Assembly: GCA_020850535.1 (NCBI GenBank)
Contig: JADZEM010000013.1
Span: 1 to 64,000 of the forward strand
Reading direction: 5' to 3'
DNA length: 64,000 nucleotides
Source: Chloroflexota bacterium
GTDB taxonomy: Bacteria; Chloroflexota; UBA6077; JACCZL01
Part shown: positions 1 to 64,000 of the stretch, piece after piece
Layout: each line of letters starts with the position of its first letter
How positions within the stretch are numbered: position 1 is the first letter of the stretch
Translations under genes and position numbers: made by a program
The notes under the pieces: generated by a model
Told to the model about the DNA's origin: nothing
What the model saw: only the letters and a program-made list of their open reading frames with translations
Databases searched by the model: none

Positions 1-105
1 CTGCGCGTCCCCATGTCATCCTGAACGGAGCGAGCCTGCGCGTCCCCATGTCATCCTGAACGGAGCGAGCCTGCGCGTTCCCATGTCATCCTGAACGGAG
101 CGAGC
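1..105. repeat. Three tandem 35-bp direct repeats
   Basis: Three head-to-tail 35-bp units occupy 1-35, 36-70 and 71-105, with one base change in the third. Each unit carries the TCATCCTGAACGGAGCGAGC end of the inverted-repeat family seen in full at 84-206. The copies have no unique spacers between them, so this is not a CRISPR array. The likely origin is duplication of the left end of that palindromic element. Confidence 0.85.
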
Positions 106-206
106 TTGCGAGCGCAGTGAAGGATCTCACCCGCTGGCCGTCAACCCTCACGTCAGCGGGTGAGATTCTTCGCTTCACTCGCAAGCTCGTTCCGCTCAGA
201 ATGACA
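84..206. repeat. Inverted-repeat element, TCATCC family (copy 1)
   Basis: The left half starts GTCATCCTGAACGGAGCGAG and the right half ends with its near complement (GCTCGTTCCGCTCAGAATGAC). Between them lies a second palindrome around CTCACCCGCTG and CAGCGGGTGAG. Similar elements lie at 2640-2757, 23085-23171 and 46570-46675. It sits downstream of the solute-binding protein gene and could act as a terminator, but it is clearly a dispersed family. Confidence 0.75.
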
Positions 207-213
207 GCACTCC

Positions 214-252
214 CTCGATCCTCGATCCTCGATCCTCGATCCTCGATCCTCC
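214..252. repeat. Heptanucleotide tandem repeat (CTCGATC)n
   Basis: About five and a half copies of CTCGATC run head to tail and stop 6 bases short of the stop codon of the minus-strand gene at 259. A comparable heptamer array follows the threonine synthase gene at 21893-21937. This resembles short tandemly repeated heptamers described in some filamentous bacteria, but no function can be read from sequence. Confidence 0.85.
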
Positions 253-258
253 AGGAGC

Positions 259-2505
259 CTACTTCTTCCAGTAGTACGTCACCGGCCGCGAGATGTTCGG
301 CGGCCAGCTCAGGTTGATGTTCGCGTACGCTGACGGCACGTTCCCGAGATCGTTCTTGGCGACCTGGATGCCCTCGACCGCCCCGGACTGCCCGACGACG
401 CCAATCGCCCACTGGGTCTCCAGCGCGATCTTCCAGATCTCCTTCCCCATCTTGACCTGCTCCTCGGCCGGCACCCCGAACGCCTGCTTCCACATCTCCA
501 TCGCCTGCTTCATCGGGCCGGGCGGCTCCTTGCCCTGGGCACCGTTGGACTGGAACCAGCGGCCGGCCTCCGGCATGTACCAGCTGGTGCTGTCGATAGG
601 GAAGATCCAGCCGGACAGGCTGTAGAGCGTGTCCGTGCCCTCGGTGCCGAACGCCAGCAGCTGATTCTCGCTGGCGTTGCCGCGCCGGATGGCGAGGCTG
701 CGCTCCATCTCGTTCACCCGCAGATCGATCCCGATCTTCTTCCACTGATCGCGGATCATCTCGGCGATGCGCGTGTACTGGATGAACTGGCCACCGAGCG
801 TCGTGATCTCGATGCTGAGACGGCCCTTCCCGTCGGTCCGCAGCCGGTACCCCTCGCCGTCCTTCTGGGTCAGCCCGACCTTGTCCAGCAGCTCGTTGGC
901 CTGCTTGACGTCGTAGGTGCACCACTTCGTGCGCCACTCAGGGCCAGGGCTGTACTTGTTCGACTCAGCTGGGGCCGTCGAGCCGGGGATGCCGACTCCC
1001 AGGAACAGGGCCTCGTTAACCTGATCCCGGTCGACGCCCAGCGAGAGCGCGTGGCGGAAGTCGACGGCGTTCAGCCACTTCCCGATCTCTGGATCGGCCT
1101 CATAGTGCAGGTTGAAGTGGATGGCGAAGTCGGACCCCGAGGCCATCGGGTTGATCGAGACCTTGTAGTTGCCCTTCTGCTGGTTCTCCAGCAGCACCGG
1201 CAGCTTCCCGATGTCGATGTGGCGGGCCTGGAGATCGTACTCCCCGGCGATGGCGCGGAGGTTCACCACCTCCAGGTTCTCACCCAGCGAGAACTGGACC
1301 TTGTCGATGTACGGCAGCTGATTGCCGTCCGTGTCCACCCAGATGCTGTACGGGTTCCGTTCGAGGGTCCAGTTCGGGGTGTTGGCCGGCTGCGTCGTCT
1401 TCCACGGCGAGACGACCGGCAGATCGGGGTTGAGCGCCCAGTTCGCCTTGAACTTGAACAGGTTGACCCAGTTGTCGAACTTCGCCTCGGCAGCGAGCCT
1501 GTCCAGGGTCTCTCTCGGCGTGTACTTCGGATGGAACTGCTTCAGGTACTGGGCTGGCATGTATGCGCCCATGCCGTTGAGCCCGTTGGTGGCCTGTCCG
1601 GAGATCGAGAGGCTGAAGGCCAGCGTCTCCGGCAGCAGGTAGTGCGGATCTGGGAACCGGAAGCGGACGGTGGAGGCGTCCACCTTCTCCAGCACGCCCG
1701 GCTTGCCGTTGATCGCCATGGCGCTCGTCGGCGCGGGGACCAGCTCCTTGTTCTGGTAGACGTCCTCGAACCAGAACATGAAGTCGTCGGCGGTGAAGGG
1801 CTGTCCGTCAGACCACCGCATGCCGCGCCGAAGCTGCAGGGTGGTCACCCGGCCGCCCTCGGTCACCTCGTAGCCGCGCACGAGGTTCGGGACGATCTGC
1901 GTGCCGGTCGGATCGACGAACAGCAGGAAGTCCGGCCCGGCCGCCGCCCTGATCCCGTTGAGGTAGTCCGCGGGTCCGGTGAACCCTCGCCGCCAGATGC
2001 CGCCGTACTTGCCGACCTCCTGAACCGGCTTGAGCACCAGCGGATCCTGCCCGATGCGCTCCTGCACCGGCGGCAGCTTGCCGGCCTTGACCAGCTCAGC
2101 AAGCTGTGGGGCCTCCTTGAAGCTTTTCGGGAACTGGGCCGCGTCGGTGATGACCGTCGGCCCCTCGACCTTGCCGACCAGGTTCCGCCCGATGCGGTCG
2201 TCGGGTTTCGCGGCGGCAGCCGGAGCGGCTGGTTTGGCCGCTTCGGACGGCTTCGCGGCCTCGGCCGGTTTGGCCGGCGCAGCAGCAGCAGGCGCTGTGG
2301 GTGCGGCTGCCGCTGGGGCGGCCGGCTTCGCAGCCTCAGCCGGCTTTGGCGCTTCGGTCGGTTTGGCAGGCTCTGCTGGCCTGGCCGGGGCGGCGGTCGG
2401 CGCGGCTGGCGCGGCCGGGGCACAGGCAGCCAACAGCCCCAGTCCCAGCACGCCGATGCTCCCCTGCAACATGGCGCGGCGCGACCTGCGTGACGACGGT
2501 GTCAT
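259..2505 (-). CDS. ABC transporter solute-binding lipoprotein, peptide/nickel class (SBP_bac_5)
   Basis: The 748-residue product is an extracytoplasmic substrate receptor of a peptide/opine-type ABC importer. A short basic N-terminus leads into a hydrophobic stretch and a lipobox ending LLAAC with Cys28 as the lipid-anchored residue. An Ala/Pro/Lys-rich low-complexity linker follows to about residue 100, probably holding the receptor away from the membrane. The rest matches the SBP family 5 fold, including LRRGMRWSDGQPFTADDF. A G-rich Shine-Dalgarno-like run lies just upstream of the ATG. The adjacent minus-strand gene at 2834-5065 is a close paralogue. No permease or ATPase genes lie in the window, so partner and substrate are unknown. 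Confidence 0.9.
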   Translation of the reverse strand: MTPSSRRSRRAMLQGSIGVLGLGLLAACAPAAPAAPTAAPARPAEPAKPTEAPKPAEAAKPAAPAAAAPTAPAAAAPAKPAEAAKPSEAAKPAAPAAAAKPDDRIGRNLVGKVEGPTVITDAAQFPKSFKEAPQLAELVKAGKLPPVQERIGQDPLVLKPVQEVGKYGGIWRRGFTGPADYLNGIRAAAGPDFLLFVDPTGTQIVPNLVRGYEVTEGGRVTTLQLRRGMRWSDGQPFTADDFMFWFEDVYQNKELVPAPTSAMAINGKPGVLEKVDASTVRFRFPDPHYLLPETLAFSLSISGQATNGLNGMGAYMPAQYLKQFHPKYTPRETLDRLAAEAKFDNWVNLFKFKANWALNPDLPVVSPWKTTQPANTPNWTLERNPYSIWVDTDGNQLPYIDKVQFSLGENLEVVNLRAIAGEYDLQARHIDIGKLPVLLENQQKGNYKVSINPMASGSDFAIHFNLHYEADPEIGKWLNAVDFRHALSLGVDRDQVNEALFLGVGIPGSTAPAESNKYSPGPEWRTKWCTYDVKQANELLDKVGLTQKDGEGYRLRTDGKGRLSIEITTLGGQFIQYTRIAEMIRDQWKKIGIDLRVNEMERSLAIRRGNASENQLLAFGTEGTDTLYSLSGWIFPIDSTSWYMPEAGRWFQSNGAQGKEPPGPMKQAMEMWKQAFGVPAEEQVKMGKEIWKIALETQWAIGVVGQSGAVEGIQVAKNDLGNVPSAYANINLSWPPNISRPVTYYWKK

Positions 2506-2833
2506 GGTCGGTCCCCCCCTTGATCCCCAGGCAAACGGTCAAACAGGCTGACGCTGAGATCGCCCGACTCCTCCCCTGTCATCCCGACCCCATTCGGCAA
2601 GCTCAGGGCAAGCTACGCGAGGCACGAGCACACCCTCTCGTCATCCCGACCGCGGCGAGGCACGAGCGGAGTGAAGGGATCTTCCCCGGTCACCTGAACA
2701 CCGGGCCTGAAGAAGATCCCTCGACTGCGTTCGCTAGCTCACTCCGCTCGGGATGACGGGGCGGGGGTGGTTCACTCCGCTCGGGATGACGGGGCGGGAG
2801 CGTCTCACGCTGATCGGGATGACCGGAGCGGGG
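2506..2833. other. Repeat-filled intergenic region
   Basis: This gap between the two solute-binding protein genes holds one full inverted-repeat element of the TCATCC family (2640-2757), a partial left end near 2578, and partial right ends near 2770-2825 (GGGATGAC GGG motifs). I see no open reading frame that looks real and no RNA gene. Confidence 0.6.
2640..2757. repeat. Inverted-repeat element, TCATCC family (copy 2)
   Basis: The element begins GTCATCCCGACCGCGG and ends CTCCGCTCGGGATGAC. Its inner arms GGGATCTTC and GAAGATCCC are also complementary. It has the same architecture as the copies at 84-206, 23085-23171 and 46570-46675. Confidence 0.8.
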
Positions 2834-5065
2834 CTAGCTCTTGAAGTAGAACTGCACCGGCCGGGCGATGCTCGGCGGCCACGTCAGGTTGATGTTGGCG
2901 TAGGCCGAGGGCGTGTTGCCCATCGTGTTCTTCGCGATCATGATGCCCATGACCGCGCCGGCCTGTCCGACGCCGCCGATGTACCACCCGTCCTCCAGGT
3001 GGGTGCGCCAGATCTCCTTGCCGGTCTCGATGCGCTGCTTGTCATCCTGACCGTACGCCGCCTTCGTCAGCTCCATGCACTTCTTCATGGCTGCTGGCGG
3101 CTCCTTGCCGGCGGTCCCGCCCGACGCGAACCACTTGCCGTACTCGGGGCTCCACCAGCTGTTACTGTCCACGGGGATGATCCAGCCCGAGTTGGCGTAA
3201 AGCGTGTCGGTGCCGTCGTTGCTCCAGGCGATCATCTGGGTCTCGTTGCTGTTCCCGCGCCGGATCGCCAGCGTCCGCTCGCGCTCGTTGATGATCAGGT
3301 CGATGCCGATCTTCTTCCAGTGCTCGCGGACCATCTCGCTGATGCGGGTGTACTGCACGAACTGGCCGCCGAGCGTCGTCAGGTCCAGGCTGAGCCGGCC
3401 CTTCCCGTCCGTGCGCTGGCGATACCCCTCGCTGTCCTTCTGGGTCAGGCCGGCCTTGTCCAGCAGCTCGTTGGCCTGCTTCACGTCCAGGGTGGACCAC
3501 TTCTGCCGCCACTCGGGGCCAGGGCTGTACTTGTTCGACTCGGCTGGCGCGCCAGACCCTGGCGTGCCAACGCCCAGGAAGAACGTCTCGTTGATCTGCT
3601 CGCGATCCATCGCCAGCGCCAGCGCGTGGCGGAAGTCGATGTTCTTGAGCCACTTGCCGATCTCCGGATCGGCCTCGTAGTCCATGTTGATGAAGATGCC
3701 GTAGTCCGAGCCGGTCAGCATCGGGTTGATGGAGACCTTATAGTTGCCCTTCTGCTGGTTCTCGATGAAGACCGGCAGCTTGCCGATGTCGATGTGGCGA
3801 GCCTGGTAGTCGTACTCGCCGGCGATGGCGCGCAGGTTGATGACTTCCAGGTTCTCAGCCAGGGACAGCGAGATTTTGTCGATGTACGGCAACTGGTTGC
3901 CCTCACTATCAACCCAGATGCTGTACGGGTTCCGCTCGAAGACCCAGGTCGGCGTATTGGCGGGCTGCGTCGTCTTCCAGGGCGAGACGACCGGCAGATC
4001 CGGGTTCATCGACCAGTGGTTCTTGAACTTGAACAGATTGACCCAGTTGTCGAACTTGGCGTCGGCAACGATCTTGTCCAGCTCGGCCTGCGGCGTGTAC
4101 TTCGGCAGGAACTGCTTCAGGTAGTGCTTCGGCGCGTACCCACCCCAGGCGTAAAGACCCTGTGTCGCCTGGCCGCTGACCGAGGTGCTGACCGAGAGCA
4201 GCTCTGGCAGCAGGTAGTACGGATCCTGGAACTTGAACTGGACGGTGTACTCGTCCAGCTTCTCCAGCACGCCCTGCTTGCCGTTGACCATCATGGTCGA
4301 GAGCGGCGTGGGGTTCAGCTCCTTGTTCTGGTAGAGATCCTCGTACCAGAACACAAAGTCGTCTGCCGTGAACGGCTGGCCGTCCGACCACTTCATGCCG
4401 CGCCGCAGCATCAGCTTGGTGACCTTGCCGCCGTCGAGCACCTCGTACCCCTTGACGATGTTCGGGGTGATGGTGTTGCCGGTCGGATCGACGGACAGGA
4501 GGAAGTCGGGGCCGCCGGCCGCACGGATGCCGTTGAGGTAGTCGCCCGGGCCGGTGAAGCCTCTACGCCAGGTGCCGCCGTACTTGCCGATCTCGTGAGT
4601 CGGCTTCAACACCAGCGGATCCTGCGGCACGCGCTGCTCGACGGGCGGCAGCTTGCCGGCCTTGACCAGCTCCGCGAGCATCGGCGCTTCCTTGAAGCTC
4701 TTCGGGAACTGGGCCGGATCGGTGATCATCGTCGGCCCCTCGATCTTGCCGATCAGGTTCCGACCGATCTTCTCCTCGGGCTTGCCAGCAGCAACGGGCT
4801 TGGCCGCTTCGGCGGGCTTCGCAGCCTCGGCCGGCTTGGCCGGGGCAGCCGCGGCGGGGGCCGTTGTCGCGGCCGGAGCAGCGGGCTTGGCAGCTTCGGT
4901 CGGCTTGGCTGCCTCGGCGGGCTTCGCGGCCTCGGCCGGCTTGGCAGGTGCGGCGGTGGGGGCAGCTGGTGCTGCCGGGGCGCAAGCTGCGAGCAGCCCA
5001 ACGCCGAAGACCCCCACGGTCCCGGTCAGGAACGCTCGTCGTGACACGCCAGGCGACGTCGCCAT
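2834..5065 (-). CDS. ABC transporter solute-binding lipoprotein, peptide/nickel class (paralogue)
   Basis: The 743-residue product is colinear with the protein encoded at 259-2505 and shares long identical stretches such as AGEYDLQARHIDIGKLPV-like segments, so the two are a tandem duplication. It has a twin-Arg-like start, a lipobox LLAAC with Cys28, an Ala/Lys/Pro linker to about residue 95, and an SBP family 5 domain. A strong ribosome-binding site (GGAGAGGTGG) precedes the ATG. The two receptors have diverged mainly in the linker and C-terminal lobe, suggesting different but related ligands feeding one importer encoded elsewhere. Confidence 0.9.
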   Translation of the reverse strand: MATSPGVSRRAFLTGTVGVFGVGLLAACAPAAPAAPTAAPAKPAEAAKPAEAAKPTEAAKPAAPAATTAPAAAAPAKPAEAAKPAEAAKPVAAGKPEEKIGRNLIGKIEGPTMITDPAQFPKSFKEAPMLAELVKAGKLPPVEQRVPQDPLVLKPTHEIGKYGGTWRRGFTGPGDYLNGIRAAGGPDFLLSVDPTGNTITPNIVKGYEVLDGGKVTKLMLRRGMKWSDGQPFTADDFVFWYEDLYQNKELNPTPLSTMMVNGKQGVLEKLDEYTVQFKFQDPYYLLPELLSVSTSVSGQATQGLYAWGGYAPKHYLKQFLPKYTPQAELDKIVADAKFDNWVNLFKFKNHWSMNPDLPVVSPWKTTQPANTPTWVFERNPYSIWVDSEGNQLPYIDKISLSLAENLEVINLRAIAGEYDYQARHIDIGKLPVFIENQQKGNYKVSINPMLTGSDYGIFINMDYEADPEIGKWLKNIDFRHALALAMDREQINETFFLGVGTPGSGAPAESNKYSPGPEWRQKWSTLDVKQANELLDKAGLTQKDSEGYRQRTDGKGRLSLDLTTLGGQFVQYTRISEMVREHWKKIGIDLIINERERTLAIRRGNSNETQMIAWSNDGTDTLYANSGWIIPVDSNSWWSPEYGKWFASGGTAGKEPPAAMKKCMELTKAAYGQDDKQRIETGKEIWRTHLEDGWYIGGVGQAGAVMGIMIAKNTMGNTPSAYANINLTWPPSIARPVQFYFKS

Positions 5066-5309
5066 AGGTCCACCTCTCCATCGAGCGGCGCCGTGGCCGC
5101 CCGTCTCTCGCCCGGGCGCTCACGGCCCGGACGGTTCGCTCACTCGTCGACTTCGTCGTCGCGAAGCTCCACACACAGACGATGACAGCGTCAATGCTGC
5201 CACCGCGGGGAAGGCCGCCTCCTCGTCCAGGTCACGCGCACGTCAGCGTGCGCCGGTGGACTAGCGTACCGCTTACGAATCGTCTGGTCAATCGATCCCG
5301 TGTCCTGAA

Positions 5310-5526
5310 CAGGGCGATTGCATGTTGATGTCGTCGTGCCGCCGCGTCGGGGCTTGAAAGCCCCGCCTACGATCCTGCAGTCGCTGCGCGACGCTCCCGG
5401 CTCACCTGTCCCTGCCGTTCCCGACGGCCGTCGCGCAGCGACTGAATGACTGTAGGCGGGGACTTCAGTCCCCGACCGCCCGTTCTATGATGCTTCAGGT
5501 ACACCAACGAACATGCGATTGCCCTG
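5310..5526 (+). mobile_element. MITE-like element A (217 bp), first of a tandem pair
   Basis: The ends are CAGGGCGATTGCATG and its near inverted complement CATGCGATTGCCCTG. Inside lie two hairpins (GGGGCTTGAAAGCCCC and GGGGACTTCAGTCCCC) and inverted GTCGCTGCGCGAC / GTCGCGCAGCGAC arms, so the whole element folds as a long palindrome. The 10 bases just outside its left end (GTGTCCTGAA, 5300-5309) recur directly after element B at 5754-5763, as expected for a target-site duplication around the pair. It has no coding capacity. Confidence 0.85.
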
Positions 5527-5536
5527 CGGTCACGCG

Positions 5537-5753
5537 CAGGGCAATCGCATGGTGATGTCGTCGTGCGGCGGCGTCGGGGACTGAAGTCCCCGCCTACGAT
5601 CCTGCAGTCGCTGCGCGACGCCCCGGTCTCACCTGTTGCTGCTCTTCCCTGTGTCCGTCGCGCAGCGACTGAATGACTGTAGGCGGGGACTTCAGTCCCC
5701 GACCGACCGTTCCATGATGCTTCGGGTACACCAATGAACATGCAATCGCCCTG
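5537..5753 (+). mobile_element. MITE-like element B (217 bp), second of a tandem pair
   Basis: It has the same length, orientation and architecture as element A and is separated from it by exactly 10 bp (5527-5536). The right flank GTGTCCTGAA repeats the sequence to the left of A, so A-spacer-B appears to have inserted as a unit. Confidence 0.85.
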
Positions 5754-5786
5754 GTGTCCTGAATCGTCGGACAGGATCAGATCATC

Positions 5787-6803
5787 CTATCGGTCAACGC
5801 GCTGGGCCTGCTGCTGGGCCTGAATCGCCAGCCGGCTCGCCATATACGTGCGCACCTGGGGAATGGCCGTCTCGGTGCGGTTGCGGATGTCGTCCAGGAG
5901 CTGCGGCCCAAACGGCAGCGCGGTGTCCGAGCAGTCGATGTACCGCACGCCCTGCCGATCGGCCAGGAACAGGTGCTCACCGCCGGGCCGCCCGGCGATG
6001 TCGCAGTACTTCCGCAGCTCGATGTACCCCTCGGTCCCGAGGATGAAGAGGCGGCCGTCGCCCCAGGTCGGCAGGCCGTCCGGGGTGTACCAGTCCACGC
6101 GGATCATGCCGACGCCCCGGTCGCCGCGCAGGGTCAGGTCGCCGTAGTCTTCCAGTTCAGGATACTGGGGGTAGCGGAAGTTGCCGATCTGCGCGGTGAC
6201 GATGCTAGCATCCGTCGAGCCGGTGAAGAACAGGAACTGCTCGATCTGGTGGGAGGCGATGTCGGTGAGGATGCCACCGTAGCGCTCGCGCTCGAAGAAC
6301 CAGGGCGGCCGCTGCCCGACGCGCGCCCGGTGCGGCCCGAAGCCCGTCGTCTGGACCACCCGCCCGATGGCCCCGGCCTGCACCAGCTCACCAGCCTTGA
6401 CGGTGCAGCGGGTCGAGAAGTGCTCGCTGAAGTAGACGGACCAGATGCGGCCGGTCTCTTGCTGGACCCGCTCGATCTCGGCAAGCTGGTCGAGGGTCGT
6501 GGCGCCGGGCTTGTCCACCAGCGCGTCCTTGCCGTGGCGCATGGCCGTCAGGGCCACGCCGGCCCGCTCGCTGGCGATGGATGCCGAGGCGATCAGGTGG
6601 ATCGACTCGTCGTCGTAGATCTCCTGGGCCGAGCGGGCAAGGCGGGCCTGCGGGTACTCCTTCTGGTACGCCGCGATGAGGTCCGGCTCGGTGGCGTAGT
6701 AGCTGACCAGCTCCGCGCCGGCCTCCAGGAGCATCTCGGTCTGGCCGTAGATGTGAAAGTGGTTCAGGCCGATGGCCGCGAACCTGATCGTCTGCTCGGT
6801 CAC
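5787..6803 (-). CDS. Gfo/Idh/MocA-family NAD(P)-dependent oxidoreductase
   Basis: The 338-residue product has the two-domain layout of Gfo/Idh/MocA sugar or inositol dehydrogenases. An N-terminal Rossmann fold spans residues 6-125, with the EKP-type motif present as VDKPGATT near residue 95, and a C-terminal alpha/beta domain carries YGGILTDIASHQIEQFLFF. The His of DIASHQIEQ is the usual active-site region. The start is GTG at 6803, with GGGAGG 7 bases upstream. The glycine motif at the N-terminus is degenerate (AIGLNHFHIYG), so cofactor binding may differ. The substrate is unknown. Confidence 0.85.
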   Translation of the reverse strand: MTEQTIRFAAIGLNHFHIYGQTEMLLEAGAELVSYYATEPDLIAAYQKEYPQARLARSAQEIYDDESIHLIASASIASERAGVALTAMRHGKDALVDKPGATTLDQLAEIERVQQETGRIWSVYFSEHFSTRCTVKAGELVQAGAIGRVVQTTGFGPHRARVGQRPPWFFERERYGGILTDIASHQIEQFLFFTGSTDASIVTAQIGNFRYPQYPELEDYGDLTLRGDRGVGMIRVDWYTPDGLPTWGDGRLFILGTEGYIELRKYCDIAGRPGGEHLFLADRQGVRYIDCSDTALPFGPQLLDDIRNRTETAIPQVRTYMASRLAIQAQQQAQRVDR

Positions 6804-6871
6804 GATGCGCCTCCCCCTTGCCGGCCGGTGGCCGCGCGGGAGTCTAGCGCGCCCGCGTGCGACCCGTCAGG

Positions 6872-7681
6872 TCAGCCGGCCAGCGAGACGCCGAACGCCT
6901 TGCCGATACCGTAGGTCACCGCCGCTGCCAGCGCCCCGATCAGCAGCATTCTGGCCCCGCCGAACAGGGCCGGCCGGCCGCTCAGCCGGGCCGCCAGCGC
7001 GCCGACCCCGAACAGGCACGCTCCTGAGACGCCGACCGAGACGCCAACGGCGAGCCCCGCCGCCAGCAGCAGGAACGGCAGCAGCGGGATCAGGGCGCCC
7101 ACCGCGAACGCCCCGAATGAGCTGGTCGCCGCGCCCATCGGGGAGCCAAGCTCGTCGGGGTCAAGCCCCAGCTCCTGCCGTGCCATCAAGTCGAGCGCCA
7201 GCTCCGGATCTTCCATCACCCGCTGGGCGATCCGCACGGCGTCTTCCGGCGGCACCCCCTGAGCGCGGAGGATGATCTCGACCTCCTGCTGCTCGTGCTC
7301 TGGCAACTCGACGATCTCCCGCCGCTCCAGGTCGATGGCGCTCTCAAAGACCTCGCGCTGCACCCTCATCGAGACGTACTCGCCGGCCGCCATCGAGAAC
7401 GCCCCGGCCACGAGTCCGGCCACGCCGGCCAGGATCACCACATGATTGCCCACGTCCGCGCCGGCCATCCCCAACACCAGGCTGAAGTTCGAGACCAGGC
7501 CGTCGTTCACCCCGAAGACGGCCGCCCGCAGCGAGCCGCTCCGGCCGGAGCTCCCATGATGCTTGCGGATGATCTCCAGCTCACGGCGCGCCTGCGCCAC
7601 CTCCGCCCGACGATCGATACCGGCCCGAGTGCGGTCCGGCCTGGGTGGGAGCGGCTCGCGGTGCGGGCGGGACGCAGGCAT
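6872..7681 (-). CDS. VIT1/CCC1-family transporter (Fe2+/Mn2+)
   Basis: The 269-residue membrane protein matches the vacuolar iron transporter/CCC1 family. The signature AVFGVNDGLVSNFSLVLGMA is followed by a Met/Gly-rich first helical pair (residues ~55-110), a cytosolic Glu-rich helical loop (VELPEHEQQEVEIIL, ~110-180) like the metal-binding domain of VIT1, and three further hydrophobic segments (~185-265). The family exports or sequesters ferrous iron and manganese. GAGGAG lies 5 bases before the ATG. It is not obviously co-transcribed with its neighbours by function. Confidence 0.9.
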   Translation of the reverse strand: MPASRPHREPLPPRPDRTRAGIDRRAEVAQARRELEIIRKHHGSSGRSGSLRAAVFGVNDGLVSNFSLVLGMAGADVGNHVVILAGVAGLVAGAFSMAAGEYVSMRVQREVFESAIDLERREIVELPEHEQQEVEIILRAQGVPPEDAVRIAQRVMEDPELALDLMARQELGLDPDELGSPMGAATSSFGAFAVGALIPLLPFLLLAAGLAVGVSVGVSGACLFGVGALAARLSGRPALFGGARMLLIGALAAAVTYGIGKAFGVSLAG

Positions 7682-7733
7682 GTCAACTCCTCAGGCCTGG
7701 GTACCAGGCGTACAGGACAATCAGGACGACAGG

Positions 7734-10463
7734 CTACGAGGTGCTCGGGGTGAGACGCTGGGTCGATTCGGCGTTGGCCTCGATGTCGGCGCGGTCCATC
7801 CAGAGCGGGTGGTACCGCCCGGCCAGCCAGTCGGCAAACTGGTCGGCGTAGTGTGCGCTGGCCGGGTTGCCGGAGTTGCCGGCCGTGTTGACGCCCCAGG
7901 TCTCGCCGGCCGGGCTCAGGTCGGCCAGGAAACGGTAGTGCGGGCCGCCCGTCGTCCAGAAGCGGTCGCGGATGGCGTAGCTGTTCTGGTTCAGCACGCC
8001 GTTGCCGCCCGGGCACGGCTTCGGCCCGATATCGAACAGCGCGGCGAAGATCGGGCGGCCAGCCGAGAGCGCGTGCGTCAGCTTGAGCGGGTGGAGGCGG
8101 CCCCAGGTCCACTGACGCCAGTCAGCGCCGAGGTTGGCGCGCAGCCAGCCGAGGGCTTCACGCATCGTTGATCGAACAAGGACGCTCACCGCCCGACCCG
8201 GTCGAGCCGCCGGGCCTGTGCGCGGGAGACGGGGAGCAACGACAGTCTCGTGTGCCTCCCCCGCTCCCTGTGCGCGGGATCGGGCAGCAACGTCATCGGC
8301 GTCGAGCCAGCCGAAGTCGCCCGCCACCAGCAGATCACGCGCGATCGAGCCGGACGCGCCCGCCATCGGCCCGAGCAGGTGCTTCGGGAAGCGGACGGCG
8401 GCGACCCGCTCGCACCAGCGCCACCAGAAGACGTTGAACAGCGAGGCCGCCACGCTCCCCAGCGTGAATTCGGCGTTCCATCGACGGAGCAACGTCGCTG
8501 CCCGGGCAAGGTCGTCAGCCTCAGGGCCAGAGTCGCCGGCCCCGCGAGCCAGCAGATCCGCCAGCGGACCCTTCAGCTCGGCGGCGCGCTCCGAGTAGAC
8601 GTCGTTGTGCATCGCCCCCATGTCGGCGAGGCTCATCGGGGCGGCCAGCAGGCCATCGCCGTCCAACACGGCGCGCATCCGCCGGCCCCGGTAGCCGTCA
8701 CCGTATGAGCCGTAGAGCGGCAGATCGCTGCCGTGGGGGTGCGGGCGCTGGTTCGACGAGCCGATCCAGCCACGCTCGGGGTCGGTCTCGGCAGGCAGCG
8801 TCTCGAAGGGCACCGGCTCCTGCCAACGGTCGTCCGGGTTGGCCGGCGAGCGGTAGCCGCGCACCTGCCGGCCCCGCACCGGGAACCGCCCGCGCATCTG
8901 GTAGCCGATGTGCCCCTGCGTGTCTGCGAAGCCGGGATTCTGGCCGGAGAACTGCCAGGCCGCGTGTGTCGCGCGGGCTTCGGCCGCCGTCTGCGCGCGG
9001 TTCAGCTCCAGGCCGCTGGTGATGCAGTCGCGCGGGTCCAGCCCGACCCACCGCAGGGCCAGCGGCGCATCGCCGTCAGGGGCCACGCTCGGGATCAGGT
9101 GGTTGACCAACGGGCCGCGCGGCCCCGTCCGCACGGTGAGGTGAACCGGGCCTGCCCCTCGGACCTGAATCGTCTCCTGGCGCGAGTCGAGCGTGGCCCA
9201 GCCGTCGCCCTCGCGGATCTCGTCGGCGTTCGCGGGGTTCCGCTCCTCGGCATAGAGGTCGCGGTTGGACGAGACGTTGTTGGTCAGGCCCCAGGCGACG
9301 CCGCGCGTGCGCCCGTTGTGCACCAGCGGCATACCCACGTCGGCAATCCCGATCACGTCCAGGTCGCCACCGACGAGATGGACCTCGTAGCGGGTGGAGG
9401 GCTGGTAGTAGGGGACGTGGCCGTCGCTGGCCAGCAGCGGCGCGCCGCTCGCAGAGCGTTTCGAGCCGATAGCCCACTGGTTGCTGCCCTGCGGCGGCAC
9501 GTCGCCGTCCCAGGCAGATGGAAGGCCCTCAGCCCCCGGCCGCTGCGCGGCGCAACTATCGACTGCGTCGATATCCCTCTCCCTGTGCGCGGGCGAGGGG
9601 GAGATGGCTCCCCCTCGCCCGCGCACAGGCCCGGCGGCCCGACTGGGTCGGGGGGTGGGGACCTCCCCGGTCCGGGGGCTGACGGCCTCCCGTCGTGACG
9701 GGAACGGCGGCAGGATCGTCTCCTCGGGCGCTTCGACGGTCAGGAACCGCGTCGCCAGGTCCGGCGGCAGCAGCCGCTCGGCAGCCTCGCCGATCACGAC
9801 GTTCTCGATGCGCCCGCTGAACTGCCACAGCGAAGCCCGCGCGATGGTGACGGTATCGATGGCACGCCAGGGAGCCGGCCGGATACCCAACACGTCGAAC
9901 TCGATGGGCAGACGGTCGCCGAACGCCACGATGGCCGCATTGACGCCAGCAGCGTACGCTTCCAGGATCGCCCGCGTCAGAGCAGGGTGCTCGGCATGCT
10001 CGGCCTCGGCGATCCGGTCGAACCGGAGCGTCCTGGCGGCCCGGTCCGAGGCCAGCGCCGCTGGCCCCAGCACCTCGGCCAGCGCGCCGTAGGCCCAGCG
10101 CCGCCGGTATTCGAGCTGCCAGAGCCGATCCTGTGCCACGACGAATCCCAGGCCGGCGTAGGCGTCTCGCTCCGATTGTGCGAAGACGTGCGGGATGCCG
10201 TGGCGGTCGCGGACGATCTCGACCGCCCCGCGAACCGCGGCAGCCAGCGCACCGGTCGTCCGCGGCAGGCGTGTCGCCAGCTCCTGACGAATCAGCCGGC
10301 GGAGCGCCGGCGGGGACATCCCCTCCTGCGCGGCAAACGTCGTCAGCGAACGGTCGCTCCGAAGCGCCGTCACCACCAGTTGCCGGCGCGCATCCGCCGA
10401 CCCACCCCGCACCCGGCCTCGCGACTCGGCGCTCACCACGTTCGCAACCCTCCCGGCAGGCAC
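7734..10463 (-). CDS. Penicillin-acylase-family N-terminal nucleophile hydrolase with in-frame repeat insertions
   Basis: The 909-residue product is a precursor of the penicillin/cephalosporin acylase family. The alpha-subunit region begins VEIVRDRHGIPHVFA and continues with a GFVVAQDRLWQLEYRRR motif. The beta-subunit nucleophile is Ser327 in GSNQWAIG, exposed after autocleavage. The family cleaves amide bonds of penicillins, acyl-homoserine lactones or related amides. Just before Ser327 lies about 55 residues of Pro/Arg-rich sequence encoded by a palindromic repeat (9524-9687), and a second related stretch falls near 8195-8290. No signal peptide is evident. The start is uncertain: GTG 10463 gives the longest product, and ATG 10319 is an alternative. 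Confidence 0.85.
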   Translation of the reverse strand: MPAGRVANVVSAESRGRVRGGSADARRQLVVTALRSDRSLTTFAAQEGMSPPALRRLIRQELATRLPRTTGALAAAVRGAVEIVRDRHGIPHVFAQSERDAYAGLGFVVAQDRLWQLEYRRRWAYGALAEVLGPAALASDRAARTLRFDRIAEAEHAEHPALTRAILEAYAAGVNAAIVAFGDRLPIEFDVLGIRPAPWRAIDTVTIARASLWQFSGRIENVVIGEAAERLLPPDLATRFLTVEAPEETILPPFPSRREAVSPRTGEVPTPRPSRAAGPVRGRGGAISPSPAHRERDIDAVDSCAAQRPGAEGLPSAWDGDVPPQGSNQWAIGSKRSASGAPLLASDGHVPYYQPSTRYEVHLVGGDLDVIGIADVGMPLVHNGRTRGVAWGLTNNVSSNRDLYAEERNPANADEIREGDGWATLDSRQETIQVRGAGPVHLTVRTGPRGPLVNHLIPSVAPDGDAPLALRWVGLDPRDCITSGLELNRAQTAAEARATHAAWQFSGQNPGFADTQGHIGYQMRGRFPVRGRQVRGYRSPANPDDRWQEPVPFETLPAETDPERGWIGSSNQRPHPHGSDLPLYGSYGDGYRGRRMRAVLDGDGLLAAPMSLADMGAMHNDVYSERAAELKGPLADLLARGAGDSGPEADDLARAATLLRRWNAEFTLGSVAASLFNVFWWRWCERVAAVRFPKHLLGPMAGASGSIARDLLVAGDFGWLDADDVAARSRAQGAGEAHETVVAPRLPRTGPAARPGRAVSVLVRSTMREALGWLRANLGADWRQWTWGRLHPLKLTHALSAGRPIFAALFDIGPKPCPGGNGVLNQNSYAIRDRFWTTGGPHYRFLADLSPAGETWGVNTAGNSGNPASAHYADQFADWLAGRYHPLWMDRADIEANAESTQRLTPSTS
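8195..8290. repeat. Degenerate CTGTGCGCGGG palindromic repeat inside the acylase gene
   Basis: Two inverted or direct copies of CTGTGCGCGGG flank a segment here, and the sequence resembles the repeats at 9524-9687 and 24649-24793. It is read in frame as about 30 extra residues in the beta subunit. The boundaries are approximate. Confidence 0.45.
9524..9687. repeat. Palindromic repeat element inserted in frame in the acylase gene
   Basis: The ends GGCCCTCAGCCCCCGG and CCGGGGGCTGACGGCC are inverted repeats, and the interior carries CCCTGTGCGCGGGCGAGG with its complement. The same element occurs outside genes at 24649-24793. In the acylase it encodes a Pro/Arg/Ser-rich segment immediately before the catalytic Ser, where the family's excised spacer peptide lies, so it may be tolerated because it is removed on maturation. 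Confidence 0.7.
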
Positions 10464-10998
10464 GTCATCCGCACGAAGCAGACGACGGCAGGGTAGCCTC
10501 GCCCCGCGAGGGTGTCAAACGACGACTCCGGCAGCCGTCACCGCGCCAGATGACGGCCGCCAGGGCGGGTCCGGGACGGGTCCAGGGCGCGAGACACGCC
10601 TTACCGCAGCCGAAAGTGTCCAGAGCAGGAATTTCGAGAGGGAAAGGTTTCCAAATGGTTGTGAAATGGTTGAGATTCCCGGTTTCGTCAAGACACCAGA
10701 TGCGCACAAAAGCGCGACGCAAGAAGGAGATAGCGACTCAAATCTTAACAGATGATTGATTGTATGCGCCTAGAACGATGGTCTCGTTGCAAAAGTGACG
10801 GCTCACGCGGCAAATCGCCGGCGATCTTCGCGAATATTGCGTCAAATCACCCTATTTCACTCACTATTTCGCAACGGTGTGGACGGGTTATGCAACAGTG
10901 ACATACAATCGCCGTGCGGGGCGGTCGCCCGCAATCGTCACACAGATGAACGAGTTCGTCCTCATCCATCTGTGGTCTAGTCTGAGGAGTTTGGACGC
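10464..10998. other. Relatively AT-rich gene-free region
   Basis: The stretch from about 10600 to 10980 is visibly richer in A and T than the rest of the window. It holds A-rich runs and short dyads (for example GGAAAGGTTTCC near 10640) but no convincing reading frame. It lies between the acylase start and a small secreted-peptide gene, so it may contain promoters or a small RNA. I recognise no known RNA family. Confidence 0.5.
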
Positions 10999-11151
10999 AT
11001 GCTTCGGAAGCGGAATCTCATCGCTCTGCTCATGGCTGCCATGCTGTCGCTCGGGACCATCGGCGTCGCCTTCGCCGACGACTCGGGCGCCGATCGCACC
11101 CCGGATGCTCCTGGTACCATCACCGCCATCGAGCGGGACGCGGCTTACTAA
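10999..11151 (+). CDS. Small secreted peptide, 50 residues
   Basis: The 50-residue reading frame starts MLRKRNLIALLMAAMLSLG and has a textbook signal peptide: basic N-region, hydrophobic core, and a VAFA cleavage site before about residue 27. The mature peptide would be only ~24 residues, acidic at the start (DDSGADRTPDAPG) and ending in TAIERDAAY. GAGGAG lies 9 bases upstream of the ATG, and GC-rich dyads including a likely terminator (11214-11250) follow. I do not recognise the family. It could be a small exported signal or cell-envelope peptide. The clear start, signal peptide and terminator make it likely real. Confidence 0.65.
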   Translation: MLRKRNLIALLMAAMLSLGTIGVAFADDSGADRTPDAPGTITAIERDAAY

Positions 11152-11213
11152 GTCGCCCACACGAGCGCCGCTGCCGCAGCCTACGGCAGGCTAGCGCTCG
11201 TCGCGACTCCATC

Positions 11214-11250
11214 AACGCGGCGTTGCTCAAGCGAGCAGCGCCGCGTTTTC
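11214..11250 (+). terminator. Probable intrinsic terminator after the small peptide gene
   Basis: The arms AACGCGGCGTTGCTC and GAGCAGCGCCGCGTT pair around a short AAGC loop and are followed by TTCG. The hairpin lies about 60 bases after the stop of the 50-residue gene. The T-run is poor, so the call rests on the stem. Confidence 0.6.
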
Positions 11251-11370
11251 GCGTCCTGGCTGGTGGCTGATTCCAGCGGCGTTGTCGCAGATCGGCAGCC
11301 TCGGGCCGTGACGTCGCTGCCCTCACGCCAGCCCGGCCCCGTGACACCGGGACGACCACACCGCCATCCG

Positions 11371-13188
11371 TCATGGTGGCGTCAGGCGGAACCGCACCAG
11401 CATGGGGTCGTGGTCGCTGGGTGCGCCGACGATCTCGGCGTTCCCATGCACCACGTCCACGTCGAGCACCGTCCCCAGCAGCGCCGGACTGGCGAGGATG
11501 TGGTCGATGGCCTCGGCCTGGCCGCCGAAGACGTAGCTGTACTGCTCATCCTCCGGCAACGTCGTGATGAGGTCCGCCAGGAGGCCGCCCGTGAGGTGCG
11601 CCAGCGTCTCTGAATCCGGGGTGTCGTTCAGGTCGCCCAGCACCAGCAGCAGCGCTTGCGGATCAGCAGCCAGCAGCTCGGCGGCAAAGGCATGGACCTC
11701 GCGGGCCTGGGCCTGCCGCCGGGTGTCGGTGGGGGAGCCGGGCGGCTGGAACCGGCCGAGGCGCGGCTGGCTGCCGCGCTTCGAGGCGAAGTGGCACCCG
11801 ACCACGAACAGCCGCCGACCGTTGAAGGTCAGCTCGGCGGCCAGCGGCTTGCGACTCTCGGTCCAGGCCGGGCTGGCTGGGGCCACCCGCCCCGGGCTGA
11901 TCGAGAGGTGCGGGCCATCGGCATCGGGCACGACGGCCACGGGTGTGACAGCATCCCCGCCCGGCCGCTCGACGAACGCCAATCCACGGTCCGCCCGCAC
12001 CAGCACCCCGATCCGGATGTTCGCGCCCGGCTCGCCGCCGTCCAGGTTGTTCTCCGGCGCGATCTCTCGGTAGGTGTAGGCCGGGCCGCCGGCCGCCAGG
12101 ATCGCGTCGGTCAGCACGCGGCCGGTCCGCCCTGCGCCGACCGTGCCATCGTCAGCCGCGCCGCTGTCGTCCTGGATCTCCTGCACCACCACGAGATCCG
12201 GCGCGGCCAGCCGCGTCACGACCGTTTCGGCGAGGCGGGTCAGTTTGGCCGGCCGCTCGCGCGGGCTGACGTTCTCGACGTTGAAGGTCGCCACCGCGAG
12301 GACGGACGGATCGGTCATCGGCTCGTTGCTGGCCGCTTCCGGGCCGATCCCGCCGAGGATCAGCGACGGCAGCGTCTCGGTGCGGATGCGGTAGCCGCCG
12401 AAGGCGTAGTCTACGATGCCGACCGTCTGCCCCGGCAGGCGATCCCCGACGCTGGCCGGCGGCACCCGCACAGCGCCGTCCACCAGCACCAGGCTCGGAG
12501 CGGCCTCGCCGGGCGGCGGCGCGAGCAGGCCGCCGCGCACCGTCCGCCGCGGCACGCCAGTCCCCTCGTCTGGCAGGACCGGCAGCTCGCCGGGACCGCC
12601 GCGCGGCCCGACCACGATGGCATCGTCGATCTGGACGCGCATCCCCTCCAGGCTCTCGAAGAAGTCGAGGGTGCTCGCGTCTGGCGCGTACAGGCCGGCC
12701 TGCTCGACATCGCCACTGACACCCTCGGCCACCACCTGCGCGGGGGCGCTCCGGCCGCGTGGTCCCAGGAGGACGGGCGACGGCAGCGGCTGCCCGGACG
12801 CCACTACGGAGACGGTCGGCCCGACGATCTCCGTCACCGACAGGTTGTTCTCGTCATCCCCCGGCCGGAATTCACGGATCTGCCCGGAGACCAGGACGCT
12901 GTCGCCCACCGAGACGGCTGCCGCACTCCGCGTGAAGACGAACACGGCGTCCGAGGTGTCCGGCCGGCCATCGCCCTCGGCGTCCTGCAGCGAGAAGCCG
13001 TTGTTCCGCACCGCCGTGACGATGCCCGGCACGCCCTCCACCAGCCGCCCGGCCAGCGGCGAGACGTGCGCCGCACCCTGGATCTCGAACACCCGCACTC
13101 TGGCCGACCGCGGCTGTGGCGCCGCCGCCAGCAGGAGGGCGCTCAGGAGCGCGAGCGCCAACCACGCTTGACGAGAACGTAGACGCAT
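11371..13188 (-). CDS. Secreted endonuclease/exonuclease/phosphatase-family protein (ExeM/NucH-like)
   Basis: The 605-residue product begins with a signal peptide (MRLRSRQAWLALALLSALLL then AAAPQPRSA). An OB-like N-terminal region (residues ~35-270, with FEIQG and VPGIVTAV) resembles that of extracellular nucleases of the ExeM/NucH type. A C-terminal EEP domain has FNVENVSP, the metal-binding Glu in VVQEIQDD, GCHFASKRG, GDLNDTPDSE and the catalytic SDHDPM. It is probably an exported DNase or phosphodiesterase. The frame is open further upstream but only through the mobile repeat at 13281-13494, so the internal ATG at 13188 is preferred. The ATG at 13200 is an alternative. No clear Shine-Dalgarno is visible. 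Confidence 0.8.
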   Translation of the reverse strand: MRLRSRQAWLALALLSALLLAAAPQPRSARVRVFEIQGAAHVSPLAGRLVEGVPGIVTAVRNNGFSLQDAEGDGRPDTSDAVFVFTRSAAAVSVGDSVLVSGQIREFRPGDDENNLSVTEIVGPTVSVVASGQPLPSPVLLGPRGRSAPAQVVAEGVSGDVEQAGLYAPDASTLDFFESLEGMRVQIDDAIVVGPRGGPGELPVLPDEGTGVPRRTVRGGLLAPPPGEAAPSLVLVDGAVRVPPASVGDRLPGQTVGIVDYAFGGYRIRTETLPSLILGGIGPEAASNEPMTDPSVLAVATFNVENVSPRERPAKLTRLAETVVTRLAAPDLVVVQEIQDDSGAADDGTVGAGRTGRVLTDAILAAGGPAYTYREIAPENNLDGGEPGANIRIGVLVRADRGLAFVERPGGDAVTPVAVVPDADGPHLSISPGRVAPASPAWTESRKPLAAELTFNGRRLFVVGCHFASKRGSQPRLGRFQPPGSPTDTRRQAQAREVHAFAAELLAADPQALLLVLGDLNDTPDSETLAHLTGGLLADLITTLPEDEQYSYVFGGQAEAIDHILASPALLGTVLDVDVVHGNAEIVGAPSDHDPMLVRFRLTPP

Positions 13189-13280
13189 GGCGCGTATCAT
13201 ACGTGCAATCCACATATGCATATGGCAGGAACGGCCAGCAGCCCGCGACGCACAGCCTGACTGCATCCGTCCTGCCGTCT

Positions 13281-13494
13281 CGGGGCGATTGCACGTTCGG
13301 CGAGTCGTGCGTCGTCGGGGCTTGAAAGCCCCGCCTACCATCCTGCAGTCGCTTCGCGACGCTCCAGGCTCACCAGTCCCTGCCGTTCCCGGCGTCCGTC
13401 GCGCAGCGACGGAATGACTGTAGGCGGGGGTTTCAACCCCCGACTGCGCGTTGCATGGCGTTGCGGGAACGTCAACGAACATGCAATCGCCCTG
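13281..13494 (+). mobile_element. MITE-like element C (214 bp) with 10-bp target duplication
   Basis: This is a single copy with ends CGGGGCGATTGCACGTT and AACATGCAATCGCCCTG. It is flanked by a perfect 10-bp direct repeat CCTGCCGTCT at 13271-13280 and 13495-13504, the clearest evidence in the window that this family transposes. It carries the same inner hairpins (GGGGCTTGAAAGCCCC and GGGGGTTTCAACCCCC). It sits upstream of the nuclease gene. Confidence 0.9.
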
Positions 13495-13601
13495 CCTGCC
13501 GTCTCGGGCGCAACGAGGTCAGCCGGCCGGCCGGGCTATGATGCCCCCTGCGACGCCCGTCCACTACCTGCCCCACTACCTGCCAATGACGGAGGGAGCC
13601 G

Positions 13602-14087
13602 ATGGCAGTCCAGGAACCAGCGCCGGCCCAGCCCGCGCCTCAGACGCCGATCCTCAAGCTCGGCGAATTGATGGCCAACCTTGACGAGATCATCGCGCGG
13701 CACGGCGAGCCGCCATGGGTCGAGCCGCTCGTCATGACCGACGATATCCAGGCGTTCGTGATCTGCCACCCGCCCGGCCAGCCGAACGACACCCACTACC
13801 ACCAGCATGACGAGTGGTGGGTCGTCCTCAAAGGCGAGATCGACTGGTGGATCGAGAACGGCCACGAGGACGAGCCGATCCACGCCAGGGCCGGCGACTT
13901 CGTGTTCGCCCCCAAGTACCACTGGCACCACATCGAGCCAGTCGGCAGCGAGCCAACCATTCGCCTCGGCATCAAGGAGCCGAGCGAGTTTCACCGCTAC
14001 GACCGCCCTGGCTGCCGCAAGACCCCCTGGCGGCTGCAGCCCGGCGAGACGCCCCGGACGGCCACGCCACCGCCCGGCGAGGGTTGA
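13602..14087 (+). CDS. Cupin-domain protein (3-hydroxyanthranilate dioxygenase-like)
   Basis: The 161-residue product is a single cupin. The first motif, THYHQHDEWWVVLKGE, supplies His and Glu ligands, and the second, FAPKYHWHHIEP, supplies the remaining His. The arrangement resembles 3-hydroxyanthranilate 3,4-dioxygenase and related ring-cleaving cupins, which use Fe2+. GGAGGG lies a few bases upstream of the ATG. It heads a plus-strand cluster with a VOC protein and an isochorismatase-fold protein, suggesting catabolism of an aromatic or heterocyclic compound. The exact reaction cannot be assigned. Confidence 0.75.
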   Translation: MAVQEPAPAQPAPQTPILKLGELMANLDEIIARHGEPPWVEPLVMTDDIQAFVICHPPGQPNDTHYHQHDEWWVVLKGEIDWWIENGHEDEPIHARAGDFVFAPKYHWHHIEPVGSEPTIRLGIKEPSEFHRYDRPGCRKTPWRLQPGETPRTATPPPGEG

Positions 14088-14183
14088 TCGATCTCGGCGC
14101 GGCAATCACGCAGCGCGGCAATCACGCAGCGCGGCCATGGCGCAGCGCAGCCAGCGTGCGCCGCGCCCTCAAGGAGCCTCTCC

Positions 14184-15044
14184 ATGCTCTTCGACGCCAT
14201 CGACATGGTCATCCTGCCCGTCTCGGACCTGGACGCCGCCAGCGCCCAGTTCGAGCGGCTTGGGCTGTTCGTGTCGCCGACCACCGTCAACGAGTCGCGG
14301 GCCTCGGCCTTCCGGCTGATCCCCTTCGGCGGCCCGGACAACCTGTTCTGCATCGAGCTGCTGAGCGTGGCCGATCCGAGCGCCACCACACCGTTCGTGC
14401 AGGGGTTCGGGAACGTCGCGGATCGCGGCCTCTCCCAACTGAACCTGCTGGTCTCCGACACCGATGCCGTGCTGGCCGAGCTGGGCAAGCATGGCATCTC
14501 GGCGGCCACGAAGATCGCCGGCGGCCAGGGCAAGGACCGCTACGACGTCACCATTCTGGAGCCGCTGCTGGACGCCGCCACCACGCTTGGCCTGATCCAG
14601 TACGGCCAGAGCATGGCCGAACGTCACGCCGCCTTCGCCAGCCAGGGGCGGCACACGTTCCCCGCGAAGCGACTCGACCACCTGGCGGCCGTCGCGCCGG
14701 ACCTGGACGCCTCCTGCCGCTACTGGGACGAGGTGCTCGGCGTGCCGACCGTCGGCGAGGTCGTCTCGCCGGTGATCGTGGTGCGGCAGGTGAAGATCGG
14801 GGATGCCATCTTCGAGCTGCTCGGGCCGTCCAGCCCGGACAGCCCGATCCGCCAGCGTCCGCCCGGCCTCGGCAGCTCCGTCTCGCTGGAAGTACCCGAC
14901 CTGCACGCGGCCATCGCGCAGGCCCGCGCCGCCGGCTTCGACGTGCCAGACCACCGCATCGGCACCCTGCCGGGCACCATCGTGACCCAGATCTCGGCGG
15001 ACCAGTTGAGCGGCCTGACGATGCAGCTGCTCCAGTACGTGTAA
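14184..15044 (+). CDS. Two-domain VOC (glyoxalase/dioxygenase-fold) protein
   Basis: The 286-residue product contains two vicinal-oxygen-chelate modules. The first (residues ~1-120) starts with DMVILPVSDLDAASAQFERL. The second (~155-280) starts with LDHLAAVAPDLDASCRYWDE and ends with a VTQISADQLSGLTMQLLQ strand. The fold supports metal-dependent isomerases, dioxygenases and glyoxalases. It lies between the cupin gene and the isochorismatase-fold gene, with 13 bases to the latter, so the three are probably one operon. Confidence 0.8.
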   Translation: MLFDAIDMVILPVSDLDAASAQFERLGLFVSPTTVNESRASAFRLIPFGGPDNLFCIELLSVADPSATTPFVQGFGNVADRGLSQLNLLVSDTDAVLAELGKHGISAATKIAGGQGKDRYDVTILEPLLDAATTLGLIQYGQSMAERHAAFASQGRHTFPAKRLDHLAAVAPDLDASCRYWDEVLGVPTVGEVVSPVIVVRQVKIGDAIFELLGPSSPDSPIRQRPPGLGSSVSLEVPDLHAAIAQARAAGFDVPDHRIGTLPGTIVTQISADQLSGLTMQLLQYV

Positions 15045-15057
15045 CAGGACGGCCACT

Positions 15058-15669
15058 ATGACCACCGCTGCCGAGCGCATCGACCCGACGACGACGGCGC
15101 TCATCGCCTACGACGTCTGCAAGCGCATCCTGACTCCCCCGGACCCCGCAGCCCGCGAGCGCATGCGCCCGCACCTCGAATCGTGGGCCGTGCTCATCAA
15201 CAGTTGCCGCGAGATGGGCATTCCGATCATCTACACCACGCCCGTCAGCCGCGCGAACGGCGACGACGTGGTGATGCTGCCGACCGACCTGAGCGCCGAG
15301 ACCGGCACCCCGCCGCTCACCAACACGGTGGAGGGGTCAGAAGACTCCGAGTTCCCGGACAGCATCGCCCCGAAGGCCGGCGACTACGTCTTCCTGAAGC
15401 GCCGCCCGAGCGCGTTCTACGGCACCGGCGTGGCCGAGCTGCTGCGAATGCTCCGCAAGAACACCATCATCATCGGCGGCGGCGGCTCCAACCGGGGCGT
15501 CGAGACGAGCGTCCGCGAGGCGTTCAACATGGACCTGATGGCCGTGGTGGTGCGCGAGGTCTGCTACGGCGGCAACAAGGAAGCCCACGAGTGGGCCATG
15601 AACGTCGCGATGAAGATGTTCGGGCGGATTCGGACGCTGGAGCAGACGCTGGCGATGCTCCGAGGCTAA
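15058..15669 (+). CDS. Isochorismatase-fold protein lacking the catalytic Cys
   Basis: The 203-residue product has the cysteine-hydrolase (isochorismatase/nicotinamidase) fold. Asp19 in ALIAYDVCKR and Lys114 in FLKRRPSAFYGTG match two members of the catalytic triad. The third position, normally Cys in a TxxCVxxT motif, reads SNRGVETSVREA, with Gly147 where the nucleophile belongs. The enzyme may therefore be non-hydrolytic, use another residue, or act as an isochorismatase-type lyase, since some family members lack the Cys. It is the last gene of the cupin-VOC cluster. Confidence 0.8.
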   Translation: MTTAAERIDPTTTALIAYDVCKRILTPPDPAARERMRPHLESWAVLINSCREMGIPIIYTTPVSRANGDDVVMLPTDLSAETGTPPLTNTVEGSEDSEFPDSIAPKAGDYVFLKRRPSAFYGTGVAELLRMLRKNTIIIGGGGSNRGVETSVREAFNMDLMAVVVREVCYGGNKEAHEWAMNVAMKMFGRIRTLEQTLAMLRG

Positions 15670-15695
15670 GCGCGTCTCGCAGGTGGAGAGACGCT

Positions 15696-15723
15696 GTAGC
15701 GCGAGGGCTTTCCCCCGCGCTAC
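15696..15723 (+). terminator. Hairpin after the cupin-VOC-hydrolase cluster
   Basis: GTAGCGCG and CGCGCTAC form an inverted repeat 27 bases after the stop codon, and another short dyad (GCGTCTC/GAGACGC) lies between. No T-run follows, so termination here is plausible rather than certain. Confidence 0.4.
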
Positions 15724-15749
15724 GGACGCACCCGCGCCATCATGCAAAA

Positions 15750-15781
15750 GGGGCCTCGTCTGAGATCTCAGACGAGGCCCC
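15750..15781 (-). terminator. Intrinsic terminator downstream of infC
   Basis: A perfect 32-bp palindrome with arms GGGGCCTCGTCTGAGA is bordered on the plus strand by AAAA. Read on the minus strand the stem is therefore followed by TTTT, the layout of a rho-independent terminator for infC. It could also stop plus-strand transcripts. Confidence 0.85.
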
Positions 15782-15827
15782 CGCCGGTTCTGCCGTGCGC
15801 GAGCGCCGACCGCCCGCGCATCTACCG

Positions 15828-16442
15828 CTATGGCTGCGTGCCGTCGGCGGGCGCTGCTGCCGGACGTGGGTCACGGACCCGCTCGCCGCCGGCGGCAGCC
15901 GTGGCCGAGCGTGACCGAGCCAGCACGGCGAACATCGCCCGGCCTTCCATCATCGGCCCCTGCTCGACAATCGCGATGTCTTGCAGCGACTTGACGATGC
16001 GGTCAATCTGGCTCCGTGCGATCTCCGGGTGCGCCGCCTCGCGTCCACGGAACCGCACCAGCAGACGGACCTTGTGGCCCTCTTCGATAAACCGCCTGGC
16101 TGAACGGGCGCGCACGTCAACGTCATGGTCGTCCGTGCCCGGGCGGAGCCGGAGCTCCTTCAGCTCAGTGGCATGTTGATGCTTCTTCGCCTCGCGCTCC
16201 TTCTTCGTCTGCTCGTACTTGAAGCGGCCGTAGTCCAGGAGCTTGCAGACCGGCGGCACCGCATTCGCCGCGACCTCTACAAGGTCGAGGTCGCGTTGCC
16301 GGGCCATCTCCAACGCCTGAGCAGTCGGGACAACACCAAGCTGCGCCCCATCTTCGTCGATGAGTCGAACTTCGGGAACTCGGATGGCGCGATTGATGCG
16401 CGGGCCGGTCGGCGGCCGTTGTGGCATGTTACGGGACTGGAT
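15828..16442 (-). CDS. infC: Translation initiation factor IF-3, probable AUC start
   Basis: The 204-residue product contains the IF-3 N domain (RINRAIRVPEVRLIDEDG), the linker helix (YGRFKYEQTKKEREAKKHQ) and the C domain (LRPGTDDHDVD through MMEGRAM), plus a ~25-residue Ala/Arg/Pro-rich tail. IF-3 binds the 30S subunit and proofreads start codons. An AGGAGG (16452-16457) lies 9 bases upstream of an in-frame ATC at 16442, whereas the first in-frame ATG (16427) is 24 bases away. A non-canonical start is typical of infC and lets IF-3 repress its own translation. The usual downstream rpmI-rplT pair is absent. Confidence 0.9.
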   Translation of the reverse strand: MQSRNMPQRPPTGPRINRAIRVPEVRLIDEDGAQLGVVPTAQALEMARQRDLDLVEVAANAVPPVCKLLDYGRFKYEQTKKEREAKKHQHATELKELRLRPGTDDHDVDVRARSARRFIEEGHKVRLLVRFRGREAAHPEIARSQIDRIVKSLQDIAIVEQGPMMEGRAMFAVLARSRSATAAAGGERVRDPRPAAAPADGTQP

Positions 16443-16451
16443 GCTAAGGGC

Positions 16452-16504
16452 CCTCCTCTGATAAGCCTCTGTATCTATTGTAGGGAAAACTGTGTGCAAG
16501 GCAA
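16452..16504 (-). promoter_or_regulatory. infC promoter and Shine-Dalgarno
   Basis: On the minus strand TTGCCT (16499-16504) and TACAAT (16477-16482) are separated by 16 bases, a good match to a housekeeping promoter. A ~25-30-base leader would then lead to AGGAGG at 16452-16457 and the ATC start at 16442. Confidence 0.6.
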
Positions 16505-16535
16505 GTCTTGCATTCGGTGTGTTCTCACAAGAGTC

Positions 16536-17402
16536 TCACGAGCCGCTGGCCCAGGCCGCACACTGGCGCAGCGTCGGGGCGTCGGCGGGCACAAAATAGA
16601 TCAGCCGGAAGCGAGTGTCCCGCACGAACGGTTCAGAAACCAGCCGGAACAGCAGCCGCCCCGCCGCGGGCACGTCGAGCTTGACGGGCAGGAGCACCCG
16701 TGCCGCGCTGATCGGAGCCGGCAACTGCGTGGCCTGCTCCCAGACTTCGCGGAAGCGCGGCAGCCGCGCCGTCATCTCCTGAAGCGTCTCGGCGATCCAC
16801 GGCTCGGGCTGGAAGCGGCTGTACTCGTAGCGAAGCGCCCGCACCATACCCGGGATGAAGACTTCCGGCTCGGCCACCAGCCGCCCGAACGGGGCCGACG
16901 GGTCGAACCAGAGCGGAAAGAGCGGCTCTCCAACGCAGCGCTGGAGGAGCGCCTCGCCGGCCGGCCCGCTGAGGCCGAGCAGCCGGGGCACGTACCCATT
17001 CCAGGCGATGAGCCGGGGCACGCAGTCCATAACGTAGGCCGGAAACGGCACGTCGTGTAGCTCATGCTGGCAGCTGTCGCGGGCCCAGGCGAAATCGGCC
17101 TCGGTCGGCAGCGGCGTCGCCACCACGTAGCCGAACAACTCCAGCACCTCGCGCTGCTCGCTGTAGCGAGCGTCGAGCACCGCCAGGATCCGCTCGACGG
17201 TCACCCGGCTCGGCTGGGCCACCCGGCCGGACTCGACGCGCTGGAGGTAGCCGGTCCCCAGGTCGGCCTCGGCCTCGACCCACAGTTGCGCGCGGCCGGC
17301 CTGCTCGCGGATGGCCCGCAGGCGGGCACCGCCCGGCGTGGCCGCGCCGGTGGCACGACGCCGGCGCGGCGGATGGTCACCGGATCGGGACCGCTGGATC
17401 AC
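16536..17402 (-). CDS. XRE-type regulator with MmyB-like ligand domain
   Basis: The ~288-residue product has an N-terminal helix-turn-helix (GARLRAIREQAGRAQLWVEA through YLQRVESGRVAQPSR) followed by an MmyB-like domain, with WNGYVPRLLG and a run of conserved aromatic residues, that in relatives may bind a lipid-like ligand. The chosen start is GTG at 17402, preceded by a G-rich AAGGGGG. A longer frame to 17522 would overlap the divergent azlC start. The ~80-base shared promoter region suggests it may regulate azlCD, which is inference. Confidence 0.75.
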   Translation of the reverse strand: MIQRSRSGDHPPRRRRATGAATPGGARLRAIREQAGRAQLWVEAEADLGTGYLQRVESGRVAQPSRVTVERILAVLDARYSEQREVLELFGYVVATPLPTEADFAWARDSCQHELHDVPFPAYVMDCVPRLIAWNGYVPRLLGLSGPAGEALLQRCVGEPLFPLWFDPSAPFGRLVAEPEVFIPGMVRALRYEYSRFQPEPWIAETLQEMTARLPRFREVWEQATQLPAPISAARVLLPVKLDVPAAGRLLFRLVSEPFVRDTRFRLIYFVPADAPTLRQCAAWASGS

Positions 17403-17482
17403 GCTCGCCCCCTTGCCCGCGTGCGATTTCGACTCCGGTGACGATGACAGGGAGCCGCGCCGTCCGTAGCATAGCAAGCACG

Positions 17483-18265
17483 ATGAGCCAGCACGCCGCA
17501 TCGCCCACCTCCAGCGTCCCACCGCCAGACTCCAGCGTCCCGCTGACCGCCGCTCCTGCCGCCCGGCCCCGGCGGCGCGCCCGCGCCGACTTCTGGCGTG
17601 GCTACCTTGCGCTGCTGCCGCTCTGGACGGGGGCGATCCCGGCCGGCGTGGCCTTTGGCGTGGCGGCTCGAAGCGCCGGCCTGAGCGTGCTGGAGACCCA
17701 GCTGATGAGCCTGACCGTCTTCTCGGCGGCCGGGCAGATCGGGGCCGTCTCGTTGCTGGCGGCCGGCGCGAGCGCTCCGTGGCTGGTCGGCACGGTCCTG
17801 GCGCTCAACGCCCAGTTGCTGCTGCTGGGGCTGGCGGTCGGGCGGCAGCTCCGGCTCTCCTGGCCGCAGCGGCTGCTGGCAGCCTGGGTGCTGACCGACG
17901 GCGCATACGGCGTGAGCCTGGGCGTCGGGCCGCTGCGGTTGCCGGTCCTGCTGGGGGCTGGCGCCAGCATGTACAGCGGCTGGAACCTCGGCACGATCCT
18001 GGGCGCGGTGCTCGGGGCGGCGCTCCCCAGCCCGACAGCCTACGGGATCAACCTCGTCGCGCCGCTGGCGTTCCTGGCCGTCCTGGTCCCACTCGTCCGG
18101 ACCCGCCCGATGCTGCTCGTGGCCCTGGCGGCCGGCCTGACAACCTACGGGCTGTCCACCGTCGTGCCGGGCGGCGTGGCCGTACTCGGGGCCGGCGTGG
18201 TGGGCTGCACCGTCGGCGCCTGGCTGACCCGCCACGAGCCAGCGCGGGGGGCAGCGGCGCGATGA
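17483..18265 (+). CDS. azlC: AzlC-family branched-chain amino acid exporter, large subunit
   Basis: The ~260-residue product has several hydrophobic segments after a Pro/Arg-rich head ending RADFWRGYLALLPLWTG. It carries AzlC family features (GAIPAGVAFGVAARSAGLS, then MSLTVFSAAGQIGAV and DGAYGVSLG). AzlC and AzlD together export branched-chain amino acids such as leucine and azaleucine. The stop codon overlaps the azlD start in ATGA (18262-18265), showing translational coupling. ATG 17438 is an alternative start. Confidence 0.88.
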   Translation: MSQHAASPTSSVPPPDSSVPLTAAPAARPRRRARADFWRGYLALLPLWTGAIPAGVAFGVAARSAGLSVLETQLMSLTVFSAAGQIGAVSLLAAGASAPWLVGTVLALNAQLLLLGLAVGRQLRLSWPQRLLAAWVLTDGAYGVSLGVGPLRLPVLLGAGASMYSGWNLGTILGAVLGAALPSPTAYGINLVAPLAFLAVLVPLVRTRPMLLVALAAGLTTYGLSTVVPGGVAVLGAGVVGCTVGAWLTRHEPARGAAAR

Positions 18266-18564
18266 GCAACCTCGTGCTGGTCTTGATCATGGGGGCGGGC
18301 GTCTACCTGTTGCGGCTGACCGGCCTCTCACTGCAGGAGCTGACGCTGCCGCCAACGGTGGACCGCGCCCTGCGCTGCGTGCCGGTCGCCTTGCTGACCG
18401 GTCTGGTGGTGGTCGGCCTCACGGGGCAGGTGACGGCCGAGCCGATCCGGCTGCTGGCTGTGGCCGCCGCTGCCCTGGCCGCCTGGCGCACGGGCAAAAT
18501 GTGGGCGTGCATCCTGACGGGGATGGTGGTCTACTGGCTGACAGCGTGGCTGCTGCCAGGCTAA
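18262..18564 (+). CDS. azlD: AzlD-family branched-chain amino acid exporter, small subunit
   Basis: The 100-residue product is a small integral membrane protein with about four hydrophobic segments, starting MSNLVLVLIMGAGVYLLRLT and ending VVYWLTAWLLPG. It includes ALRCVPVALLTGLV, matching the AzlD family. It is the obligate partner of AzlC. The ATG overlaps the azlC stop. Confidence 0.88.
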   Translation: MSNLVLVLIMGAGVYLLRLTGLSLQELTLPPTVDRALRCVPVALLTGLVVVGLTGQVTAEPIRLLAVAAAALAAWRTGKMWACILTGMVVYWLTAWLLPG

Positions 18565-18612
18565 AACCGACGACACAACCGGAGACGCTCCAGATGGGAG
18601 GACGGGCAGATC

Positions 18613-19134
18613 ATGGATGACGCACAGGTCGACAGCACGCCGGCGTCGGCCCTTTCCATCCGCGCCACGCCGCAGCCCGGCGACCTCGGCTGGATCGTCA
18701 CGGCCCACGCCGAGCTGTACGCCCGCGAGTACGGCTTCGGGCCGGGCTTCGAGACCTACGTGATCGAGACGGTGGCCGAGTACGTGCGGATGCCCTCCTC
18801 GGAGCGGCACCGGATCTGGATCGCCGAGGCCGATGGACGGCGCGTCGGCTGCGTGGCGATCCTCGGGCGGGAGCGGGGCGAGGCGCAGCTCCGCTGGTTC
18901 TTGACCGATCCGGCCGTGCGGGGCCAGGGACTGGGCCGCCGGCTGCTCCGCGAGGCGGTTGCCTTCTGCCGACGCCAGGGGTTTCGCTCGATCTACCTGT
19001 GGACGGTCAACGGACTCGATGCCGCCGCGCAGCTCTACCGCGAGGCCGGCTTCACCAGGACCGAGACCAGACCGGAGGTGCTGCTCTGGGGCATCCCGCT
19101 CTGCGAGGAGCGCCACGATCTGCCCCTGACCTGA
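18613..19134 (+). CDS. GNAT-family N-acetyltransferase
   Basis: The 173-residue product has the GNAT fold. The acetyl-CoA-binding loop reads RGQGLGRRLL (motif A, about residue 98), after LRWFLTDPAV, and is followed by GFRSIYLWTVNGLDAAAQLYREAGF (motif B). The acceptor substrate is unknown. It follows azlD by ~50 bases and may share its transcript. MarR-GNAT-type relatives with similar C-terminal halves are common. Confidence 0.85.
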   Translation: MDDAQVDSTPASALSIRATPQPGDLGWIVTAHAELYAREYGFGPGFETYVIETVAEYVRMPSSERHRIWIAEADGRRVGCVAILGRERGEAQLRWFLTDPAVRGQGLGRRLLREAVAFCRRQGFRSIYLWTVNGLDAAAQLYREAGFTRTETRPEVLLWGIPLCEERHDLPLT

Positions 19135-19178
19135 TCGGACACGCCGGCTTGTCGGCCAGGGCACTGCGGCCGGCCCGC

Positions 19179-20135
19179 ATGGTGCGGCATGATGACGCCG
19201 TGAGCGAGCAACCGCCCCTGCTGACCGCCGTGGATGCCCCGGACGCCGATCCTGTCGAGACGTTGCTGTTCGCGCAGCACGGCTGGGCCGACACCAATCA
19301 GGCGATGATCCGCTTCGGGCGGGAGATCGCCTCGCCGGGCGACCTCGTGATCGCCCCGAACCTGGGCTACGTCCGGACGTGGCTCCGCATCGAGCCGCTG
19401 ATCCAGACCGTCGCCTACGCCGTCGAGGAGGCGCTGGCCGCCCACCCACGGGCGCGCATCCGAGCGGTCGGGCACTCGATGGGCGGGCTAATCTGGATCG
19501 AGCTGCTGACCCGCCGCCCGGAGTGGCTGGCGAAGACCGACCGACTGGCGCTGATCGGCTGCCCGGTCGGCGGGGCCGAGCTGGCCGGCTTCCTCGACCC
19601 CCTGGGCCTGACCATCGGGCGCGATCTCCGCGTCGACCGGCGGGCGCGCGCCGAGGCCATCGCCGCCACCATCCCCACGCTCACCATCGTCGGCGACCTG
19701 CTGGGGCGGCATGACGGCACCGTCTCGCACGATTCGGCGCGGCTGGTGAACGCGCGGATGGTGCTGACGCCCTCGGCCAGCCACGCGGCGCTGCGGAACC
19801 ATCGCGTGGTGGTCCAACTGGTGCGGGCCTTCTTCGAGCAGCCGGACCCGCCAGAGATCGACCACGCGGCGATGATCGGCTACCTGCGGGCGACGCCCGG
19901 CCTGCTGCCGGCCGAATCGAGCCTGATGATGGTCTCGAAGGTGGTGCTGATGCTGAAGGACGGCACGACGGTCCGCACGATCTCGCCGGTCCCCGGGCTG
20001 GAGCTGGTGTTCGTCGCGGACCGCGAGGGGCGCTGTCAGTACGCCGCGACGGTGCCCTGGACCGCGCAGGCGGCCTACCAGCAGGCACTCGGACTGATCC
20101 GGGCGGCGTACGCAGACGCCCTGCTCGCCCTCTGA
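19179..20135 (+). CDS. Alpha/beta-hydrolase-fold protein
   Basis: The ~318-residue product has an alpha/beta-hydrolase core. The nucleophile elbow is GHSMGG (Ser about residue 103), preceded by LLFAQHGWADTNQAM and the oxyanion-side strand. His in SASHAALRNH may complete the triad. A ~90-residue C-terminal extension (VSKVVLMLKDGTTVRTIS onward) does not match the hydrolase fold and is of unknown role. Starts at ATG 19179 or GTG 19200 are both possible. The gene lies just before the origin candidate. Confidence 0.75.
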   Translation: MVRHDDAVSEQPPLLTAVDAPDADPVETLLFAQHGWADTNQAMIRFGREIASPGDLVIAPNLGYVRTWLRIEPLIQTVAYAVEEALAAHPRARIRAVGHSMGGLIWIELLTRRPEWLAKTDRLALIGCPVGGAELAGFLDPLGLTIGRDLRVDRRARAEAIAATIPTLTIVGDLLGRHDGTVSHDSARLVNARMVLTPSASHAALRNHRVVVQLVRAFFEQPDPPEIDHAAMIGYLRATPGLLPAESSLMMVSKVVLMLKDGTTVRTISPVPGLELVFVADREGRCQYAATVPWTAQAAYQQALGLIRAAYADALLAL

Positions 20136-20283
20136 TCGCCCGCTCCGAAGCGCCGCACATCATAGAACAGATGTCCGGGTATCTGTCAAGGATTTCCGGG
20201 CCGTCGCCGCCCATTCCGGCCACTCCGGCCAGCCGTCTCCGCGCTGTCTCTTCCCGCCGGACGCGCCTCGTGCGGGCCGAACT

Positions 20284-20504
20284 GTGGATAACCCCCCGTA
20301 AACCTGTGGATAACCTGGGGGGAGATGTGGACAACTGTTCGGGTCTGTGGAAACATCACAGCCGTGTCACGACGGAAGAACAGGTCCGTTGTGGACAGGT
20401 TCCGGGGTCTGGGGAAACCGTCGCGGCTGCCCCCAGACGGTCGGCCAGTTCTCCACAGCCGAGACGCCGCTGTGACTCGGAAGAGACACGCTCGTTATCC
20501 CCCG
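20284..20504. other. Candidate replication origin (DnaA-box array)
   Basis: Two perfect TGTGGATAA boxes (20284-20292, 20306-20314) are followed in the same orientation by TGTGGACAA (20327), TGTGGAAAC (20347) and TGTGGACAG (20391), with start-to-start spacing of 22, 21, 20 and 44 bases. Opposite-strand near matches are TTCTCCACA (20450) and TTATCCCCC (20496). A less GC-rich segment (20531-20560) could be the unwinding element. The whole 480-base gap has no gene. dnaA is not adjacent and parS/rpmH lie ~24 kb away, so confirmation is needed. Confidence 0.6.
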
Positions 20505-20615
20505 TGGGGACTGCCTACTACGGCGACGACTCTCTAAGAGTTAAAGATGATGAGCTACACTTGGGAAAGGTCTTCACCCCGGAGAACCGGGGAACACTGA
20601 GGGAATGGTGTACCC

Positions 20616-21884
20616 ATGAGTTCGCCGTCCGGGTTGACCTGCCTCCGCTGTAGCACGAGCTACCCTGCCGAAGAGATCGTCACGGGCTGTCCCAAGTGCC
20701 GCGCTGAGGGGGTCGCCGTCAACCTGAAGGTGACCTATCCGAACAGTGCGTTCCGCACCGTGCAGGACAGCCGGGGCTTCGACAGTGGCGAGCGGGGCGT
20801 CCTGCGGTACCACGACCTGCTGCCGATCTCGCTGGCCCACGCGACGTGGCTCGGCGAGGGCGAGACGCCGCTGATCCACGCCGGCGCGCTCGGGGAGCTG
20901 GTGGGCCTTGAGCACCTGTACCTCAAGAACGAGACCCGCAACCCGACCGGATCGTACAAGGACCGGATGGCCGCGGTGATTGTGGCGCGCGCCCGCGAGG
21001 CCGGCGCGACGACGGTGACCATCGCGTCGTCGGGGAATGCCGGCGCGGCCCTGGCAGCCTATGCCACGGTGGCCGGCCTGCGCTGCGTCATCTTCACCTC
21101 GGAGAGCGCTCCCCTGGCCGTCAAGGCCCAGATGCGGGCGCTTGGGGCGCAGGTGGTGGCGCTCTCGTCCAGCCCGCAGCGCTGGACGATCATGGCACAG
21201 GCCATCGAGCGGTACGGCTGGTACGCGGCATCCAACTATCAGGCCGACCCGGTCGGCAGCAACCCGTACGGCGTCGAGGCGTACAAGACGGTGGCGTTCG
21301 AGGTCTGGGAGCAGCTTGGCCGCGATGTGCCGGACGTGATGGCGTTGCCGGTCTGCTACGGCGATGGGCTGGCCGGGACGGCGCGTGGCTTCGTGGACTT
21401 GCAGGACCTCGGGTTCACCCGCCGCGTCCCCCGGTTGGTCGCTGGCGAGGTCTGGGGGCCGCTCACGCACGCCCAGGCGAACAACCTGGAAGCGCCCGTG
21501 CCCGCCGAAGCCGGCCCGACGGTGGCGTTCTCCATCGGCGGTGGGCGGAGCACCTACCAGGCGCTGCACGCCCTCACCGAGTCTGAGGGGCGGGCGGTCA
21601 CCGTCACGGACGAGGAGCTGCTGCACTGGCAGCGCGAGCTGGGCCGCCGCGAGGGCATCTACGCCGAGGCCTCGTCGTTGGCGTCGGTGGCAGCGTTGGC
21701 GAAGCTGCGCGCGGAGGACCGCTTGCGTCCGTCCGCTGTCTCGGTGGCCCTGTTGACGGCAACGGGGTTGAAGGATCCGGGCGCCGGCGGCCTCGCGGAC
21801 GACGTGCCCCTCATCGAGCCGACGCTGGAGAGCCTCGCCAGCGCCCTGACGAGCGCCTACGGGATCCCCGCCGCCGAGCTGTAG
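20616..21884 (+). CDS. thrC: Threonine synthase-like PLP enzyme
   Basis: The 422-residue product begins with a zinc-ribbon-like CLRCSTSYPAEEIVTGCPKC and continues with the fold-type II PLP domain. The Schiff-base lysine lies in NPTGSYKDRM (~residue 114) and the phosphate-binding loop in ASSGNAGAA. Threonine synthase converts O-phosphohomoserine to threonine. Class I threonine synthases carry this N-terminal zinc ribbon. A related PLP lyase cannot be excluded. It directly follows the origin candidate. Confidence 0.85.
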   Translation: MSSPSGLTCLRCSTSYPAEEIVTGCPKCRAEGVAVNLKVTYPNSAFRTVQDSRGFDSGERGVLRYHDLLPISLAHATWLGEGETPLIHAGALGELVGLEHLYLKNETRNPTGSYKDRMAAVIVARAREAGATTVTIASSGNAGAALAAYATVAGLRCVIFTSESAPLAVKAQMRALGAQVVALSSSPQRWTIMAQAIERYGWYAASNYQADPVGSNPYGVEAYKTVAFEVWEQLGRDVPDVMALPVCYGDGLAGTARGFVDLQDLGFTRRVPRLVAGEVWGPLTHAQANNLEAPVPAEAGPTVAFSIGGGRSTYQALHALTESEGRAVTVTDEELLHWQRELGRREGIYAEASSLASVAALAKLRAEDRLRPSAVSVALLTATGLKDPGAGGLADDVPLIEPTLESLASALTSAYGIPAAEL

Positions 21885-21892
21885 GCTCCTCT

Positions 21893-21937
21893 GGGTCGTG
21901 GGTCGTGGGTCGTGGGTCGTGGGTCGTGGGTCGTGGG
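21893..21937. repeat. Heptanucleotide tandem repeat (GGGTCGT)n
   Basis: Six head-to-tail copies of TCGTGGG begin 9 bases after the threonine synthase stop. The placement at a gene 3' end parallels 214-252 and the repeat-derived hairpin at 44416-44487. Confidence 0.9.
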
Positions 21938-22068
21938 CCGCAAATAGCCGTCAAATAAGCGTGGCGGTGGGATTTCACGGTCACCGAGCCGCCTCCCTCC
22001 TGGTGGGAAGCTTGGGGACGTTGCTCACCAGGTGGGGTGTGTGACCGCACAGACACTACCACATGCTG

Positions 22069-22941
22069 CTATAGCTGGCAGCCCGGGCACCAGTACGTCG
22101 AGCGGGCGTGCGGCCCCTGAAGCGCCCGTCGGATCAGCGTGCCGCAGCGGGTGCACGGCTGGCCGGCCCGGTCGTAGACCCAGAGCGCATTGCGCCGCGG
22201 GCCATGGGTGGTCCGGCGCTGCATGGCCCCGACGTTGCGGCTCATCTGGCGGCGGGCCGTGCGGATCATCTGCTGCAGCGTCTCGAGGGGCAGGCTGCCG
22301 ACCGTCTGGAACGGATTGACCCGCTCCAGAAAGCAGACCTCGCTCTTGTAGACGTTCCCGATGCCCGCCACGATCGACTGATCCAGCAAGGCATCGGCGA
22401 TGGCGAGGTCTGGCGATGCTGACAGGCGGGCCAGCGCGTCCGCCTCGTCGAAGTCCGGGGCCAGCAGGTCCGGCCCGAGTCGCGCCAGCCCGGCGTGGCC
22501 GGACAGTTGTCCGCCGGTCAGCAGCTCGACCTCCGGGGCGCTGAAGCAGACGGCCAGTACGTCGCCGGCCTCCACCACGACGCGGGCGTAGTGGGCCGGC
22601 TTCTGCCAGCGCGAGCCGACCCGGTACAGGTGCCAGGAGCCAGTCATCCGCATGTGGGTGCGGAGCATCGCCACGACCGATGCCGGCGGGCCAGCACCAG
22701 CCGGGCCGTTCGTGCTGTTGGGAACGTCGTCGTCGGCCGGCGACGCACCTTTTCGGCCGAAGTGCAGCAGCAGATGCTTCCCGCGCGACTCGACGGCCAG
22801 CACCTCGCTGCCGACCACTCCCAGCGCTGTCGCCCGATCCTCGATGCCGGGCACGCCCGACCGGAACCCGGTCACCCGCCGCCCGACCAGCACGCCGGCC
22901 AGCGTCAGGGCGCTCTGGGCGATGGTGTCGCCCTCGGGCAT
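22069..22941 (-). CDS. nei: Endonuclease VIII-like DNA glycosylase (Fpg/Nei family)
   Basis: The 290-residue product starts MPEGDTI, so after Met removal Pro1 is the catalytic nucleophile and Glu2 the acid, typical of Nei rather than Fpg (which begins PELPE). It has a GNVYKSEVCFL helix-two-turn-helix and a C-terminal zinc finger (CTRCG and CPGCQL). It excises oxidised pyrimidines and nicks the abasic site. AGGAG lies 9-10 bases upstream of the ATG, so this internal start is preferred over 23019. Confidence 0.9.
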   Translation of the reverse strand: MPEGDTIAQSALTLAGVLVGRRVTGFRSGVPGIEDRATALGVVGSEVLAVESRGKHLLLHFGRKGASPADDDVPNSTNGPAGAGPPASVVAMLRTHMRMTGSWHLYRVGSRWQKPAHYARVVVEAGDVLAVCFSAPEVELLTGGQLSGHAGLARLGPDLLAPDFDEADALARLSASPDLAIADALLDQSIVAGIGNVYKSEVCFLERVNPFQTVGSLPLETLQQMIRTARRQMSRNVGAMQRRTTHGPRRNALWVYDRAGQPCTRCGTLIRRALQGPHARSTYWCPGCQL

Positions 22942-23024
22942 GGTCGTCGGCTCCTCCCTGCTCTCGTATGCGTTCAGAGGATGACAGCCTCGGGCCGCCC
23001 CGACGCGATGCTCGTGCAACGAGC

Positions 23025-23096
23025 GCGACAGCCCGTGTGGCCCTGATCGCGACAGCCCATGTCGCCCTGATCGCGACAGCCCATGTCGCCCTGAGC
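23025..23096. repeat. Three tandem 24-bp repeats
   Basis: Units at 23025, 23049 and 23073 differ at only a few bases. They abut the left end of the TCATCC-family element at 23085, much like the 35-bp repeats at 1-105 abut the copy at 84-206. Confidence 0.85.
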
Positions 23097-23171
23097 GCAG
23101 CGAAGGGCCTCACCCGCTGACCGTCAACGCTCGCGTCGGCGGGTGAGATCCTTCACTTCGTTCAGGATGAC
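23085..23171. repeat. Inverted-repeat element, TCATCC family (copy 3)
   Basis: The right end TTCAGGATGAC pairs with the left GTCGCCCTGAGCG half, and CTCACCCGCTGA pairs with GGCGGGTGAG, the same core as copy 1 at 84-206. Confidence 0.65.
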
Positions 23172-23280
23172 ATGATTGCGTGTGCGTCCTGCTGCAAATC
23201 CGTCGACTGTCACACTGGTGAGGCTGTCCGGCCCCTTGAAGGAACATGCCTGTGAGTGGACAGAGCTGACGAGTCGTCGT

Positions 23281-24513
23281 CTACGCCAACGCCCCGTAGA
23301 CGATCGCGCGGAGCTCGCGGGCGAGGTTCAGCCGCGTCTCCGGCGAGACCGTCATGTACTGCGTCATGAACACGACCGCCAGATCCTCGGCCGGGTCGAT
23401 CCAGAACTGGGTGCCGGCTGCGCCGGACCAGTAGTACGTACCCGGGCTGCTGGAGACCTGCGCCGCCGCCGGATCGAGCGTCACCGCGAACCCGAGGCCG
23501 AAGCCGGTCCCCTGGTAGGCGTTCTCACGCCAGCGGGCGCTGATGGCCGCCTCGCCGACGGTCTTCCCGCCGGTGATGTGGTTCTTCGTCATCAGCTCCA
23601 GCGTCTTGCGGCCGATGATCCGCGCGCCCTCCAGCGTGCCGTTGCCGAGCAGCATCCGGCAGAAGCGGAGGTAGTCGCCCGTCGTCGAGACCAGCCCGCC
23701 GCCGCCCGAGAGCATGGCCGGGGGCTTCAAGTACGGGCTGTCGCCGGCGTCGTCCACGAGGTTCAGGCTGCCGTCTTTGTCGCCAGCGTAGTTGCTGGCG
23801 AAGCGGCTCGCCTGCTCCGGTTTGACCCAGAAGCCGGTGTCCTCCATGCCGAGCGGCTTGAAGATCTGCTCCTCGAGATAGACATCCAGCGGCTGCCCGG
23901 AGATCACCTCCACGAGATAGCCGACGATGTCCGTCGCGTGGGAGTAGTTCCAGGCCGTCCCCGGCGAGAAGTCGAGCGGCACGCCGGCCAGCTTCTCCAC
24001 GAAGTCGGCCAGGGACGCGGCGTCGGTCCGCCCGATGCTCAACTGCCGGTACGCCGCGTCCACGTTCGTGTGCGAGGCGAAGCCGTAGGTCAGCCCGGAT
24101 TGGTGGGTGAGCAGGTCGCGCACCGTCATCGGGCGCTGGCAGGGGGTGGTGGCGAAGGCCGGATGGGCGCCGGACTGGAAGACCCGCAGCCCCTCCCAGG
24201 AGGGGATGTACTTGTGCACGGCGTCGTCGATCTGCACGAGGCCGCGCTCGTACAACTGCATCAGGGCGACCGACGCAATCGGCTTGGTCATCGAGTAGAT
24301 GCGGTAGATCGTGTCGTCACGCGTGGGCACGTTGCGCTCGCGGTCCGCGAGGCCCAGCGTACTCCAGTGGGCCAGCTGGCCTCGGTGGTAGATCGCCGTC
24401 AGCGTGCCGGTCAGGGTGCCCCGGTCGATGTACCGCTGGAAGTGCGCGTCGAGGTACTCCAGGTTGCGTGCGTTGACCGTGTCGCTGCCGGCGCGGGTCA
24501 ATGAGGCCGTCAT
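23281..24513 (-). CDS. Class C beta-lactamase-fold serine hydrolase
   Basis: The 410-residue product belongs to the beta-lactamase/esterase/D-peptidase group. The SxxK motif is SMTK (IYRIYSMTKPIASVALMQL) and the second motif is YSH (WNYSHATDIVGYLVE). The third is represented by WSGAAGT in place of KTG, common in esterase-like members. It lacks a signal peptide, so it may be a cytoplasmic esterase rather than an antibiotic-inactivating enzyme. AGGAGG lies 7 bases before ATG 24513, and the longer frame upstream only reads through repeats. Confidence 0.85.
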   Translation of the reverse strand: MTASLTRAGSDTVNARNLEYLDAHFQRYIDRGTLTGTLTAIYHRGQLAHWSTLGLADRERNVPTRDDTIYRIYSMTKPIASVALMQLYERGLVQIDDAVHKYIPSWEGLRVFQSGAHPAFATTPCQRPMTVRDLLTHQSGLTYGFASHTNVDAAYRQLSIGRTDAASLADFVEKLAGVPLDFSPGTAWNYSHATDIVGYLVEVISGQPLDVYLEEQIFKPLGMEDTGFWVKPEQASRFASNYAGDKDGSLNLVDDAGDSPYLKPPAMLSGGGGLVSTTGDYLRFCRMLLGNGTLEGARIIGRKTLELMTKNHITGGKTVGEAAISARWRENAYQGTGFGLGFAVTLDPAAAQVSSSPGTYYWSGAAGTQFWIDPAEDLAVVFMTQYMTVSPETRLNLARELRAIVYGALA

Positions 24514-25166
24514 CGGATGCCCTCCTGCTGCTCCCGTCTCATCATGAGAGTGTAGACGGAAGCAGCAGCGTGGCACCTGATCGGCCGCTGCGACAGCAGG
24601 GAGCGAGCAGTCGGGGGTTGATGACGATTGATTCTTTCCTGTGGTAAAGGCCCTCACCCCCCGACCGCTGCGCGGCGCAAATATCGACTGCGTCGACATC
24701 CCTCTCCCTGTGCGCGGGCGAGGGGGAGACACACGAGACAGTGATTCTCCCCCTCGCCCGCGCACAGGGAGAGGGGGTCGGGGGGTGAGGGCCTCCAGCC
24801 TGGAGCACGGAACACGTGGTTAATCCGTCAGTCCTCATCAAGCCCCGACGACGCTGCACGACGCTGGCTACGACAGCATGCTTTGTGATCTGGGCGCTTA
24901 GCTTGCCCGGCGCAGCGCGATCATCCCATCGTCCATGCCGTGCTCGGCGTCGGCGTCGAGGTCTGCGCCGACGCCAGCGTGGAACCGCGTCACCAGCTCC
25001 TGCAGCAGCTCGGCGGTGCGGGCCAGATCCTCGGCCTGCTTCGCCACCGCGCCCTGCTCCTGACGGATGGAGTTGCTGACGAGCCAGACGCCGCCGCCCA
25101 GGAGGGCGGCAAGCGCCAGAAAGATGCTGCTCGCGGCGATGCTGATAGTCGATTGCTTCACGGCCA
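24514..25166. other. Intergenic region with palindromic repeat and a possible small membrane-protein gene
   Basis: The main feature is the palindromic element at 24649-24793. A small minus-strand reading frame (24898-25167) occupies the distal part. Nothing else is recognised. Confidence 0.45.
24649..24793. repeat. Palindromic repeat element (GGCCCTCACC family)
   Basis: Perfect 18-bp terminal inverted repeats GGCCCTCACCCCCCGACC enclose a long inner palindrome built on CCCTCTCCCTGTGCGCGGGC. A close relative is embedded in frame in the acylase gene at 9524-9687. It is non-coding here. Confidence 0.9.
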
Positions 25167-25167
25167 T
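24898..25167 (-). CDS. Small single-pass membrane protein, unknown
   Basis: The 89-residue frame begins MAVKQSTISIAASSIFLALA, continues the hydrophobic segment to about residue 30 (LLGGGVWLVSN), and then carries a polar, probably coiled-coil helix (IRQEQGAVAKQAEDLARTAELL) ending in an Asp/Met-rich tail. An upstream Met at 25218 would add 17 residues. No good ribosome-binding site is seen and no family is recognised, so this is tentative. Confidence 0.4.
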   Translation of the reverse strand: MAVKQSTISIAASSIFLALAALLGGGVWLVSNSIRQEQGAVAKQAEDLARTAELLQELVTRFHAGVGADLDADAEHGMDDGMIALRRAS

Positions 25168-25412
25168 ACTGGTCGCTGCGCCCCCTGCCTTGTTCGGCGA
25201 CGGATTGGAGGCGTACACAGCCCCCGCGGCCCTGCAGGGCGGCCGCGCTGCTGGAGCTGCGCGGCCGCCACCGTTCCCCTACACGAACGCCGTGTACGAT
25301 GCTCCCCCGAGCAGAACAGCGACGCAACAACGTGAGGATTATCTGGACTTGCGCGCACACTTGCAAAGATTCAGGCCGAAGCTCGCCCTCCCCGTCGCGT
25401 TTATGGCGTCGG

Positions 25413-26318
25413 CTACGGCTGGCCGGTCTCCCCGCCGTCCGAGCGCGGTGACAGCGACTGCAGCCGCGCCGCCGTCGCGCCGGCATCGACCGGCAAGGCG
25501 ATGCCGGTGATCCACCGGGCCGCGTCGCTGACCAGGAAGGCGGCGGCCTGGGCCACGTCCCAGGCCGTCCCCTCGACCTGTAACAGCGTCCCCATGCGCC
25601 GGGCGTCGCGCAATTCGGGCGTCATCCCGCGCGAGGCGACCATCGGCGTGTAGACCGTCCCCGGGCAGATGCAGTTCACCCGGATGCCCTGCAGCGCGTG
25701 GTGGGCCGCCATGCTGCGGGTCAGCCCGATGACCGCTGTCTTGGAGGTCGGGTAGAGCAGGCTCGGGTGGCCGCCCAGCAGCCCCGATACCGACGACAGG
25801 TTGACGATGGCCCCGCCACCGGCCTCGATCATCGGCGGGATCGCGTACTTGGCCATCATCACCATCGACGTGACGTTGACCCGCATCGCGCGGTCGAAGG
25901 CGTCAGGATCGACCTCGACGGCGTTCCCGGGCGGTCCCGTGACGCCGACGTTGTTGACCAGGATGTTGACCGCGCCGTAGGTCTCCAGCGCCACGTCCAC
26001 GACGTGCTTGCAGGATGCGGTGCTCGCCACGTCCGCCTCGACGATGATCGCCTCGCCGCCATCCTGCTCGACGATGTCGAGGGTGGCCTCGGCCCAATCC
26101 CGGCGCTCGTCTACCAGCACGACCTTCGCGCCTTCGCGGGCCAGCATGATGGCCGTCGCCCGGCCGTTCCCGACGACGGGGCCATCCGGGCCGGCCGTCC
26201 GTGAGCCAGCTCCGGTCACGATGGCGACCTTGCCGGCCAGCCGCTGGGCCTGGGGCATCCCTGGGTCGCCGGTCAGGGGCTGCCGGCGAGCGTTGCGTGC
26301 AGACTCCGGCGTGGACAT
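25413..26318 (-). CDS. Short-chain dehydrogenase/reductase (SDR)
   Basis: The 301-residue product has the classical SDR layout. The cofactor-binding TGxxxGxG motif appears as TGAGSRTAG...VVGNGRATA with an insertion of about 12 residues. NNVGVTG follows, then catalytic Ser in NLSSVSG and Tyr-Lys in YPTSK. It likely oxidises or reduces an alcohol/ketone substrate with NAD(P). GGAGG precedes the ATG by 10 bases. The widened glycine-rich loop is unusual but seen in some SDR subgroups. Confidence 0.85.
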   Translation of the reverse strand: MSTPESARNARRQPLTGDPGMPQAQRLAGKVAIVTGAGSRTAGPDGPVVGNGRATAIMLAREGAKVVLVDERRDWAEATLDIVEQDGGEAIIVEADVASTASCKHVVDVALETYGAVNILVNNVGVTGPPGNAVEVDPDAFDRAMRVNVTSMVMMAKYAIPPMIEAGGGAIVNLSSVSGLLGGHPSLLYPTSKTAVIGLTRSMAAHHALQGIRVNCICPGTVYTPMVASRGMTPELRDARRMGTLLQVEGTAWDVAQAAAFLVSDAARWITGIALPVDAGATAARLQSLSPRSDGGETGQP

Positions 26319-26547
26319 GGCTTCGACACCTCCGTTGTGTCATCGTGAGCGCGGGGGCGGCTGTGTAACATGTCGCCTCCTTCGCAGCGTCTCAGAAGGG
26401 TACCGTGTCGCCGCGCGGTGCGTGCGCGGGCCGGCGGCCCCGCCTGAGCCGAACATGGTGATCCGCCGCGCCCGTTCGCACTGGTGTCCGGTCCCTCGAG
26501 TGGTCGGAAAACGTTAAGACACCGAATGGCAGTCGTAGAGCAGTGTC

Positions 26548-29500
26548 ATGCGGTCGCCGCTGACCTGCTGCGTATCCAGAGTGCGAGGTTCGGCCAGGGC
26601 CATGACAGCGGCGGCGCTGCGGTCAGTCGTGGGGGCGTATTGTGTGCTGTCGGGCACGCTCCTGCTCGTTGCTCCGCACCGGCTCGTCGTGCAGCCGTCG
26701 ATACTGCTGGAGGCCGGCCGGCCAGCCTGGGGACTGGCGTTCCTGCTGGTCGGCGTGATCCTGCTGGTCGAGAGCGTGTTGCCGCCGCCGCGCTGGGTCC
26801 GGCTGCTGGCGCAGGCCGGTGGGAGCGCCCTGCTCGGGTTGATCGTGGTGGGGGCTGCTGCTGACGGCCGCTGGATCAGCGTGGTTGGACACGCCACCAT
26901 CGGCCTGGCGCTTGCGTGCGGCCGGATGCGGGCGCCCGGATTCACCTTGATGATTGTGGCCAGTGGCGTCTTTGTCCATGGGCTGCTGCTGCTCCTGTTT
27001 CCGCTGACGACGATCGCCCGTCTGCCGTCGATGCCCGCCGCAGGCGGGGCCGGAGCGCTGGGCGTCGGGCTGTGCTTCACGCTTGGGAGCAGCCTGCTCT
27101 TGCTGATGACCAGGGTCCGCGCGCCGCGCGCTCTCGACCTGGTGGCGCGTCTGGTGTTGGTGCTGGCCTGTCTGGCAGCCATCGTGTTCCAGTTGCGGAT
27201 CGGCGCCTGGGCGAACACGCTGATCTACGTGGCGGTGATCGTCGTGCTGACCCCGCCGAGGGTCGGGCATGACATCGTGAGTCGTGTGGAGCTCTCGTCA
27301 TTGCGGGCGCGGATCGGGGCTGGCCTGGCGCTGGCCGCCGCCGTACCCTTGATCCTGGTGGTCTCGGCGATCTCTGACCGGGACGAGCGCGCCAGTATCG
27401 AGCACGAGCTGGCCGAGCAGCGGAGCACGGCGCTGCTGACAGCCCGCGACCTGAGCAGCCGCCTCCAGGTCTACCGCGACATCGCGAATGGGCGGGCCTG
27501 GGGGCCGGCGCTGCTGGCCCGCCCGATCCTGGAGCAGCAGTCCGTCGTCTGGAATCTTCGCCGGGATCACCCCGGCCTCCAGACGCTCGCGACGTATGAC
27601 GCGGGCGGCAATCCGATCGCCCGTGCGGACGATCTTCCGCTGCTGCCGCTCGACCCGAGCCTGCTGGCACGGGCGCTGGTCGCCTCAGAAGCGTTCGTGG
27701 AGGCGCAGGCCGAGCCCGGCGCGAACCGTGGCTCCCTCAAGATCGTCGCTCCGTGCCGCAACGTGGCAGGCGTCGTGGTGGGCGTGATCGTGCTGGGCGT
27801 GCAGCCGACCTGGATCGGCGATGCACTGACCCCCCACCCTCGGCGGATGGCGTACCACCCGTCGCTCGTCGACAGTGCCGGGCGCATCCTGGCTGAGGGC
27901 GCCCCGCCCGTGACGGTCCGCGATCCGTCGTGGTTCGAGGGGGGAGCGGCGCTCGCCTTGCGACATGGTGTGCTCGATGGCGCGCAGCTTGTAACGGATC
28001 GGGATGTGCCGTGGCTGATCGGCTATGCGGCCGTCCCCGGCACCTCGTGGGGCGTCGTCGTCGAGCAGCCCCTGGCGATGGCACTGGAGGACGCGCGCGA
28101 GCGGCGCGATCTCGCGTTCTTTCTGCTCCTGGGCGCGGCGCTCACCTCCGGGGTGATTGGCGTCTTCGCGGCCAACCGGCTGACGGCTCCGCTGGCGGTG
28201 CTGGGCGCTGCCGTCTCTCGGCTGGCCCTGGGAGACCGCTCAGCGCCGCTGCCGCGCTCCTCCGTCGCCGAGTTGGCCCGGCTTGGCGGCGCGTTCGGAG
28301 CCATGCGCGAGACGCTGGCAGCCCAGACCGTCGAGCGCGAGCGTGCCGAGGCTGCGCTCAGCGCCAGCATCGCGGAGGCGCGCGAGCTGGCCCAGGTGGC
28401 CAGCAATACCGACAACGCGGTGCTGATCCTGGATGCGAACCTTCATGTCAGGTGGGTCAACGCCAGCTTCACCCGCATGACCGGCTACACCCTGGAAGAG
28501 GTCCAGGGCCGGCGTCCAGGTTCCGTCTTGAGCGGCCCCAACACCGATCCCGAGGCGATTGCCGAGATGCGGCGGGCGGTGGCGCGGGGCGAGTCCTTCA
28601 CGATGGAGGTGCTCAACTACCGCAAGGACGGCCGCCCATACTGGAACCGTATCGCGGCGCAGCCGGTCCGCGACGACACCGGGGCGCTGGTCGGCTACAC
28701 CACCATCGAGATGGACGTGACCGAGCAGCGCCGGGCCCAGGCCATCGAGCGGGACCGGTACGAGATCCTTGAAGCCATCGCGCGGCACCGCCCGGTTGAG
28801 GATGTGCTGCGGCTCATCGTGCAGCTGATCGAGCGGCAGATGCCGGGCCGGCTCGGCTCGATCCTCCTGCTGAGGGACAACCACCTGTACCAGGGCTCCG
28901 GGCCGAGTTTGCCCATCCCGTATGTCCAGGCAATCGAAGGCATCCAGATCGGCCCCAATGTCGGCTCGTGTGGGACGGCTGTCTACCTTGGCGAGCCCGT
29001 GATTTCCGACGACATCAGCACCTGCCCGCTGTGGGAAGGCTACCGCGAGTATGCCCTGGCATACGGCTTGCGAGCGTGCTGGTCACTGCCGATCCTCTCG
29101 AGTACTCACGGCGTCCTGGGGGCGTTTGGCATCTACAGCCTCGCGCCGGCCGTGCCGGACGCGGCAGACCTCGAAATGGTCGAGGGTTTTGCCAACATGG
29201 CGACGATTGCCATTGAGAGCGGCCTGATGCTGACCGAGATGGCGCGCCGGCGCCAGGAGGCCGAGGCTGCCAACCGCGCCAAGAGCGAGTTCCTGGCTAC
29301 CATGAGCCATGAGATCCGGACGCCGCTCAACGGCGTCATCGGCATGAGCAGCCTGCTGCTTGGAACCCCGCTTGGCGAGGAGCAGCACGAGTACGCCGAG
29401 ATGATCCGGTCGAGCGCAGACGCGCTGCTGACCATCGTCAACGACATCCTGGACTTCTCCAAGATCGAGGCTGGCAAGCTCTCGTTGGAGGAGACAGACT

Positions 29501-30975
29501 GCAACGTCCAGCAGGTGTGTGAGGACGTGGCCGACCTCCTGGCTGAGCGCGCCCAGCGGGCCGGCATCGAGCTGTTGACCGTGGTCGATCCGCAGGTGCC
29601 GGCTGACCTGCTGGGTGACCCGGCTCGCCTGCGCCAGATCGTGCTGAACCTGGTGGCGAACGCCGTCAAGTTCACCACGCACGGGCAGGTGGTCACCCGC
29701 GTGCAGGCCGAACGCTTCGAGGCCGAGCGCGTGCTCGTCCGCGTCGAGGTTCAGGACAGCGGCATCGGCATGTCCGAGGATACGCTCAGGACGTTGTTCG
29801 CCGCGTTCACCCAGGCTGACAGCTCCACCACGCGCAAGTACGGCGGGACCGGGCTGGGGCTGGCGATCTGCAAGCGGCTGGTGCAGCTCATGGGCGGCGA
29901 GATCGGCGTGACGAGCCGAGAGGGGCAGGGCAGCCTCTTCTGGTTCACCGTCTCGCTGGCGCGGCGTCAGGCGCCGGTCTCGGATGCCGCCGTGCCTGAC
30001 CTCGCCGGCCGCCGCGTGCTCGTGGTAGACGACCATGTGATTCGACGACAGGTGCTCCAGCAGCAGCTCGGCGCGTACGGCCTGCGGGTGACCACGGCCG
30101 GCAGCAGCTTCGCCGGCCTGGATCAGATCAGAATGGCCGCCAGGACCGGCCGTCCGTTCGACTGCGTGCTGATCGACCTGCAGTTGCAGGCCGTGGACGG
30201 GCTGGCGTTCGCCCGGGCGATTCGTGCCGACGCTGCCATCGCCGAGACGCGGCTGGCGCTCATGACGCCGCTCGGGCCGTCCCTGGACCGCGACCGGCTG
30301 GCGCCGCTTGCGTTTGTTGGGGTGCTGGGCCGGCCGATCCGCCCGTCAAGCCTCCTGCGCCTGCTCGAGGATGCGCTCTGCCAGGCGCCCCAACCGGCGG
30401 CGACCCCCGTGTCAGCACCGGCACCGGCTTCCACAGTTATCCCTGTAGCTGAAGCATCTTCACCCTCCTTTGACGTGTTGGGCACACAGGCCGCGCTTCG
30501 TCGTATCCTGGTAGCCGAGGACAACGCCGTCAACCAGCGGGTTGCTGTGCGACTGCTGGAGCGGCTCGGGTACCAGGTGGATATCGCGGCGAATGGCAGG
30601 GAAGCCGTGGACGCGGTCAGGCAGCGGCCCTATCTCGCCGTGCTGATGGATTGCCAGATGCCAGAGATGGATGGCTACGAGGCGACCCGAACGATTCGTG
30701 CCCTGGAGCGGGAGCTGCCGGCGCGGACCGTGGGCGCGGCGGCTGGTGGCGCGGCGGCGGATAGCTGCCCGCGCGTGCCCGTCATCGCCCTGACGGCCAA
30801 CGCGCTCTCCGACGACCGCGAGCTCTGTCTCGCGGCCGGCATGGATGACTACCTGGCGAAGCCCGTGCGGCCCGATGTGCTGGCAGCGATGCTCGAACGG
30901 TGGGTGCAGCGAGCATCCGACGCTGAGCCGCCCGCGTACGACGTGGAGTCTGCACAGATGTGGGTAGCCGGGTGA
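26548..30975 (+). CDS. Hybrid sensor histidine kinase (membrane, dCache-like, HAMP, PAS, GAF, HisKA, HATPase, two REC)
   Basis: The 1475-residue product is a large membrane-bound hybrid kinase. It has several N-terminal hydrophobic segments (to ~250), an extracytoplasmic sensor region (~270-520), a HAMP-like region, a PAS (~610-740, [17 protein letters not shown]), and a GAF (~750-900). HisKA follows with His921 in [10 protein letters not shown], then HATPase with N-box LVANAVKFT and G-boxes DSGIGM and [10 protein letters not shown]. Two receiver domains end the protein: REC1 with Asp1210 but Arg in place of the conserved Lys (GRPIRP), and REC2 intact with Asp1368 and AKPV. It overlaps the next gene by ~16 bases. 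Confidence 0.9.
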
Positions 30976-32009
30976 AGGTGCTCATCGCCGAGGACGACGC
31001 CGTCTCCCGCCTGACGCTCCGCCGGGCCGTCGAGCAGCTGGGGCATGAGGTGCTTGTCGCCACGGATGGTGCGGACGCCTGGGAGCTGTATCGCCAGCAC
31101 GACGTTGACGTGATCGTCAGCGACTGGCTGATGCCCGGCATGGACGGGATCGACCTCTGCAAGCGAGTCCGCGCGACGCAGCGCGAGACCTACACCTACT
31201 TCATGCTGCTGACCTCGCTCGAAGGCAAGCATCACTTCCGCCAGGGCATGCAGGCCGGCGCAGACGACTACCTCACCAAGCCGCTGGACCGTGAAGAGCT
31301 GCATGTGCGGCTCCAGGTGGCCGAGCGGGTCACCTCGCTGCACCACCAGCTGGCTGAGAAGACCCGTGAGCTGGAGCGGGCCAACTACGCCCTCGCGGAG
31401 AGCGCTCGCCGCGATCCGCTGACCGGCCTGGGCAATCGGCTCCAGTTGCGGGAAGACCTGTACCGGCTTCAGCGTTGGCTCGAACGGTACGGGCGCGGCT
31501 TCGGCGTCGCCCTGTGCGACGTGGACCGCTTCAAGCTCTACAACGACCGCTACGGCCACGTCGCCGGCGACGACGTGCTCCAGGCGATCAGCCAGGCCGT
31601 GGCCGCCACCATCCGCTCAGGCGACATGGCCTACCGGTATGGCGGTGAAGAGCTGCTGATCATCATGCCGGAGCAGTCTCCCGAGACCAGCGTCATCGCC
31701 ATGCAGCGGGTCCGCGAAGCGGTGGAGCAACTGGCGATCCCCCATGCGGCCAACCGCCCGTACGGCGTGGTGACCATCAGCATCGGGCTGGTGGCCATCG
31801 GGCAGGGCGAGCAGTTGCCGTGGGACGTGGTGCTGAATCAGGCCGACACCGCCCTCTACCGCGCGAAGGCCGAGGGGCGGAATCGGGTGGCGCTCGGAGC
31901 CGCCGAGACGCTGGGGCTCGCCCCGAACCCCAACGTGCGGGTGGGCCAGTTCCCGCATAACCGCCAGCCTGACAACGGTGCGCCCGACGAGGCCTCGTCC
32001 GCCTCCTGA
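30960..32009 (+). CDS. Response regulator with diguanylate cyclase (REC-GGDEF)
   Basis: The 349-residue product has an N-terminal REC domain (LIAEDD, phospho-acceptor Asp55 in VSDWLMPG, Lys107 in YLTKPL), a short coiled linker, and a GGDEF domain whose active site is GGEEL (residues 228-232). An RSGD inhibitory I-site sits 5 residues before it, so product feedback by c-di-GMP is expected. It would make c-di-GMP on phosphorylation, most likely by the hybrid kinase encoded just upstream. GTG 30960 overlaps the kinase gene; GTG 30972 in a GTGA overlap is equally plausible. Confidence 0.9.
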
Positions 32010-32062
32010 CGCGGCGACCCGGAGTGGCTCACGCCGGAGTGGCCCGCGCTCGGTGGGGTGCG

Positions 32063-33202
32063 TCAGCCGGCTGTCGTGAACCGCGCCGCGCTGCAGGCGT
32101 CGATGTCCAGGCCCGTCTGTCCGGTCAGGATCAGGTCCGCCACGGCTTTGCCCATCCCTGGCGCAAACAGGATGCCCTTCGTGCCGGCGCCTGTGGCGAC
32201 GTAGGCGCCGTCCCAGCCGGGGACCGGCCCCACCACCGGCAGATCGTCTGGTGCGATGGGGCGCAGGCAGGCCGTCTGCCGCACCAGCGTGGCGTTGGCG
32301 ATCTCGGGCATCAGCCGGACGGCCGGCTCGTAGAGGGTCTGGTAGCCCCAGGCGCTGATCTCTCGGTCGAAGCCGGCCCGCTGCTGGGTTGAGGCCAGCC
32401 AGACCTGCCCGCCGGGCCGGGCGAACAGCGAGATCTCCGGGGTGACCACGTCGAACGGCAGGGGCGCGCCGGCGAGCTGCATCCGGACGATCTCCCCCTT
32501 GAGTGGCGAGATCGGCAAGGGCAGGCCGAACCACGCTTCGGCAGCGCCGGACCACGGACCCATCGCCATCACCACCGCGTCACAGGCCAGGATGGACCCG
32601 TTGACCTGCACGCCGGCGACCCGCCGGCTGTCCTGCACGAGGCCGGTCACGTCTCCCGAGACCAGTGTTGCGCCGAGCTTCTGGGCCGCCTCGGCCAGGG
32701 CCAGGGTGAAGCCCTGGCTCTCGACCACCCCGTTCCCGTGGCTCAGGAGCGCGCCGGCGAATGCGCCGGTCAGGCGCGGCTCACGCTGTCGAAGCTCGGC
32801 GGCATCAACCCAGCGGGCGCTGAAGCCCTCCGCCGCGTCGAAGCCGGCGGCCAGGGCCTGGATGCCTGGGACGGCGACCTCGTCCACGGCGACGTGGGCC
32901 ATCGAGATGACCGTGTCGTGCAGGCGCTGGCTGCTGAGGCGTGCCAGCTCCGGCCACAGCTCGCGGTGCAGCCGGTAGGATGCCATCGCCAGGGCGGCCA
33001 GCGGCTCGGGGATGCCGTGGAGCGGGTTCACGCCCCCGGCTGACCAGCCGGACGCCCCGTTGCCGATGCCCTCGCGCTCGACGAGCGTGACGCGCGTGCC
33101 GGCGCGGCTGAGGTAGTAGGCTGTGGCGGCCCCCACCGCGCCCGCCCCAACGACGACGACATGCCGATCCCCGGGCTGGCCTGCGTGTGCGCCTGCGCTC
33201 AT
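32063..33202 (-). CDS. FAD-dependent D-amino-acid-oxidase-family protein (DAO)
   Basis: The 379-residue product has an N-terminal Rossmann motif VVVVGAGAVGAATAYYLSRAG followed by VTLVERE and the GNGASGWSAGGVN loop, matching the DAO superfamily (glycine/sarcosine oxidase and dehydrogenase types). A C-terminal LRPIAPDDLPVVGPV motif fits the FAD-binding end of these enzymes. It oxidises the amine side of an amino or N-methyl amino acid; the specific substrate is not evident. GGGAG lies 7 bases upstream of the ATG. Confidence 0.88.
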   Translation of the reverse strand: MSAGAHAGQPGDRHVVVVGAGAVGAATAYYLSRAGTRVTLVEREGIGNGASGWSAGGVNPLHGIPEPLAALAMASYRLHRELWPELARLSSQRLHDTVISMAHVAVDEVAVPGIQALAAGFDAAEGFSARWVDAAELRQREPRLTGAFAGALLSHGNGVVESQGFTLALAEAAQKLGATLVSGDVTGLVQDSRRVAGVQVNGSILACDAVVMAMGPWSGAAEAWFGLPLPISPLKGEIVRMQLAGAPLPFDVVTPEISLFARPGGQVWLASTQQRAGFDREISAWGYQTLYEPAVRLMPEIANATLVRQTACLRPIAPDDLPVVGPVPGWDGAYVATGAGTKGILFAPGMGKAVADLILTGQTGLDIDACSAARFTTAG

Positions 33203-33350
33203 ACGGTGACTCCCTCACGTCGTTGTGGCCGTCCTGCTGAACTTTTGCATATCCGCCGAGTTTCCGACAGGATGCGCCATCCCGCTGCGAGTACAATGAG
33301 GCCCGGTTCGTCTCACAAGCTGCGAGACGGGCTGTCGGAAGGCGGGTGGC

Positions 33351-36149
33351 ATGGGGCGTGGTGGGCGGCAGGCAGGCGGCCGGGGAAGCCGTGTCAGGAT
33401 CCTGCTCAGCGTGCTGATGAGCGTCGGGATCGTGCTGGCCGGGGTGGCCGTGCAGTCAGCGCAGGCAACGACGATCACGGTCAACGACGCGGGCGATGCC
33501 CTGGGCGATGATGGCAGTTGCACCCTGCGCGAGGCGATTGTCGCGGCGAACACCAATACCGCCAGCGGCCCATCCGCCGGCGAGTGCCTGGCCGGACAGG
33601 CCGCGCCCACCGTTGACCTGATCGTCTTCAACATCCCTGGCGGCGGGCCGCACGTCATCAGCCCGCTCACCGATCTTCCTCCCATTGTCGAGCCGGTCCA
33701 CATCAACGGGTACACCCAGCTCGGCGCGTCGGCGAATACGCAGGCAGCGCTTGCAAATGGCAGTGACGCCGTCTTCCAGATCGAGCTGCGCGGGAGCGCC
33801 GGCGTGGCCCTGATCGGCCTGACGTTCAACGCCGGCAGCGGCGGATCGACGGTCCAGGGGCTGGCGATCACCGACTTCATCACGGGTGGCATCCAGGTGA
33901 ACACCGGCGCGGACGGCGTCACGATCCAGGGCAACCTGATCGGGCTGGAAGCGCCGAGTGGCACGAGTGCGCGCGGGAACTACTACGGCATCCAGTTGTT
34001 CGCGCAGGCCCTGGTGGGCGGGACGGCCGCGGCCGACCGCAACATCATCTCGGCGAATGCCACGGATGGCGTCTCCGTCGAGGGCGGTTCGGGCACGCTG
34101 GTGCTTGGGAATCTGATCGGGACGGATCTCTCTGGCAACACCGGGCCCGGCAACAATTACGACGGGGTCTACATCACCGGTACGGCCACCAACGTCACCG
34201 TTGGCAACAGCACCATTGGGAACGTGCTCTCCGGCAATGGCTTGTCTGGTGTCGATCTGTATGGCGTCACGGGCGTCACGATGCAGGGCAACCTGATCGG
34301 CACGAACGGGGCTGGAACAGCCGCGTTCGGGAACGTTGACTCCGGCATCTACATCTACGGCTCCTCCACCGTCACTGTCGGCGGGACGGGCGCCGGTGAA
34401 GGCAATGTGATCTCGGCGAATGACGGCGCCGGTATCGAGGTGGGGCTAACGACCAACCTGACGATCCGTGGCAATGTCATCGGCCTCAACAAGGCTGGAA
34501 CGGCGATCATGGCGAACAGTGGCCCCGGTATCTCCCTGGGAGTCATCGACGACGTGACCGTCGGCGGGAGCGCGGCCGGAGCCGGCAACGTGATCTCGGG
34601 CAACGACTCTGGCGGCATCCTGGTCTTCACGTTCACGGGGCTGGACAGCCCGGTCATCCAGGGGAACCGCATCGGCACCTCGGCTGATGGCCTGACGGCG
34701 CTCGGGAACGCCGATGTGGGGATTGGCATCTACGGGGACGGCGGCGGCACGCGGATCGGCGGATCTGGCGCTGGCGAAGGCAACCTGATCTCGGGCAACG
34801 ACTTCGACGGGATCGACATCAGCGACACGGTGGGCGCGACCATCGAAGGGAACGTCATCGGGCTGAACGCCACCCAGACGGCCGCCTTGCCGAACGGCAC
34901 GTCGATTGGCGGCGGCATCTTCATCTGCGGCTGCTCCGGTCCGGTCACCATCGGCGGGACGACGGTCGGCTCGCGCAACGTCATCGCCGGTAACACGGAT
35001 GATGGCATCCTGTTCAACGGGGCCAGCGGGGTGAGCGTCCGCTCGAACTACATCGGGATCAGCAGCACCTTCACGACCTTCCCGAATCAGCGGGACGGCA
35101 TCCGGCTGGAGAGCGGCAGCTTCAACAACGCCATCGGGGATGGCGACGCCAACCATTCGCCCATCATCGTCGGGAACGGCGGCGCTGGCGTGAACGTTGT
35201 TGACTTGCTGTCAGTCGGCAACGCAATCCGAGGCGGTCAGATCCGCGACAATGGCGGGCTGGGCATCGACCTCAACGACGACGGCGTGACCACCAACGAT
35301 CCGACTGACGCCGATGGCGACGCGAACGACTCTCAGAACTTCCCCGTGGTGACGCAGGCGACCATCCTCGTCGGGTTCAACACGCAGGTCAGCGGCACGC
35401 TCAACTCGACAGCGAACAGCCAGTTCAAGATTGACATCTACTACTCCAGCTCTTGTGATCCATCAGGCTTTGGCGAGGGCGCAGGGCATATCGGCAGCTT
35501 CTCGGTCACGACGAACGGGTCAGGGCAGGCGACCTTCACCGACCAGGTAGCAAGCGCGATTGCGCCGAGCAGCCCGTTCATCACGCTGACGGCGACCAGC
35601 AGCAATGGGACCGGCAGCACGTCCGAGTTCTCGGCCTGCTTCACGGCATCGGCGGTCACGCCGACGCCAACCGTCACCCCGACGGCGACCCTCACCGCAA
35701 CGGCGACGCTGACGCCGACGATCACCCCCACCGGCTCGCTCACCCCGAGCGCCACGCCGACTCCCACGCTGACGCCGACGGCCACCCCGACCGTGCCGCC
35801 GGTGCTTCCTGGCGGCGACGACAAGGGCGGTCCCCAGAGCAACAACCGGGGCCGTGAGAAGGAAGAGACGACCCAGCGCACCGAGGAGCAGCGCCAGAAC
35901 GACCAGCGCACCAACCGCTACGGCCAGGATCAGTACCGCACCGAGGGGAATGTGGTGGACATCCAGACCGTCAACGGCGAGCCGGCCATCATCCTGGGGA
36001 ACCGCGACGGCAACGTGGTGGTGATCCTGCGCTGTGGGAACAACTGCCCGACGGTGAAGATCGGCGACTACGTGACCGTCGAAGGCGAGAAGGAGCACGA
36101 GCAGCTCTACTACGCCGAGGCGGTGTCGGTGGAGCGTACGGGACGCTGA
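33351..36149 (+). CDS. Secreted CSLREA-type right-handed beta-helix protein with OB-like tail
   Basis: The 932-residue product has a signal peptide (LLSVLMSVGIVLAGVAVQSA, cleavage near residue 39) and a CSLREA-like motif CTLREAIVAANT. A long parallel beta-helix (~100-640) follows, with repeated GNLIGT/NVISGN-type rungs. A Thr/Pro linker (~750-800) leads to a charged KEETTQRTEEQ segment, then a ~70-residue OB-like C-terminal module (EGNVVDIQTVNGEP ... IGDYVTVEGE). It is probably an extracellular surface or matrix protein. A similar module forms the bulk of the protein at 55581-56003. The next gene starts 16 bases downstream. Confidence 0.8.
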   Translation: MGRGGRQAGGRGSRVRILLSVLMSVGIVLAGVAVQSAQATTITVNDAGDALGDDGSCTLREAIVAANTNTASGPSAGECLAGQAAPTVDLIVFNIPGGGPHVISPLTDLPPIVEPVHINGYTQLGASANTQAALANGSDAVFQIELRGSAGVALIGLTFNAGSGGSTVQGLAITDFITGGIQVNTGADGVTIQGNLIGLEAPSGTSARGNYYGIQLFAQALVGGTAAADRNIISANATDGVSVEGGSGTLVLGNLIGTDLSGNTGPGNNYDGVYITGTATNVTVGNSTIGNVLSGNGLSGVDLYGVTGVTMQGNLIGTNGAGTAAFGNVDSGIYIYGSSTVTVGGTGAGEGNVISANDGAGIEVGLTTNLTIRGNVIGLNKAGTAIMANSGPGISLGVIDDVTVGGSAAGAGNVISGNDSGGILVFTFTGLDSPVIQGNRIGTSADGLTALGNADVGIGIYGDGGGTRIGGSGAGEGNLISGNDFDGIDISDTVGATIEGNVIGLNATQTAALPNGTSIGGGIFICGCSGPVTIGGTTVGSRNVIAGNTDDGILFNGASGVSVRSNYIGISSTFTTFPNQRDGIRLESGSFNNAIGDGDANHSPIIVGNGGAGVNVVDLLSVGNAIRGGQIRDNGGLGIDLNDDGVTTNDPTDADGDANDSQNFPVVTQATILVGFNTQVSGTLNSTANSQFKIDIYYSSSCDPSGFGEGAGHIGSFSVTTNGSGQATFTDQVASAIAPSSPFITLTATSSNGTGSTSEFSACFTASAVTPTPTVTPTATLTATATLTPTITPTGSLTPSATPTPTLTPTATPTVPPVLPGGDDKGGPQSNNRGREKEETTQRTEEQRQNDQRTNRYGQDQYRTEGNVVDIQTVNGEPAIILGNRDGNVVVILRCGNNCPTVKIGDYVTVEGEKEHEQLYYAEAVSVERTGR

Positions 36150-36165
36150 GGAGGCAAGCTGCGCC

Positions 36166-37581
36166 ATGTCTGACGTGATCTCCGCCGAGACGCTCCTGGC
36201 GGCCCAGCAGCGCCCGCACGGCGCGTACACCGCCGAGTTGGCCCGCTTCGCGGCCGGCTTCCGCTGGTCGGATGCTCCAGCCGACGTCCGGGCGTTCACC
36301 AGGGGCATCGTGCTGGACACCCTCGGCGCGACGGTCGCCGCATCGTCCGGGCGGTACGGCCTGCGCGGCACGCTCGGGAAGGTCGTGCTCCAGCAGGGCG
36401 GTACCCCTGAGGCGACGCTCGTCGGGCTGGGCGCGCGGTCGTCGCTGGTGCAGGCCGCCCTCTACAACGGCACGCTGGCCTACTACTGCGATATCGAGGC
36501 CCACCACACGGGCGCGATTGTCCACGCGCCGGCCGTGGTCATCCCGGCCGTCCTGGCCGCCGCCGAGGCGCGTGGGGCCAGCGGCGAGGATGTGCTGGCG
36601 GCCGTGGTGCTCGGGATCGACGTGGCCTGCCGTGTGAGCTACGCCATCGGCCCGAACGCCCTCTATGCGCGCGCCTTTCACCCCAGCTCGGTCTGCGGCG
36701 CGTTCGGGGCGGCGGCGGCGGTCGGCCGGATCCTGGGTCTGGACGCCGAGCGGATGGCGAACGCCTTCGGGCTGGCGGCCAACCAGGCGGCCGGCCTGCT
36801 GGCCTGGGCCAGCGATCACACCGAGCAGTCGCGCCCGTTCAACCCCGGGCAGGCCGCCCGAAACGGTGCGACCGCTGCGCTGCTGGCCGAGGCCGGCATG
36901 GGCGCGCCGCGGCACATCCTCGATCCGGCCGAGAAGTACAACGTCTTCCGGGCGTGGTCCGTCACGCCGCGGCCGGAACTGCTGCTCGACGGCCTGGGCG
37001 AACGGTTCATGGTGCTGGGGCTGGCGGTCAAGCTGTACGCCTGTTGCGCCTTCCTCCACCCGGCCCTCGACGCCATCAGGGGGCTGGTCGAGGAGGACGG
37101 CATCGCGCCGGCCGATGTGACCGACATCACGCTGCGCTTCAGCCACTCCGGCCGCGCGATGATCGACCAGAACGAGCTGAAGTCGCACCGTGCCCAGTAC
37201 ATCCTGCCGACGGGCCTCTACAACGGCCAGATCGTGCTGGACGACATCCTGTTTGAGCCGCGGGACGCCCGCATCCTGGCGCTCGGGGAGCGGACGCGGG
37301 TGGTCGGCGACGACGAGCTTGAGCCGTTCTACCCGGAGCGCTACCCGTCGATTGTCGAGTTGACCACCCGAGACGGTGCCGTCGCCTCGCGGCGCGTGGA
37401 CTGGCCGAAGGGCTACCCCGAGAACCCGGTCACGGACGCCGACCTGGAGCGGAAGTTCCGCCAGTTGACGGCTCCGATGATCGATCCGCGCACGGCAGAC
37501 GGCATCGTGGCGGCGGTGGCCGGCCTGGAGCAGGCCGGCCGCGTGGACGCGCTGATGGCCCTCCTTGCCCACACCAGTTGA
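36166..37581 (+). CDS. MmgE/PrpD-family protein
   Basis: The 471-residue product belongs to the MmgE/PrpD family, which includes 2-methylcitrate dehydratase and related enzymes. Typical features are the N-terminal LDTLGATVAAS, the middle AYYCDIEAHHTGAIVHAPAV, FHPSSVCGAFGAAAAVGRILGLD, and FNPGQAARNGATAALLA. It likely acts as a dehydratase, isomerase or decarboxylase on a dicarboxylic substrate. GGAGG follows the upstream gene's stop and lies 10 bases from the ATG, so co-transcription with the beta-helix gene is possible but functionally unexpected. Confidence 0.85.
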   Translation: MSDVISAETLLAAQQRPHGAYTAELARFAAGFRWSDAPADVRAFTRGIVLDTLGATVAASSGRYGLRGTLGKVVLQQGGTPEATLVGLGARSSLVQAALYNGTLAYYCDIEAHHTGAIVHAPAVVIPAVLAAAEARGASGEDVLAAVVLGIDVACRVSYAIGPNALYARAFHPSSVCGAFGAAAAVGRILGLDAERMANAFGLAANQAAGLLAWASDHTEQSRPFNPGQAARNGATAALLAEAGMGAPRHILDPAEKYNVFRAWSVTPRPELLLDGLGERFMVLGLAVKLYACCAFLHPALDAIRGLVEEDGIAPADVTDITLRFSHSGRAMIDQNELKSHRAQYILPTGLYNGQIVLDDILFEPRDARILALGERTRVVGDDELEPFYPERYPSIVELTTRDGAVASRRVDWPKGYPENPVTDADLERKFRQLTAPMIDPRTADGIVAAVAGLEQAGRVDALMALLAHTS

Positions 37582-37632
37582 CGGCTGTGTGGTCGGTCCT
37601 GGTGCGGTCGGTTCTGGTTTGTCCTCGCCTGA

Positions 37633-38007
37633 CTACACCTGCTCCACCTGACTGGCGATGGCCTCCTGAAACTCGTCTTCGACGTGGGCCAGCTCGGTGA
37701 GCTGCTCAGCCAGTCTGATCCAGTCCTGGCGAACCAGGAGCGTGTGGCTACGTCCGAAAAGTGCGGCTTGCTGCTCCTTCAGCCTGGACAGGTCAGGAGC
37801 ACGACCGTTGAAGAACGCTGCGAAATCACACGCACGTCGAGCTGCCAACTGGAGCGCAAACGTGGTGAGGTGTCCGGTGAGCCGCGGTGAAAGGTCCTTC
37901 TCGCTCACGCGGACCGCGAGTTGCCGGATGGCAGCGCCCCCATGACCGCGGGCTTCTGGGTCGCTCGTGGCCTGACGCCGATAATGGCGAGCGAGTGTCA
38001 CGCGCAC
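37633..38007 (-). CDS. Hypothetical alpha-helical protein, 124 residues
   Basis: The product is mostly helix-forming, with Ala/Gln/Leu-rich stretches (LTTFALQLAARRACDFAAFF and IRLAEQLTELAHVEDEFQEA), and ends SQVEQV. Codon choice is less GC-biased than in neighbours, which may signal transfer. No family is recognised. It lies between the MmgE/PrpD gene and the par cluster repeats. Confidence 0.45.
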   Translation of the reverse strand: MRVTLARHYRRQATSDPEARGHGGAAIRQLAVRVSEKDLSPRLTGHLTTFALQLAARRACDFAAFFNGRAPDLSRLKEQQAALFGRSHTLLVRQDWIRLAEQLTELAHVEDEFQEAIASQVEQV

Positions 38008-38086
38008 ATCGGTCAGGAGTTGCTCGTCCGTCGGCGATGCGATCCGGCGGGGTGCTGACCACCACCTGAAGGCTCCACGACGATAC

Positions 38087-38263
38087 GTGATCGCGTCGGC
38101 GCGCCACCCGCCGACGGCTGAGCAGATGGTCAGCGTCGTCGGACGCTACCTCCCTGAGCGGCAGGCGCAGGGCTTCGTCCGAGGCGTGTTAGAGCGAGCC
38201 ACTGAGCATCTCGTCGGGTTCACCATCCGCCCGACCCGCTGGAACGCCCTCGACTTCGCGTAG
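38087..38263 (+). pseudogene. Possible gene fragment or very small ORF
   Basis: A 58-residue frame from GTG 38087 ends QGFVRGVLERATEHLVGFTI plus a short tail ending FA. The composition looks protein-like, but there is no start signal or known family, so it may be the 3' remnant of a lost gene. Confidence 0.2.
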
Positions 38264-38317
38264 CCCGGCGCCTCAGGGCGCGCAGCGAACTCTTGTGCTG
38301 CGCGCGTGCTGTCGGGA

Positions 38318-38535
38318 TAGGGCAATCGTATGTTCATTGGCGTTCCCAGAACGCGGTAAGACGGGCAGTCGGGGGTTGAAACCCCCGTCTACAGGCATGC
38401 AGTCGCTGCGCGACGAAGGACGAGAACAGCCGTCGTCCGGTGAGACTGGAGCGTCGCGCAGCGACTGCAGGATGGTAGGCGGGGCTTTCAAGCCCCGACG
38501 AGGCGGCACGACAACATCAACATGCGATCGCTCCG
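38318..38535 (-). mobile_element. MITE-like element D (218 bp), first of a tandem pair
   Basis: This copy is in the opposite orientation to A and B, with degraded ends (TAGGGCAATCGTATG and CATGCGATCGCTCCG). The hairpins GGGGGTTGAAACCCCC and GGGGCTTTCAAGCCCC are intact. It is separated from E by exactly 10 bp (38536-38545). Confidence 0.8.
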
Positions 38536-38545
38536 GCTCGTGACC

Positions 38546-38763
38546 CAGGGCGATTGCATGTTCGTTGGTGTCCCCGAAGCATCATGGAACGGGCGGTCGG
38601 GGACTGAAGTCCCCGCCTACAGTCACGCCGTCGCTTCGCGACGAAGGACGAGAACAGCCGTCGTCCGGTGAGACTGGAGCGTCGCGCAGCGACTGCAGGA
38701 TGGGAGGCGGGGCTTTCAAGCCCCGACGACGCTGCACGGCCTGCCGAACGTGCAATCGCCCTG
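38546..38763 (-). mobile_element. MITE-like element E (218 bp), second of a tandem pair
   Basis: The ends are CAGGGCGATTGCATGTT and CGTGCAATCGCCCTG. It ends 15 bases downstream of the parB stop codon. The spacer to D, read in element orientation, shares GGTCACG with the spacer between A and B, suggesting the A-B and E-D dimers may share an ancestor. Confidence 0.85.
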
Positions 38764-38778
38764 CGCGCTTCCAGAGGG

Positions 38779-39659
38779 TCAGCGCAGCTCGTCTTCCGGA
38801 CCGCAGATCGCCTCGTACAGGCCGCCCAGCTCCTCGTCCGAGTAGAAGTGGATGACCAGCCGGCCGCCGCGCCGGCTCTTGTAGAGCTGCACCTTCGTGC
38901 CGAGCGCCTGCCGGAAGCGGTCCTCGATGGCGGCGGCGTCCGGCGGAAGCTGGCGCGGCTCGGGGCGCTTCAGCGAGGCGTCTGGGCCGGCCGCGTTCAA
39001 CCGCCGGGCAAGCTCCTCGGCCTGCCGGACCGACAGCCCCCGTTCGAGGATCGCCTCCAGGAGCATCGCGCCAAGCTCCGGCGTGGAGCAGGAGAGCAGC
39101 GCCCGGGCGTGCCCCTCGGTGATCTGCCCGCGTGCCAGGGCGTCGCGGGCGGCCGGCGGCAACTGGAGCAGGCGGAGGGCGTTCGCCACGGACGCCCGGC
39201 TCTTGCCGACTCGTGTCGCGACGGCCTCCTGGGTCAACTGATGCTCGTCGATGAGCTGCCGGTAGGCCAGCGCCGTCTCCAGCGGGCTCAAGTCCTGCCG
39301 CTGGATGTTCTCGACCAGCGCCAGCTCCAGGCGCTGACGGGGCGTCGTTTCCTTGACGACAATCGGGACGGTCAGCAGGCCGGCTGCCTTCGCCGCGCGC
39401 CAGCGGCGTTCGCCGGCCACCAGGGCGTAGCTGTCGTTGTCGGCGCGGCTCACGATCAGCGGTTGCAGGATGCCGTGCTCGCGGATCGACTGCACCAGCT
39501 CGGCCAGGGCGGCCTCGTCCATCTCCAGGCGTGGCTGCCAGGGGTTCGGCATGATCCGGTCGACATCGACCTCGTGCGGGCTGGGGCCGTCCGTCGCCTG
39601 GGGGATCAGCGCGCCCAGGCCCCGCCCGAGTCCGGTCCGCCGGCCGCCGCTCGGCGCGC

Positions 39660-39663
<4 letters not shown>
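38779..39663 (-). CDS. parB: Chromosome partition protein ParB
   Basis: The 294-residue product starts with the LGRGLGALIPQ ParA-interacting end, followed by the ParB/Srx CTPase core (GERRWRAAKAAG) and a KorB-like helix-turn-helix (TRVGKSRASVANALRLLQLP) for parS binding. The C-terminal dimer region contains ALGTKVQLYKSRRGGRLVIHF. ParB loads at parS and spreads as a CTP-dependent clamp to organise the origin. Its ATG overlaps the parA stop by 4 bases (ATGA). Three parS-like sites at 44387, 49419 and 56337 are its likely targets. Confidence 0.95.
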
Positions 39664-40487
<824 letters not shown>

Positions 40488-40490
40488 GGC

Positions 40491-41447
40491 CTAGGCTCCA
40501 CGCCGCTTGCCGCGCTTCAACCGGTCGGCCACCTGCTCGGCGGTCGGAATACCACTCCAGGCCCGCTTCTCCAGGACGAAGGACGCGGCAGCGTTGGCGT
40601 AGTCGGCGGCGGCGCGCGGGTTGCCGGTGCGGTGGTAGTGGACGGCGAACGACGAGGCGAAGACGTCGCCGGCGCCCGTCGGGTCGATCTCGCGGGCCGG
40701 CTTGAAGGCGTGCGAGCGCCAGGCCGGCTTGCCGCGCTCGAAGACCACGCAGCCCCGTCGGTTCTCGGTGACCACCACCAGCTTCGACTGCGCGATGTAC
40801 TGCTCGCGAAGGGATGGCAACGGCACGTCCTCGGTGCTGAAGACGGTCACGTCGGCGCGGGCGAGGGCCGCGTCGGCCTGCGCCCACTCGACGGGGAAGA
40901 CCTTGTGCGATGCATCCCAGCCGCGCATCCAGCCCTGGGGCGTCACCAGCATCATCGAGCCGGGGAAGGCGTCGATCAGGCCATCGTCGATCTCCTGGGC
41001 CAGCGGCGCAAGGTGGACGATGGGCGCCCGTGACCACTCCGGCGGCACGTGGACGGGCAGCAGGTCGGCCGCCCGTCCGAGCAGGAACTGGGTGCGCCCA
41101 TGCTCGTCGTACTGGTTCACGTAGCAGGTGGTGGACTGCGTCGGGACGCGGATCACGCGGATGCCGGTCTGCGGCTCGCGCAGGTTGTCCCGGCCGATCA
41201 GCGTGTCGATGATCAGCGGCTCGAAGTCGGCGCTGGTCAGCACGCCGACCTGCATGCCGGCCTTGTGGGCCGTCAGCGCCGCGTAGGAGGCCGAGCCGCC
41301 GAGGATGTACCGCTTCTCGAAGACATCGACGCAGATATGACCGACCGTCAGGTACTCGACCTGCCCGAGATCGGTGAAGACCTCGGGCAGATCGGCAGAC
41401 GCGGTCTCGGCGGGAGCGGTTGGCAGTTCGGCGTCAGCGGGAGCCAT
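40491..41447 (-). CDS. PfkB-family carbohydrate/nucleoside kinase
   Basis: The ~318-residue product matches the PfkB (ribokinase) fold. N-terminal GHICVDVFEKRYILGGSASYA supplies the GG substrate motif, and the C-terminal DPTGAGDVFASSFAVHY carries the catalytic Asp. The substrate could be a sugar or nucleoside. Its ATG (41447) overlaps the jag stop by 14 bases, and parA starts only 3 bases beyond its stop, so it is transcribed within the jag-par chain. Such a kinase is unusual there, where mnmE, mnmG and rsmG are common. Confidence 0.85.
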   Translation of the reverse strand: MAPADAELPTAPAETASADLPEVFTDLGQVEYLTVGHICVDVFEKRYILGGSASYAALTAHKAGMQVGVLTSADFEPLIIDTLIGRDNLREPQTGIRVIRVPTQSTTCYVNQYDEHGRTQFLLGRAADLLPVHVPPEWSRAPIVHLAPLAQEIDDGLIDAFPGSMMLVTPQGWMRGWDASHKVFPVEWAQADAALARADVTVFSTEDVPLPSLREQYIAQSKLVVVTENRRGCVVFERGKPAWRSHAFKPAREIDPTGAGDVFASSFAVHYHRTGNPRAAADYANAAASFVLEKRAWSGIPTAEQVADRLKRGKRRGA

Positions 41448-42345
41448 ACCCACCAAACCGTTGTGCCTGGCGCGGCGAGACGACGACGCGGCGGCTGTCA
41501 CCCTCGCCGACGCTGTGGGTCGAGACGCCGGGGTGATCCGCGAGCGTCATGTGGACGATGCGGCGCTCGGCCGGGGTCATCGGATCGAGGAAGACCGGCT
41601 GCCGGTACCGCTGCGCCCGCTCAGCCGAGCGCAGCGCGATGTCTCGCAGCAGGCGCGCGCGACGCTCGCGGTAGCCCTCGGCGTCGAGCACCACGCGGAC
41701 GCGGCGCTCGGCCTTGCGGCTGGCGAGCAGGCCGACAATGAACTGCAGGGCCTGGAGCGTCTCGCCGCGCCGGCCGATGAGGATGCCGCCGAACTCGCCG
41801 TGGATGCTCAGCTCGATGGTCGGGAGGCTATCGTCGATCTCGGCGCTGTCCACGCGGACCTCGCTGGGCAGATCCATGCGGTCGAGCAGATCCTGCACGA
41901 CGTTGAGCGCGATGTCGGCGACCGGGCGGGCCTCCGCGGAGATCTGGGCCGGGGCCGGCCGGTTACTCTCCTGGTGACCACCGGCCCGGCCGGCGGGTGC
42001 GCCTCGGCGCGGCGGCGGCACGCGGGCAGGCACGGCGACGGCGGGAGCGTCTTCCTCCTCGTCGTCTAGGTCGTCGTCCTCTTCATCCTCTTCGAAGTCC
42101 TCATCGCCTTCGTCGTCGTACTCCTCGTCATCCTCGTCGTCGTCGTCATCCTCGTCGTCGTCTTCGTACTCGTCGTCCTCGAACTCGATCCCTTCGTGCG
42201 GGGTGACGCGGACGCGGGCCGGCCGACCCTGGCCAGCCTGCACGAGCACTTCAATGGTGACGTCGTCCCGCTCCAGCCCGAGCTCATCGAGGGCGTTCTC
42301 GATCGCCTCATCGACGGTACGGCCGGTCGCCTCAACGCTTTCCAC
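41434..42345 (-). CDS. jag: Jag/KhpB RNA-binding protein (KH-R3H) with long acidic linker
   Basis: The ~303-residue product has a Jag N-terminal domain (VEATGRTVDEAIENALDELG), an extremely acidic Asp/Glu linker of about 45 residues, then a KH domain (FGGILIGRRGETLQALQFIV) and an R3H domain (MTPAERRIVHMTLADHPGVS). It binds RNA and helps control cell-envelope gene expression with YidC. The start is GTG 42345, overlapping the yidC end by 14 bases, with a purine-rich ribosome-binding region upstream. The acidic linker is longer than usual in the family. Confidence 0.92.
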   Translation of the reverse strand: MESVEATGRTVDEAIENALDELGLERDDVTIEVLVQAGQGRPARVRVTPHEGIEFEDDEYEDDDEDDDDDEDDEEYDDEGDEDFEEDEEDDDLDDEEEDAPAVAVPARVPPPRRGAPAGRAGGHQESNRPAPAQISAEARPVADIALNVVQDLLDRMDLPSEVRVDSAEIDDSLPTIELSIHGEFGGILIGRRGETLQALQFIVGLLASRKAERRVRVVLDAEGYRERRARLLRDIALRSAERAQRYRQPVFLDPMTPAERRIVHMTLADHPGVSTHSVGEGDSRRVVVSPRQAQRFGGYGSR

Positions 42346-43285
42346 TACGCTTCCCCTTCTTCTTGCGGCTACCACCGGGCGGACGCCCTGGCGGCGGATT
42401 CAGTGGCTCATCGGCGTCAACGGAGTCCTCCTCGACGTCCTCATCGCGCCGGGCGGCCAATCGCTTGGTTGGGGGTGAGGCGGGCAGGCTGGCGGCGGCA
42501 GGCGCGCCCCAGAGGCCGCCAAAGAGATTTTCCGGCCTGAGTGGATCCCAACTCACGGTGATACCCATGCGGAAGATCTCGAAGAGGTTGCTGATGGTCC
42601 AGTAGAGGACCAGTCCAGCCGGGAAGTTGAAGCTGAAGAAGAACAGCATCAGCGGCATGAAGTAGGTGGTCATCCGCTGCATCATCTGCTGCTGCGGATC
42701 GTCCGACGGGCCGCTGGTGGGCGTCAGCTTGCCGTACCCGAACTGGGTGATGAGCATCAGGATCGGCAGGACGCCCGGGATCGGGATGCCGCCGATGTGG
42801 TAGGAGTCTGGCGCTCCGAGGTTCGAAATCCAGAGCCAGGCGTCGTGGAAGGCCTTGTCACTGCGAAGTGGATCGCAGTAGGTGGCCGAGATGTTGGCGA
42901 GGTTCTCAGGGTCGCATGAGAGGTGGATCAGGGCCTGGTACAGGCCGATGAGCACGATCATCATCGGGATCATCGGGAGGCAGCCGGCGGCCGGGTTGAC
43001 GCCGTGCTCCTTGTACAGGCGCATCTGCTCCTGCGCGAGCCGCTCTCGGTCCTTGGGATACTTTTTCTTGAGGGCGGCGATCTCGGGCTGGATGGCTTGC
43101 ATCGCCTTCATGCTCTTGGTCTGCATCAGGCTCAGCGGGGTGAGCAGGAGCTTGAGGAAGACCGTGAAGAGGATGATGGCGAGGCCGCCGCTGCCCGTGG
43201 CCTGTGCCAGCAGCTTGAGCCCGTCTTCGAGGATCATCACGAAGGGGACGAAGACGGGCAAGAAGATGTCGAACGGGTTGCTCAC
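42332..43285 (-). CDS. yidC: Membrane insertase YidC (Oxa1 family)
   Basis: The 317-residue product has the short Gram-positive-type layout without the large periplasmic domain. Hydrophobic segments include SGGLAIILFTVFLKLLLTPL and the C-terminal MLFFFSFNFPAGLVLYWTIS. A cytoplasmic basic tail (PPGRPPGGSRKKKGKRSGKR) may bind ribosomes. It inserts membrane proteins with or without SecYEG. It lies between yidD and jag in the conserved rpmH-linked chain and overlaps jag. Confidence 0.95.
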   Translation of the reverse strand: MSNPFDIFLPVFVPFVMILEDGLKLLAQATGSGGLAIILFTVFLKLLLTPLSLMQTKSMKAMQAIQPEIAALKKKYPKDRERLAQEQMRLYKEHGVNPAAGCLPMIPMMIVLIGLYQALIHLSCDPENLANISATYCDPLRSDKAFHDAWLWISNLGAPDSYHIGGIPIPGVLPILMLITQFGYGKLTPTSGPSDDPQQQMMQRMTTYFMPLMLFFFSFNFPAGLVLYWTISNLFEIFRMGITVSWDPLRPENLFGGLWGAPAAASLPASPPTKRLAARRDEDVEEDSVDADEPLNPPPGRPPGGSRKKKGKRSGKR

Positions 43286-43358
43286 GAGCAGCCCTCCCTG
43301 GGCAGCATGCGGGACAGCGGTCGTTCTCCGGGCTGGTGTCGAGTCGGGGATGGGATCG

Positions 43359-43568
43359 TCATCGAACGGGGTCGTAGCCGCCCGGATGGAACGGGTGGCA
43401 GCGCGAGAGTCGGCAGAGCGTCAGCCAGCCACCCTGGATGACGCCGTACCGCTCGATGGCCTCGTAGGAGTAGCGCGAGCAGGTCGGCCAGAAGCGGCAG
43501 GCCGGCGGCAGGAGCCGCGAGAGCGTGCACTGGTAGACGGTGATGATGCCGAGGGCCAGGAGACGCAT
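43359..43568 (-). CDS. yidD: Membrane protein insertion efficiency factor YidD
   Basis: The 69-residue product carries the hallmark PTCSRYSYEAIERYGVIQGG and a downstream RCHPFHPGGYDPV. YidD is a small membrane-associated factor next to yidC and rnpA in many genomes and aids YidC-dependent insertion. Confidence 0.95.
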   Translation of the reverse strand: MRLLALGIITVYQCTLSRLLPPACRFWPTCSRYSYEAIERYGVIQGGWLTLCRLSRCHPFHPGGYDPVR

Positions 43569-43694
43569 CAGCAGGCCTCCCGGCAGGGTCGCTGGCGGTG
43601 AAGGGTCCGCCCATGGGGCAACTGGCCGTCAGGCAACTGGCCGTCAGGCTGGCACGCGGCGGCCATGCTCGCCGAGGTTGTCCGACACGGCCTC

Positions 43695-44111
43695 TCAGAC
43701 ATGTGCTGAGCCTTCCGCGGCGGACGTGCCGTGGGCTGCTGGTGTGCCGCCACCGGAAGCAGGCGGCGTCGTGGCCCGCGTGAGAACGCGAGCACGCCGC
43801 AACAGCGTCTCGGCGGCGTCGCGCAGGTCGGTCCAAGATGCCTCAGCGGCCGGCGCCCGCGCGATGAACACGAGGTCATGGCCCGGCAGGAGGTCGGGGA
43901 GACGGTGGCGTACGGCTTCGCGGACACGCCGCTTCACCCCATTGCGTACCACCGCTTTGCCCACCCGCTTTCCTACCGAGATGCCCAGCCTGGTGGTCGC
44001 GCCGTCATTCGGCGCGACGTACAGGACGAGGAGCGGATGCCCCCATGAGCGGCGCGCAGCGCGCACCCGCTGGAAATCGGCGGGGCGGCGGAGTCGGTGC
44101 GCGCGTCGCAT
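43695..44111 (-). CDS. rnpA: Ribonuclease P protein component
   Basis: The 138-residue product is basic, starts MRRAHRLRRPADFQRVR, and has the RnpA signature RNGVKRRVREAVRH. It assists the RNase P RNA in 5' maturation of tRNA. A ~25-residue Thr/Ala/Gly-rich C-terminal tail after ARVLTRATT is longer than usual. It lies just after rpmH, as in most bacteria. Confidence 0.95.
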   Translation of the reverse strand: MRRAHRLRRPADFQRVRAARRSWGHPLLVLYVAPNDGATTRLGISVGKRVGKAVVRNGVKRRVREAVRHRLPDLLPGHDLVFIARAPAAEASWTDLRDAAETLLRRARVLTRATTPPASGGGTPAAHGTSAAEGSAHV

Positions 44112-44136
44112 GACGGCGCGACCCTCGCCGTCCGGC

Positions 44137-44277
44137 CTACACGACCGTCAGTCGCTTGCGTCCCCGGAGCCGCCGGCGGCGCAGTACGTGACGCCCACCC
44201 GGGCTGCTCATCCGCTTGAGGAAGCCGTGCTCGCGCTTTCGTGGCACGCGCTTCGGCTGATACGTTCGTTTCGCCAC
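44137..44277 (-). CDS. rpmH: Ribosomal protein bL34
   Basis: The 46-residue frame starts with GTG and reads [20 protein letters not shown] at its N-terminus, ending RGRKRLTVV, which is bL34. AGGAG lies 7 bases upstream. It is the first gene of the rpmH-rnpA-yidD-yidC-jag-pfkB-parA-parB chain. dnaA, usually divergent nearby, is absent from the window. Confidence 0.95.
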
Positions 44278-44386
44278 ACCCGGGCTCCTGTCTGTTGATG
44301 CTCGATTATGTCCAAGCGATCTCTGGTGCGCGAATTGTACTGAGGCCCGGAAGAGAGCGTCAACGGCTTTCCGTCCGCCTCAGGAC

Positions 44387-44402
44387 CGTTTCACGTGAAA
44401 CG
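44387..44402. promoter_or_regulatory. parS site 1 (ParB-binding)
   Basis: CGTTTCACGTGAAACG is a perfect palindrome matching 14 of 16 bases of the consensus TGTTTCACGTGAAACA. It lies upstream of rpmH in the origin-proximal gene cluster. Confidence 0.93.
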
Positions 44403-44415
44403 AGCGAGATGCAGG

Positions 44416-44487
44416 TCGTGGATCAGGGATCGTAGATCGTGGGAAAGACACGCATCCTCCCCACGATCTACGATCCCTGATCCACGA
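44416..44487. repeat. 28-bp perfect inverted repeat (long hairpin)
   Basis: The arms 44416-44443 and 44460-44487 are perfectly complementary over 28 bases with a 16-base loop. It abuts the 3' end of the aminotransferase gene and may end its transcript and shield rpmH. The arms contain GATCGTGG-type heptamer-like units related to the tandem heptamers elsewhere. Confidence 0.9.
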
Positions 44488-44493
44488 TCCGTG

Positions 44494-45780
44494 TCAGCTC
44501 CGCGTCGCGAGGATCTTTTCCGACGCGGCCAGCAATGAGCAGATCGCGATGCCCTCGGCCGCCTGCTCGACTTCGGTCTCGGAGGGGTAGGACGGCGCGA
44601 TACGGATGTTCGTGTCGCGCGGGTCCTGGCTGTACGGGAACGTCTGGCCGGCCGGCACCACGGTGATGCCCGCCTCCTTCGCCAGCGCCACGACTCGCTT
44701 CGCACAGCCTTCCATCACGTCCAGGCTGATGAAGTAGCCTCCCTCGGGCTTCGTCCAGGTCGCCGCGCCGGTGCCCGAGAGCAGCTCGGCGAACATCTCG
44801 TGGACCCTCGCGAACTTCGGCGCGAGGATCGCCCGGTGCTTGGCCATGTGGGCTTTCAGGCCGGCCTCGTCCTTCAGGAAGCGGGCATGCCGCAACTGAT
44901 TGATCTTGTCTGGGCCGATGCTCCGTCGTCCCATGTGCTTGAGCAGCCAGGTCACGTTGGTGGGGGAGGTCGCGACCATCGCGATGCCAGCGCCCGCCAG
45001 CGTGATCTTCGAGGTGGACCCGAAGACGAACACCCGGTCTGGGTTGCCAGCCTCGGCCGTCGCCGCAACGATGTTCGCCAGCTCGGGCGGGGTCTCCGTG
45101 AGCGTGTGGACGCCGTAGGCGTTGTCCCAGAAGAGGGTGAAGTCTGGCGCGGCGGTCTGCATGCCCGCAAGCCGCTTCACCGTCTCCTCGGAGTAGACAT
45201 CGCCCGTCGGGTTGCTGAAGCGCGGCACGCACCAGATGCCGCGAACGGTCGGGTCGTTGCCGGCCAGCCGTTCGACCATGTCCATGTCTGGCCCGGCGCC
45301 GGTCATGGGGATCGGGATCATCTTGATCCCAAAACCCTCGCACAGGCCGAAGTGGCGGTCGTAGCCGGGAGCAGGGCACAGGAAGGTGACGGCGTCTTCC
45401 TTGCTCCAGGGGCGCTGACTGCTGGGCAGGCCGAACAGCATGGCGTAGGCCATGACATCGTGCATGAGCGCGAGGCTGGAGTTGTCGCCCAGCACGATCT
45501 GCTCGATGGGCGCGCCCATCAGGCCAGCGAAGATGCGCCGCGTCTCGCGCAGCCCCTGGGCCTCGCCGAAGTAGTTGCGGACGTCGTCGCCCGACTCAGA
45601 GGTCGCGTCGTCAACGCCCGGCAGACCGAGCAGCTCCTGTGCCAGGGTCAACTGATCCTCGCCCGGCTTGCCGCGCGCCATGTTCAGATTGATGCCGCGC
45701 GCCTTGAACTCCTCGTACCGGCCGCGGAGGCGGTGTTGCAGGGCGACAAGCTGCTCTGTCGAGAGGGATTGGAGATCCAT
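44494..45780 (-). CDS. Class I aminotransferase (aspartate aminotransferase-like, MocR-type fold)
   Basis: The 428-residue product starts MDLQSLSTEQLVALQHRL and carries INLNMARGKPGEDQLTLAQ, typical of the subgroup of aspartate aminotransferases that includes the Corynebacterium enzyme (PF12897 family). The PLP lysine is in STSKITLAGAG, and FWDNAYGVHTL holds the Asp/Tyr pair around the cofactor. It likely transfers amino groups between aspartate or alanine and 2-oxoglutarate. The upstream extension to 45849 lacks a ribosome-binding site, and GGAG lies 9 bases before ATG 45780. Confidence 0.85.
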   Translation of the reverse strand: MDLQSLSTEQLVALQHRLRGRYEEFKARGINLNMARGKPGEDQLTLAQELLGLPGVDDATSESGDDVRNYFGEAQGLRETRRIFAGLMGAPIEQIVLGDNSSLALMHDVMAYAMLFGLPSSQRPWSKEDAVTFLCPAPGYDRHFGLCEGFGIKMIPIPMTGAGPDMDMVERLAGNDPTVRGIWCVPRFSNPTGDVYSEETVKRLAGMQTAAPDFTLFWDNAYGVHTLTETPPELANIVAATAEAGNPDRVFVFGSTSKITLAGAGIAMVATSPTNVTWLLKHMGRRSIGPDKINQLRHARFLKDEAGLKAHMAKHRAILAPKFARVHEMFAELLSGTGAATWTKPEGGYFISLDVMEGCAKRVVALAKEAGITVVPAGQTFPYSQDPRDTNIRIAPSYPSETEVEQAAEGIAICSLLAASEKILATRS

Positions 45781-46127
45781 CGTGGTTGCTCCAGCCGAGA
45801 GGTAGGTCGGACGCCATGTGCGGCGTGGGCGGCACACATCGACGACCACGTACCTGCGGCGTGCGTCGGACGACGATATCTGGCCCGCTCTGCCAGCCGA
45901 AGGAGAATCGTACCGGTCGGCGGAAGCGGGCAGCTATCGGCAGAATCCGCTAACGGATGTCCATGAGGGTCGTTGGGCGCAGCCCAGTCTGACCAGTTGC
46001 GTCTGTGGCGCTCGCCAGTGGTCTGTCAGTCGTGAACGACCGGGTTGGACCTCTGCCGACGCTTCACCGTCATCCCGAGCGAAGCGACCCGTTCGGCACG
46101 CGCAGGGCAAGCCTGCCACCCTCCCCC

Positions 46128-46344
46128 CAGGGCGATTGCATGTTCATTGGTGTACCCGAAGCATCGTGGAACAGGCGGTCGGGGACTGAAGTCCCCGCCT
46201 ACACGCATTCAGTCGCTGCGCGACGGCCGTCGGGAACGGCCGGCACTGGTGCGACTGGAGCGTCGCGCAGCGACTGCAGGATGGTAGGCGGGGCTTTCAA
46301 GCCCCGACGCGGCGGCACGACGACATCAACATGCGATTGCCCTG
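46128..46344 (-). mobile_element. MITE-like element F (217 bp), first of a tandem pair
   Basis: Same architecture as A-E, with CAGGGCGATTGCATGTT and CATGCGATTGCCCTG ends. It is separated from G by exactly 10 bp (46345-46354). No outer 10-bp duplication is visible. Confidence 0.85.
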
Positions 46345-46354
46345 GCAGCAGCAT

Positions 46355-46557
46355 CAGGGCGATGGCATGACGAGCACGTCCTGCGACCTCGTCGGGGACT
46401 GAAGTCCCCGCCTACACTCATTCAGTCGCTGCGCGACGGTCGTCGGGAACGGCAGGCACTGGTGCGACTGGAGCGTCGCGCAGCGACTGCAGGATGGTAG
46501 GCGGGGCTTTCAAGCCCCGACGAGGCGGCACGACGACATCAACATGCGATTGCCCTG
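46355..46557 (-). mobile_element. MITE-like element G (203 bp), second of a tandem pair
   Basis: The left terminal region is shortened and divergent (CAGGGCGATGGCATGACGAG), while the right half matches F closely. It is the shortest copy. Confidence 0.8.
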
Positions 46558-46569
46558 ACGACCTCTCCC

Positions 46570-46675
46570 GTTATCCCGAGCGGAGTGAGCGTGCGAACGC
46601 AGTCGAGGGATCTTCCTCGCTCCCGTGTCTGGGGAAGATCCCACTTCGCTCGTGCCTCGCCGCGGTCGGGATGAC
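46570..46675. repeat. Inverted-repeat element, TCATCC family (copy 4)
   Basis: It begins GTTATCCCGAGCGGAGTGAG and ends GTCGGGATGAC, with inner GGGATCTTC and GAAGATCCC arms, as in copy 2 at 2640-2757. Confidence 0.75.
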
Positions 46676-46717
46676 GACCGGCACTGAGCGACCCTGTGAT
46701 TGACACCAGACGAGCCG

Positions 46718-47530
46718 CTAGAGCGCGAAGGCCAGGCCGTCCTCGGCCATCGTGACCGGCCCGCCGAATGCTGCCTGTGCCTCAGCCAGCATCGCGGGTA
46801 CGGCGTCGTCGTCTGCGATGTGGGTCAGGATCAGGCGCTTGACGCCGGCGGCCCGGGCGACGCGGCCAGCATCGCCGGCCGTCGAGTGGCAAGGGCGGTG
46901 CACCTGCTTGGCATCCTGGTCGAGGCCGCCGCACTCGTGCAGGAGCACGTCCGCGCCCTGGGCAACCTCCGCGAGCCGGTCAGATGGGCGCGTGTCGCCG
47001 CTGTAGGCGATTCGGACGCCGTCGACCTCCACCACGCAGCCCATCGCGCCGCCGTCCACCGGCAGATGGTCGACCAGGAACGGGACCAGTCGGCCATCTG
47101 GCAGGGCCGTTGGTTGCCCGTCGAGCAGCGGGAGCCACTGGAGCGCCTCTCCGAGCGCCGCTGGCGTGCCAGACGCCTGCACCGCGAACGCTTCGCGGAG
47201 GGCGCGCAGCGTGCGCGGTTCGGAATAGACCCGCAGGCCGGCGTCGGCGATGGGCGCGCCACGCTTGAGCACCTGGATGCGCCGCCACAGCAGGAGCGGA
47301 TCGATGCCGCCCGCGTGGTCCGGGTGGCGGTGGCTGATGAAGACATCCTCAATGCTGAGAGGATCGATGCCAGCCGCCAGCAATGACCGCACGACGTTGA
47401 GGCCATGCCCGGTATCCAGCAGGATCGGCGCGGCAGTGGGCGCAGCCCGCTGCACGAGCAGGCACGCCTGGTTGCGGCGCACATTGGCAGCGCCGCCGGT
47501 CCCGAGGCAGAGGATCCGTGGTCGACTCAT
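46718..47530 (-). CDS. Metallo-beta-lactamase-fold hydrolase (RNase Z-like)
   Basis: The 270-residue product has the MBL signature SHRHPDHAGG and a downstream AYSGDTRPSDRL and LLHEC pattern with ILTHIADDD, typical of RNase Z/phosphodiesterase-like MBL proteins. The length is close to RNase Z, but the flexible exosite arm is not evident, so it may instead be a general phosphodiesterase. It probably binds two Zn ions. Confidence 0.85.
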   Translation of the reverse strand: MSRPRILCLGTGGAANVRRNQACLLVQRAAPTAAPILLDTGHGLNVVRSLLAAGIDPLSIEDVFISHRHPDHAGGIDPLLLWRRIQVLKRGAPIADAGLRVYSEPRTLRALREAFAVQASGTPAALGEALQWLPLLDGQPTALPDGRLVPFLVDHLPVDGGAMGCVVEVDGVRIAYSGDTRPSDRLAEVAQGADVLLHECGGLDQDAKQVHRPCHSTAGDAGRVARAAGVKRLILTHIADDDAVPAMLAEAQAAFGGPVTMAEDGLAFAL

Positions 47531-47572
47531 TGCGTCAGCATGATAGCCGGCTGGACGACCGTGCAGCCGGTG

Positions 47573-48469
47573 CTACGCCTCTCGTGCCAGCGCGAGGAGA
47601 TCGGCCCAGTCGTCGGCCCGCAGGATGCCATCCATCATGCGATCCAGGGCTGGCAGGTCGGTCGTCTGGTGGATGGTCGCGACCGTGGCGGCATCCGGTG
47701 CGCCGAAGCGCTGCGCTCCGAGCCGGAGGATGTCGCGCTGCGCCCGCTGCCGCTCACCTGCTTCCCGCCCTTCTTCTCGCCCCTCTTCGAGGATGATCTG
47801 GTACGTGATGGACTCTCGCATGTACGGGAACCTCCGGAGCAGGTCGCGGATCGCCTCTTCATCATACCGCAGCCCCATGAGCAGGGAGACGCTCGACCAG
47901 ATCTCGTCGGCTGTGCTCCGAGGGAGGTCATCTCCCATGCGCTCCTCGATGCGGCGGAGCACTTCGGGGAGGCGTCCGGGCGGCAGGGCGGCCAACGGCG
48001 CGAGCGGCAGGATGCCCAGCCCGCCGCCGAGGAACTCCTCCACGGGACGCTCCCAGATACGGACCACCCGGAACCAGAAGGAGATGGTCAGGTCATCCGT
48101 TGCGCCTTGAAGGTCGAGTCGACCAGACAGCTCCGGTCCGTCAGCCTCTGGGCGCAGCAGTACCACGGTCGATTCGACGGGGGAGGCGTGGCGGTGCCGC
48201 AGCAGCGCGTGATACTGCAACAGGCGTGAGGGCAGACGCGGATCCCGGCTGGCCTGCACTTCGAGATGCGCGAGCCAGGGAGTCGGAGCATCGATCCGCA
48301 GGAGCTTGTCAACTTCGGCCAGGACCGTCGAGATCTCGGACTCGACGGGGTGGACCGGGCCATTCACGGGCAAGCCGGCCAGCCGCAGCCAGCTAACCGG
48401 GTCTTCCTCGATCAGCCTGCGGGTGGCAACGTCAAAACGGGCGTGGCCCTGCTCCCTCTTGCACGACAC
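47573..48469 (-). CDS. Rpn/PD-(D/E)XK nuclease-like protein
   Basis: The ~298-residue product resembles the Rpn recombination-promoting nuclease/putative transposase group: after FDVATRRLIEEDPVSWLRL comes LAHLEVQASRDPRLPSRLLQYH, where the Glu-x-Gln supplies the PD-(D/E)XK metal site. A C-terminal EEGREEGREAGERQ charged helix is typical. The start is uncertain: GTG 48469 gives the natural N-terminus but has no good ribosome-binding site, and the frame stays open further upstream. Confidence 0.7.
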   Translation of the reverse strand: MSCKREQGHARFDVATRRLIEEDPVSWLRLAGLPVNGPVHPVESEISTVLAEVDKLLRIDAPTPWLAHLEVQASRDPRLPSRLLQYHALLRHRHASPVESTVVLLRPEADGPELSGRLDLQGATDDLTISFWFRVVRIWERPVEEFLGGGLGILPLAPLAALPPGRLPEVLRRIEERMGDDLPRSTADEIWSSVSLLMGLRYDEEAIRDLLRRFPYMRESITYQIILEEGREEGREAGERQRAQRDILRLGAQRFGAPDAATVATIHQTTDLPALDRMMDGILRADDWADLLALAREA

Positions 48470-48558
48470 GCAGGATACGCGATGCGATGGGGCGCCCGCG
48501 GAGACGGGCGACGAGCGGGTTCCCGGGCGGCGATTGGCGTCCAGCTCGCTGAGCGCGG

Positions 48559-50502
48559 CTACGGCTCGTACACCAGCTCGGACTTGCCGACCTCGAGCCG
48601 GTCGCCCGGCTGGAGGACGTACGGGTTCGGGAGCGTCCGGCCGTGGTGGCGGGTCGGGTTCATTGGGCCGAGGTCGCGGTAGACGAAGTGTCCGTCCTCC
48701 CAGGAGATGCGAGCATGCCGCCGGGAGACGCGTGGGTCCGCCACGACGATCACGCCGGGGCCTTCGGATCGCCCGATGATCTGATCCTGGGTGAGCGGCC
48801 ACGCGTGCTCGGGTGACCCTGGCGCCCGGACGGTGAGCCGAGCGGAGGCTGGCGGCCCCGTCACCGCGCTGTACATGGCTGTCTGCGCCTCGCGCGTATC
48901 GTGCAGTGTGGCGCCTTCGACGGCCCGTGCCTCGCGCGTCACCGGCTCGAATGTGCCGGTCGGGGCCTGCGTCCCGCCTGGCAGGGACCGTCGGCGGTCC
49001 GGCGGGGGGAAACCAGGCTGCCCTGGTGGACCATGTGGTCCAAATTGGGCGGGTGGCGGCGTCGAGCGTCGGCTGAGTGCGAAGATGATCCCGCCGCCTG
49101 CCGCCAGCATCACGATCAGGCCCAGCCCGATGCCGAGCCACGCCAGCGAGGAGTCCTCCTCAAACAGTTTTGCGATGCCGGTCGGCTCGGGGGTGGACGT
49201 CGGTGTACTGGTCAGGGTGGGATTGGCCGTGCCGCCCGCCGTCGGCGTGCCTGCGACTCCAGCCCCGGCGACGGGCGACAGGCTGGCGCTCGGGGACGGG
49301 CTGGGCGCGGGGACGACGGTTGTGGCGGCGACGACGAGCGGCACCTGCTGCTCGGCCACGCGGTCGCCGAGCCGGGCCCGGATCGTGAGCGTGTGCTGGC
49401 CGGGGGGCGTCTCGGCAGTGTTCCACGTGAAACGGTAGGGCGGCTCGGTGACCGTGCCGAGCGGCGCGTCGTCCAGGAGATACTCGACGGCGTCTACGCG
49501 CTCGGCGTTCTCCAGCGTGGGTTGCAGCTGCACCTGCCCGCTGACCGTCGCGCCCGCCGGCAACGTGGGCACGGACACCGCCAGCGGCATCGGCGGCGCG
49601 GCGAACCGATGCGAGGCCCGCGCCTGCTGGCCGTTCTGGCTGACGGCGATCTCCACTTCGTTCTCTGGCGGCCGCGTGTCCGGGGCGCGGTAGCGCAGGA
49701 CGTACTGCTTCCGGAGCAGATCCGCCATCTGAGCCGTGCGCTCGGCCAGCCGCTCGGCGGACGGCGCTTCGCCCAGCGTGCCGCCAGTGGTGAGCGTCAG
49801 CCGACGGAGCGGCTCGATCTGAAACTGCCCGATGGCGATGGCCGACACCGGTGTGCTGGTCTCGCGGGCGCGTGCGATCACGTCGTCGAGCTTCAGCGTG
49901 CTGTGCGTGTCCTCGCCGTCGCTGATGACCACCACGGCGCGCCGCCCCAGCGGCTCTTTCGCCACCAGCGACACGGCCTCAAAGACGCCGTCGTAGAGCG
50001 TTGTGTCGCCCTTCGCCTGGAGGCCGTCGAGAGCGCGGCTGAGCGCCTCACGGTCGCCGGTCAGCCCCTGCACCACCGAGGCCGTCTGCCCAAACGTGAC
50101 GATGGCCCCCCGGTCACGCGGCCCCATCTTCTCGAGGAACTGGCGGACGGCTGCGCGGGCATCGTCGAGCGGCTGACCCTGCATGCTGCCGCTGGTGTCG
50201 ATGGCCACGACGACCGCCAGCCCATCTTGGTCCGCCTCGGCCAGTTGCAGCGTCAATTCGGGGATGGGCTTCCCATTGTGGACGACCTGGACGCGGTCCT
50301 TGCTGACATCGGTGATCGGGAGGCCGGCGGCGTCGGTGAAGGTAAAGTAGACCGCCACCTGTGGGAACTCATCCGTCAGCACCTGGTTGACGACGAGGAG
50401 CAGGTCGGCGGCTGATGCTGGGCGGGTGGTCTGAGCCATCGGCAGCACCCAGACCAGCAGGATGGCCACCAGCGAGACCCAGCGACGTTGCGTGGCTGTC
50501 AC
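48559..50502 (-). CDS. VWA-FHA membrane protein
   Basis: The 647-residue product has a signal peptide (residues 1-34), a von Willebrand A domain with metal-ion site AIDTSGSMQG and TFGQTASVV, an Ig-like or carbohydrate-like middle, a Ser/Pro/Thr-rich linker, a transmembrane helix (LAWLGIGLGLIVMLAAGGGI), and a C-terminal FHA domain (IIGRSEGPG and RRHARIS). The VWA side faces outside and the FHA side the cytoplasm, where it may bind a phosphothreonine partner. It is probably a surface sensor or adhesin. The start is GTG 50502. A parS-like site lies within it. Confidence 0.85.
   Translation of the reverse strand: MTATQRRWVSLVAILLVWVLPMAQTTRPASAADLLLVVNQVLTDEFPQVAVYFTFTDAAGLPITDVSKDRVQVVHNGKPIPELTLQLAEADQDGLAVVVAIDTSGSMQGQPLDDARAAVRQFLEKMGPRDRGAIVTFGQTASVVQGLTGDREALSRALDGLQAKGDTTLYDGVFEAVSLVAKEPLGRRAVVVISDGEDTHSTLKLDDVIARARETSTPVSAIAIGQFQIEPLRRLTLTTGGTLGEAPSAERLAERTAQMADLLRKQYVLRYRAPDTRPPENEVEIAVSQNGQQARASHRFAAPPMPLAVSVPTLPAGATVSGQVQLQPTLENAERVDAVEYLLDDAPLGTVTEPPYRFTWNTAETPPGQHTLTIRARLGDRVAEQQVPLVVAATTVVPAPSPSPSASLSPVAGAGVAGTPTAGGTANPTLTSTPTSTPEPTGIAKLFEEDSSLAWLGIGLGLIVMLAAGGGIIFALSRRSTPPPAQFGPHGPPGQPGFPPPDRRRSLPGGTQAPTGTFEPVTREARAVEGATLHDTREAQTAMYSAVTGPPASARLTVRAPGSPEHAWPLTQDQIIGRSEGPGVIVVADPRVSRRHARISWEDGHFVYRDLGPMNPTRHHGRTLPNPYVLQPGDRLEVGKSELVYEP
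49419..49434. promoter_or_regulatory. parS-like site 2 (inside the VWA-FHA gene)
   Basis: TGTTCCACGTGAAACG matches 14 of 16 bases of the consensus and has one mismatch in the 14-bp core. parS sites inside reading frames are common near origins. Confidence 0.7.
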
Positions 50503-50706
50503 GGCTTCTGGCTCACCCCTGTGCGTGCGGCGCGAACGGCCCTGCACGGCGCATCCTAGCACGTGCTGTGCAGGGCAGGAAGGATTCGACGGCCAAACTC
50601 TCCGACCGGATATATTGAGAGACTTGACTGGGCGAACGCACTGAACAGCAACGCTGCTCGCCACGGGCCAGCACGGACGCCGGCAGGGAACCGCCGCTGT
50701 GGTAGC

Positions 50707-52005
50707 ATGGATTCCCCTGCGCGGTCCGACACCAGCCGTGGGGCCAGCTCCGGATGGTACGACGTGGTCACGATTGATTACCTCATCATCGGTGGCGGGC
50801 TGGCCGGGGTCACGGCCGCCGAAACGCTTCGCGCGCTCGGTGCGCGAGGCTCGGTCGCGATTGTCTCGGGTGAGATCGACCCTCCCCATGACCGGCCGCC
50901 GCTGTCCAAGGAGTTGCTGCGCGACGAGCGCTCGCGGCAGCAAGTGCTGCTGCGCCCGCTGGATTTCTACCAGTCGCGCCGGATCGGGCTGGTACTCGGG
51001 CGGCCGGCCCTGGCCTTGAAGCCCGCCGAACAAGAGGTCACCCTGGCCGATGGCGAGACGATCAAGTATCAGCGCCTGCTGTTGGCGACCGGCGGCCGAC
51101 CGCGCAGCATCGGCGTGCCGGGCGAGTCGCTGCCGGGCATCTATCAGCTCCGGACGCTGGCTGAGGCCGAGCGGCTGAAGGAGGCCGCCGGCTCCTCGAC
51201 GCGGGTGGTGGTGATCGGCGCAAGCTTCATCGGGCTGGAGGTGGCCGCCTCGCTCTGCGAGCGGGGCCTGGACGTGACGGTCCTGAGTCAGGATGACCAG
51301 TTGTGGCCCAACTTGATGCCGGCCGAGCTTGCGGCGGCCATGCAGGCCGACTTCGAGGCCAGGGGCGTCGCCTTCCGCCACAACGTCCGGGTGACGGGCT
51401 TCGAAGGGAAAGAGCGCCTGGAGTACATCGTCACCAACGCTGGCGATGTCGAGGCGTCCTTTGTGGTGGAGGGCGTCGGCATCCAGTTGAACGTCGAGCT
51501 TGCGGCGGCGGCCGGGCTGGAGGTCGAGGGCGGTATCGTGGTGGACCGTCGATTGCAGACGTCCGCGCCGGGGATCTTCGCGGCGGGCGATGTGGCCAGC
51601 TTCCCGGATGCCTACGCCGGGCTGGACGGTCGCCCGAAGCGGCGGCACGTCGAGCACTGGGACAATGCCGTCGCGCAGGGGCGGGTGGCCGGGGCGAACA
51701 TGTCCGGCAAGCGCGTCCGCTTCGAGCACGTCCCCTACTTCTGGACCGACCTGTTCGAGCACTCGATCAACGTCGTCGGCAATCTTGATGGCGCAGAGAT
51801 CCTGATGCAGCGCGGCTCGCTGGAGCGTCGCCAGTGTACGTATCTGGTGCTGCGGGGCGGCTACGTGCGCGGGGCGATCATGCTGAACCGGGCAACCGAC
51901 CGCCGCGCGCTGACGGAGCTGATCGGGAAGCGGGTGCCGATCGAGGATCACCTGGAGCAACTGGCCGATCCGTCGTTCAAGCTCGCACAGCTGGTCCCCG
52001 CGTGA
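50707..52005 (+). CDS. FAD/NAD-dependent ferredoxin/rubredoxin reductase-type flavoprotein
   Basis: The ~432-residue product has two Rossmann motifs (DYLIIGGGLAGVTAAETLRA and VVVIGASFIGLEVAASL), a HDRPPLSKELL loop, GIFAAGDVAS, and a C-terminal HWDNAVAQGRVAGANM segment. It matches the BphA4/ferredoxin-reductase family, which passes electrons from NAD(P)H to small electron-transfer proteins. The exact redox partner is unknown. ATG 50707 and GTG 50764 are alternative starts. Confidence 0.88.
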   Translation: MDSPARSDTSRGASSGWYDVVTIDYLIIGGGLAGVTAAETLRALGARGSVAIVSGEIDPPHDRPPLSKELLRDERSRQQVLLRPLDFYQSRRIGLVLGRPALALKPAEQEVTLADGETIKYQRLLLATGGRPRSIGVPGESLPGIYQLRTLAEAERLKEAAGSSTRVVVIGASFIGLEVAASLCERGLDVTVLSQDDQLWPNLMPAELAAAMQADFEARGVAFRHNVRVTGFEGKERLEYIVTNAGDVEASFVVEGVGIQLNVELAAAAGLEVEGGIVVDRRLQTSAPGIFAAGDVASFPDAYAGLDGRPKRRHVEHWDNAVAQGRVAGANMSGKRVRFEHVPYFWTDLFEHSINVVGNLDGAEILMQRGSLERRQCTYLVLRGGYVRGAIMLNRATDRRALTELIGKRVPIEDHLEQLADPSFKLAQLVPA

Positions 52006-52079
52006 GCCAGGAGCACCGGCCGCGGCGCTACCGGCGAGAGGTCGCCGACGCGCTCACCGATCTGGTGGCTGGCCGCTGA
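52002..52079 (+). CDS. Possible 25-codon coupled micro-ORF
   Basis: A GTG overlapping the reductase stop (GTGA) opens a short Arg-rich frame that ends in TGA at 52077-52079. Its stop overlaps the CTG at 52076 that would start the WYL gene. It may be a leader peptide coupling translation, or chance. Confidence 0.25.
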   Translation: MSQEHRPRRYRREVADALTDLVAGR

Positions 52080-52096
52080 ACCGCACCGACCGGCTG

Positions 52097-53047
52097 ATGG
52101 GCATCCTGCTGGAGCTTCAGGCGCGCGGCGAGCTGCGCGCCGAGGATCTGGCCCAGACGTTTGAAGTCAGCGTTCGCACGATCTACCGTGACGTCGAGGC
52201 GCTGAGCGAGACGGGCGTGCCCGTCGTCGCGACGCCGGGCAAGGGGTACCGCCTGATGGACGGCTACTTCCTGCCGCCGGTCAGCTTCACGGCGGATGAG
52301 GCTGCCCTGCTGATGCTCGGCGGCGAGCTGGTGCGTGACCGCGTCGATCCGGGGCTGCGGCAGGCGGCCGAGGAAGCGCTCAAGAAGCTGGCCGGCGTGC
52401 TGCCGCCGGAGCGCCGCGAGGCGATGGAGCAGCGCCGCCAGGGACTGGCCTTTGCCCGGTTCACTGGGCGGCCCGACGACCGCCGGCTGGTGCTGGCGCG
52501 GCGAGCGATTGACGAGCGTCGCGTCGCCCACCTGGTGTACCACGCGCTGCATCGGGCCGCACCCGAGCCGCGCGATGTCGAGCCGATCCGCCTGGTGTTC
52601 CTGGGTGAGGCGTGGCACCTGATCGCCTACTGCCGGCTGCGCCAGGGTGTGCGCCTCTTCCGTCTGGACCGCATCGACCGGCTGGAGCTGTTGGAGGAAC
52701 GGTACGTCCCGGCCAGCCGCCACGAGATCGCCGGCCCGAACGAGCGCGACCTGGGCGATCTCCCCGAGGCGCGGGTGCGCTTCGACCCATCGATCCTGCG
52801 GTGGGTCCGCGAGCATCAGCCGTTCGTGCTGTTGCGGGAAGAGGCCCAGGCAACCGGCCCGGTCTTCGTGTACGCGCTCCGGAACGAGCGCGAGCTGATG
52901 AGCTGGCTTTTGCGGTGGGGCAGCGATGTTGAGGTGCTGGAGCCAGACTGGCTTCGCGCTCGGCTGGCCCAGGAAGCGCGCCTGATCCTGGCCCGGCACG
53001 CCACGCCGGCCGCCGAGCGCATAGCCGCCCCGCTGACAGCCACCTGA
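52097..53047 (+). CDS. WYL-domain transcription regulator (HTH_11, YafY-like)
   Basis: The 316-residue product has an N-terminal helix-turn-helix (LEVSVRTIYRDVEALSETGV-type segment) and a WYL region with PIRLVFLGEAWHLIAYCRLR, the module that may bind single-stranded nucleic acid or ligand. Relatives usually begin with six extra residues (NRTDRL), which here would need the CTG at 52076, since no ATG precedes 52097 in frame. WYL regulators often control defence or DNA-damage genes, but none is nearby. Confidence 0.88.
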   Translation: MGILLELQARGELRAEDLAQTFEVSVRTIYRDVEALSETGVPVVATPGKGYRLMDGYFLPPVSFTADEAALLMLGGELVRDRVDPGLRQAAEEALKKLAGVLPPERREAMEQRRQGLAFARFTGRPDDRRLVLARRAIDERRVAHLVYHALHRAAPEPRDVEPIRLVFLGEAWHLIAYCRLRQGVRLFRLDRIDRLELLEERYVPASRHEIAGPNERDLGDLPEARVRFDPSILRWVREHQPFVLLREEAQATGPVFVYALRNERELMSWLLRWGSDVEVLEPDWLRARLAQEARLILARHATPAAERIAAPLTAT

Positions 53048-53227
53048 GCGGCGCCGCGCCTGCGGATCAGGGCATTGCGACAATGCGGTCGCCTCTTCCT
53101 GCGTGAGCCATCATATGGGCAAGGCGAGCTTGCGTATCGTCTGTCGATATCGTTGTGGTACACTACTACGGTGCGAACTCTTCTAAATATCTCGCGCGTG
53201 CGTGCGTGGTTTTCGTAGGCATCGTCT

Positions 53228-53752
53228 GTGGCTCCTGACACTGGTAACTGGCTGATCCCGCAGCGGCTCCTGGCATGTGCGTATCCCTGGGGCATCGATG
53301 GTCTGGGCTCCCTGGCCCAGCGTGGGATCACCCTGATCGTCAACATGCACGAGCGGCATCACGAGCCGGCTCGCCTCGCGCGGTTCGGCCTCAGCGAGAT
53401 TCATCTGCCGGTGCCGGATTTGACCGCGCCCACACCCGAGCAACTCGCGGATGGCGTCCACGCGATCCAGCAAGGGCTGGCCTCCGGCCACAGCGTTGCC
53501 GTCCACTGCGCGGCCGGCCTGGGCCGCACGGGCACCTTGCTGGCCTGCTACCTGGTATCGACCGGCCTCACCGCCGCCGAGGCTATCGCTGCGATCCGCG
53601 AGCTTCGGCCGGGCTCCGTCGAGACGGTCGAGCAGCAGGCCGCCGTCGAGGCGTTCGCACACGAGCGTGCCACGGATCGACGCCGACCGGCAGGCGAGGC
53701 CCGCCCATCCAGCGCGTATCCGCAGGAATTGCACGACGCGTCCGGCTCCTGA
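53228..53752 (+). CDS. Protein tyrosine/dual-specificity phosphatase-fold protein
   Basis: The 174-residue product has the CX5R active-site loop HCAAGLGRTG and the usual aspartate region PVPDLTAPTPEQ upstream. It may act on phosphotyrosine, phosphoinositide or another phosphate ester. GTG is the start. A ~180-base gap before it holds an AT-richer stretch (GTTGTGGTACACTACT) that could be a promoter. Confidence 0.85.
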   Translation: MAPDTGNWLIPQRLLACAYPWGIDGLGSLAQRGITLIVNMHERHHEPARLARFGLSEIHLPVPDLTAPTPEQLADGVHAIQQGLASGHSVAVHCAAGLGRTGTLLACYLVSTGLTAAEAIAAIRELRPGSVETVEQQAAVEAFAHERATDRRRPAGEARPSSAYPQELHDASGS

Positions 53753-53854
53753 CAGGACGGTGTCAGGAGGGCTGGCGTAGGCTGGTCCTACAGATGGGGC
53801 GGACGCTCCTGCCGATCCCGCTCCCATCGAGTACGCCGATGCCGGAGTTCCTGC

Positions 53855-54220
53855 ATGGCCTCGCTGATCGAGGGCGTGACCTACGCCATTCTCCCGACGG
53901 ATGACATGCCTCGTGCCCGCCAGTTCTTCACCGAGAAGCTCGGCCTGAGCACCGAGGACGACCAGGGCGACATCTTCAGCCAGTTCACCACGCGGGCGGG
54001 TACGATGTGGGCCATCGTGTCGCGGCCGTCGCACGCCGTTCCCCGGGGTGTCGAGCTGTATCTGGAGGTGACGGACGTGGACGAGGCGTTCCGCACCTGG
54101 ACGGCTCGGGGCGTGGAGACGATCACCGAGCCGGCGGATGCGCCGTTCGGACGGACATTCGCCTTCAAGGACGCGGATGGCCGGGTGCTGCATGCCTGGG
54201 CGCCGCTTCAGGGGCGCTGA
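53855..54220 (+). CDS. VOC-family protein (glyoxalase-fold) 1
   Basis: The 121-residue product has VTYAILPTDDMPRARQFFTE as the first VOC strand, VELYLEVTDVDEAFRTW, and a C-terminal GRTFAFKDADGRVLHAW that supplies the fourth metal-ligand region. It is a single VOC module that would act as a dimer. The function cannot be assigned. Confidence 0.8.
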   Translation: MASLIEGVTYAILPTDDMPRARQFFTEKLGLSTEDDQGDIFSQFTTRAGTMWAIVSRPSHAVPRGVELYLEVTDVDEAFRTWTARGVETITEPADAPFGRTFAFKDADGRVLHAWAPLQGR

Positions 54221-54462
54221 GCGTGATGGACCTGATGGCGTCTTCGCAGACGAGCATCGTGCCCCGTGCGCCGTTCTCATTCGAGGTGGCGCTGGCTGGG
54301 ATCATGCAGCGCTACGTCGGCTGGCAGGGCATCTGGGCACACTCCCTGCGCGTAACTGCGTAGGGGCATCCCCGGGGGTATCGCGCGCGAGTATCACGCA
54401 CGAAAGGCAGCGGCTCCGGCGCGTGGCGTCGCGAGCCACTGCAAGGTGGAGGACTCCCTCAC

Positions 54463-54852
54463 ATGGCACAGGTGCTCAACGGCGTCGGCATCGTCGTCGC
54501 CGACATGGCCCGATCGCTCGACTTCTACCGACGACTCGGCCTCGACGTGCCCGAGACCCCGCATGAGGGGCACGTCGACATCGCGCTGCCGAACGGGTTT
54601 CGGCTGATGCTGGACTCAGAGGCCGAGATGCGGACGTTCATGCCCGGGTGGGTTCGCCAGCACGGCAACCTGTTCAGCCTGGCCTTTCAGTGCGATAGCC
54701 CGTCGGAGGTCGACGCGGTCTATGGTGAGATAGTCGGCGCGGGCTATTGCGGCGACAAGGAGCCGTGGGACGCCTTCTGGGGGCAGCGCTACGCCAAGCT
54801 GCTCGACCCAGATGGCGTGCCCGTAGACCTCTACGCCACGCTGGAGATGTGA
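54463..54852 (+). CDS. VOC-family protein (glyoxalase-fold) 2
   Basis: The 129-residue product has GIVVADMARSLDFYRRLGLD and a C-terminal AKLLDPDGVPVDLYATL. It is the second of three consecutive VOC genes. GGAGG lies 10 bases upstream. It resembles bleomycin-resistance-like and glyoxalase-like proteins. A ~45-residue frame in the gap before it (54227-54363) has no clear support. Confidence 0.8.
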   Translation: MAQVLNGVGIVVADMARSLDFYRRLGLDVPETPHEGHVDIALPNGFRLMLDSEAEMRTFMPGWVRQHGNLFSLAFQCDSPSEVDAVYGEIVGAGYCGDKEPWDAFWGQRYAKLLDPDGVPVDLYATLEM

Positions 54853-54982
54853 CGGCTCTCGCTCGGGTGCGGCGTGGCCGCGTGACGCCGCGTACCCTTG
54901 TATGACCGAACGTATGACCGAACGGGGCCCGATCGTCGCAGGCCGTGGCGGTCGGGCGTCCAGATTCGCTGACGGAGGCACG

Positions 54983-55414
54983 ATGGAAGCACGCGTTTCG
55001 CTGGTGACGCTCGGCACGCGCGACTTGCAGCGGTCGATCAGCTTTTACCGCGATGGCCTGGGTTGGCCGATGGCCGAGTTCGGCGCGGAGACCGGGCAGG
55101 TGGCGTTCTTCCGGACCGGCGGCACGATCCTGACCGTCTACTTGCGCCACCTGCTGGCCGAGGAGGCCGGACAATCACCGGAGGGCAGCGGGTTCGGCGG
55201 CATCGTGCTCTCGCACAACGTCCGCACCCGCGACGAGGTGGACACGGCGATCGCCGAGGTCGAGCGGGCCGGCGGCTCGGTGTTGCGGCCGGCCCGAGCG
55301 ATGGACTGGGGCGGTTACTGCGGGCACGTGGCCGACCCGGACGGGCACATCTGGGAGATCGCCTGGAACCCCGGTTTCCCAATCCTGGAAGACGGGACGC
55401 TCCAACTGCCGTAG
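54983..55414 (+). CDS. VOC-family protein (glyoxalase-fold) 3
   Basis: The ~143-residue product has VTLGTRDLQRSISFYRDGLG, GGTILTVYLR, and DWGGYCGHVADPDGHIWEIA, matching PhnB/glyoxalase-like VOC proteins. GGAGG lies 5 bases before ATG 54983, so this start is chosen over 54902. A palindromic terminator follows at 55479-55514. Confidence 0.85.
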   Translation: MEARVSLVTLGTRDLQRSISFYRDGLGWPMAEFGAETGQVAFFRTGGTILTVYLRHLLAEEAGQSPEGSGFGGIVLSHNVRTRDEVDTAIAEVERAGGSVLRPARAMDWGGYCGHVADPDGHIWEIAWNPGFPILEDGTLQLP

Positions 55415-55478
55415 CCCACTGCCGCAACCCATCGACCTAAAACCGCTGGCAGGCATGTGCGTGCGGTGGACATGCGAA

Positions 55479-55514
55479 GAGGGCGGCCCCGTCATCAGAT
55501 GGGGCCGCCCTCTC
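55479..55514. terminator. Bidirectional intrinsic terminator
   Basis: AGAGGGCGGCCCC and GGGGCCGCCCTCT are a perfect 13-bp inverted repeat between convergent genes, so it can end both the plus-strand VOC transcript and the minus-strand secreted-protein transcript. Confidence 0.85.
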
Positions 55515-55580
55515 GTCTGCTTGCGCTGCTGGAGCGCCCTGACCCTGCCGAGGCAGCGACGGTCAGGGCATCAGGCGAGA

Positions 55581-56003
55581 TCAGTCGTTGTCGTTGTCGT
55601 CGCCATCGTCGATGACGTTGACCTGGTAGGCGTCGAAGATGCCGTGTGCGCCGTACTCGCCCTGCATGTGGACGTAGTCGCCAAGGCTGATGCCGCTGCG
55701 GTTGAGCTGATCGTTGTAGATCCGCGCCCAGACGTTGCCGCCGACCATGCCGATGAGCGCCTCCGGCGGGTTCGTGTCCTTGTGGAGTTCAAGAACCTGA
55801 CCCTCGATGTTGCGCTCTTCGCTGTTGTCGTTGGTCTTGTCGTCGTTGTTGTCGTTGCTCTGGGCCGGGGCAGCCATGACCACCCGCGCGCCGCCGTCCG
55901 TCGGAAACAGCGGCGTGCCGGCGATGCTCGGCAGGGCGAGAGCGGTGGCGATGCCGCCGGTGAGCAGCAGCGCGCGGGCCCAGCGCCCGAAACTCGTCCT
56001 CAT
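55581..56003 (-). CDS. Small secreted protein with OB-like module
   Basis: The 140-residue product has a signal peptide (MRTSFGRWARALLLTGGIAT onward) and an Asn/Asp-rich segment (residues ~48-65, SNDNNDDKTNDNSEE). An OB-like domain reading NIEGQVLELHKDTN through SLGDYVHMQGEYGA leads to an acidic DDGDDNDND tail. The domain aligns by eye with the C-terminal module of the beta-helix protein at 33351-36149. AGGAGG lies 7 bases before the ATG. The function is unknown. It may bind a surface ligand or cation. Confidence 0.75.
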   Translation of the reverse strand: MRTSFGRWARALLLTGGIATALALPSIAGTPLFPTDGGARVVMAAPAQSNDNNDDKTNDNSEERNIEGQVLELHKDTNPPEALIGMVGGNVWARIYNDQLNRSGISLGDYVHMQGEYGAHGIFDAYQVNVIDDGDDNDND

Positions 56004-56463
56004 GGTGCGTCCTCCTGATCGTGCGAGACTGGAGCGCCAGCACCCAGCCGCACATCCTCGGGCTGCGGGGCCGACACGAGGCGTACGCCCGTATCGATAC
56101 GGCGGGTGGCTGTCCTGAGCGGCTGCCAGCCCGCGCACACTGTCGAAGCAGTCTTCATGCTCCCTACATGATGCCATGGTCTGGCCTGCGATGTCCTGGG
56201 TGAACGTAAACATTTTCATAACATCGAAGTAGTTCGATGGCTGGGCGCGCAGACCGCGGCGCATTGTAGGCGAGTCGCGGCTGCGCCTGAACGCTTCGTC
56301 TCCTGCGCTCCGCGCCGGGCGATGATGGAGTGTCCGTGCTTCACGTGAAACAATCGGCTGAGAACCGCTGTCCGGGGCCGCCCGGTCCGGTATCCTGACC
56401 GCTGAGAGCAGACTGGATTTCTGGCAGGCTGGCCGACCAGGACGGAGAGGGACGCGACGCGCG
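56004..56463. other. Intergenic region with a parS-like site
   Basis: It contains a parS-like site at 56337-56352 and an AT-richer stretch (56205-56235) that could hold promoters for the flanking divergent genes. I see no RNA gene. Confidence 0.5.
56337..56352. promoter_or_regulatory. parS-like site 3
   Basis: TGCTTCACGTGAAACA differs from the consensus TGTTTCACGTGAAACA at one base. It lies upstream of the FAD gene at 56464. Confidence 0.85.
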
Positions 56464-57747
56464 ATGGCAGATGTGGCGGTGATCGGCGCTGGGGCGCTGG
56501 GAATGGCCGGGGCACGACGGCTGGCGCAGGGTGGCGCTCGCGTGACGATCTTCGAGCGCGAGGGGCAGGCCGGCGGCCTGACCGCCGGCTTCAAGGTCGG
56601 CGGGACGTGGCTCGACAAGTTCTATCACCACATCTTCCGCACCGATACCCGCATGATCGGCCTGTTCGACGAGCTGGGCCTGGGCGACCGGATGCAGTGG
56701 TATCGCCCGCCGACGGCCGTCCTGCGTGATGGTGCGATTCGCCGCTTCGATGGCCCGCTCGAAGTCCTCAAGTTCAGCCCGCTCTCGCTGCCGGCCCGCG
56801 TGCGCCTCGGCGCGGCGGTGGCCGCTCTCAAGCTCATCCCCGATCCGGAGCGCTTCGAGGGGCAGACCGCTGTCCAGTGGCTCAAGCGGTGGATGGGCCA
56901 GGAGGCGTATGAGGTCATCTGGGAGCCGCAGATTCGGGGCAAGTTCGGAGAGTACGCCGAGAGGATCGCGATGCCCTGGTTCTGGGCCAGAATCCACGAC
57001 CGAACCCCGCAGCTTGGCTATCCGCGCGGCGGCTTCCAGCAGATCTACGAGGCGCTGGCCGCCGATATCCAGCGGCGCGGCGGCACGCTCCAGTTAAACA
57101 CCGCCGTCGAGCGGATCGAGCGGCGCGGCGAGAAGCTGGTGATCGAGACGGCCGCCGGCCCATCCGAGTACGATGCCGTGCTCTGCTCCCTGCCGACGCG
57201 TCTCTTCGTGCAGGTCACCCAGGGGCTTCCCGCCGAGTACGTCGCACGGTTCAGCCAGTCCGGCGAGCATATCTCGGCCCACGTACTGATCCTCGAACTG
57301 GACCGCCAGCTACAGTCGGCCTACTGGGTCAGCGTGGCCGACCCTGGCTATCCGTTCGTGGCGCTGGTCGAGCACACCAACTGGATGCCGGCCTCGGAGT
57401 ACGGCGGCCGCCACCTGGTGTACCTCGGGAACTACCTCCCGAACGACCATGAGCTGTTCAGCCTCTCCGACGCCGAGGTGCTGGAGCGCTTCCTGCCGCA
57501 CCTGTCGCGGGTGAACCCTGCCTTTGACCGCTCCTGGGTCAAGGCCGCGCACGTCTTCGCCGCGCCGTACGCCCAGCCGATTGTCGGCGTCGGCTACCGC
57601 GAGGGGCTGCCGCCGTACCGCACGCCCGTGCCGGGCGTCTGGCTGGCGAACATGGGGCACGTCTACCCGCATGACCGTGGGCAGAACTACAGCGCGATCC
57701 TCGGCGAAGAGGTGGCTGAGAAGATCCTGGCGGAACTGCCAAGCTGA
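56464..57747 (+). CDS. FAD-dependent amine-oxidase/protoporphyrinogen-oxidase-like protein
   Basis: The 427-residue product starts with VAVIGAGALGMAGARRLAQG and VTIFEREGQAGGL, a typical flavin-amine-oxidase N-terminus. It continues with FYHHIFRTDTRM and ends in a FAD-closing VWLANMGHVYPHDRGQNYSA motif. It belongs to the NAD(P)/FAD-dependent oxidoreductases often found near polysaccharide genes, but no such genes are nearby. The reaction is unknown. Confidence 0.85.
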   Translation: MADVAVIGAGALGMAGARRLAQGGARVTIFEREGQAGGLTAGFKVGGTWLDKFYHHIFRTDTRMIGLFDELGLGDRMQWYRPPTAVLRDGAIRRFDGPLEVLKFSPLSLPARVRLGAAVAALKLIPDPERFEGQTAVQWLKRWMGQEAYEVIWEPQIRGKFGEYAERIAMPWFWARIHDRTPQLGYPRGGFQQIYEALAADIQRRGGTLQLNTAVERIERRGEKLVIETAAGPSEYDAVLCSLPTRLFVQVTQGLPAEYVARFSQSGEHISAHVLILELDRQLQSAYWVSVADPGYPFVALVEHTNWMPASEYGGRHLVYLGNYLPNDHELFSLSDAEVLERFLPHLSRVNPAFDRSWVKAAHVFAAPYAQPIVGVGYREGLPPYRTPVPGVWLANMGHVYPHDRGQNYSAILGEEVAEKILAELPS

Positions 57748-57879
57748 TTTTCGCCGTATCCCACTCTCCGTCGCCCCAGTAGTGTCCCGTCAAGTGTGTA
57801 AGTAGGGATGTGATGTGGCCCTCGTCGTCTGGATCCTCAATCGAGAATCAAACCGCGTGATAGCATTCCGTGTACATGG

Positions 57880-58449
57880 GTGTTGGTCGTGCCCAGTGAT
57901 GGTCGTCTCGTAGCCCACCTCGCCCGCTGTACGCCCCTTACCGAGGAGTACGCGAACTGGTCTGATGGTCGGATCCGACTATGCCTCAGGGCGTACCTCA
58001 CCACGCTGATGCCACCGTTGGACTTCGTCACATCGTCGCGTTGCCTTGTACTCAGGGACGATGCTGTATTGGTTCAGCGCGACCGAGACAGCACTCACAT
58101 CCTGCCGGGAGGTCGACGCGAGGCGGACGAATCTCCGTTGGAAACCGCCCATCGCGAAGTCGCGGAAGAGTCGGGTTGGATCATCGCAGACCCGGTGCTT
58201 GTCGGTTTCATGCACTTCGCTCACCTCACTCCGAAGCCGTCAGGATACGCCTACCCTTATCCTGACTTCGTGCAAGTCGTGTACATGGCCCGGGCGAGGG
58301 AGTTTGTGGCGGACGCGAGGCTCGATGACGGGTACGAAGTCGAAACGGTGTTTCGCTCCATCGCTGAAGTTCAAGACATGGGGCTTCCAGCGAGCCAGCG
58401 GCTGTTTCTCGATGCGGCGCTTCGCTTGCGTGAGTTGCAGTCCCAGTAA
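57880..58449 (+). CDS. NUDIX hydrolase
   Basis: The 189-residue product contains a full Nudix box, GRREADESPLETAHREVAEE followed by SGW, which coordinates metal and hydrolyses nucleoside diphosphate-linked substrates. Base composition is lower in GC than neighbours and there are fewer GC-rich third positions, suggesting transfer. The start is GTG. The gap upstream has a TAGTGTCCCGTCAAGTGTGT run of uncertain meaning. Confidence 0.85.
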   Translation: MLVVPSDGRLVAHLARCTPLTEEYANWSDGRIRLCLRAYLTTLMPPLDFVTSSRCLVLRDDAVLVQRDRDSTHILPGGRREADESPLETAHREVAEESGWIIADPVLVGFMHFAHLTPKPSGYAYPYPDFVQVVYMARAREFVADARLDDGYEVETVFRSIAEVQDMGLPASQRLFLDAALRLRELQSQ

Positions 58450-58585
58450 CGTAGAGTTGCTGCCTGTCTGACCTTCGCGCTGTTCCCGCGCCTACCATCG
58501 TCCTACCCGTCTCAGCCGGGCGACCCTGGAGCGGGCCAGCGCTCGGGCTGGGGTCGCCGGTTCCGCTCGCGCCACTGGAGGCTCT

Positions 58586-59134
58586 ATGCGCATTCCCGGC
58601 ATCGACCCTGCCCTGGCTGAAGGCCCGATCCTCGCCGTGCTCAAGGCCCAGGCCGAGCGGTGGGGCGCGCCGCTCATCAATCACCTGCTCTACGCTCGCC
58701 GCCCCTCGATCTTCCGTGGGGCACGGGCGATGTGGACAGGCCTCGACCAGTCTGGCCTGATCGACGGCAAGCTGCAGGCGCTGATCAATCGGCGGGTGGC
58801 CTACCTGAACGGCTGCGCCTTTTGACAGGATATCAATGCTGCCGTGGGCAGCACCCTGGGCATCCCTGACGCGAAGCTGCTGGCGCTTGTGGACTGGGAG
58901 TCAAACCCGCTCTTTGACGAGACGGAGCGGCTCGTCCTCGAATACGCCGACGCCATCACCTACACCGACCGCGACGTCTCGGACGAGCTGTTTGCGCGGG
59001 TCCGTGCCCGCTTCGACGAGGACAGCATCGTCGAGTTGACGGAGATCGTCGCCTGGGAGAACGCCTCCTCGAAGTTCAACCGGGCGCTGCGGGTGCCGTC
59101 GCAAGGCCTCTGGCGGCGGGCCGACCGAGGCTGA
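58586..59134 (+). CDS. CMD/AhpD-fold protein with in-frame UGA (candidate selenoprotein)
   Basis: The 182-codon frame encodes a carboxymuconolactone-decarboxylase/AhpD-fold protein. After LINRRVAYLNGCAF comes an in-frame TGA (58823-58825, codon 80), then QDINAAVGSTLG and an intact C-terminal half ending RALRVPSQGLWRRADRG. The family's redox motif is CxxC, so the TGA takes the place of the second Cys, giving CxxU with Cys77. A hairpin of 6 bp with a GUG loop begins 12 bases after the UGA, as in bacterial SECIS elements. GGAGG precedes the ATG. If not decoded as Sec, it would be a pseudogene. A selenocysteine machinery elsewhere is required. Confidence 0.65.
58823..58865 (+). promoter_or_regulatory. 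Candidate bacterial SECIS element
   Basis: UGA at 58823-58825 is followed by stem GCTGCC (58838-58843), loop GTG, and stem GGCAGC (58847-58852). The loop begins 19 bases after the UGA, inside the 16-37-base range described for bacterial SECIS, with the conserved G first in the loop. Outer GGAT and ATCC (58828-58831 and 58862-58865) may extend it. Confidence 0.55.
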
Positions 59135-59265
59135 GTAATCGGTCGGCCCGGGGCGGTGCACGCGTGCGCCTCGGTTGGGAGCGAACGGGCGCCCGGGATG
59201 CCACGCCGCCGCGTTCCTCAGGTACCCTTCTGCGTAGCAGTACGATCCCCGCTCGGGAGCTATCG

Positions 59266-60693
59266 ATGGCAGTCGATCAGGAGCGCCTGTCGTGGCTTGC
59301 TTCGGCCACGGCCAGCAAGCAGGACAGGTACACCGCGCACAGCGACGAAATCTGGGAGTACGCCGAGCTACGCTTTCAAGAGAAGAAGTCGGTCGCCGCG
59401 CAGATGGCGCTGATGGAGGCCGAGGGCTTCGCCATCACCCCCAACGTGGCGGGCATCCCGACGGCCTTCATGGCCGAGGCTGGCAGTGGCGCTCCGATCA
59501 TCGGCTTCCTGGGCGAGTACGACGCGCTGGCCGGTCTGAGCCAGCAGGCCGGCGCGCCGGCGCCCCAGCCGCTGGTGGCCGGCGCCGCCGGCCAGGGGTG
59601 CGGCCACAACCTGCTGGGGGCCGGCTCGATGCTGGCCGCCGTGCTGGTCAGGGAGTACCTCGCGGCCAACAACCTGCCCGGCACGATTCGCTACTACGGC
59701 TGCCCTGGCGAGGAAGGCGGCTCCGGCAAGACGTTTATGGCCCGAGACGGCGCGTTTGACGACCTGGACGCCGCCTTCTGCTGGCACGCCGGCTCGTTCA
59801 ACGCCGTGATGTCCGTGCGGACGCTGGCGAACATCCAGGTCTACTACCGGTTCAAGGGCCAGGCCTCGCACGCCGCCGGCTCGCCGCACCTGGGCCGCAG
59901 CGCCCTGGATGCCGTCGAGTTGATGAACGTCGGCGTGAACTACCTGCGCGAGCACATGCCCACGGACTGCCGCGTCCACTACGCCGTGACCAACACCGGC
60001 GGCATCTCCCCTAACGTGGTGCAGGCGAACGCCGAGGTGCTCTACCTCGTGCGTGCCCCCAACGTCGTGCAGGCCCGCGCCCTCTACGAGCGCGTCTGCA
60101 AGGTGGCCCAGGGCGCGGCCATGATGACCGAGACGGAGCTGACCATCGAGGTTGACAAGGCCTGCTCGGACGTGCTGCCGAACGCGACCCTGGAGCTGGA
60201 CCTTTACGACAACCTCAAGGCGATGGGGGCGGTGCCGTTCGACGCCGCCGACCGTGCCTACGCCGAGCAGATCCGGGCCTCCTTCACCGAGGAGCACATC
60301 CGGAGCAGCATCGACACCTACGGCGCGGATGTCCCGCTCGATCTGCCGCTGCATGACGGGCTGGTGCCGTTCGACGGGACGGCGCTTCAACGGGCCGGCT
60401 CCACCGACGTGGGCGACGTGAGCTGGATCACGCCGACCGCCCAGGTCTACGGCGCGTGCTGGGCCATCGGCACGCCGGGCCACAGCTGGCAGGTGGTGGC
60501 GCAGGGCAAGTCGCCGGCGGCCCACAAGGCGATGCTCCACGCCGCGCGGTCGATCGCCGCCACGGCCCTGGATGCCATCCTGACGCCGGAGCTGCTGGAG
60601 AAGGCGAAGGCCGAGCTGCGCGAGAAGACGGCCGGCAAGCCGTACCTCTGCCCGATCCCGGCTGACGTCGTGCCGCCGTCGCAGCGCGGCTAG
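59266..60693 (+). CDS. M20-family amidohydrolase (AbgB-like)
   Basis: The ~475-residue product matches the M20 peptidase/aminoacylase family: IIGFLGEYDALAGL, CGHNLLGAGSMLAAVLV, GCPGEEGGSGK and QASHAAGSPHLGRSAL supply metal and active-site positions, and HSWQVVAQGKSPAAHKAML sits near the C-terminus. AbgB-type relatives cleave p-aminobenzoyl-glutamate. GGAG precedes ATG 59266, preferred over 59164. It is a likely scavenging hydrolase. Confidence 0.88.
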   Translation: MAVDQERLSWLASATASKQDRYTAHSDEIWEYAELRFQEKKSVAAQMALMEAEGFAITPNVAGIPTAFMAEAGSGAPIIGFLGEYDALAGLSQQAGAPAPQPLVAGAAGQGCGHNLLGAGSMLAAVLVREYLAANNLPGTIRYYGCPGEEGGSGKTFMARDGAFDDLDAAFCWHAGSFNAVMSVRTLANIQVYYRFKGQASHAAGSPHLGRSALDAVELMNVGVNYLREHMPTDCRVHYAVTNTGGISPNVVQANAEVLYLVRAPNVVQARALYERVCKVAQGAAMMTETELTIEVDKACSDVLPNATLELDLYDNLKAMGAVPFDAADRAYAEQIRASFTEEHIRSSIDTYGADVPLDLPLHDGLVPFDGTALQRAGSTDVGDVSWITPTAQVYGACWAIGTPGHSWQVVAQGKSPAAHKAMLHAARSIAATALDAILTPELLEKAKAELREKTAGKPYLCPIPADVVPPSQRG

Positions 60694-60715
60694 CTCGCGG
60701 CCACCCCGCACGCTC

Positions 60716-62149
60716 ATGGGTATTCGGGTCACCCGGCGGCGGCTCCTGGCAGGCGTCTCCGCCGGGGTCGCCGCCGGGCTGCTGCGCCTGTGCCAACCTG
60801 ACGACGCGCCAGTCGCCGTCGCTGCGCCGCTCGTGCCAGCCCGGCAGGTCTCCCCCGCGCAGACGCCGAGCGTGGTGACCATCCACTGGCTGTTGCCCGC
60901 CGATCTTGGCCTGGAGCGGGATTTTGCCCTCAGCTTCATCCAGCAGTTCAACCGCCAGACCGACGATCTGGAGATCGAGGCCACGTTCGAGCCGTGGGCG
61001 ACCTACCCGGCCGCGCTCGCCGCCGCCCTCACCAGCGATGCGCCGCCGGACCTCGTGCATCTGGGGGCGGAGATCGTGCAGGAGCACGGGCTGCACGGCC
61101 TGCTGACCGACCTGCTGCCCCGCATGCGGCAGACCGGACCGGCGCCAGAAGCCTTCTTCCCCTACCTGGTGGAGCAGATGACGGACTTCCGGACGCGCTC
61201 CCGCGTCTGGGCCGTCCCCAAGGAGGGGCACCTCTACGTCGTCTACTGCAACAAGGAGCTGTTCGACCGCGCCGGCGTGCCCTACCCACGGCCGGGCTGG
61301 ACCCTCGAAGAGTTCCGCGAGGCCGCCCGCCGCCTGACGCTCGACGAGAACGGCAATCCCGTGACCAGCCCGCGGTTCAACCCGCGGCGCATCGCCTGCT
61401 GGGGCATGGATTGGGGCAGCAGCGGAGCGGACGCCCCGCTGCCGGGCCTCGATCACTGGCAGATGCTGGCCTGGGCGCAGGCCGGGCCGTGGTTCAGTGA
61501 CGATCTGCGGCGGGGCCAGCTTGCCGATCCTGACCACATCGCCTTTGTACGCCAGATTGTCGAGATGCGCTGCCAGGATCGTGTCATCCCAGGGGTCGAG
61601 GTGCGCCTCCCTGACGACAATGGCGACCGCTGGCGTCAGGGGCAGGTGGCGATGTGCATCGCCCACTACGCGCAGACCTACTTCTACGAGCGGGAGCGCC
61701 GCCGCTTCGACTACGACATCGTGCCGGCGCCGGCCGGGCCGCGCGGGCAGTTCGCTGCCGGTACCGGTAGTGGCTGGGCCATCCCCAGCCGTTCGACGCA
61801 GCCGGACGCCGCCTGGGCCTTGCTGCGGTTCCTGGTGGCGCCCGCGCAGCAATTGCCCGTTGTGCGAGCCAAGCGCTGGGGCGCAGCGCTCATCTCGACC
61901 GCCGAAGCCCTGCAGCCGGAGAACGGCGTGCCGGCCGGGTTCAGGGCCGCGCTCCTCGATCCGCTGTTCGGGCGGTCCGCGGTGCAGGTTCGCCCGATCC
62001 GCTATCCTCCCTACCTCGAGCAGATGGCGCAGATCTGGCGGGGGGAGTTCGGCGACCTCTTCAGTTGCAGCCCCGTCGACCTTGCCGAGGCGCTCCGTCG
62101 GGCCGAGCCGCGGATCCAGGCCCTGCTGGACCGGGCCTGGACGGTCTGA
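60716..62149 (+). CDS. ABC transporter solute-binding protein, sugar type (SBP_bac_1)
   Basis: The 477-residue product begins with a Tat-like signal (MGIRVTRRRLLAGVSAGVAA) and continues as an SBP family 1 fold with LALSFIQQFNRQ-type N-lobe and YVVYCNKELFDRAGVPYP. It presumably binds a carbohydrate or related solute for import. No permease genes are in the window. The stop is overlapped by a strong hairpin. Confidence 0.85.
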   Translation: MGIRVTRRRLLAGVSAGVAAGLLRLCQPDDAPVAVAAPLVPARQVSPAQTPSVVTIHWLLPADLGLERDFALSFIQQFNRQTDDLEIEATFEPWATYPAALAAALTSDAPPDLVHLGAEIVQEHGLHGLLTDLLPRMRQTGPAPEAFFPYLVEQMTDFRTRSRVWAVPKEGHLYVVYCNKELFDRAGVPYPRPGWTLEEFREAARRLTLDENGNPVTSPRFNPRRIACWGMDWGSSGADAPLPGLDHWQMLAWAQAGPWFSDDLRRGQLADPDHIAFVRQIVEMRCQDRVIPGVEVRLPDDNGDRWRQGQVAMCIAHYAQTYFYERERRRFDYDIVPAPAGPRGQFAAGTGSGWAIPSRSTQPDAAWALLRFLVAPAQQLPVVRAKRWGAALISTAEALQPENGVPAGFRAALLDPLFGRSAVQVRPIRYPPYLEQMAQIWRGEFGDLFSCSPVDLAEALRRAEPRIQALLDRAWTV

Positions 62150-62163
62150 CCGTCCAGGCCCGG
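62131..62163 (+). terminator. Hairpin overlapping the end of the solute-binding gene
   Basis: CCGGGCCTGGACGGT and ACCGTCCAGGCCCGG form a perfect 15-bp inverted repeat with a CTG loop across the stop codon. No T-run follows, so it is a strong hairpin with probable terminator or mRNA-stabilising function. Confidence 0.65.
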
Positions 62164-62237
62164 CCGGGGCTGCGCCGTCGTGCGACGTGCCGGCCCCGGC
62201 TGCGTGACGTGCGTGCCCCGGCTGCGTGCCTCACTCG

Positions 62238-63296
62238 CTACAGCCGGTAGAAGCGCGTGGCCGTGTCGCGGAACAGGTCCGCTTTGACGCTCGCGCTGGC
62301 CCCCTGGGCGAGCCGCTTGCAGGCGTTCCAGTACGCCGCGTAGGGGTACGCGCCCTTGTCGACCGGGAAGTTGCTCTCGAACATGCAGCGCGCTGAGCCG
62401 AACGCTTCAACACAGGTGTCCACGTACGGCTGGCACGCTGCGGCGAGCGCTTCAGAGGATGGTGGCCGCGGCAGCTCGTGGAAGCCGTTGCCGTAGCGGC
62501 CCATCCCCATGCCGCCGAGCTTGACGTGGACGTTCTGGCAGGTCGCCAGCTCGCGGATCGACTGTGCCCAGGTCTGGAACACCTCGTCGCGGCGGCCGGC
62601 GTACGGCCCGACGCCGAGCGGCGCGCCGATGTGGTTCAGCACGATGGGCGTGTCCGGGTAGGCGCGGGCCAGGGCGGTCAGCTCGTCGAGCTGCGGATGG
62701 TAGAGCCAGGCGTCGAAGGAGAGGCCGAGCGGTGCGAGCCGGGAGAAACCCTCGCGGAAGGTGGGATCGCCGAGCAGGCCGGGCTGGACCTGGGCGCTTG
62801 CGCCAACCTCGGCGTCCCAGGCCACGGCGTGGCGGATGCCCTTGAACCGTCCGCCCGGGCCGCCGGCGGCCTGGATGTGCGCTTCGAGCACCTCCTGGAC
62901 GTGCGCGCCGAGCAGCAAGTCGGCAAAGCCCACAATGCCGGCGCAGACGCGGGTGGGACCGTAGTTGCCGCTGGCGCTCATCGCCGCGATGCCGTTGACG
63001 AACTCGGTCTCGCCCACCGGCTGCATCGCCTCGGGGCCGCCGGCGCGGTGCATCGACCAGCACTGCAAGAACACCGTCGCGGTGATGGTGTGCCCGGTGT
63101 TCAGATCGGCCAGGAGTTCGTCGAGCAGGTAGCGGGTGTCCCAGTCGGGCACGTCCCACAGGTGATGGTGCGGGTCCACGATCGGCAGCTCTGGCTCGAT
63201 GATCTCTTCCTGCCACTGCGCCAGCCACTCCTGGCGAATGGGCGGGTCCATGCGGTGCCTGAGGGCGGGCGCACTCGGAGACGACATCGGCGGCAT
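62238..63296 (-). CDS. Amidohydrolase-2 family (TIM-barrel) protein
   Basis: The 352-residue product begins VDPHHHLWDVP, the HxH start of amidohydrolase family 2, and carries IVLNHIGAPLG and CMFESNFPVDKG, which supply further metal/active-site residues. The family contains decarboxylases and hydrolases of aromatic or lactone substrates. It could be part of an aromatic-acid pathway; the substrate is unknown. Confidence 0.85.
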   Translation of the reverse strand: MPPMSSPSAPALRHRMDPPIRQEWLAQWQEEIIEPELPIVDPHHHLWDVPDWDTRYLLDELLADLNTGHTITATVFLQCWSMHRAGGPEAMQPVGETEFVNGIAAMSASGNYGPTRVCAGIVGFADLLLGAHVQEVLEAHIQAAGGPGGRFKGIRHAVAWDAEVGASAQVQPGLLGDPTFREGFSRLAPLGLSFDAWLYHPQLDELTALARAYPDTPIVLNHIGAPLGVGPYAGRRDEVFQTWAQSIRELATCQNVHVKLGGMGMGRYGNGFHELPRPPSSEALAAACQPYVDTCVEAFGSARCMFESNFPVDKGAYPYAAYWNACKRLAQGASASVKADLFRDTATRFYRL

Positions 63297-63495
63297 CCTC
63301 CAGCAGCGGATACGAGCGTCACGCCTGGAGAGTCTACCCCGGCGGCGTGCTGCACGGCGGGAGTTGACGAAAGACGCGGAAATGCGACCTGTGACGCAGT
63401 TGTGTCGTTACGGATAGCGGCGGCTGGCGTTCAGCCGGTGCCGCACGCGGGCCAGATGTGGCCTGTTGAGGAGTGCCGTAGCGAAGGAGGCAAGG

Positions 63496-64000
63496 ATGCC
63501 GAGGTTGCCAGGCGTGGTGGTGGGTGTGATGGTAGGCGTGACGGTGCTGGGCGTGTGCGCGCTTGCCGTCCCGGTATGGCCCGTGGCGGCTGGACTGGTA
63601 TCCACCGAGATCCACGTTGACCGGAAGACGCCGAAGAAGACGCCGACCCCGCCCCCAACGCCAACGCTGACGCCCACGCCGCTGCCGACGGCGACCGCTG
63701 CAGTGGCCGTCGCGGCTGCTGCTCCGACGGCCACCCTCACCCCGACTCCCTCCCCGACGCCGTCGCCAACTGCCACGCCGGCCGCCGGCAAGAAGAACAA
63801 GAAGGCGAAGCAGGTGAGCGACTCGGCCAAGAAGGAGAAGAAGAACCACGACAACACCGTTACGGTGGGGCGCGGGACGCTCGATCCGATTCCTGCCCTG
63901 CCGCGCGGCGAGACGGTCGAGATCAAGGGGACGGCGCTCAGGAGCGGCGAGGTGTGCTCGCTCCAGATGTTCTACTCGGATAAGGCGGCCAGGACCATCC
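63496..64000 (+). CDS. Secreted protein with Thr-Pro linker, cut by the window end
   Basis: This partial frame starts MPRLPGVVVGVMVGVTVLGV, a signal peptide, and continues through a Thr/Pro repeat (TPTPPPTPTLTPTPLPTATA), a Lys-rich helix (GKKNKKAKQVSDSAKKEKK) and a start of a domain reading VTVGRGTLDPIPALPRGETV. GGAGG lies 5 bases before the ATG. The C-terminus lies outside the window. It shares the linker style of the beta-helix protein at 33351. Confidence 0.75.
   Translation, partial: MPRLPGVVVGVMVGVTVLGVCALAVPVWPVAAGLVSTEIHVDRKTPKKTPTPPPTPTLTPTPLPTATAAVAVAAAAPTATLTPTPSPTPSPTATPAAGKKNKKAKQVSDSAKKEKKNHDNTVTVGRGTLDPIPALPRGETVEIKGTALRSGEVCSLQMFYSDKAARTI

What the first reader, a model, noticed from the sequence alone, without database searches (positions are those of the whole stretch)
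13271..13504. Single MITE-like copy with a perfect 10-bp target duplication
CCTGCCGTCT lies immediately on both sides of the 214-bp element, the clearest sign that this family inserts by a 10-bp staggered cut. It also puts a mobile palindrome at the 5' side of the nuclease gene and probably misleads gene prediction upstream of ATG 13188.
Basis: seen in the sequence. Interest (0 to 1): 0.7.

Follow-up and report, generated by a model that had tools for sequence, protein, structure and literature searches.

The report
ISAs1-type mini-transposon with 10-bp footprint
The 214-base hairpin beside the nuclease gene is a real tiny jumping-DNA element, one of roughly three hundred in this Chloroflexota-type genome; it appears to borrow the machinery of an ISAs1-family insertion sequence, and many of its relatives travel as tandem pairs that look locked together by damage to an inner end.

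Summary
Confirmed. 13281-13494 (214 bp) is a non-autonomous element with imperfect terminal inverted repeats and a perfect 10-bp target duplication (CCTGCCGTCT). The genome holds 570 matches to its terminus at up to 1 mismatch (reversed control 0), so roughly 285 or more copies. Of 86 distinct full-length copies read, 61 are 217 bp and 34 of 85 with readable flanks have at least 9/10 target duplications. Paralogous empty sites inside other repeats carry one copy of the 10-mer, so insertion creates the duplication.

The likely transposase source is identified. A relative in the same taxonomic family has one 1256-bp ISAs1-family IS with both termini exactly CAGGGCGATTGCATG; the window's genome has two truncated ISAs1 remnants with near-identical ends. 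In ISAs1 elements from many phyla, all 26 detectable target duplications were exactly 10 bp.

Beyond the finding: many copies form head-to-tail dimers with exactly 10 bp between units. Two dimer lineages (spacers GTAGCAGCAT, about 60 copies; GTTCGTGACT, about 20) spread as units. In both, the left unit's inner terminus is mutated while outer termini are intact, suggesting that loss of an inner end locks the pair. The copy itself is an ordinary MITE; the locked dimers are the new part.

The parts
13271..13280 (.). left copy of the 10-bp target-site duplication CCTGCCGTCT
13281..13295 (+). left terminal inverted repeat CGGGGCGATTGCACG (2 mismatches to the family end CAGGGCGATTGCATG, one at the second base of the tip)
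13281..13494 (.). the non-autonomous element (MITE), 214 bp, near-palindromic; family consensus length 217
13316..13333 (.). left mini-hairpin CGGGGCTT-GA-AAGCCCCG
13348..13360 (.). left small palindrome GTCGCTTCGCGAC
13398..13410 (.). right small palindrome GTCGCGCAGCGAC
13425..13442 (.). right mini-hairpin CGGGGGTT-TC-AACCCCCG, preceded by GTAG at 13420-13423; pairs with itself, not fully with the left one
13480..13494 (-). right terminal inverted repeat, exact CAGGGCGATTGCATG on the minus strand; its ATG at 13482 opens the spurious N-terminal extension
13495..13504 (.). right copy of the 10-bp target-site duplication CCTGCCGTCT
5300..5763 (.). head-to-tail dimer of the same family: units 5310-5526 and 5537-5753, 10-bp spacer CGGTCACGCG, outer duplication GTGTCCTGAA on both sides
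38318..38763 (.). dimer: units 38318-38535 and 38546-38763, spacer GCTCGTGACC (GTTCGTGACT lineage), damaged inner end CGGAGCGATCGCATG
46128..46557 (.). dimer: units 46128-46344 and 46355-46557, spacer GCAGCAGCAT (GTAGCAGCAT lineage); no outer duplication recognisable

Best explanation
The element is a MITE of the ISAs1 group: two CAGGGC-type terminal inverted repeats enclosing a non-coding, hairpin-rich core unrelated to the IS. An ISAs1-family DDE transposase acting in trans (inferred) binds the ends and inserts the element at a 10-bp staggered cut; gap repair leaves the 10-bp duplication. This copy landed between two divergent genes, an ExeM/NucH-like nuclease on the minus strand and a cupin gene on the plus strand. 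Shown: ends, 10-bp duplications at many independent sites, single-copy empty sites in paralogous repeats, a same-family IS with identical ends, the family's 10-bp rule, and lineage-restricted amplification. Inferred: that an ISAs1 transposase moved these copies (the assembly contains only truncated remnants) and that movement is now weak or finished. An additional layer, also inferred from sequence: monomers with duplication T become T-E-T-E-T, by slippage or unequal exchange between the two T copies or by transposase-made dimerisation. The pair E-T-E then moves by its outer ends, and damage to the left unit's inner end favours the dimer as the mobile unit.
For: 10-bp duplications. Empty sites. 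Copy number in the own genome; relatives have 0-2 ends each, and the only two in G001 are the tips of its ISAs1 IS. IS with exact termini; ISAs1 transposase NF033564 at 397 bits, PF13808 and PF01609. Own-genome ISAs1 remnants with ends CAGGGGGATTGCATA and CAGGGCGATTGTATA. All 26 detectable duplications in ISAs1 loci of many phyla are 10 bp. Dimers.
Against: No intact ISAs1 copy was found in the window's own genome. The IS copy in G001 has a frameshift near its C-terminus and no recognisable target duplication. Beyond the first 15-21 bp of the ends there is little similarity between MITE and IS. No empty site could be shown for this very copy.
Confidence: 0.92

Rival explanations
1. The palindrome is a REP/BIME-type repeat cluster (GTAG- or CGTC-tagged REPs) spread by a Y1 tyrosine (RAYT) transposase, and the flanking repeats are incidental.
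For: The core contains GTAG followed by a short palindrome and CGTC-tagged palindromes; GTAG-tagged REPs are described in Chloroflexi, including T. roseum (PMC3733652).
Against: No Y1_Tnp match in the genome. 126 of the 158 GGGG-N8-CCCC sites in 1.25 Mb, and 115 of the 120 with fully paired triplets, lie within 260 bp of an element end. Y1 elements make no target duplication (established knowledge), while these have exact 10-bp ones.
Confidence: 0.04
2. The 10-bp repeats pre-existed or are chance.
For: This copy alone cannot exclude it; there is no empty-site genome for this locus.
Against: 29 exact 10/10 duplications with different sequences, against 3 of 1000 random placements with any comparable duplication; empty paralogues with one copy.
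Confidence: 0.01
3. It is mainly a structured RNA or regulatory hairpin kept for function in the host.
For: Very stable fold. Local hairpins keep pairing while their sequence changes (495/510 positions paired locally against 249/510 across arms and 321 in shuffles). Sub-threshold Acido-Lenti-1 match (23.4 bits against a cut-off of 37).
Against: No Rfam family reaches its threshold; the hairpin variants reflect only a few ancestral types; quasi-palindrome correction during replication could keep the pairing without selection (established mechanism, not tested); copies sit at unrelated loci and are absent from relatives.
Confidence: 0.05
4. For the dimers: tandem pairs arise by independent insertion of a second element next to a first, with no special mobile dimer.
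For: Would also leave a 10-bp spacer if the target were the first copy's own duplication.
Against: All nine dimers tested are head-to-tail; the same two spacers recur at about 60 and about 20 unrelated loci; several dimers have their own outer 10/10 duplication.
Confidence: 0.1

Closest known systems
ISAs1-family insertion sequences (NF033564; PF13808 + PF01609)
   Same: Terminal sequence CAGGGC..., 10-bp target duplication; the same-family relative's IS has both 15-bp ends identical to the MITE's
   Different: The MITE has no gene, is 217 bp instead of about 1250 bp, and shares essentially only the tips
Bacterial MITEs (Correia/NEMIS, RUP, Nezha, MITEPye1)
   Same: Short, non-coding, imperfect palindrome, TIRs, duplications, presumed movement in trans
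   Different: Different transposase family and duplication length; tandem dimers as amplified units were not found described for these in the papers searched
IS30-type (IS)2 tandem dimers (PMC9333248)
   Same: Directly repeated tandem copies joined at their ends, able to move as a unit
   Different: IS30 dimers are reactive intermediates made by its own transposase, with 2-bp duplications; here the pairs are stable, amplified, non-autonomous, with 10-bp spacers and a damaged inner end
Tandem CMITE arrays of corals (PMC2872659)
   Same: Tandem arrays of full-size MITEs; replication slippage proposed
   Different: Eukaryotic piggyBac-type with TTAA duplications; no lineage of mobile dimers with a damaged inner end was noted in the passages read

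Membership tests
MITE (non-autonomous DNA element) | short, no coding capacity, terminal inverted repeats | tested here: met
   214 bp, 17-bp arms 94% complementary; the long frames crossing it run on into flanking sequence
MITE (non-autonomous DNA element) | target-site duplication of constant length | tested here: met
   10 bp at 34 of 85 full-length copies with readable flanks (at least 9/10), 29 of them exact; one 12-bp case
MITE (non-autonomous DNA element) | multiple dispersed copies | tested here: met
   570 termini in 7.65 Mb
MITE (non-autonomous DNA element) | moved in trans by a transposase recognising the same ends | not testable with these tools
   partner IS identified by sequence only
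ISAs1-associated | termini of the ISAs1 type (CAGGGC...) | tested here: met
   exact match to both ends of the G001 IS; similar ends on ISAs1 loci of other phyla
ISAs1-associated | 10-bp duplication | tested here: met
   26 of 26 detectable ISAs1 duplications are 10 bp
ISAs1-associated | sequence shared with the IS beyond the tips (deletion derivative) | tested here: not met
   only the terminal 15-26 bp match clearly; one copy has a weaker 48-bp match at one end, 79%
REP/BIME with RAYT | Y1 tyrosine transposase in the genome | tested here: not met
   no PF01797 match
Acido-Lenti-1 RNA (RF01687) | score above the gathering threshold | tested here: not met
   23.4 bits against 37

The most novel reading that the evidence does not exclude
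The family spreads largely as compound dimers: a monomer's 10-bp duplication becomes the spacer of a head-to-tail pair, and loss of one inner terminus (seen in two dimer lineages with different lesions) turns the pair into a new, larger non-autonomous transposon. Spacers would then record the insertion site of the ancestor.
Probability: 0.5. Interest if true: 0.62.

Novelty: new variant of a known kind. Interest (0 to 1): 0.48.

Why it matters
It ties a large, lineage-restricted MITE burst to ISAs1, a family for which I found no MITE literature in the papers searched. It shows how a non-autonomous element may step up from monomer to dimer with a readable history (the 10-bp spacer). Practically, such copies supply false start codons to neighbouring genes and appear to break assemblies, since many contigs end in them.

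Tried and rejected
The core pattern had wrong spacing (my error; its zero is meaningless). The hairpin count was off by one and is superseded. RAYT origin rejected. Rfam matches rejected as sub-threshold. Plasmid and phage collections gave no match; two viral contigs have one isolated terminus each and no element. Empty site at this locus through the cupin neighbour: not syntenic in the same-family relative. Sigma-70 promoter or terminator in the insert: none. Literature: no paper tying a MITE to ISAs1 was found. The idea that a monomer at C143:299-515 (flanks TGGTCACGCG / CGGTCACCTG) represents the ancestral state of the window dimer with spacer CGGTCACGCG is suggestive only.

Full report
OBSERVATION. 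The window reads CCTGCCGTCT | CGGGGCGATTGCACG ... CATGCAATCGCCCTG | CCTGCCGTCT, with the element at 13281-13494. The repeat finder reports the direct repeat as 14 nt because both continuations start CGGG. The right terminus is exact; the left terminus has two mismatches, including the second base of the tip. The terminal arms are 17 nt and 94% complementary, with a second pair of 53-nt arms at 81%. As single-stranded DNA the stretch folds at -74 kcal/mol against -48.5 for shuffles.

FAMILY. In the window's own genome (G000, 7.65 Mb, 227 contigs) a BLAST first look finds 471 candidates, and the pattern CAGGGCGATTGCAYGTT with at most one mismatch has 570 matches against 0 for the reversed control. 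That is roughly 285 copies (inference: two ends each, diverged ends missed). In the 61-genome relatives search no other genome holds a full-length relative; the single hit outside G000 is a 30-bp match in G060. In a 41-genome relatives search with the terminus alone, other genomes have 0-2 matches. Of 86 distinct full-length copies 61 are 217 bp; 29 of 85 with readable flanks have exact and 34 at least 9/10 duplications of 10 bp. In about 1.25 Mb of stitched contigs, 23 of 50 elements have a 10-bp duplication with at most one mismatch and one has 12 bp, while 1000 random placements gave three comparable duplications of any length.

EMPTY SITES. Joining the flanks of 50 occupied sites with one duplication copy and searching the held sequence found uninterrupted paralogues for copies that sit inside other repeats. 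The clearest, L018 (GGGTGAGGTC), has paralogues with exactly one GGGTGAGGTC or GGGTGAGATC at the junction; L023 and C143:92248 behave alike with one or two substitutions. The second copy is therefore made by insertion. For the copy at 13281 itself no empty site is available.

PARENT ELEMENT. From my knowledge that ISAs1 elements begin CAGGG and duplicate 8-10 bp, I searched PF13808. The own genome has two hits; each has one terminus close to the MITE's (CAGGGGGATTGCATA and CAGGGCGATTGTATA) and both are truncated or frameshifted. The same-family genome G001 (Chloroflexi MAG MGR_bin229, JACCZL01) has one 1256-bp element, L100:1391-2646, with CAGGGCGATTGCATG at both tips; these are the only two such termini found in that genome. 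Its transposase is ISAs1 by NF033564 (397 bits, cut-off 70) and carries PF13808 and PF01609; its C-terminus is frameshifted. L101 in another family of the order is an ISAs1 IS with a 10/10 duplication. As a control for the family's cut, I looked for paired termini in 53 ISAs1 loci from many phyla: where a duplication was detectable (26 cases) it was always 10 bp. Similarity between MITE and IS is clear only over the terminal 15-26 bases (one copy shows a weaker 48-bp match at one end), so it is not a simple internal deletion of that IS.

CORE. Each 217-bp unit has two mini-hairpins (GGGGNNN-NN-NNNCCCC) and two smaller palindromes. The variable triplets pair locally in 495 of 510 positions, but only 249 of 510 pair across the arms, and shuffling gives 321. 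Three palindromic types dominate (CTT/AAG, ACT/AGT, GTT/AAC). The pairing is thus kept within each small hairpin rather than along the long one; only a few ancestral changes underlie this, and quasi-palindrome correction could explain it without selection (inference). In held sequence, 115 of the 120 sites of this form with fully paired triplets lie within 260 bp of an element end, so they are not free REPs. No Y1 transposase match exists in the genome.

DIMERS. Of 16 near-exact end-to-end junctions genome-wide, 12 have exactly 10 bp between the ends; with looser ends in held sequence, 30 of 48 candidate gaps under 40 bp are exactly 10 (two of these 30 look like chance) and no other gap length occurs more than twice. 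All nine dimers tested are head-to-tail. Several carry their own 10/10 outer duplication (window 5310-5753 GTGTCCTGAA; C143:57178; C21:4915; C29:57994; C25:9090; also L246, L248, L272, L274, L275). Spacer GTAGCAGCAT next to a terminus occurs at 61 places and GTTCGTGACT at about 18-22, so two dimers were amplified as units. In the first, the inner end of the left unit is CAGTGC or similar in 26 of 29 junctions while outer ends are CAGGGC in 30 of 35; in the second, CGGAGC or similar in 15 of 18 against 21 of 25 intact outer ends (Fisher p 1e-9 and 2e-5, but copies within a lineage are not independent, so this amounts to two principal events). The inner right end cannot be judged because the search pattern required it. 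My reading: with that inner end dead, the left outer end can only pair with the far outer end, so the pair moves together. Units within a dimer are no more distant from each other (0.89) than copies are across dimers (0.875), which fits duplication of one element rather than union of two subfamilies. The copy in the finding belongs to a different subfamily (nearest L002 at 93.5%; about 0.81-0.82 to dimer units).

CONSEQUENCE AT THE LOCUS. The element sits between an ExeM/NucH-like nuclease gene (minus) and a cupin gene (plus) (the nuclease match is below the NCBIfam cut-off but PF03372 is above its own). The ATG in the right terminus (13482) creates a 703-aa frame; the first 98 residues are element, duplication and intergenic sequence, and a signal-peptide-like start begins at 13188. 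No sigma-70 promoter or terminator pattern is present, so a regulatory effect is not suggested by these scans.

VERDICT. The observation and the main interpretation hold. The copy is an ordinary ISAs1-type MITE. The dimer lineages are the less ordinary result and rest on sequence only.

Noticed in passing
C123:34368-34661 and C41:74870-75148 of G000: Copies of the MITE whose core is replaced by another long palindrome (CCCTCACCCCCCGACCCCCTCTCCC...), apparently nested insertion of a second palindromic family; one keeps a 9/10 duplication.
   Followed up: no
window 24694-24780 and near 9598: Long near-perfect palindromes (CCCTCTCCCTGTGCGCGGGCGAGGGGG...) resembling that second palindromic family; Rfam's miRNA matches at the first are sub-threshold.
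   Followed up: no
window 44425-44478: A near-perfect inverted repeat AGGGATCGTAGATCGTGGG...; only a sub-threshold miRNA match.
   Followed up: no
C187:29414, C187:100093, C135:70124, C143:79606 of G000: A 108-bp half-size version with a single central mini-hairpin and the same termini, possibly the ancestral or a deleted form.
   Followed up: partly
C38:7841, C143:31102 and C10 (L221) of G000: Dimer-like copies in which the left unit's right end and the spacer are missing so that GGCGGCACGACG joins directly to CAGGG; one (C38) has a 10/10 outer duplication.
   Followed up: partly
many contig ends of G000 (C15, C18, C25, C27, C41, C42, C56, C57, C59, C60, C64, C65 ...): Element termini lie within a few hundred bases of contig ends, so the family probably fragments this assembly and copy numbers are underestimated.
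   Followed up: no
window 46072-46087 and 46573-46588: A short direct repeat ATCCCGAGCGAAGCGA flanks the dimer at 46128-46557 about 40 bp out on the left and 15 bp out on the right, perhaps part of another repeat into which it inserted.
   Followed up: no
window 13397-13443 (minus strand): Sub-threshold likeness (23.4 bits, cut-off 37) of the hairpin-CUA-hairpin core to Rfam Acido-Lenti-1; worth asking whether that family is a mobile repeat.
   Followed up: partly

Follow-up and report, generated by a model that had tools for sequence, protein, structure and literature searches.

An AhpD-fold gene with a probable CxxU selenocysteine site in a Chloroflexota genome

Introduction

AhpD-like selenoproteins with a CxxU motif were reported in 2005 by Zhang et al. 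from the Sargasso Sea (PMC1088965), and later catalogues and reviews list them under COG2128/YciW or TIGR01926 (PMC9312934, PMC13188914). AhpD chemistry needs a proton relay made of Glu, Cys, His/Tyr, Cys, and His (PMC3141380). For the RNA element that accompanies bacterial selenocysteine (Sec) codons, a 2026 review gives a model with a stem of 4–16 bp, a loop of 3–9 nt with G in the first two loop positions, a spacing of 16–37 nt, and a minimum free energy of −7.5 kcal/mol or lower (PMC13188914).

Here, we analyzed a 64,000-nt stretch of contig JADZEM010000013.1 from a Chloroflexota bacterium (GenBank assembly GCA_020850535.1), called the window below, and in it a gene at 58586–59134. All features of this gene are on the forward strand. 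An earlier note on this DNA had proposed a selenoprotein in which an in-frame TGA sits at the position of the second redox Cys, the frame continues intact beyond it, and a SECIS-like hairpin with a G-first loop lies 19 bases downstream. It had cited a precedent for AhpD-like selenoproteins, which the 2005 report bears out, and had named absent Sec machinery, degraded downstream sequence in relatives, and a TGC or TGT misread at 58823–58825 as ways to be wrong. On all of these points the proposal held up in the analyses that follow.

Results

The gene starts with ATG at 58586. A Shine-Dalgarno-like GGAGG, read directly from the sequence, is found at 58577–58581, 4 bases upstream. Codon 80 is TGA (58823–58825), and the frame then stays open until the TGA at 59132–59134, the true stop; homologues terminate nearby with TAA, TAG, or TGA. 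With the internal TGA read as a residue, the gene encodes 182 amino acids of the AhpD-fold (CMD), YciW-related type, and the Pfam CMD profile (PF02627) matches residues 41–122, across the TGA, at 30.3 bits against a cut-off of 23. The TGA occupies the position of the second Cys of the AhpD/CMD CxxC motif, here C77-A-F-U80 (TGC GCC TTT TGA, 58814–58825), where 26 aligned homologues have an invariant Cys followed by Sec or Cys. Judging from sequence comparison, we are highly confident that this is an AhpD-fold gene whose codon-80 UGA would be decoded as Sec via SelB, tRNA-Sec, and a hairpin, giving a CxxU site; the gene's identity, its predicted Sec decoding, and its candidate SECIS element are well supported. 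The true stop is spanned by an inverted repeat, CGGGCCGACCG ... CGGTCGGCCCG (59117–59150), which has no T run after it and might serve as a terminator or as a stability element.

The protein matches NCBIfam NF053654 (GroundWater_YciW, “YciW-related (seleno)protein”) over its full length (residues 2–178) at 304.1 bits. This is 6 bits short of the curated cut-off of 310, so it is not formally assigned, whereas four relatives pass (L033 at 316.7 and L034 at 310.9 bits, as well as L036 and L037). A literature search on the subfamily name found no papers, and one on selenoproteins with NCBIfam found nothing relevant. The window protein shares CxxU, the AhpD fold, and a putative SECIS after the UGA with the AhpD-like selenoproteins of COG2128/YciW and TIGR01926. 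However, it matches TIGR01926 itself weakly (22.8 vs 81.8 bits), and it comes from Chloroflexota rather than from marine samples. That the gene is an additional member of the known AhpD-like CxxU type, with no new principle, is well supported.

Next, we considered the fold and the active site. An AlphaFold model made with 26 homologues has a pLDDT of 95.6, and Foldseek matches it to solved AhpD-like proteins with TM scores up to 0.88 (E value of 2.5e-6 at TM 0.85). Together with the PF02627 match, this places the protein in the CMD/AhpD-fold superfamily. PA0269 (2o4d/7xw1), Atu0492 (2gmy), and the debrominase Bmp8 (6ohi) share its fold and the position of its redox pair, but have Cys where the window protein has Sec. 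Furthermore, PA0269 Glu36, Tyr50, and His55 correspond to Ala, Phe, and Asn, so that the relay positions of the window protein read Ala, Cys, Phe, Sec, Asn, unlike strict-sense AhpD of the Mycobacterium tuberculosis type. Across its wider group, the Asn is common to members and the relay Glu is missing.

In the mechanism we propose, SelB and tRNA-Sec would decode the codon-80 UGA as selenocysteine, steered by the hairpin just 3′ of it, and the product would be a 182-residue, all-helical AhpD-fold oxidoreductase with a CxxU active site. The Sec selenolate would attack a peroxide, a disulfide, or another electrophile, Cys77 would resolve the Sec adduct by forming a selenenylsulfide, which would then be reduced by a cellular dithiol. 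The gene, the UGA column, the hairpin, the machinery, and the predicted fold come from comparison; we infer Sec insertion and the redox cycling of U80 with C77. The protein is most likely a thiol- or selenol-based oxidoreductase, for which the substrate, too, is something that we infer.

Sec decoding could be right and the enzyme still be a peroxidase or peroxiredoxin partner like strict-sense AhpD, as would fit the AhpD fold, the CxxU motif, and the weak peroxidase activity of PA0269, a related CxxC protein (PMC3141380). We regard this as a serious possibility, although the less probable one. In the window's clade, Ala and Asn stand in for the relay Glu and His, which makes peroxidase activity doubtful, whereas a second UGA clade keeps the full Glu-Cys-Tyr-Sec-His. 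An AhpD-like peroxidase function is therefore less probable than one would expect from the name of the family. No gene for a redox partner adjoins the window gene.

We then searched for homologues and read their codon at the position of codon 80. Named genome contigs yielded two Acidobacteriota genes with TGA in place (76 and 72% identity) and a Photobacterium gene with TGT; many more homologues turned up among 300 relatives of the genome that contains the window. The two Acidobacteriota genes, L033:4998-5531 and L034:4998-5528 of two assemblies, are the closest homologues. Among the 33 genes read, including the window gene, the column holds TGA in 24, TGC or TGT in nine, and nothing else, so the in-frame UGA aligns with Cys of homologues. 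Downstream frames of the homologues are intact past the TGA. In the six closest genes, dN is below dS on either side of the TGA wherever dS could be estimated, some dS values being saturated; for the window gene and L033, dN/dS values are 0.23/2.3 before and 0.15/1.31 after it. Constraint among these six genes is as strong after the TGA as before.

The genome, a draft assembly in 227 contigs (7.65 Mb; 96% complete), carries the complete Sec machinery, with profile scores over the cut-offs for selA (559.6 bits), selB (336.7), selD (388.5), and tRNA-Sec (65.2). SelA (463 aa) and SelB (632 aa), with one strong match each, are encoded by overlapping genes on contig C199 (L020:715-3992). SelB has GTPase and beta-barrel domains and, at the C terminus, winged-helix domains. 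The tRNA-Sec gene, with anticodon UCA, is on contig C29. The selD gene (contig C53, 26913–27836) has its own in-frame TGA near the start (L028:1531-1533), in a glycine-rich N-terminal stretch that reads HGAGUACK, and is likely a second selenoprotein gene of this genome. Among relatives carrying the TGA gene, 19 of 21 have SelA, and the two without it are 84 and 86% complete. However, all ten tested relatives with a gene free of internal stops have SelA as well, and its presence therefore does not separate UGA from non-UGA forms.

These data bear on three other readings of the TGA. If UGA were read as a residue other than Sec, through a reassigned code or nonspecific readthrough, the frame would stay open whichever residue was inserted. 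We consider this very improbable, as Cys is the sole alternative in homologues, the Sec machinery is complete, and the gene itself terminates in TGA, and on these grounds a reassigned code was rejected; furthermore, the genome's other nine CMD matches have no internal TGA. A pseudogene, that is, an ordinary CxxC gene with a nonsense mutation, would account for a TGA that formally breaks the frame, but it is hardly credible given the strength of selection after the TGA and a conserved column in which TGA is shared by all five of the closest homologues, members of two phyla; we rejected it because of that column. Sequencing or assembly error, which would take a single base change (TGC to TGA) in a draft assembly, was rejected as equally far-fetched, since the TGA recurs in 23 other homologues with a hairpin, in some a weaker one, behind each.

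The hairpin itself (TGCTGCC-GTG-GGCAGCA, 58837–58853) has 7 bp, a GUG loop at 58844–58846, and an energy of −10.5 kcal/mol. Eighteen bases separate the TGA from the loop, which starts at the 19th base. Stem, loop size, loop sequence (G, then U), spacing, and energy all fit the published model. However, the window has 1539 TGA triplets, of which 110 (7.1%) are followed by a hairpin that fits the model, and 2.8% by one of this strength; taken by itself, the hairpin is therefore weak evidence. An Rfam search of the region gave nothing relevant, with one sub-threshold chance match.

For comparison between genes, we adopted fixed hairpin scoring, because in some homologues the hairpin became indistinct when the 57 bases after the TGA were folded freely. 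The window hairpin is unusual when set against synonymous recodings of its peptide (p = 0.008). The UGA genes have a mean hairpin energy of −7.4 kcal/mol versus −3.4 for recodings of the same peptides, and p was 0.05 or less in 11 of the 24 UGA genes versus none of the nine Cys genes, which also lack any model-fitting hairpin. By the strict model, 14 of the 24 UGA homologues fall short; a weaker hairpin is still found at nearly the same place in those. Three stem pairs are changed on both sides in some members of the wider group to which the window gene belongs, and covariation exceeds that of all slid controls; in shuffle controls, the two measures based on counts of pairs or of types did not reach significance (46 and 84 of 500). 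The case for a SECIS element, as read from these alignments, rests on the conservation of the hairpin, its partial covariation, and its absence from Cys homologues; chance would not yield 24 homologues that share the TGA column and carry a hairpin in almost the same position.

In the same phylum, AhpD-like UGA genes also form a second, distant group (L058-L060, L062-L065). Its members retain the full proton relay and have a hairpin CUGCUUU-GGC-AAAGCAG with the loop 2 bases further on. In one member, the stem CUGCUUU/AAAGCAG is changed to CUGCCCU/AGGGCAG, and the loop is GGC in both.

Discussion

In a tree of the homologues, the closest neighbors of the window gene are the two Acidobacteriota genes (support 99/97), and three Chloroflexota genes join them in the enclosing group (95/93). 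G001 and G002, which belong to the same family as the window's genome, have a UGA gene that is more divergent, at 43 and 41% identity. With few named sequences in the tree, this suggests either that the gene moved between phyla or that it was lost elsewhere. We weighed contamination of the assembly, given that the nearest homologues come from Acidobacteriota. For a neighboring amine-oxidase gene of this contig, the best matches fall in the genome's own family (71 and 69%), which indicates that the contig belongs to the Chloroflexota lineage of the genome; an M20 peptidase gene gave distant matches only (42–43%). A bolder and rather unlikely proposal is that this CxxU clade, which keeps Cys-x-x-Sec and lacks the relay Glu and His, carries out a selenol-dependent, non-peroxide reaction on a novel substrate and has been passed between the phyla Chloroflexota and Acidobacteriota.

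A gene caller that treats each TGA as a stop would report two pieces in place of the window gene, a stub of 79 residues and another open reading frame from 58844. The earlier note had expected the gene to extend the AhpD-like type to this lineage. That is the weaker part of its proposal, as the subfamily is already in NCBIfam and AhpD-like genes with a UGA are frequent among Chloroflexota. One clade with a stripped-down active site occurs in both Chloroflexota and Acidobacteriota.
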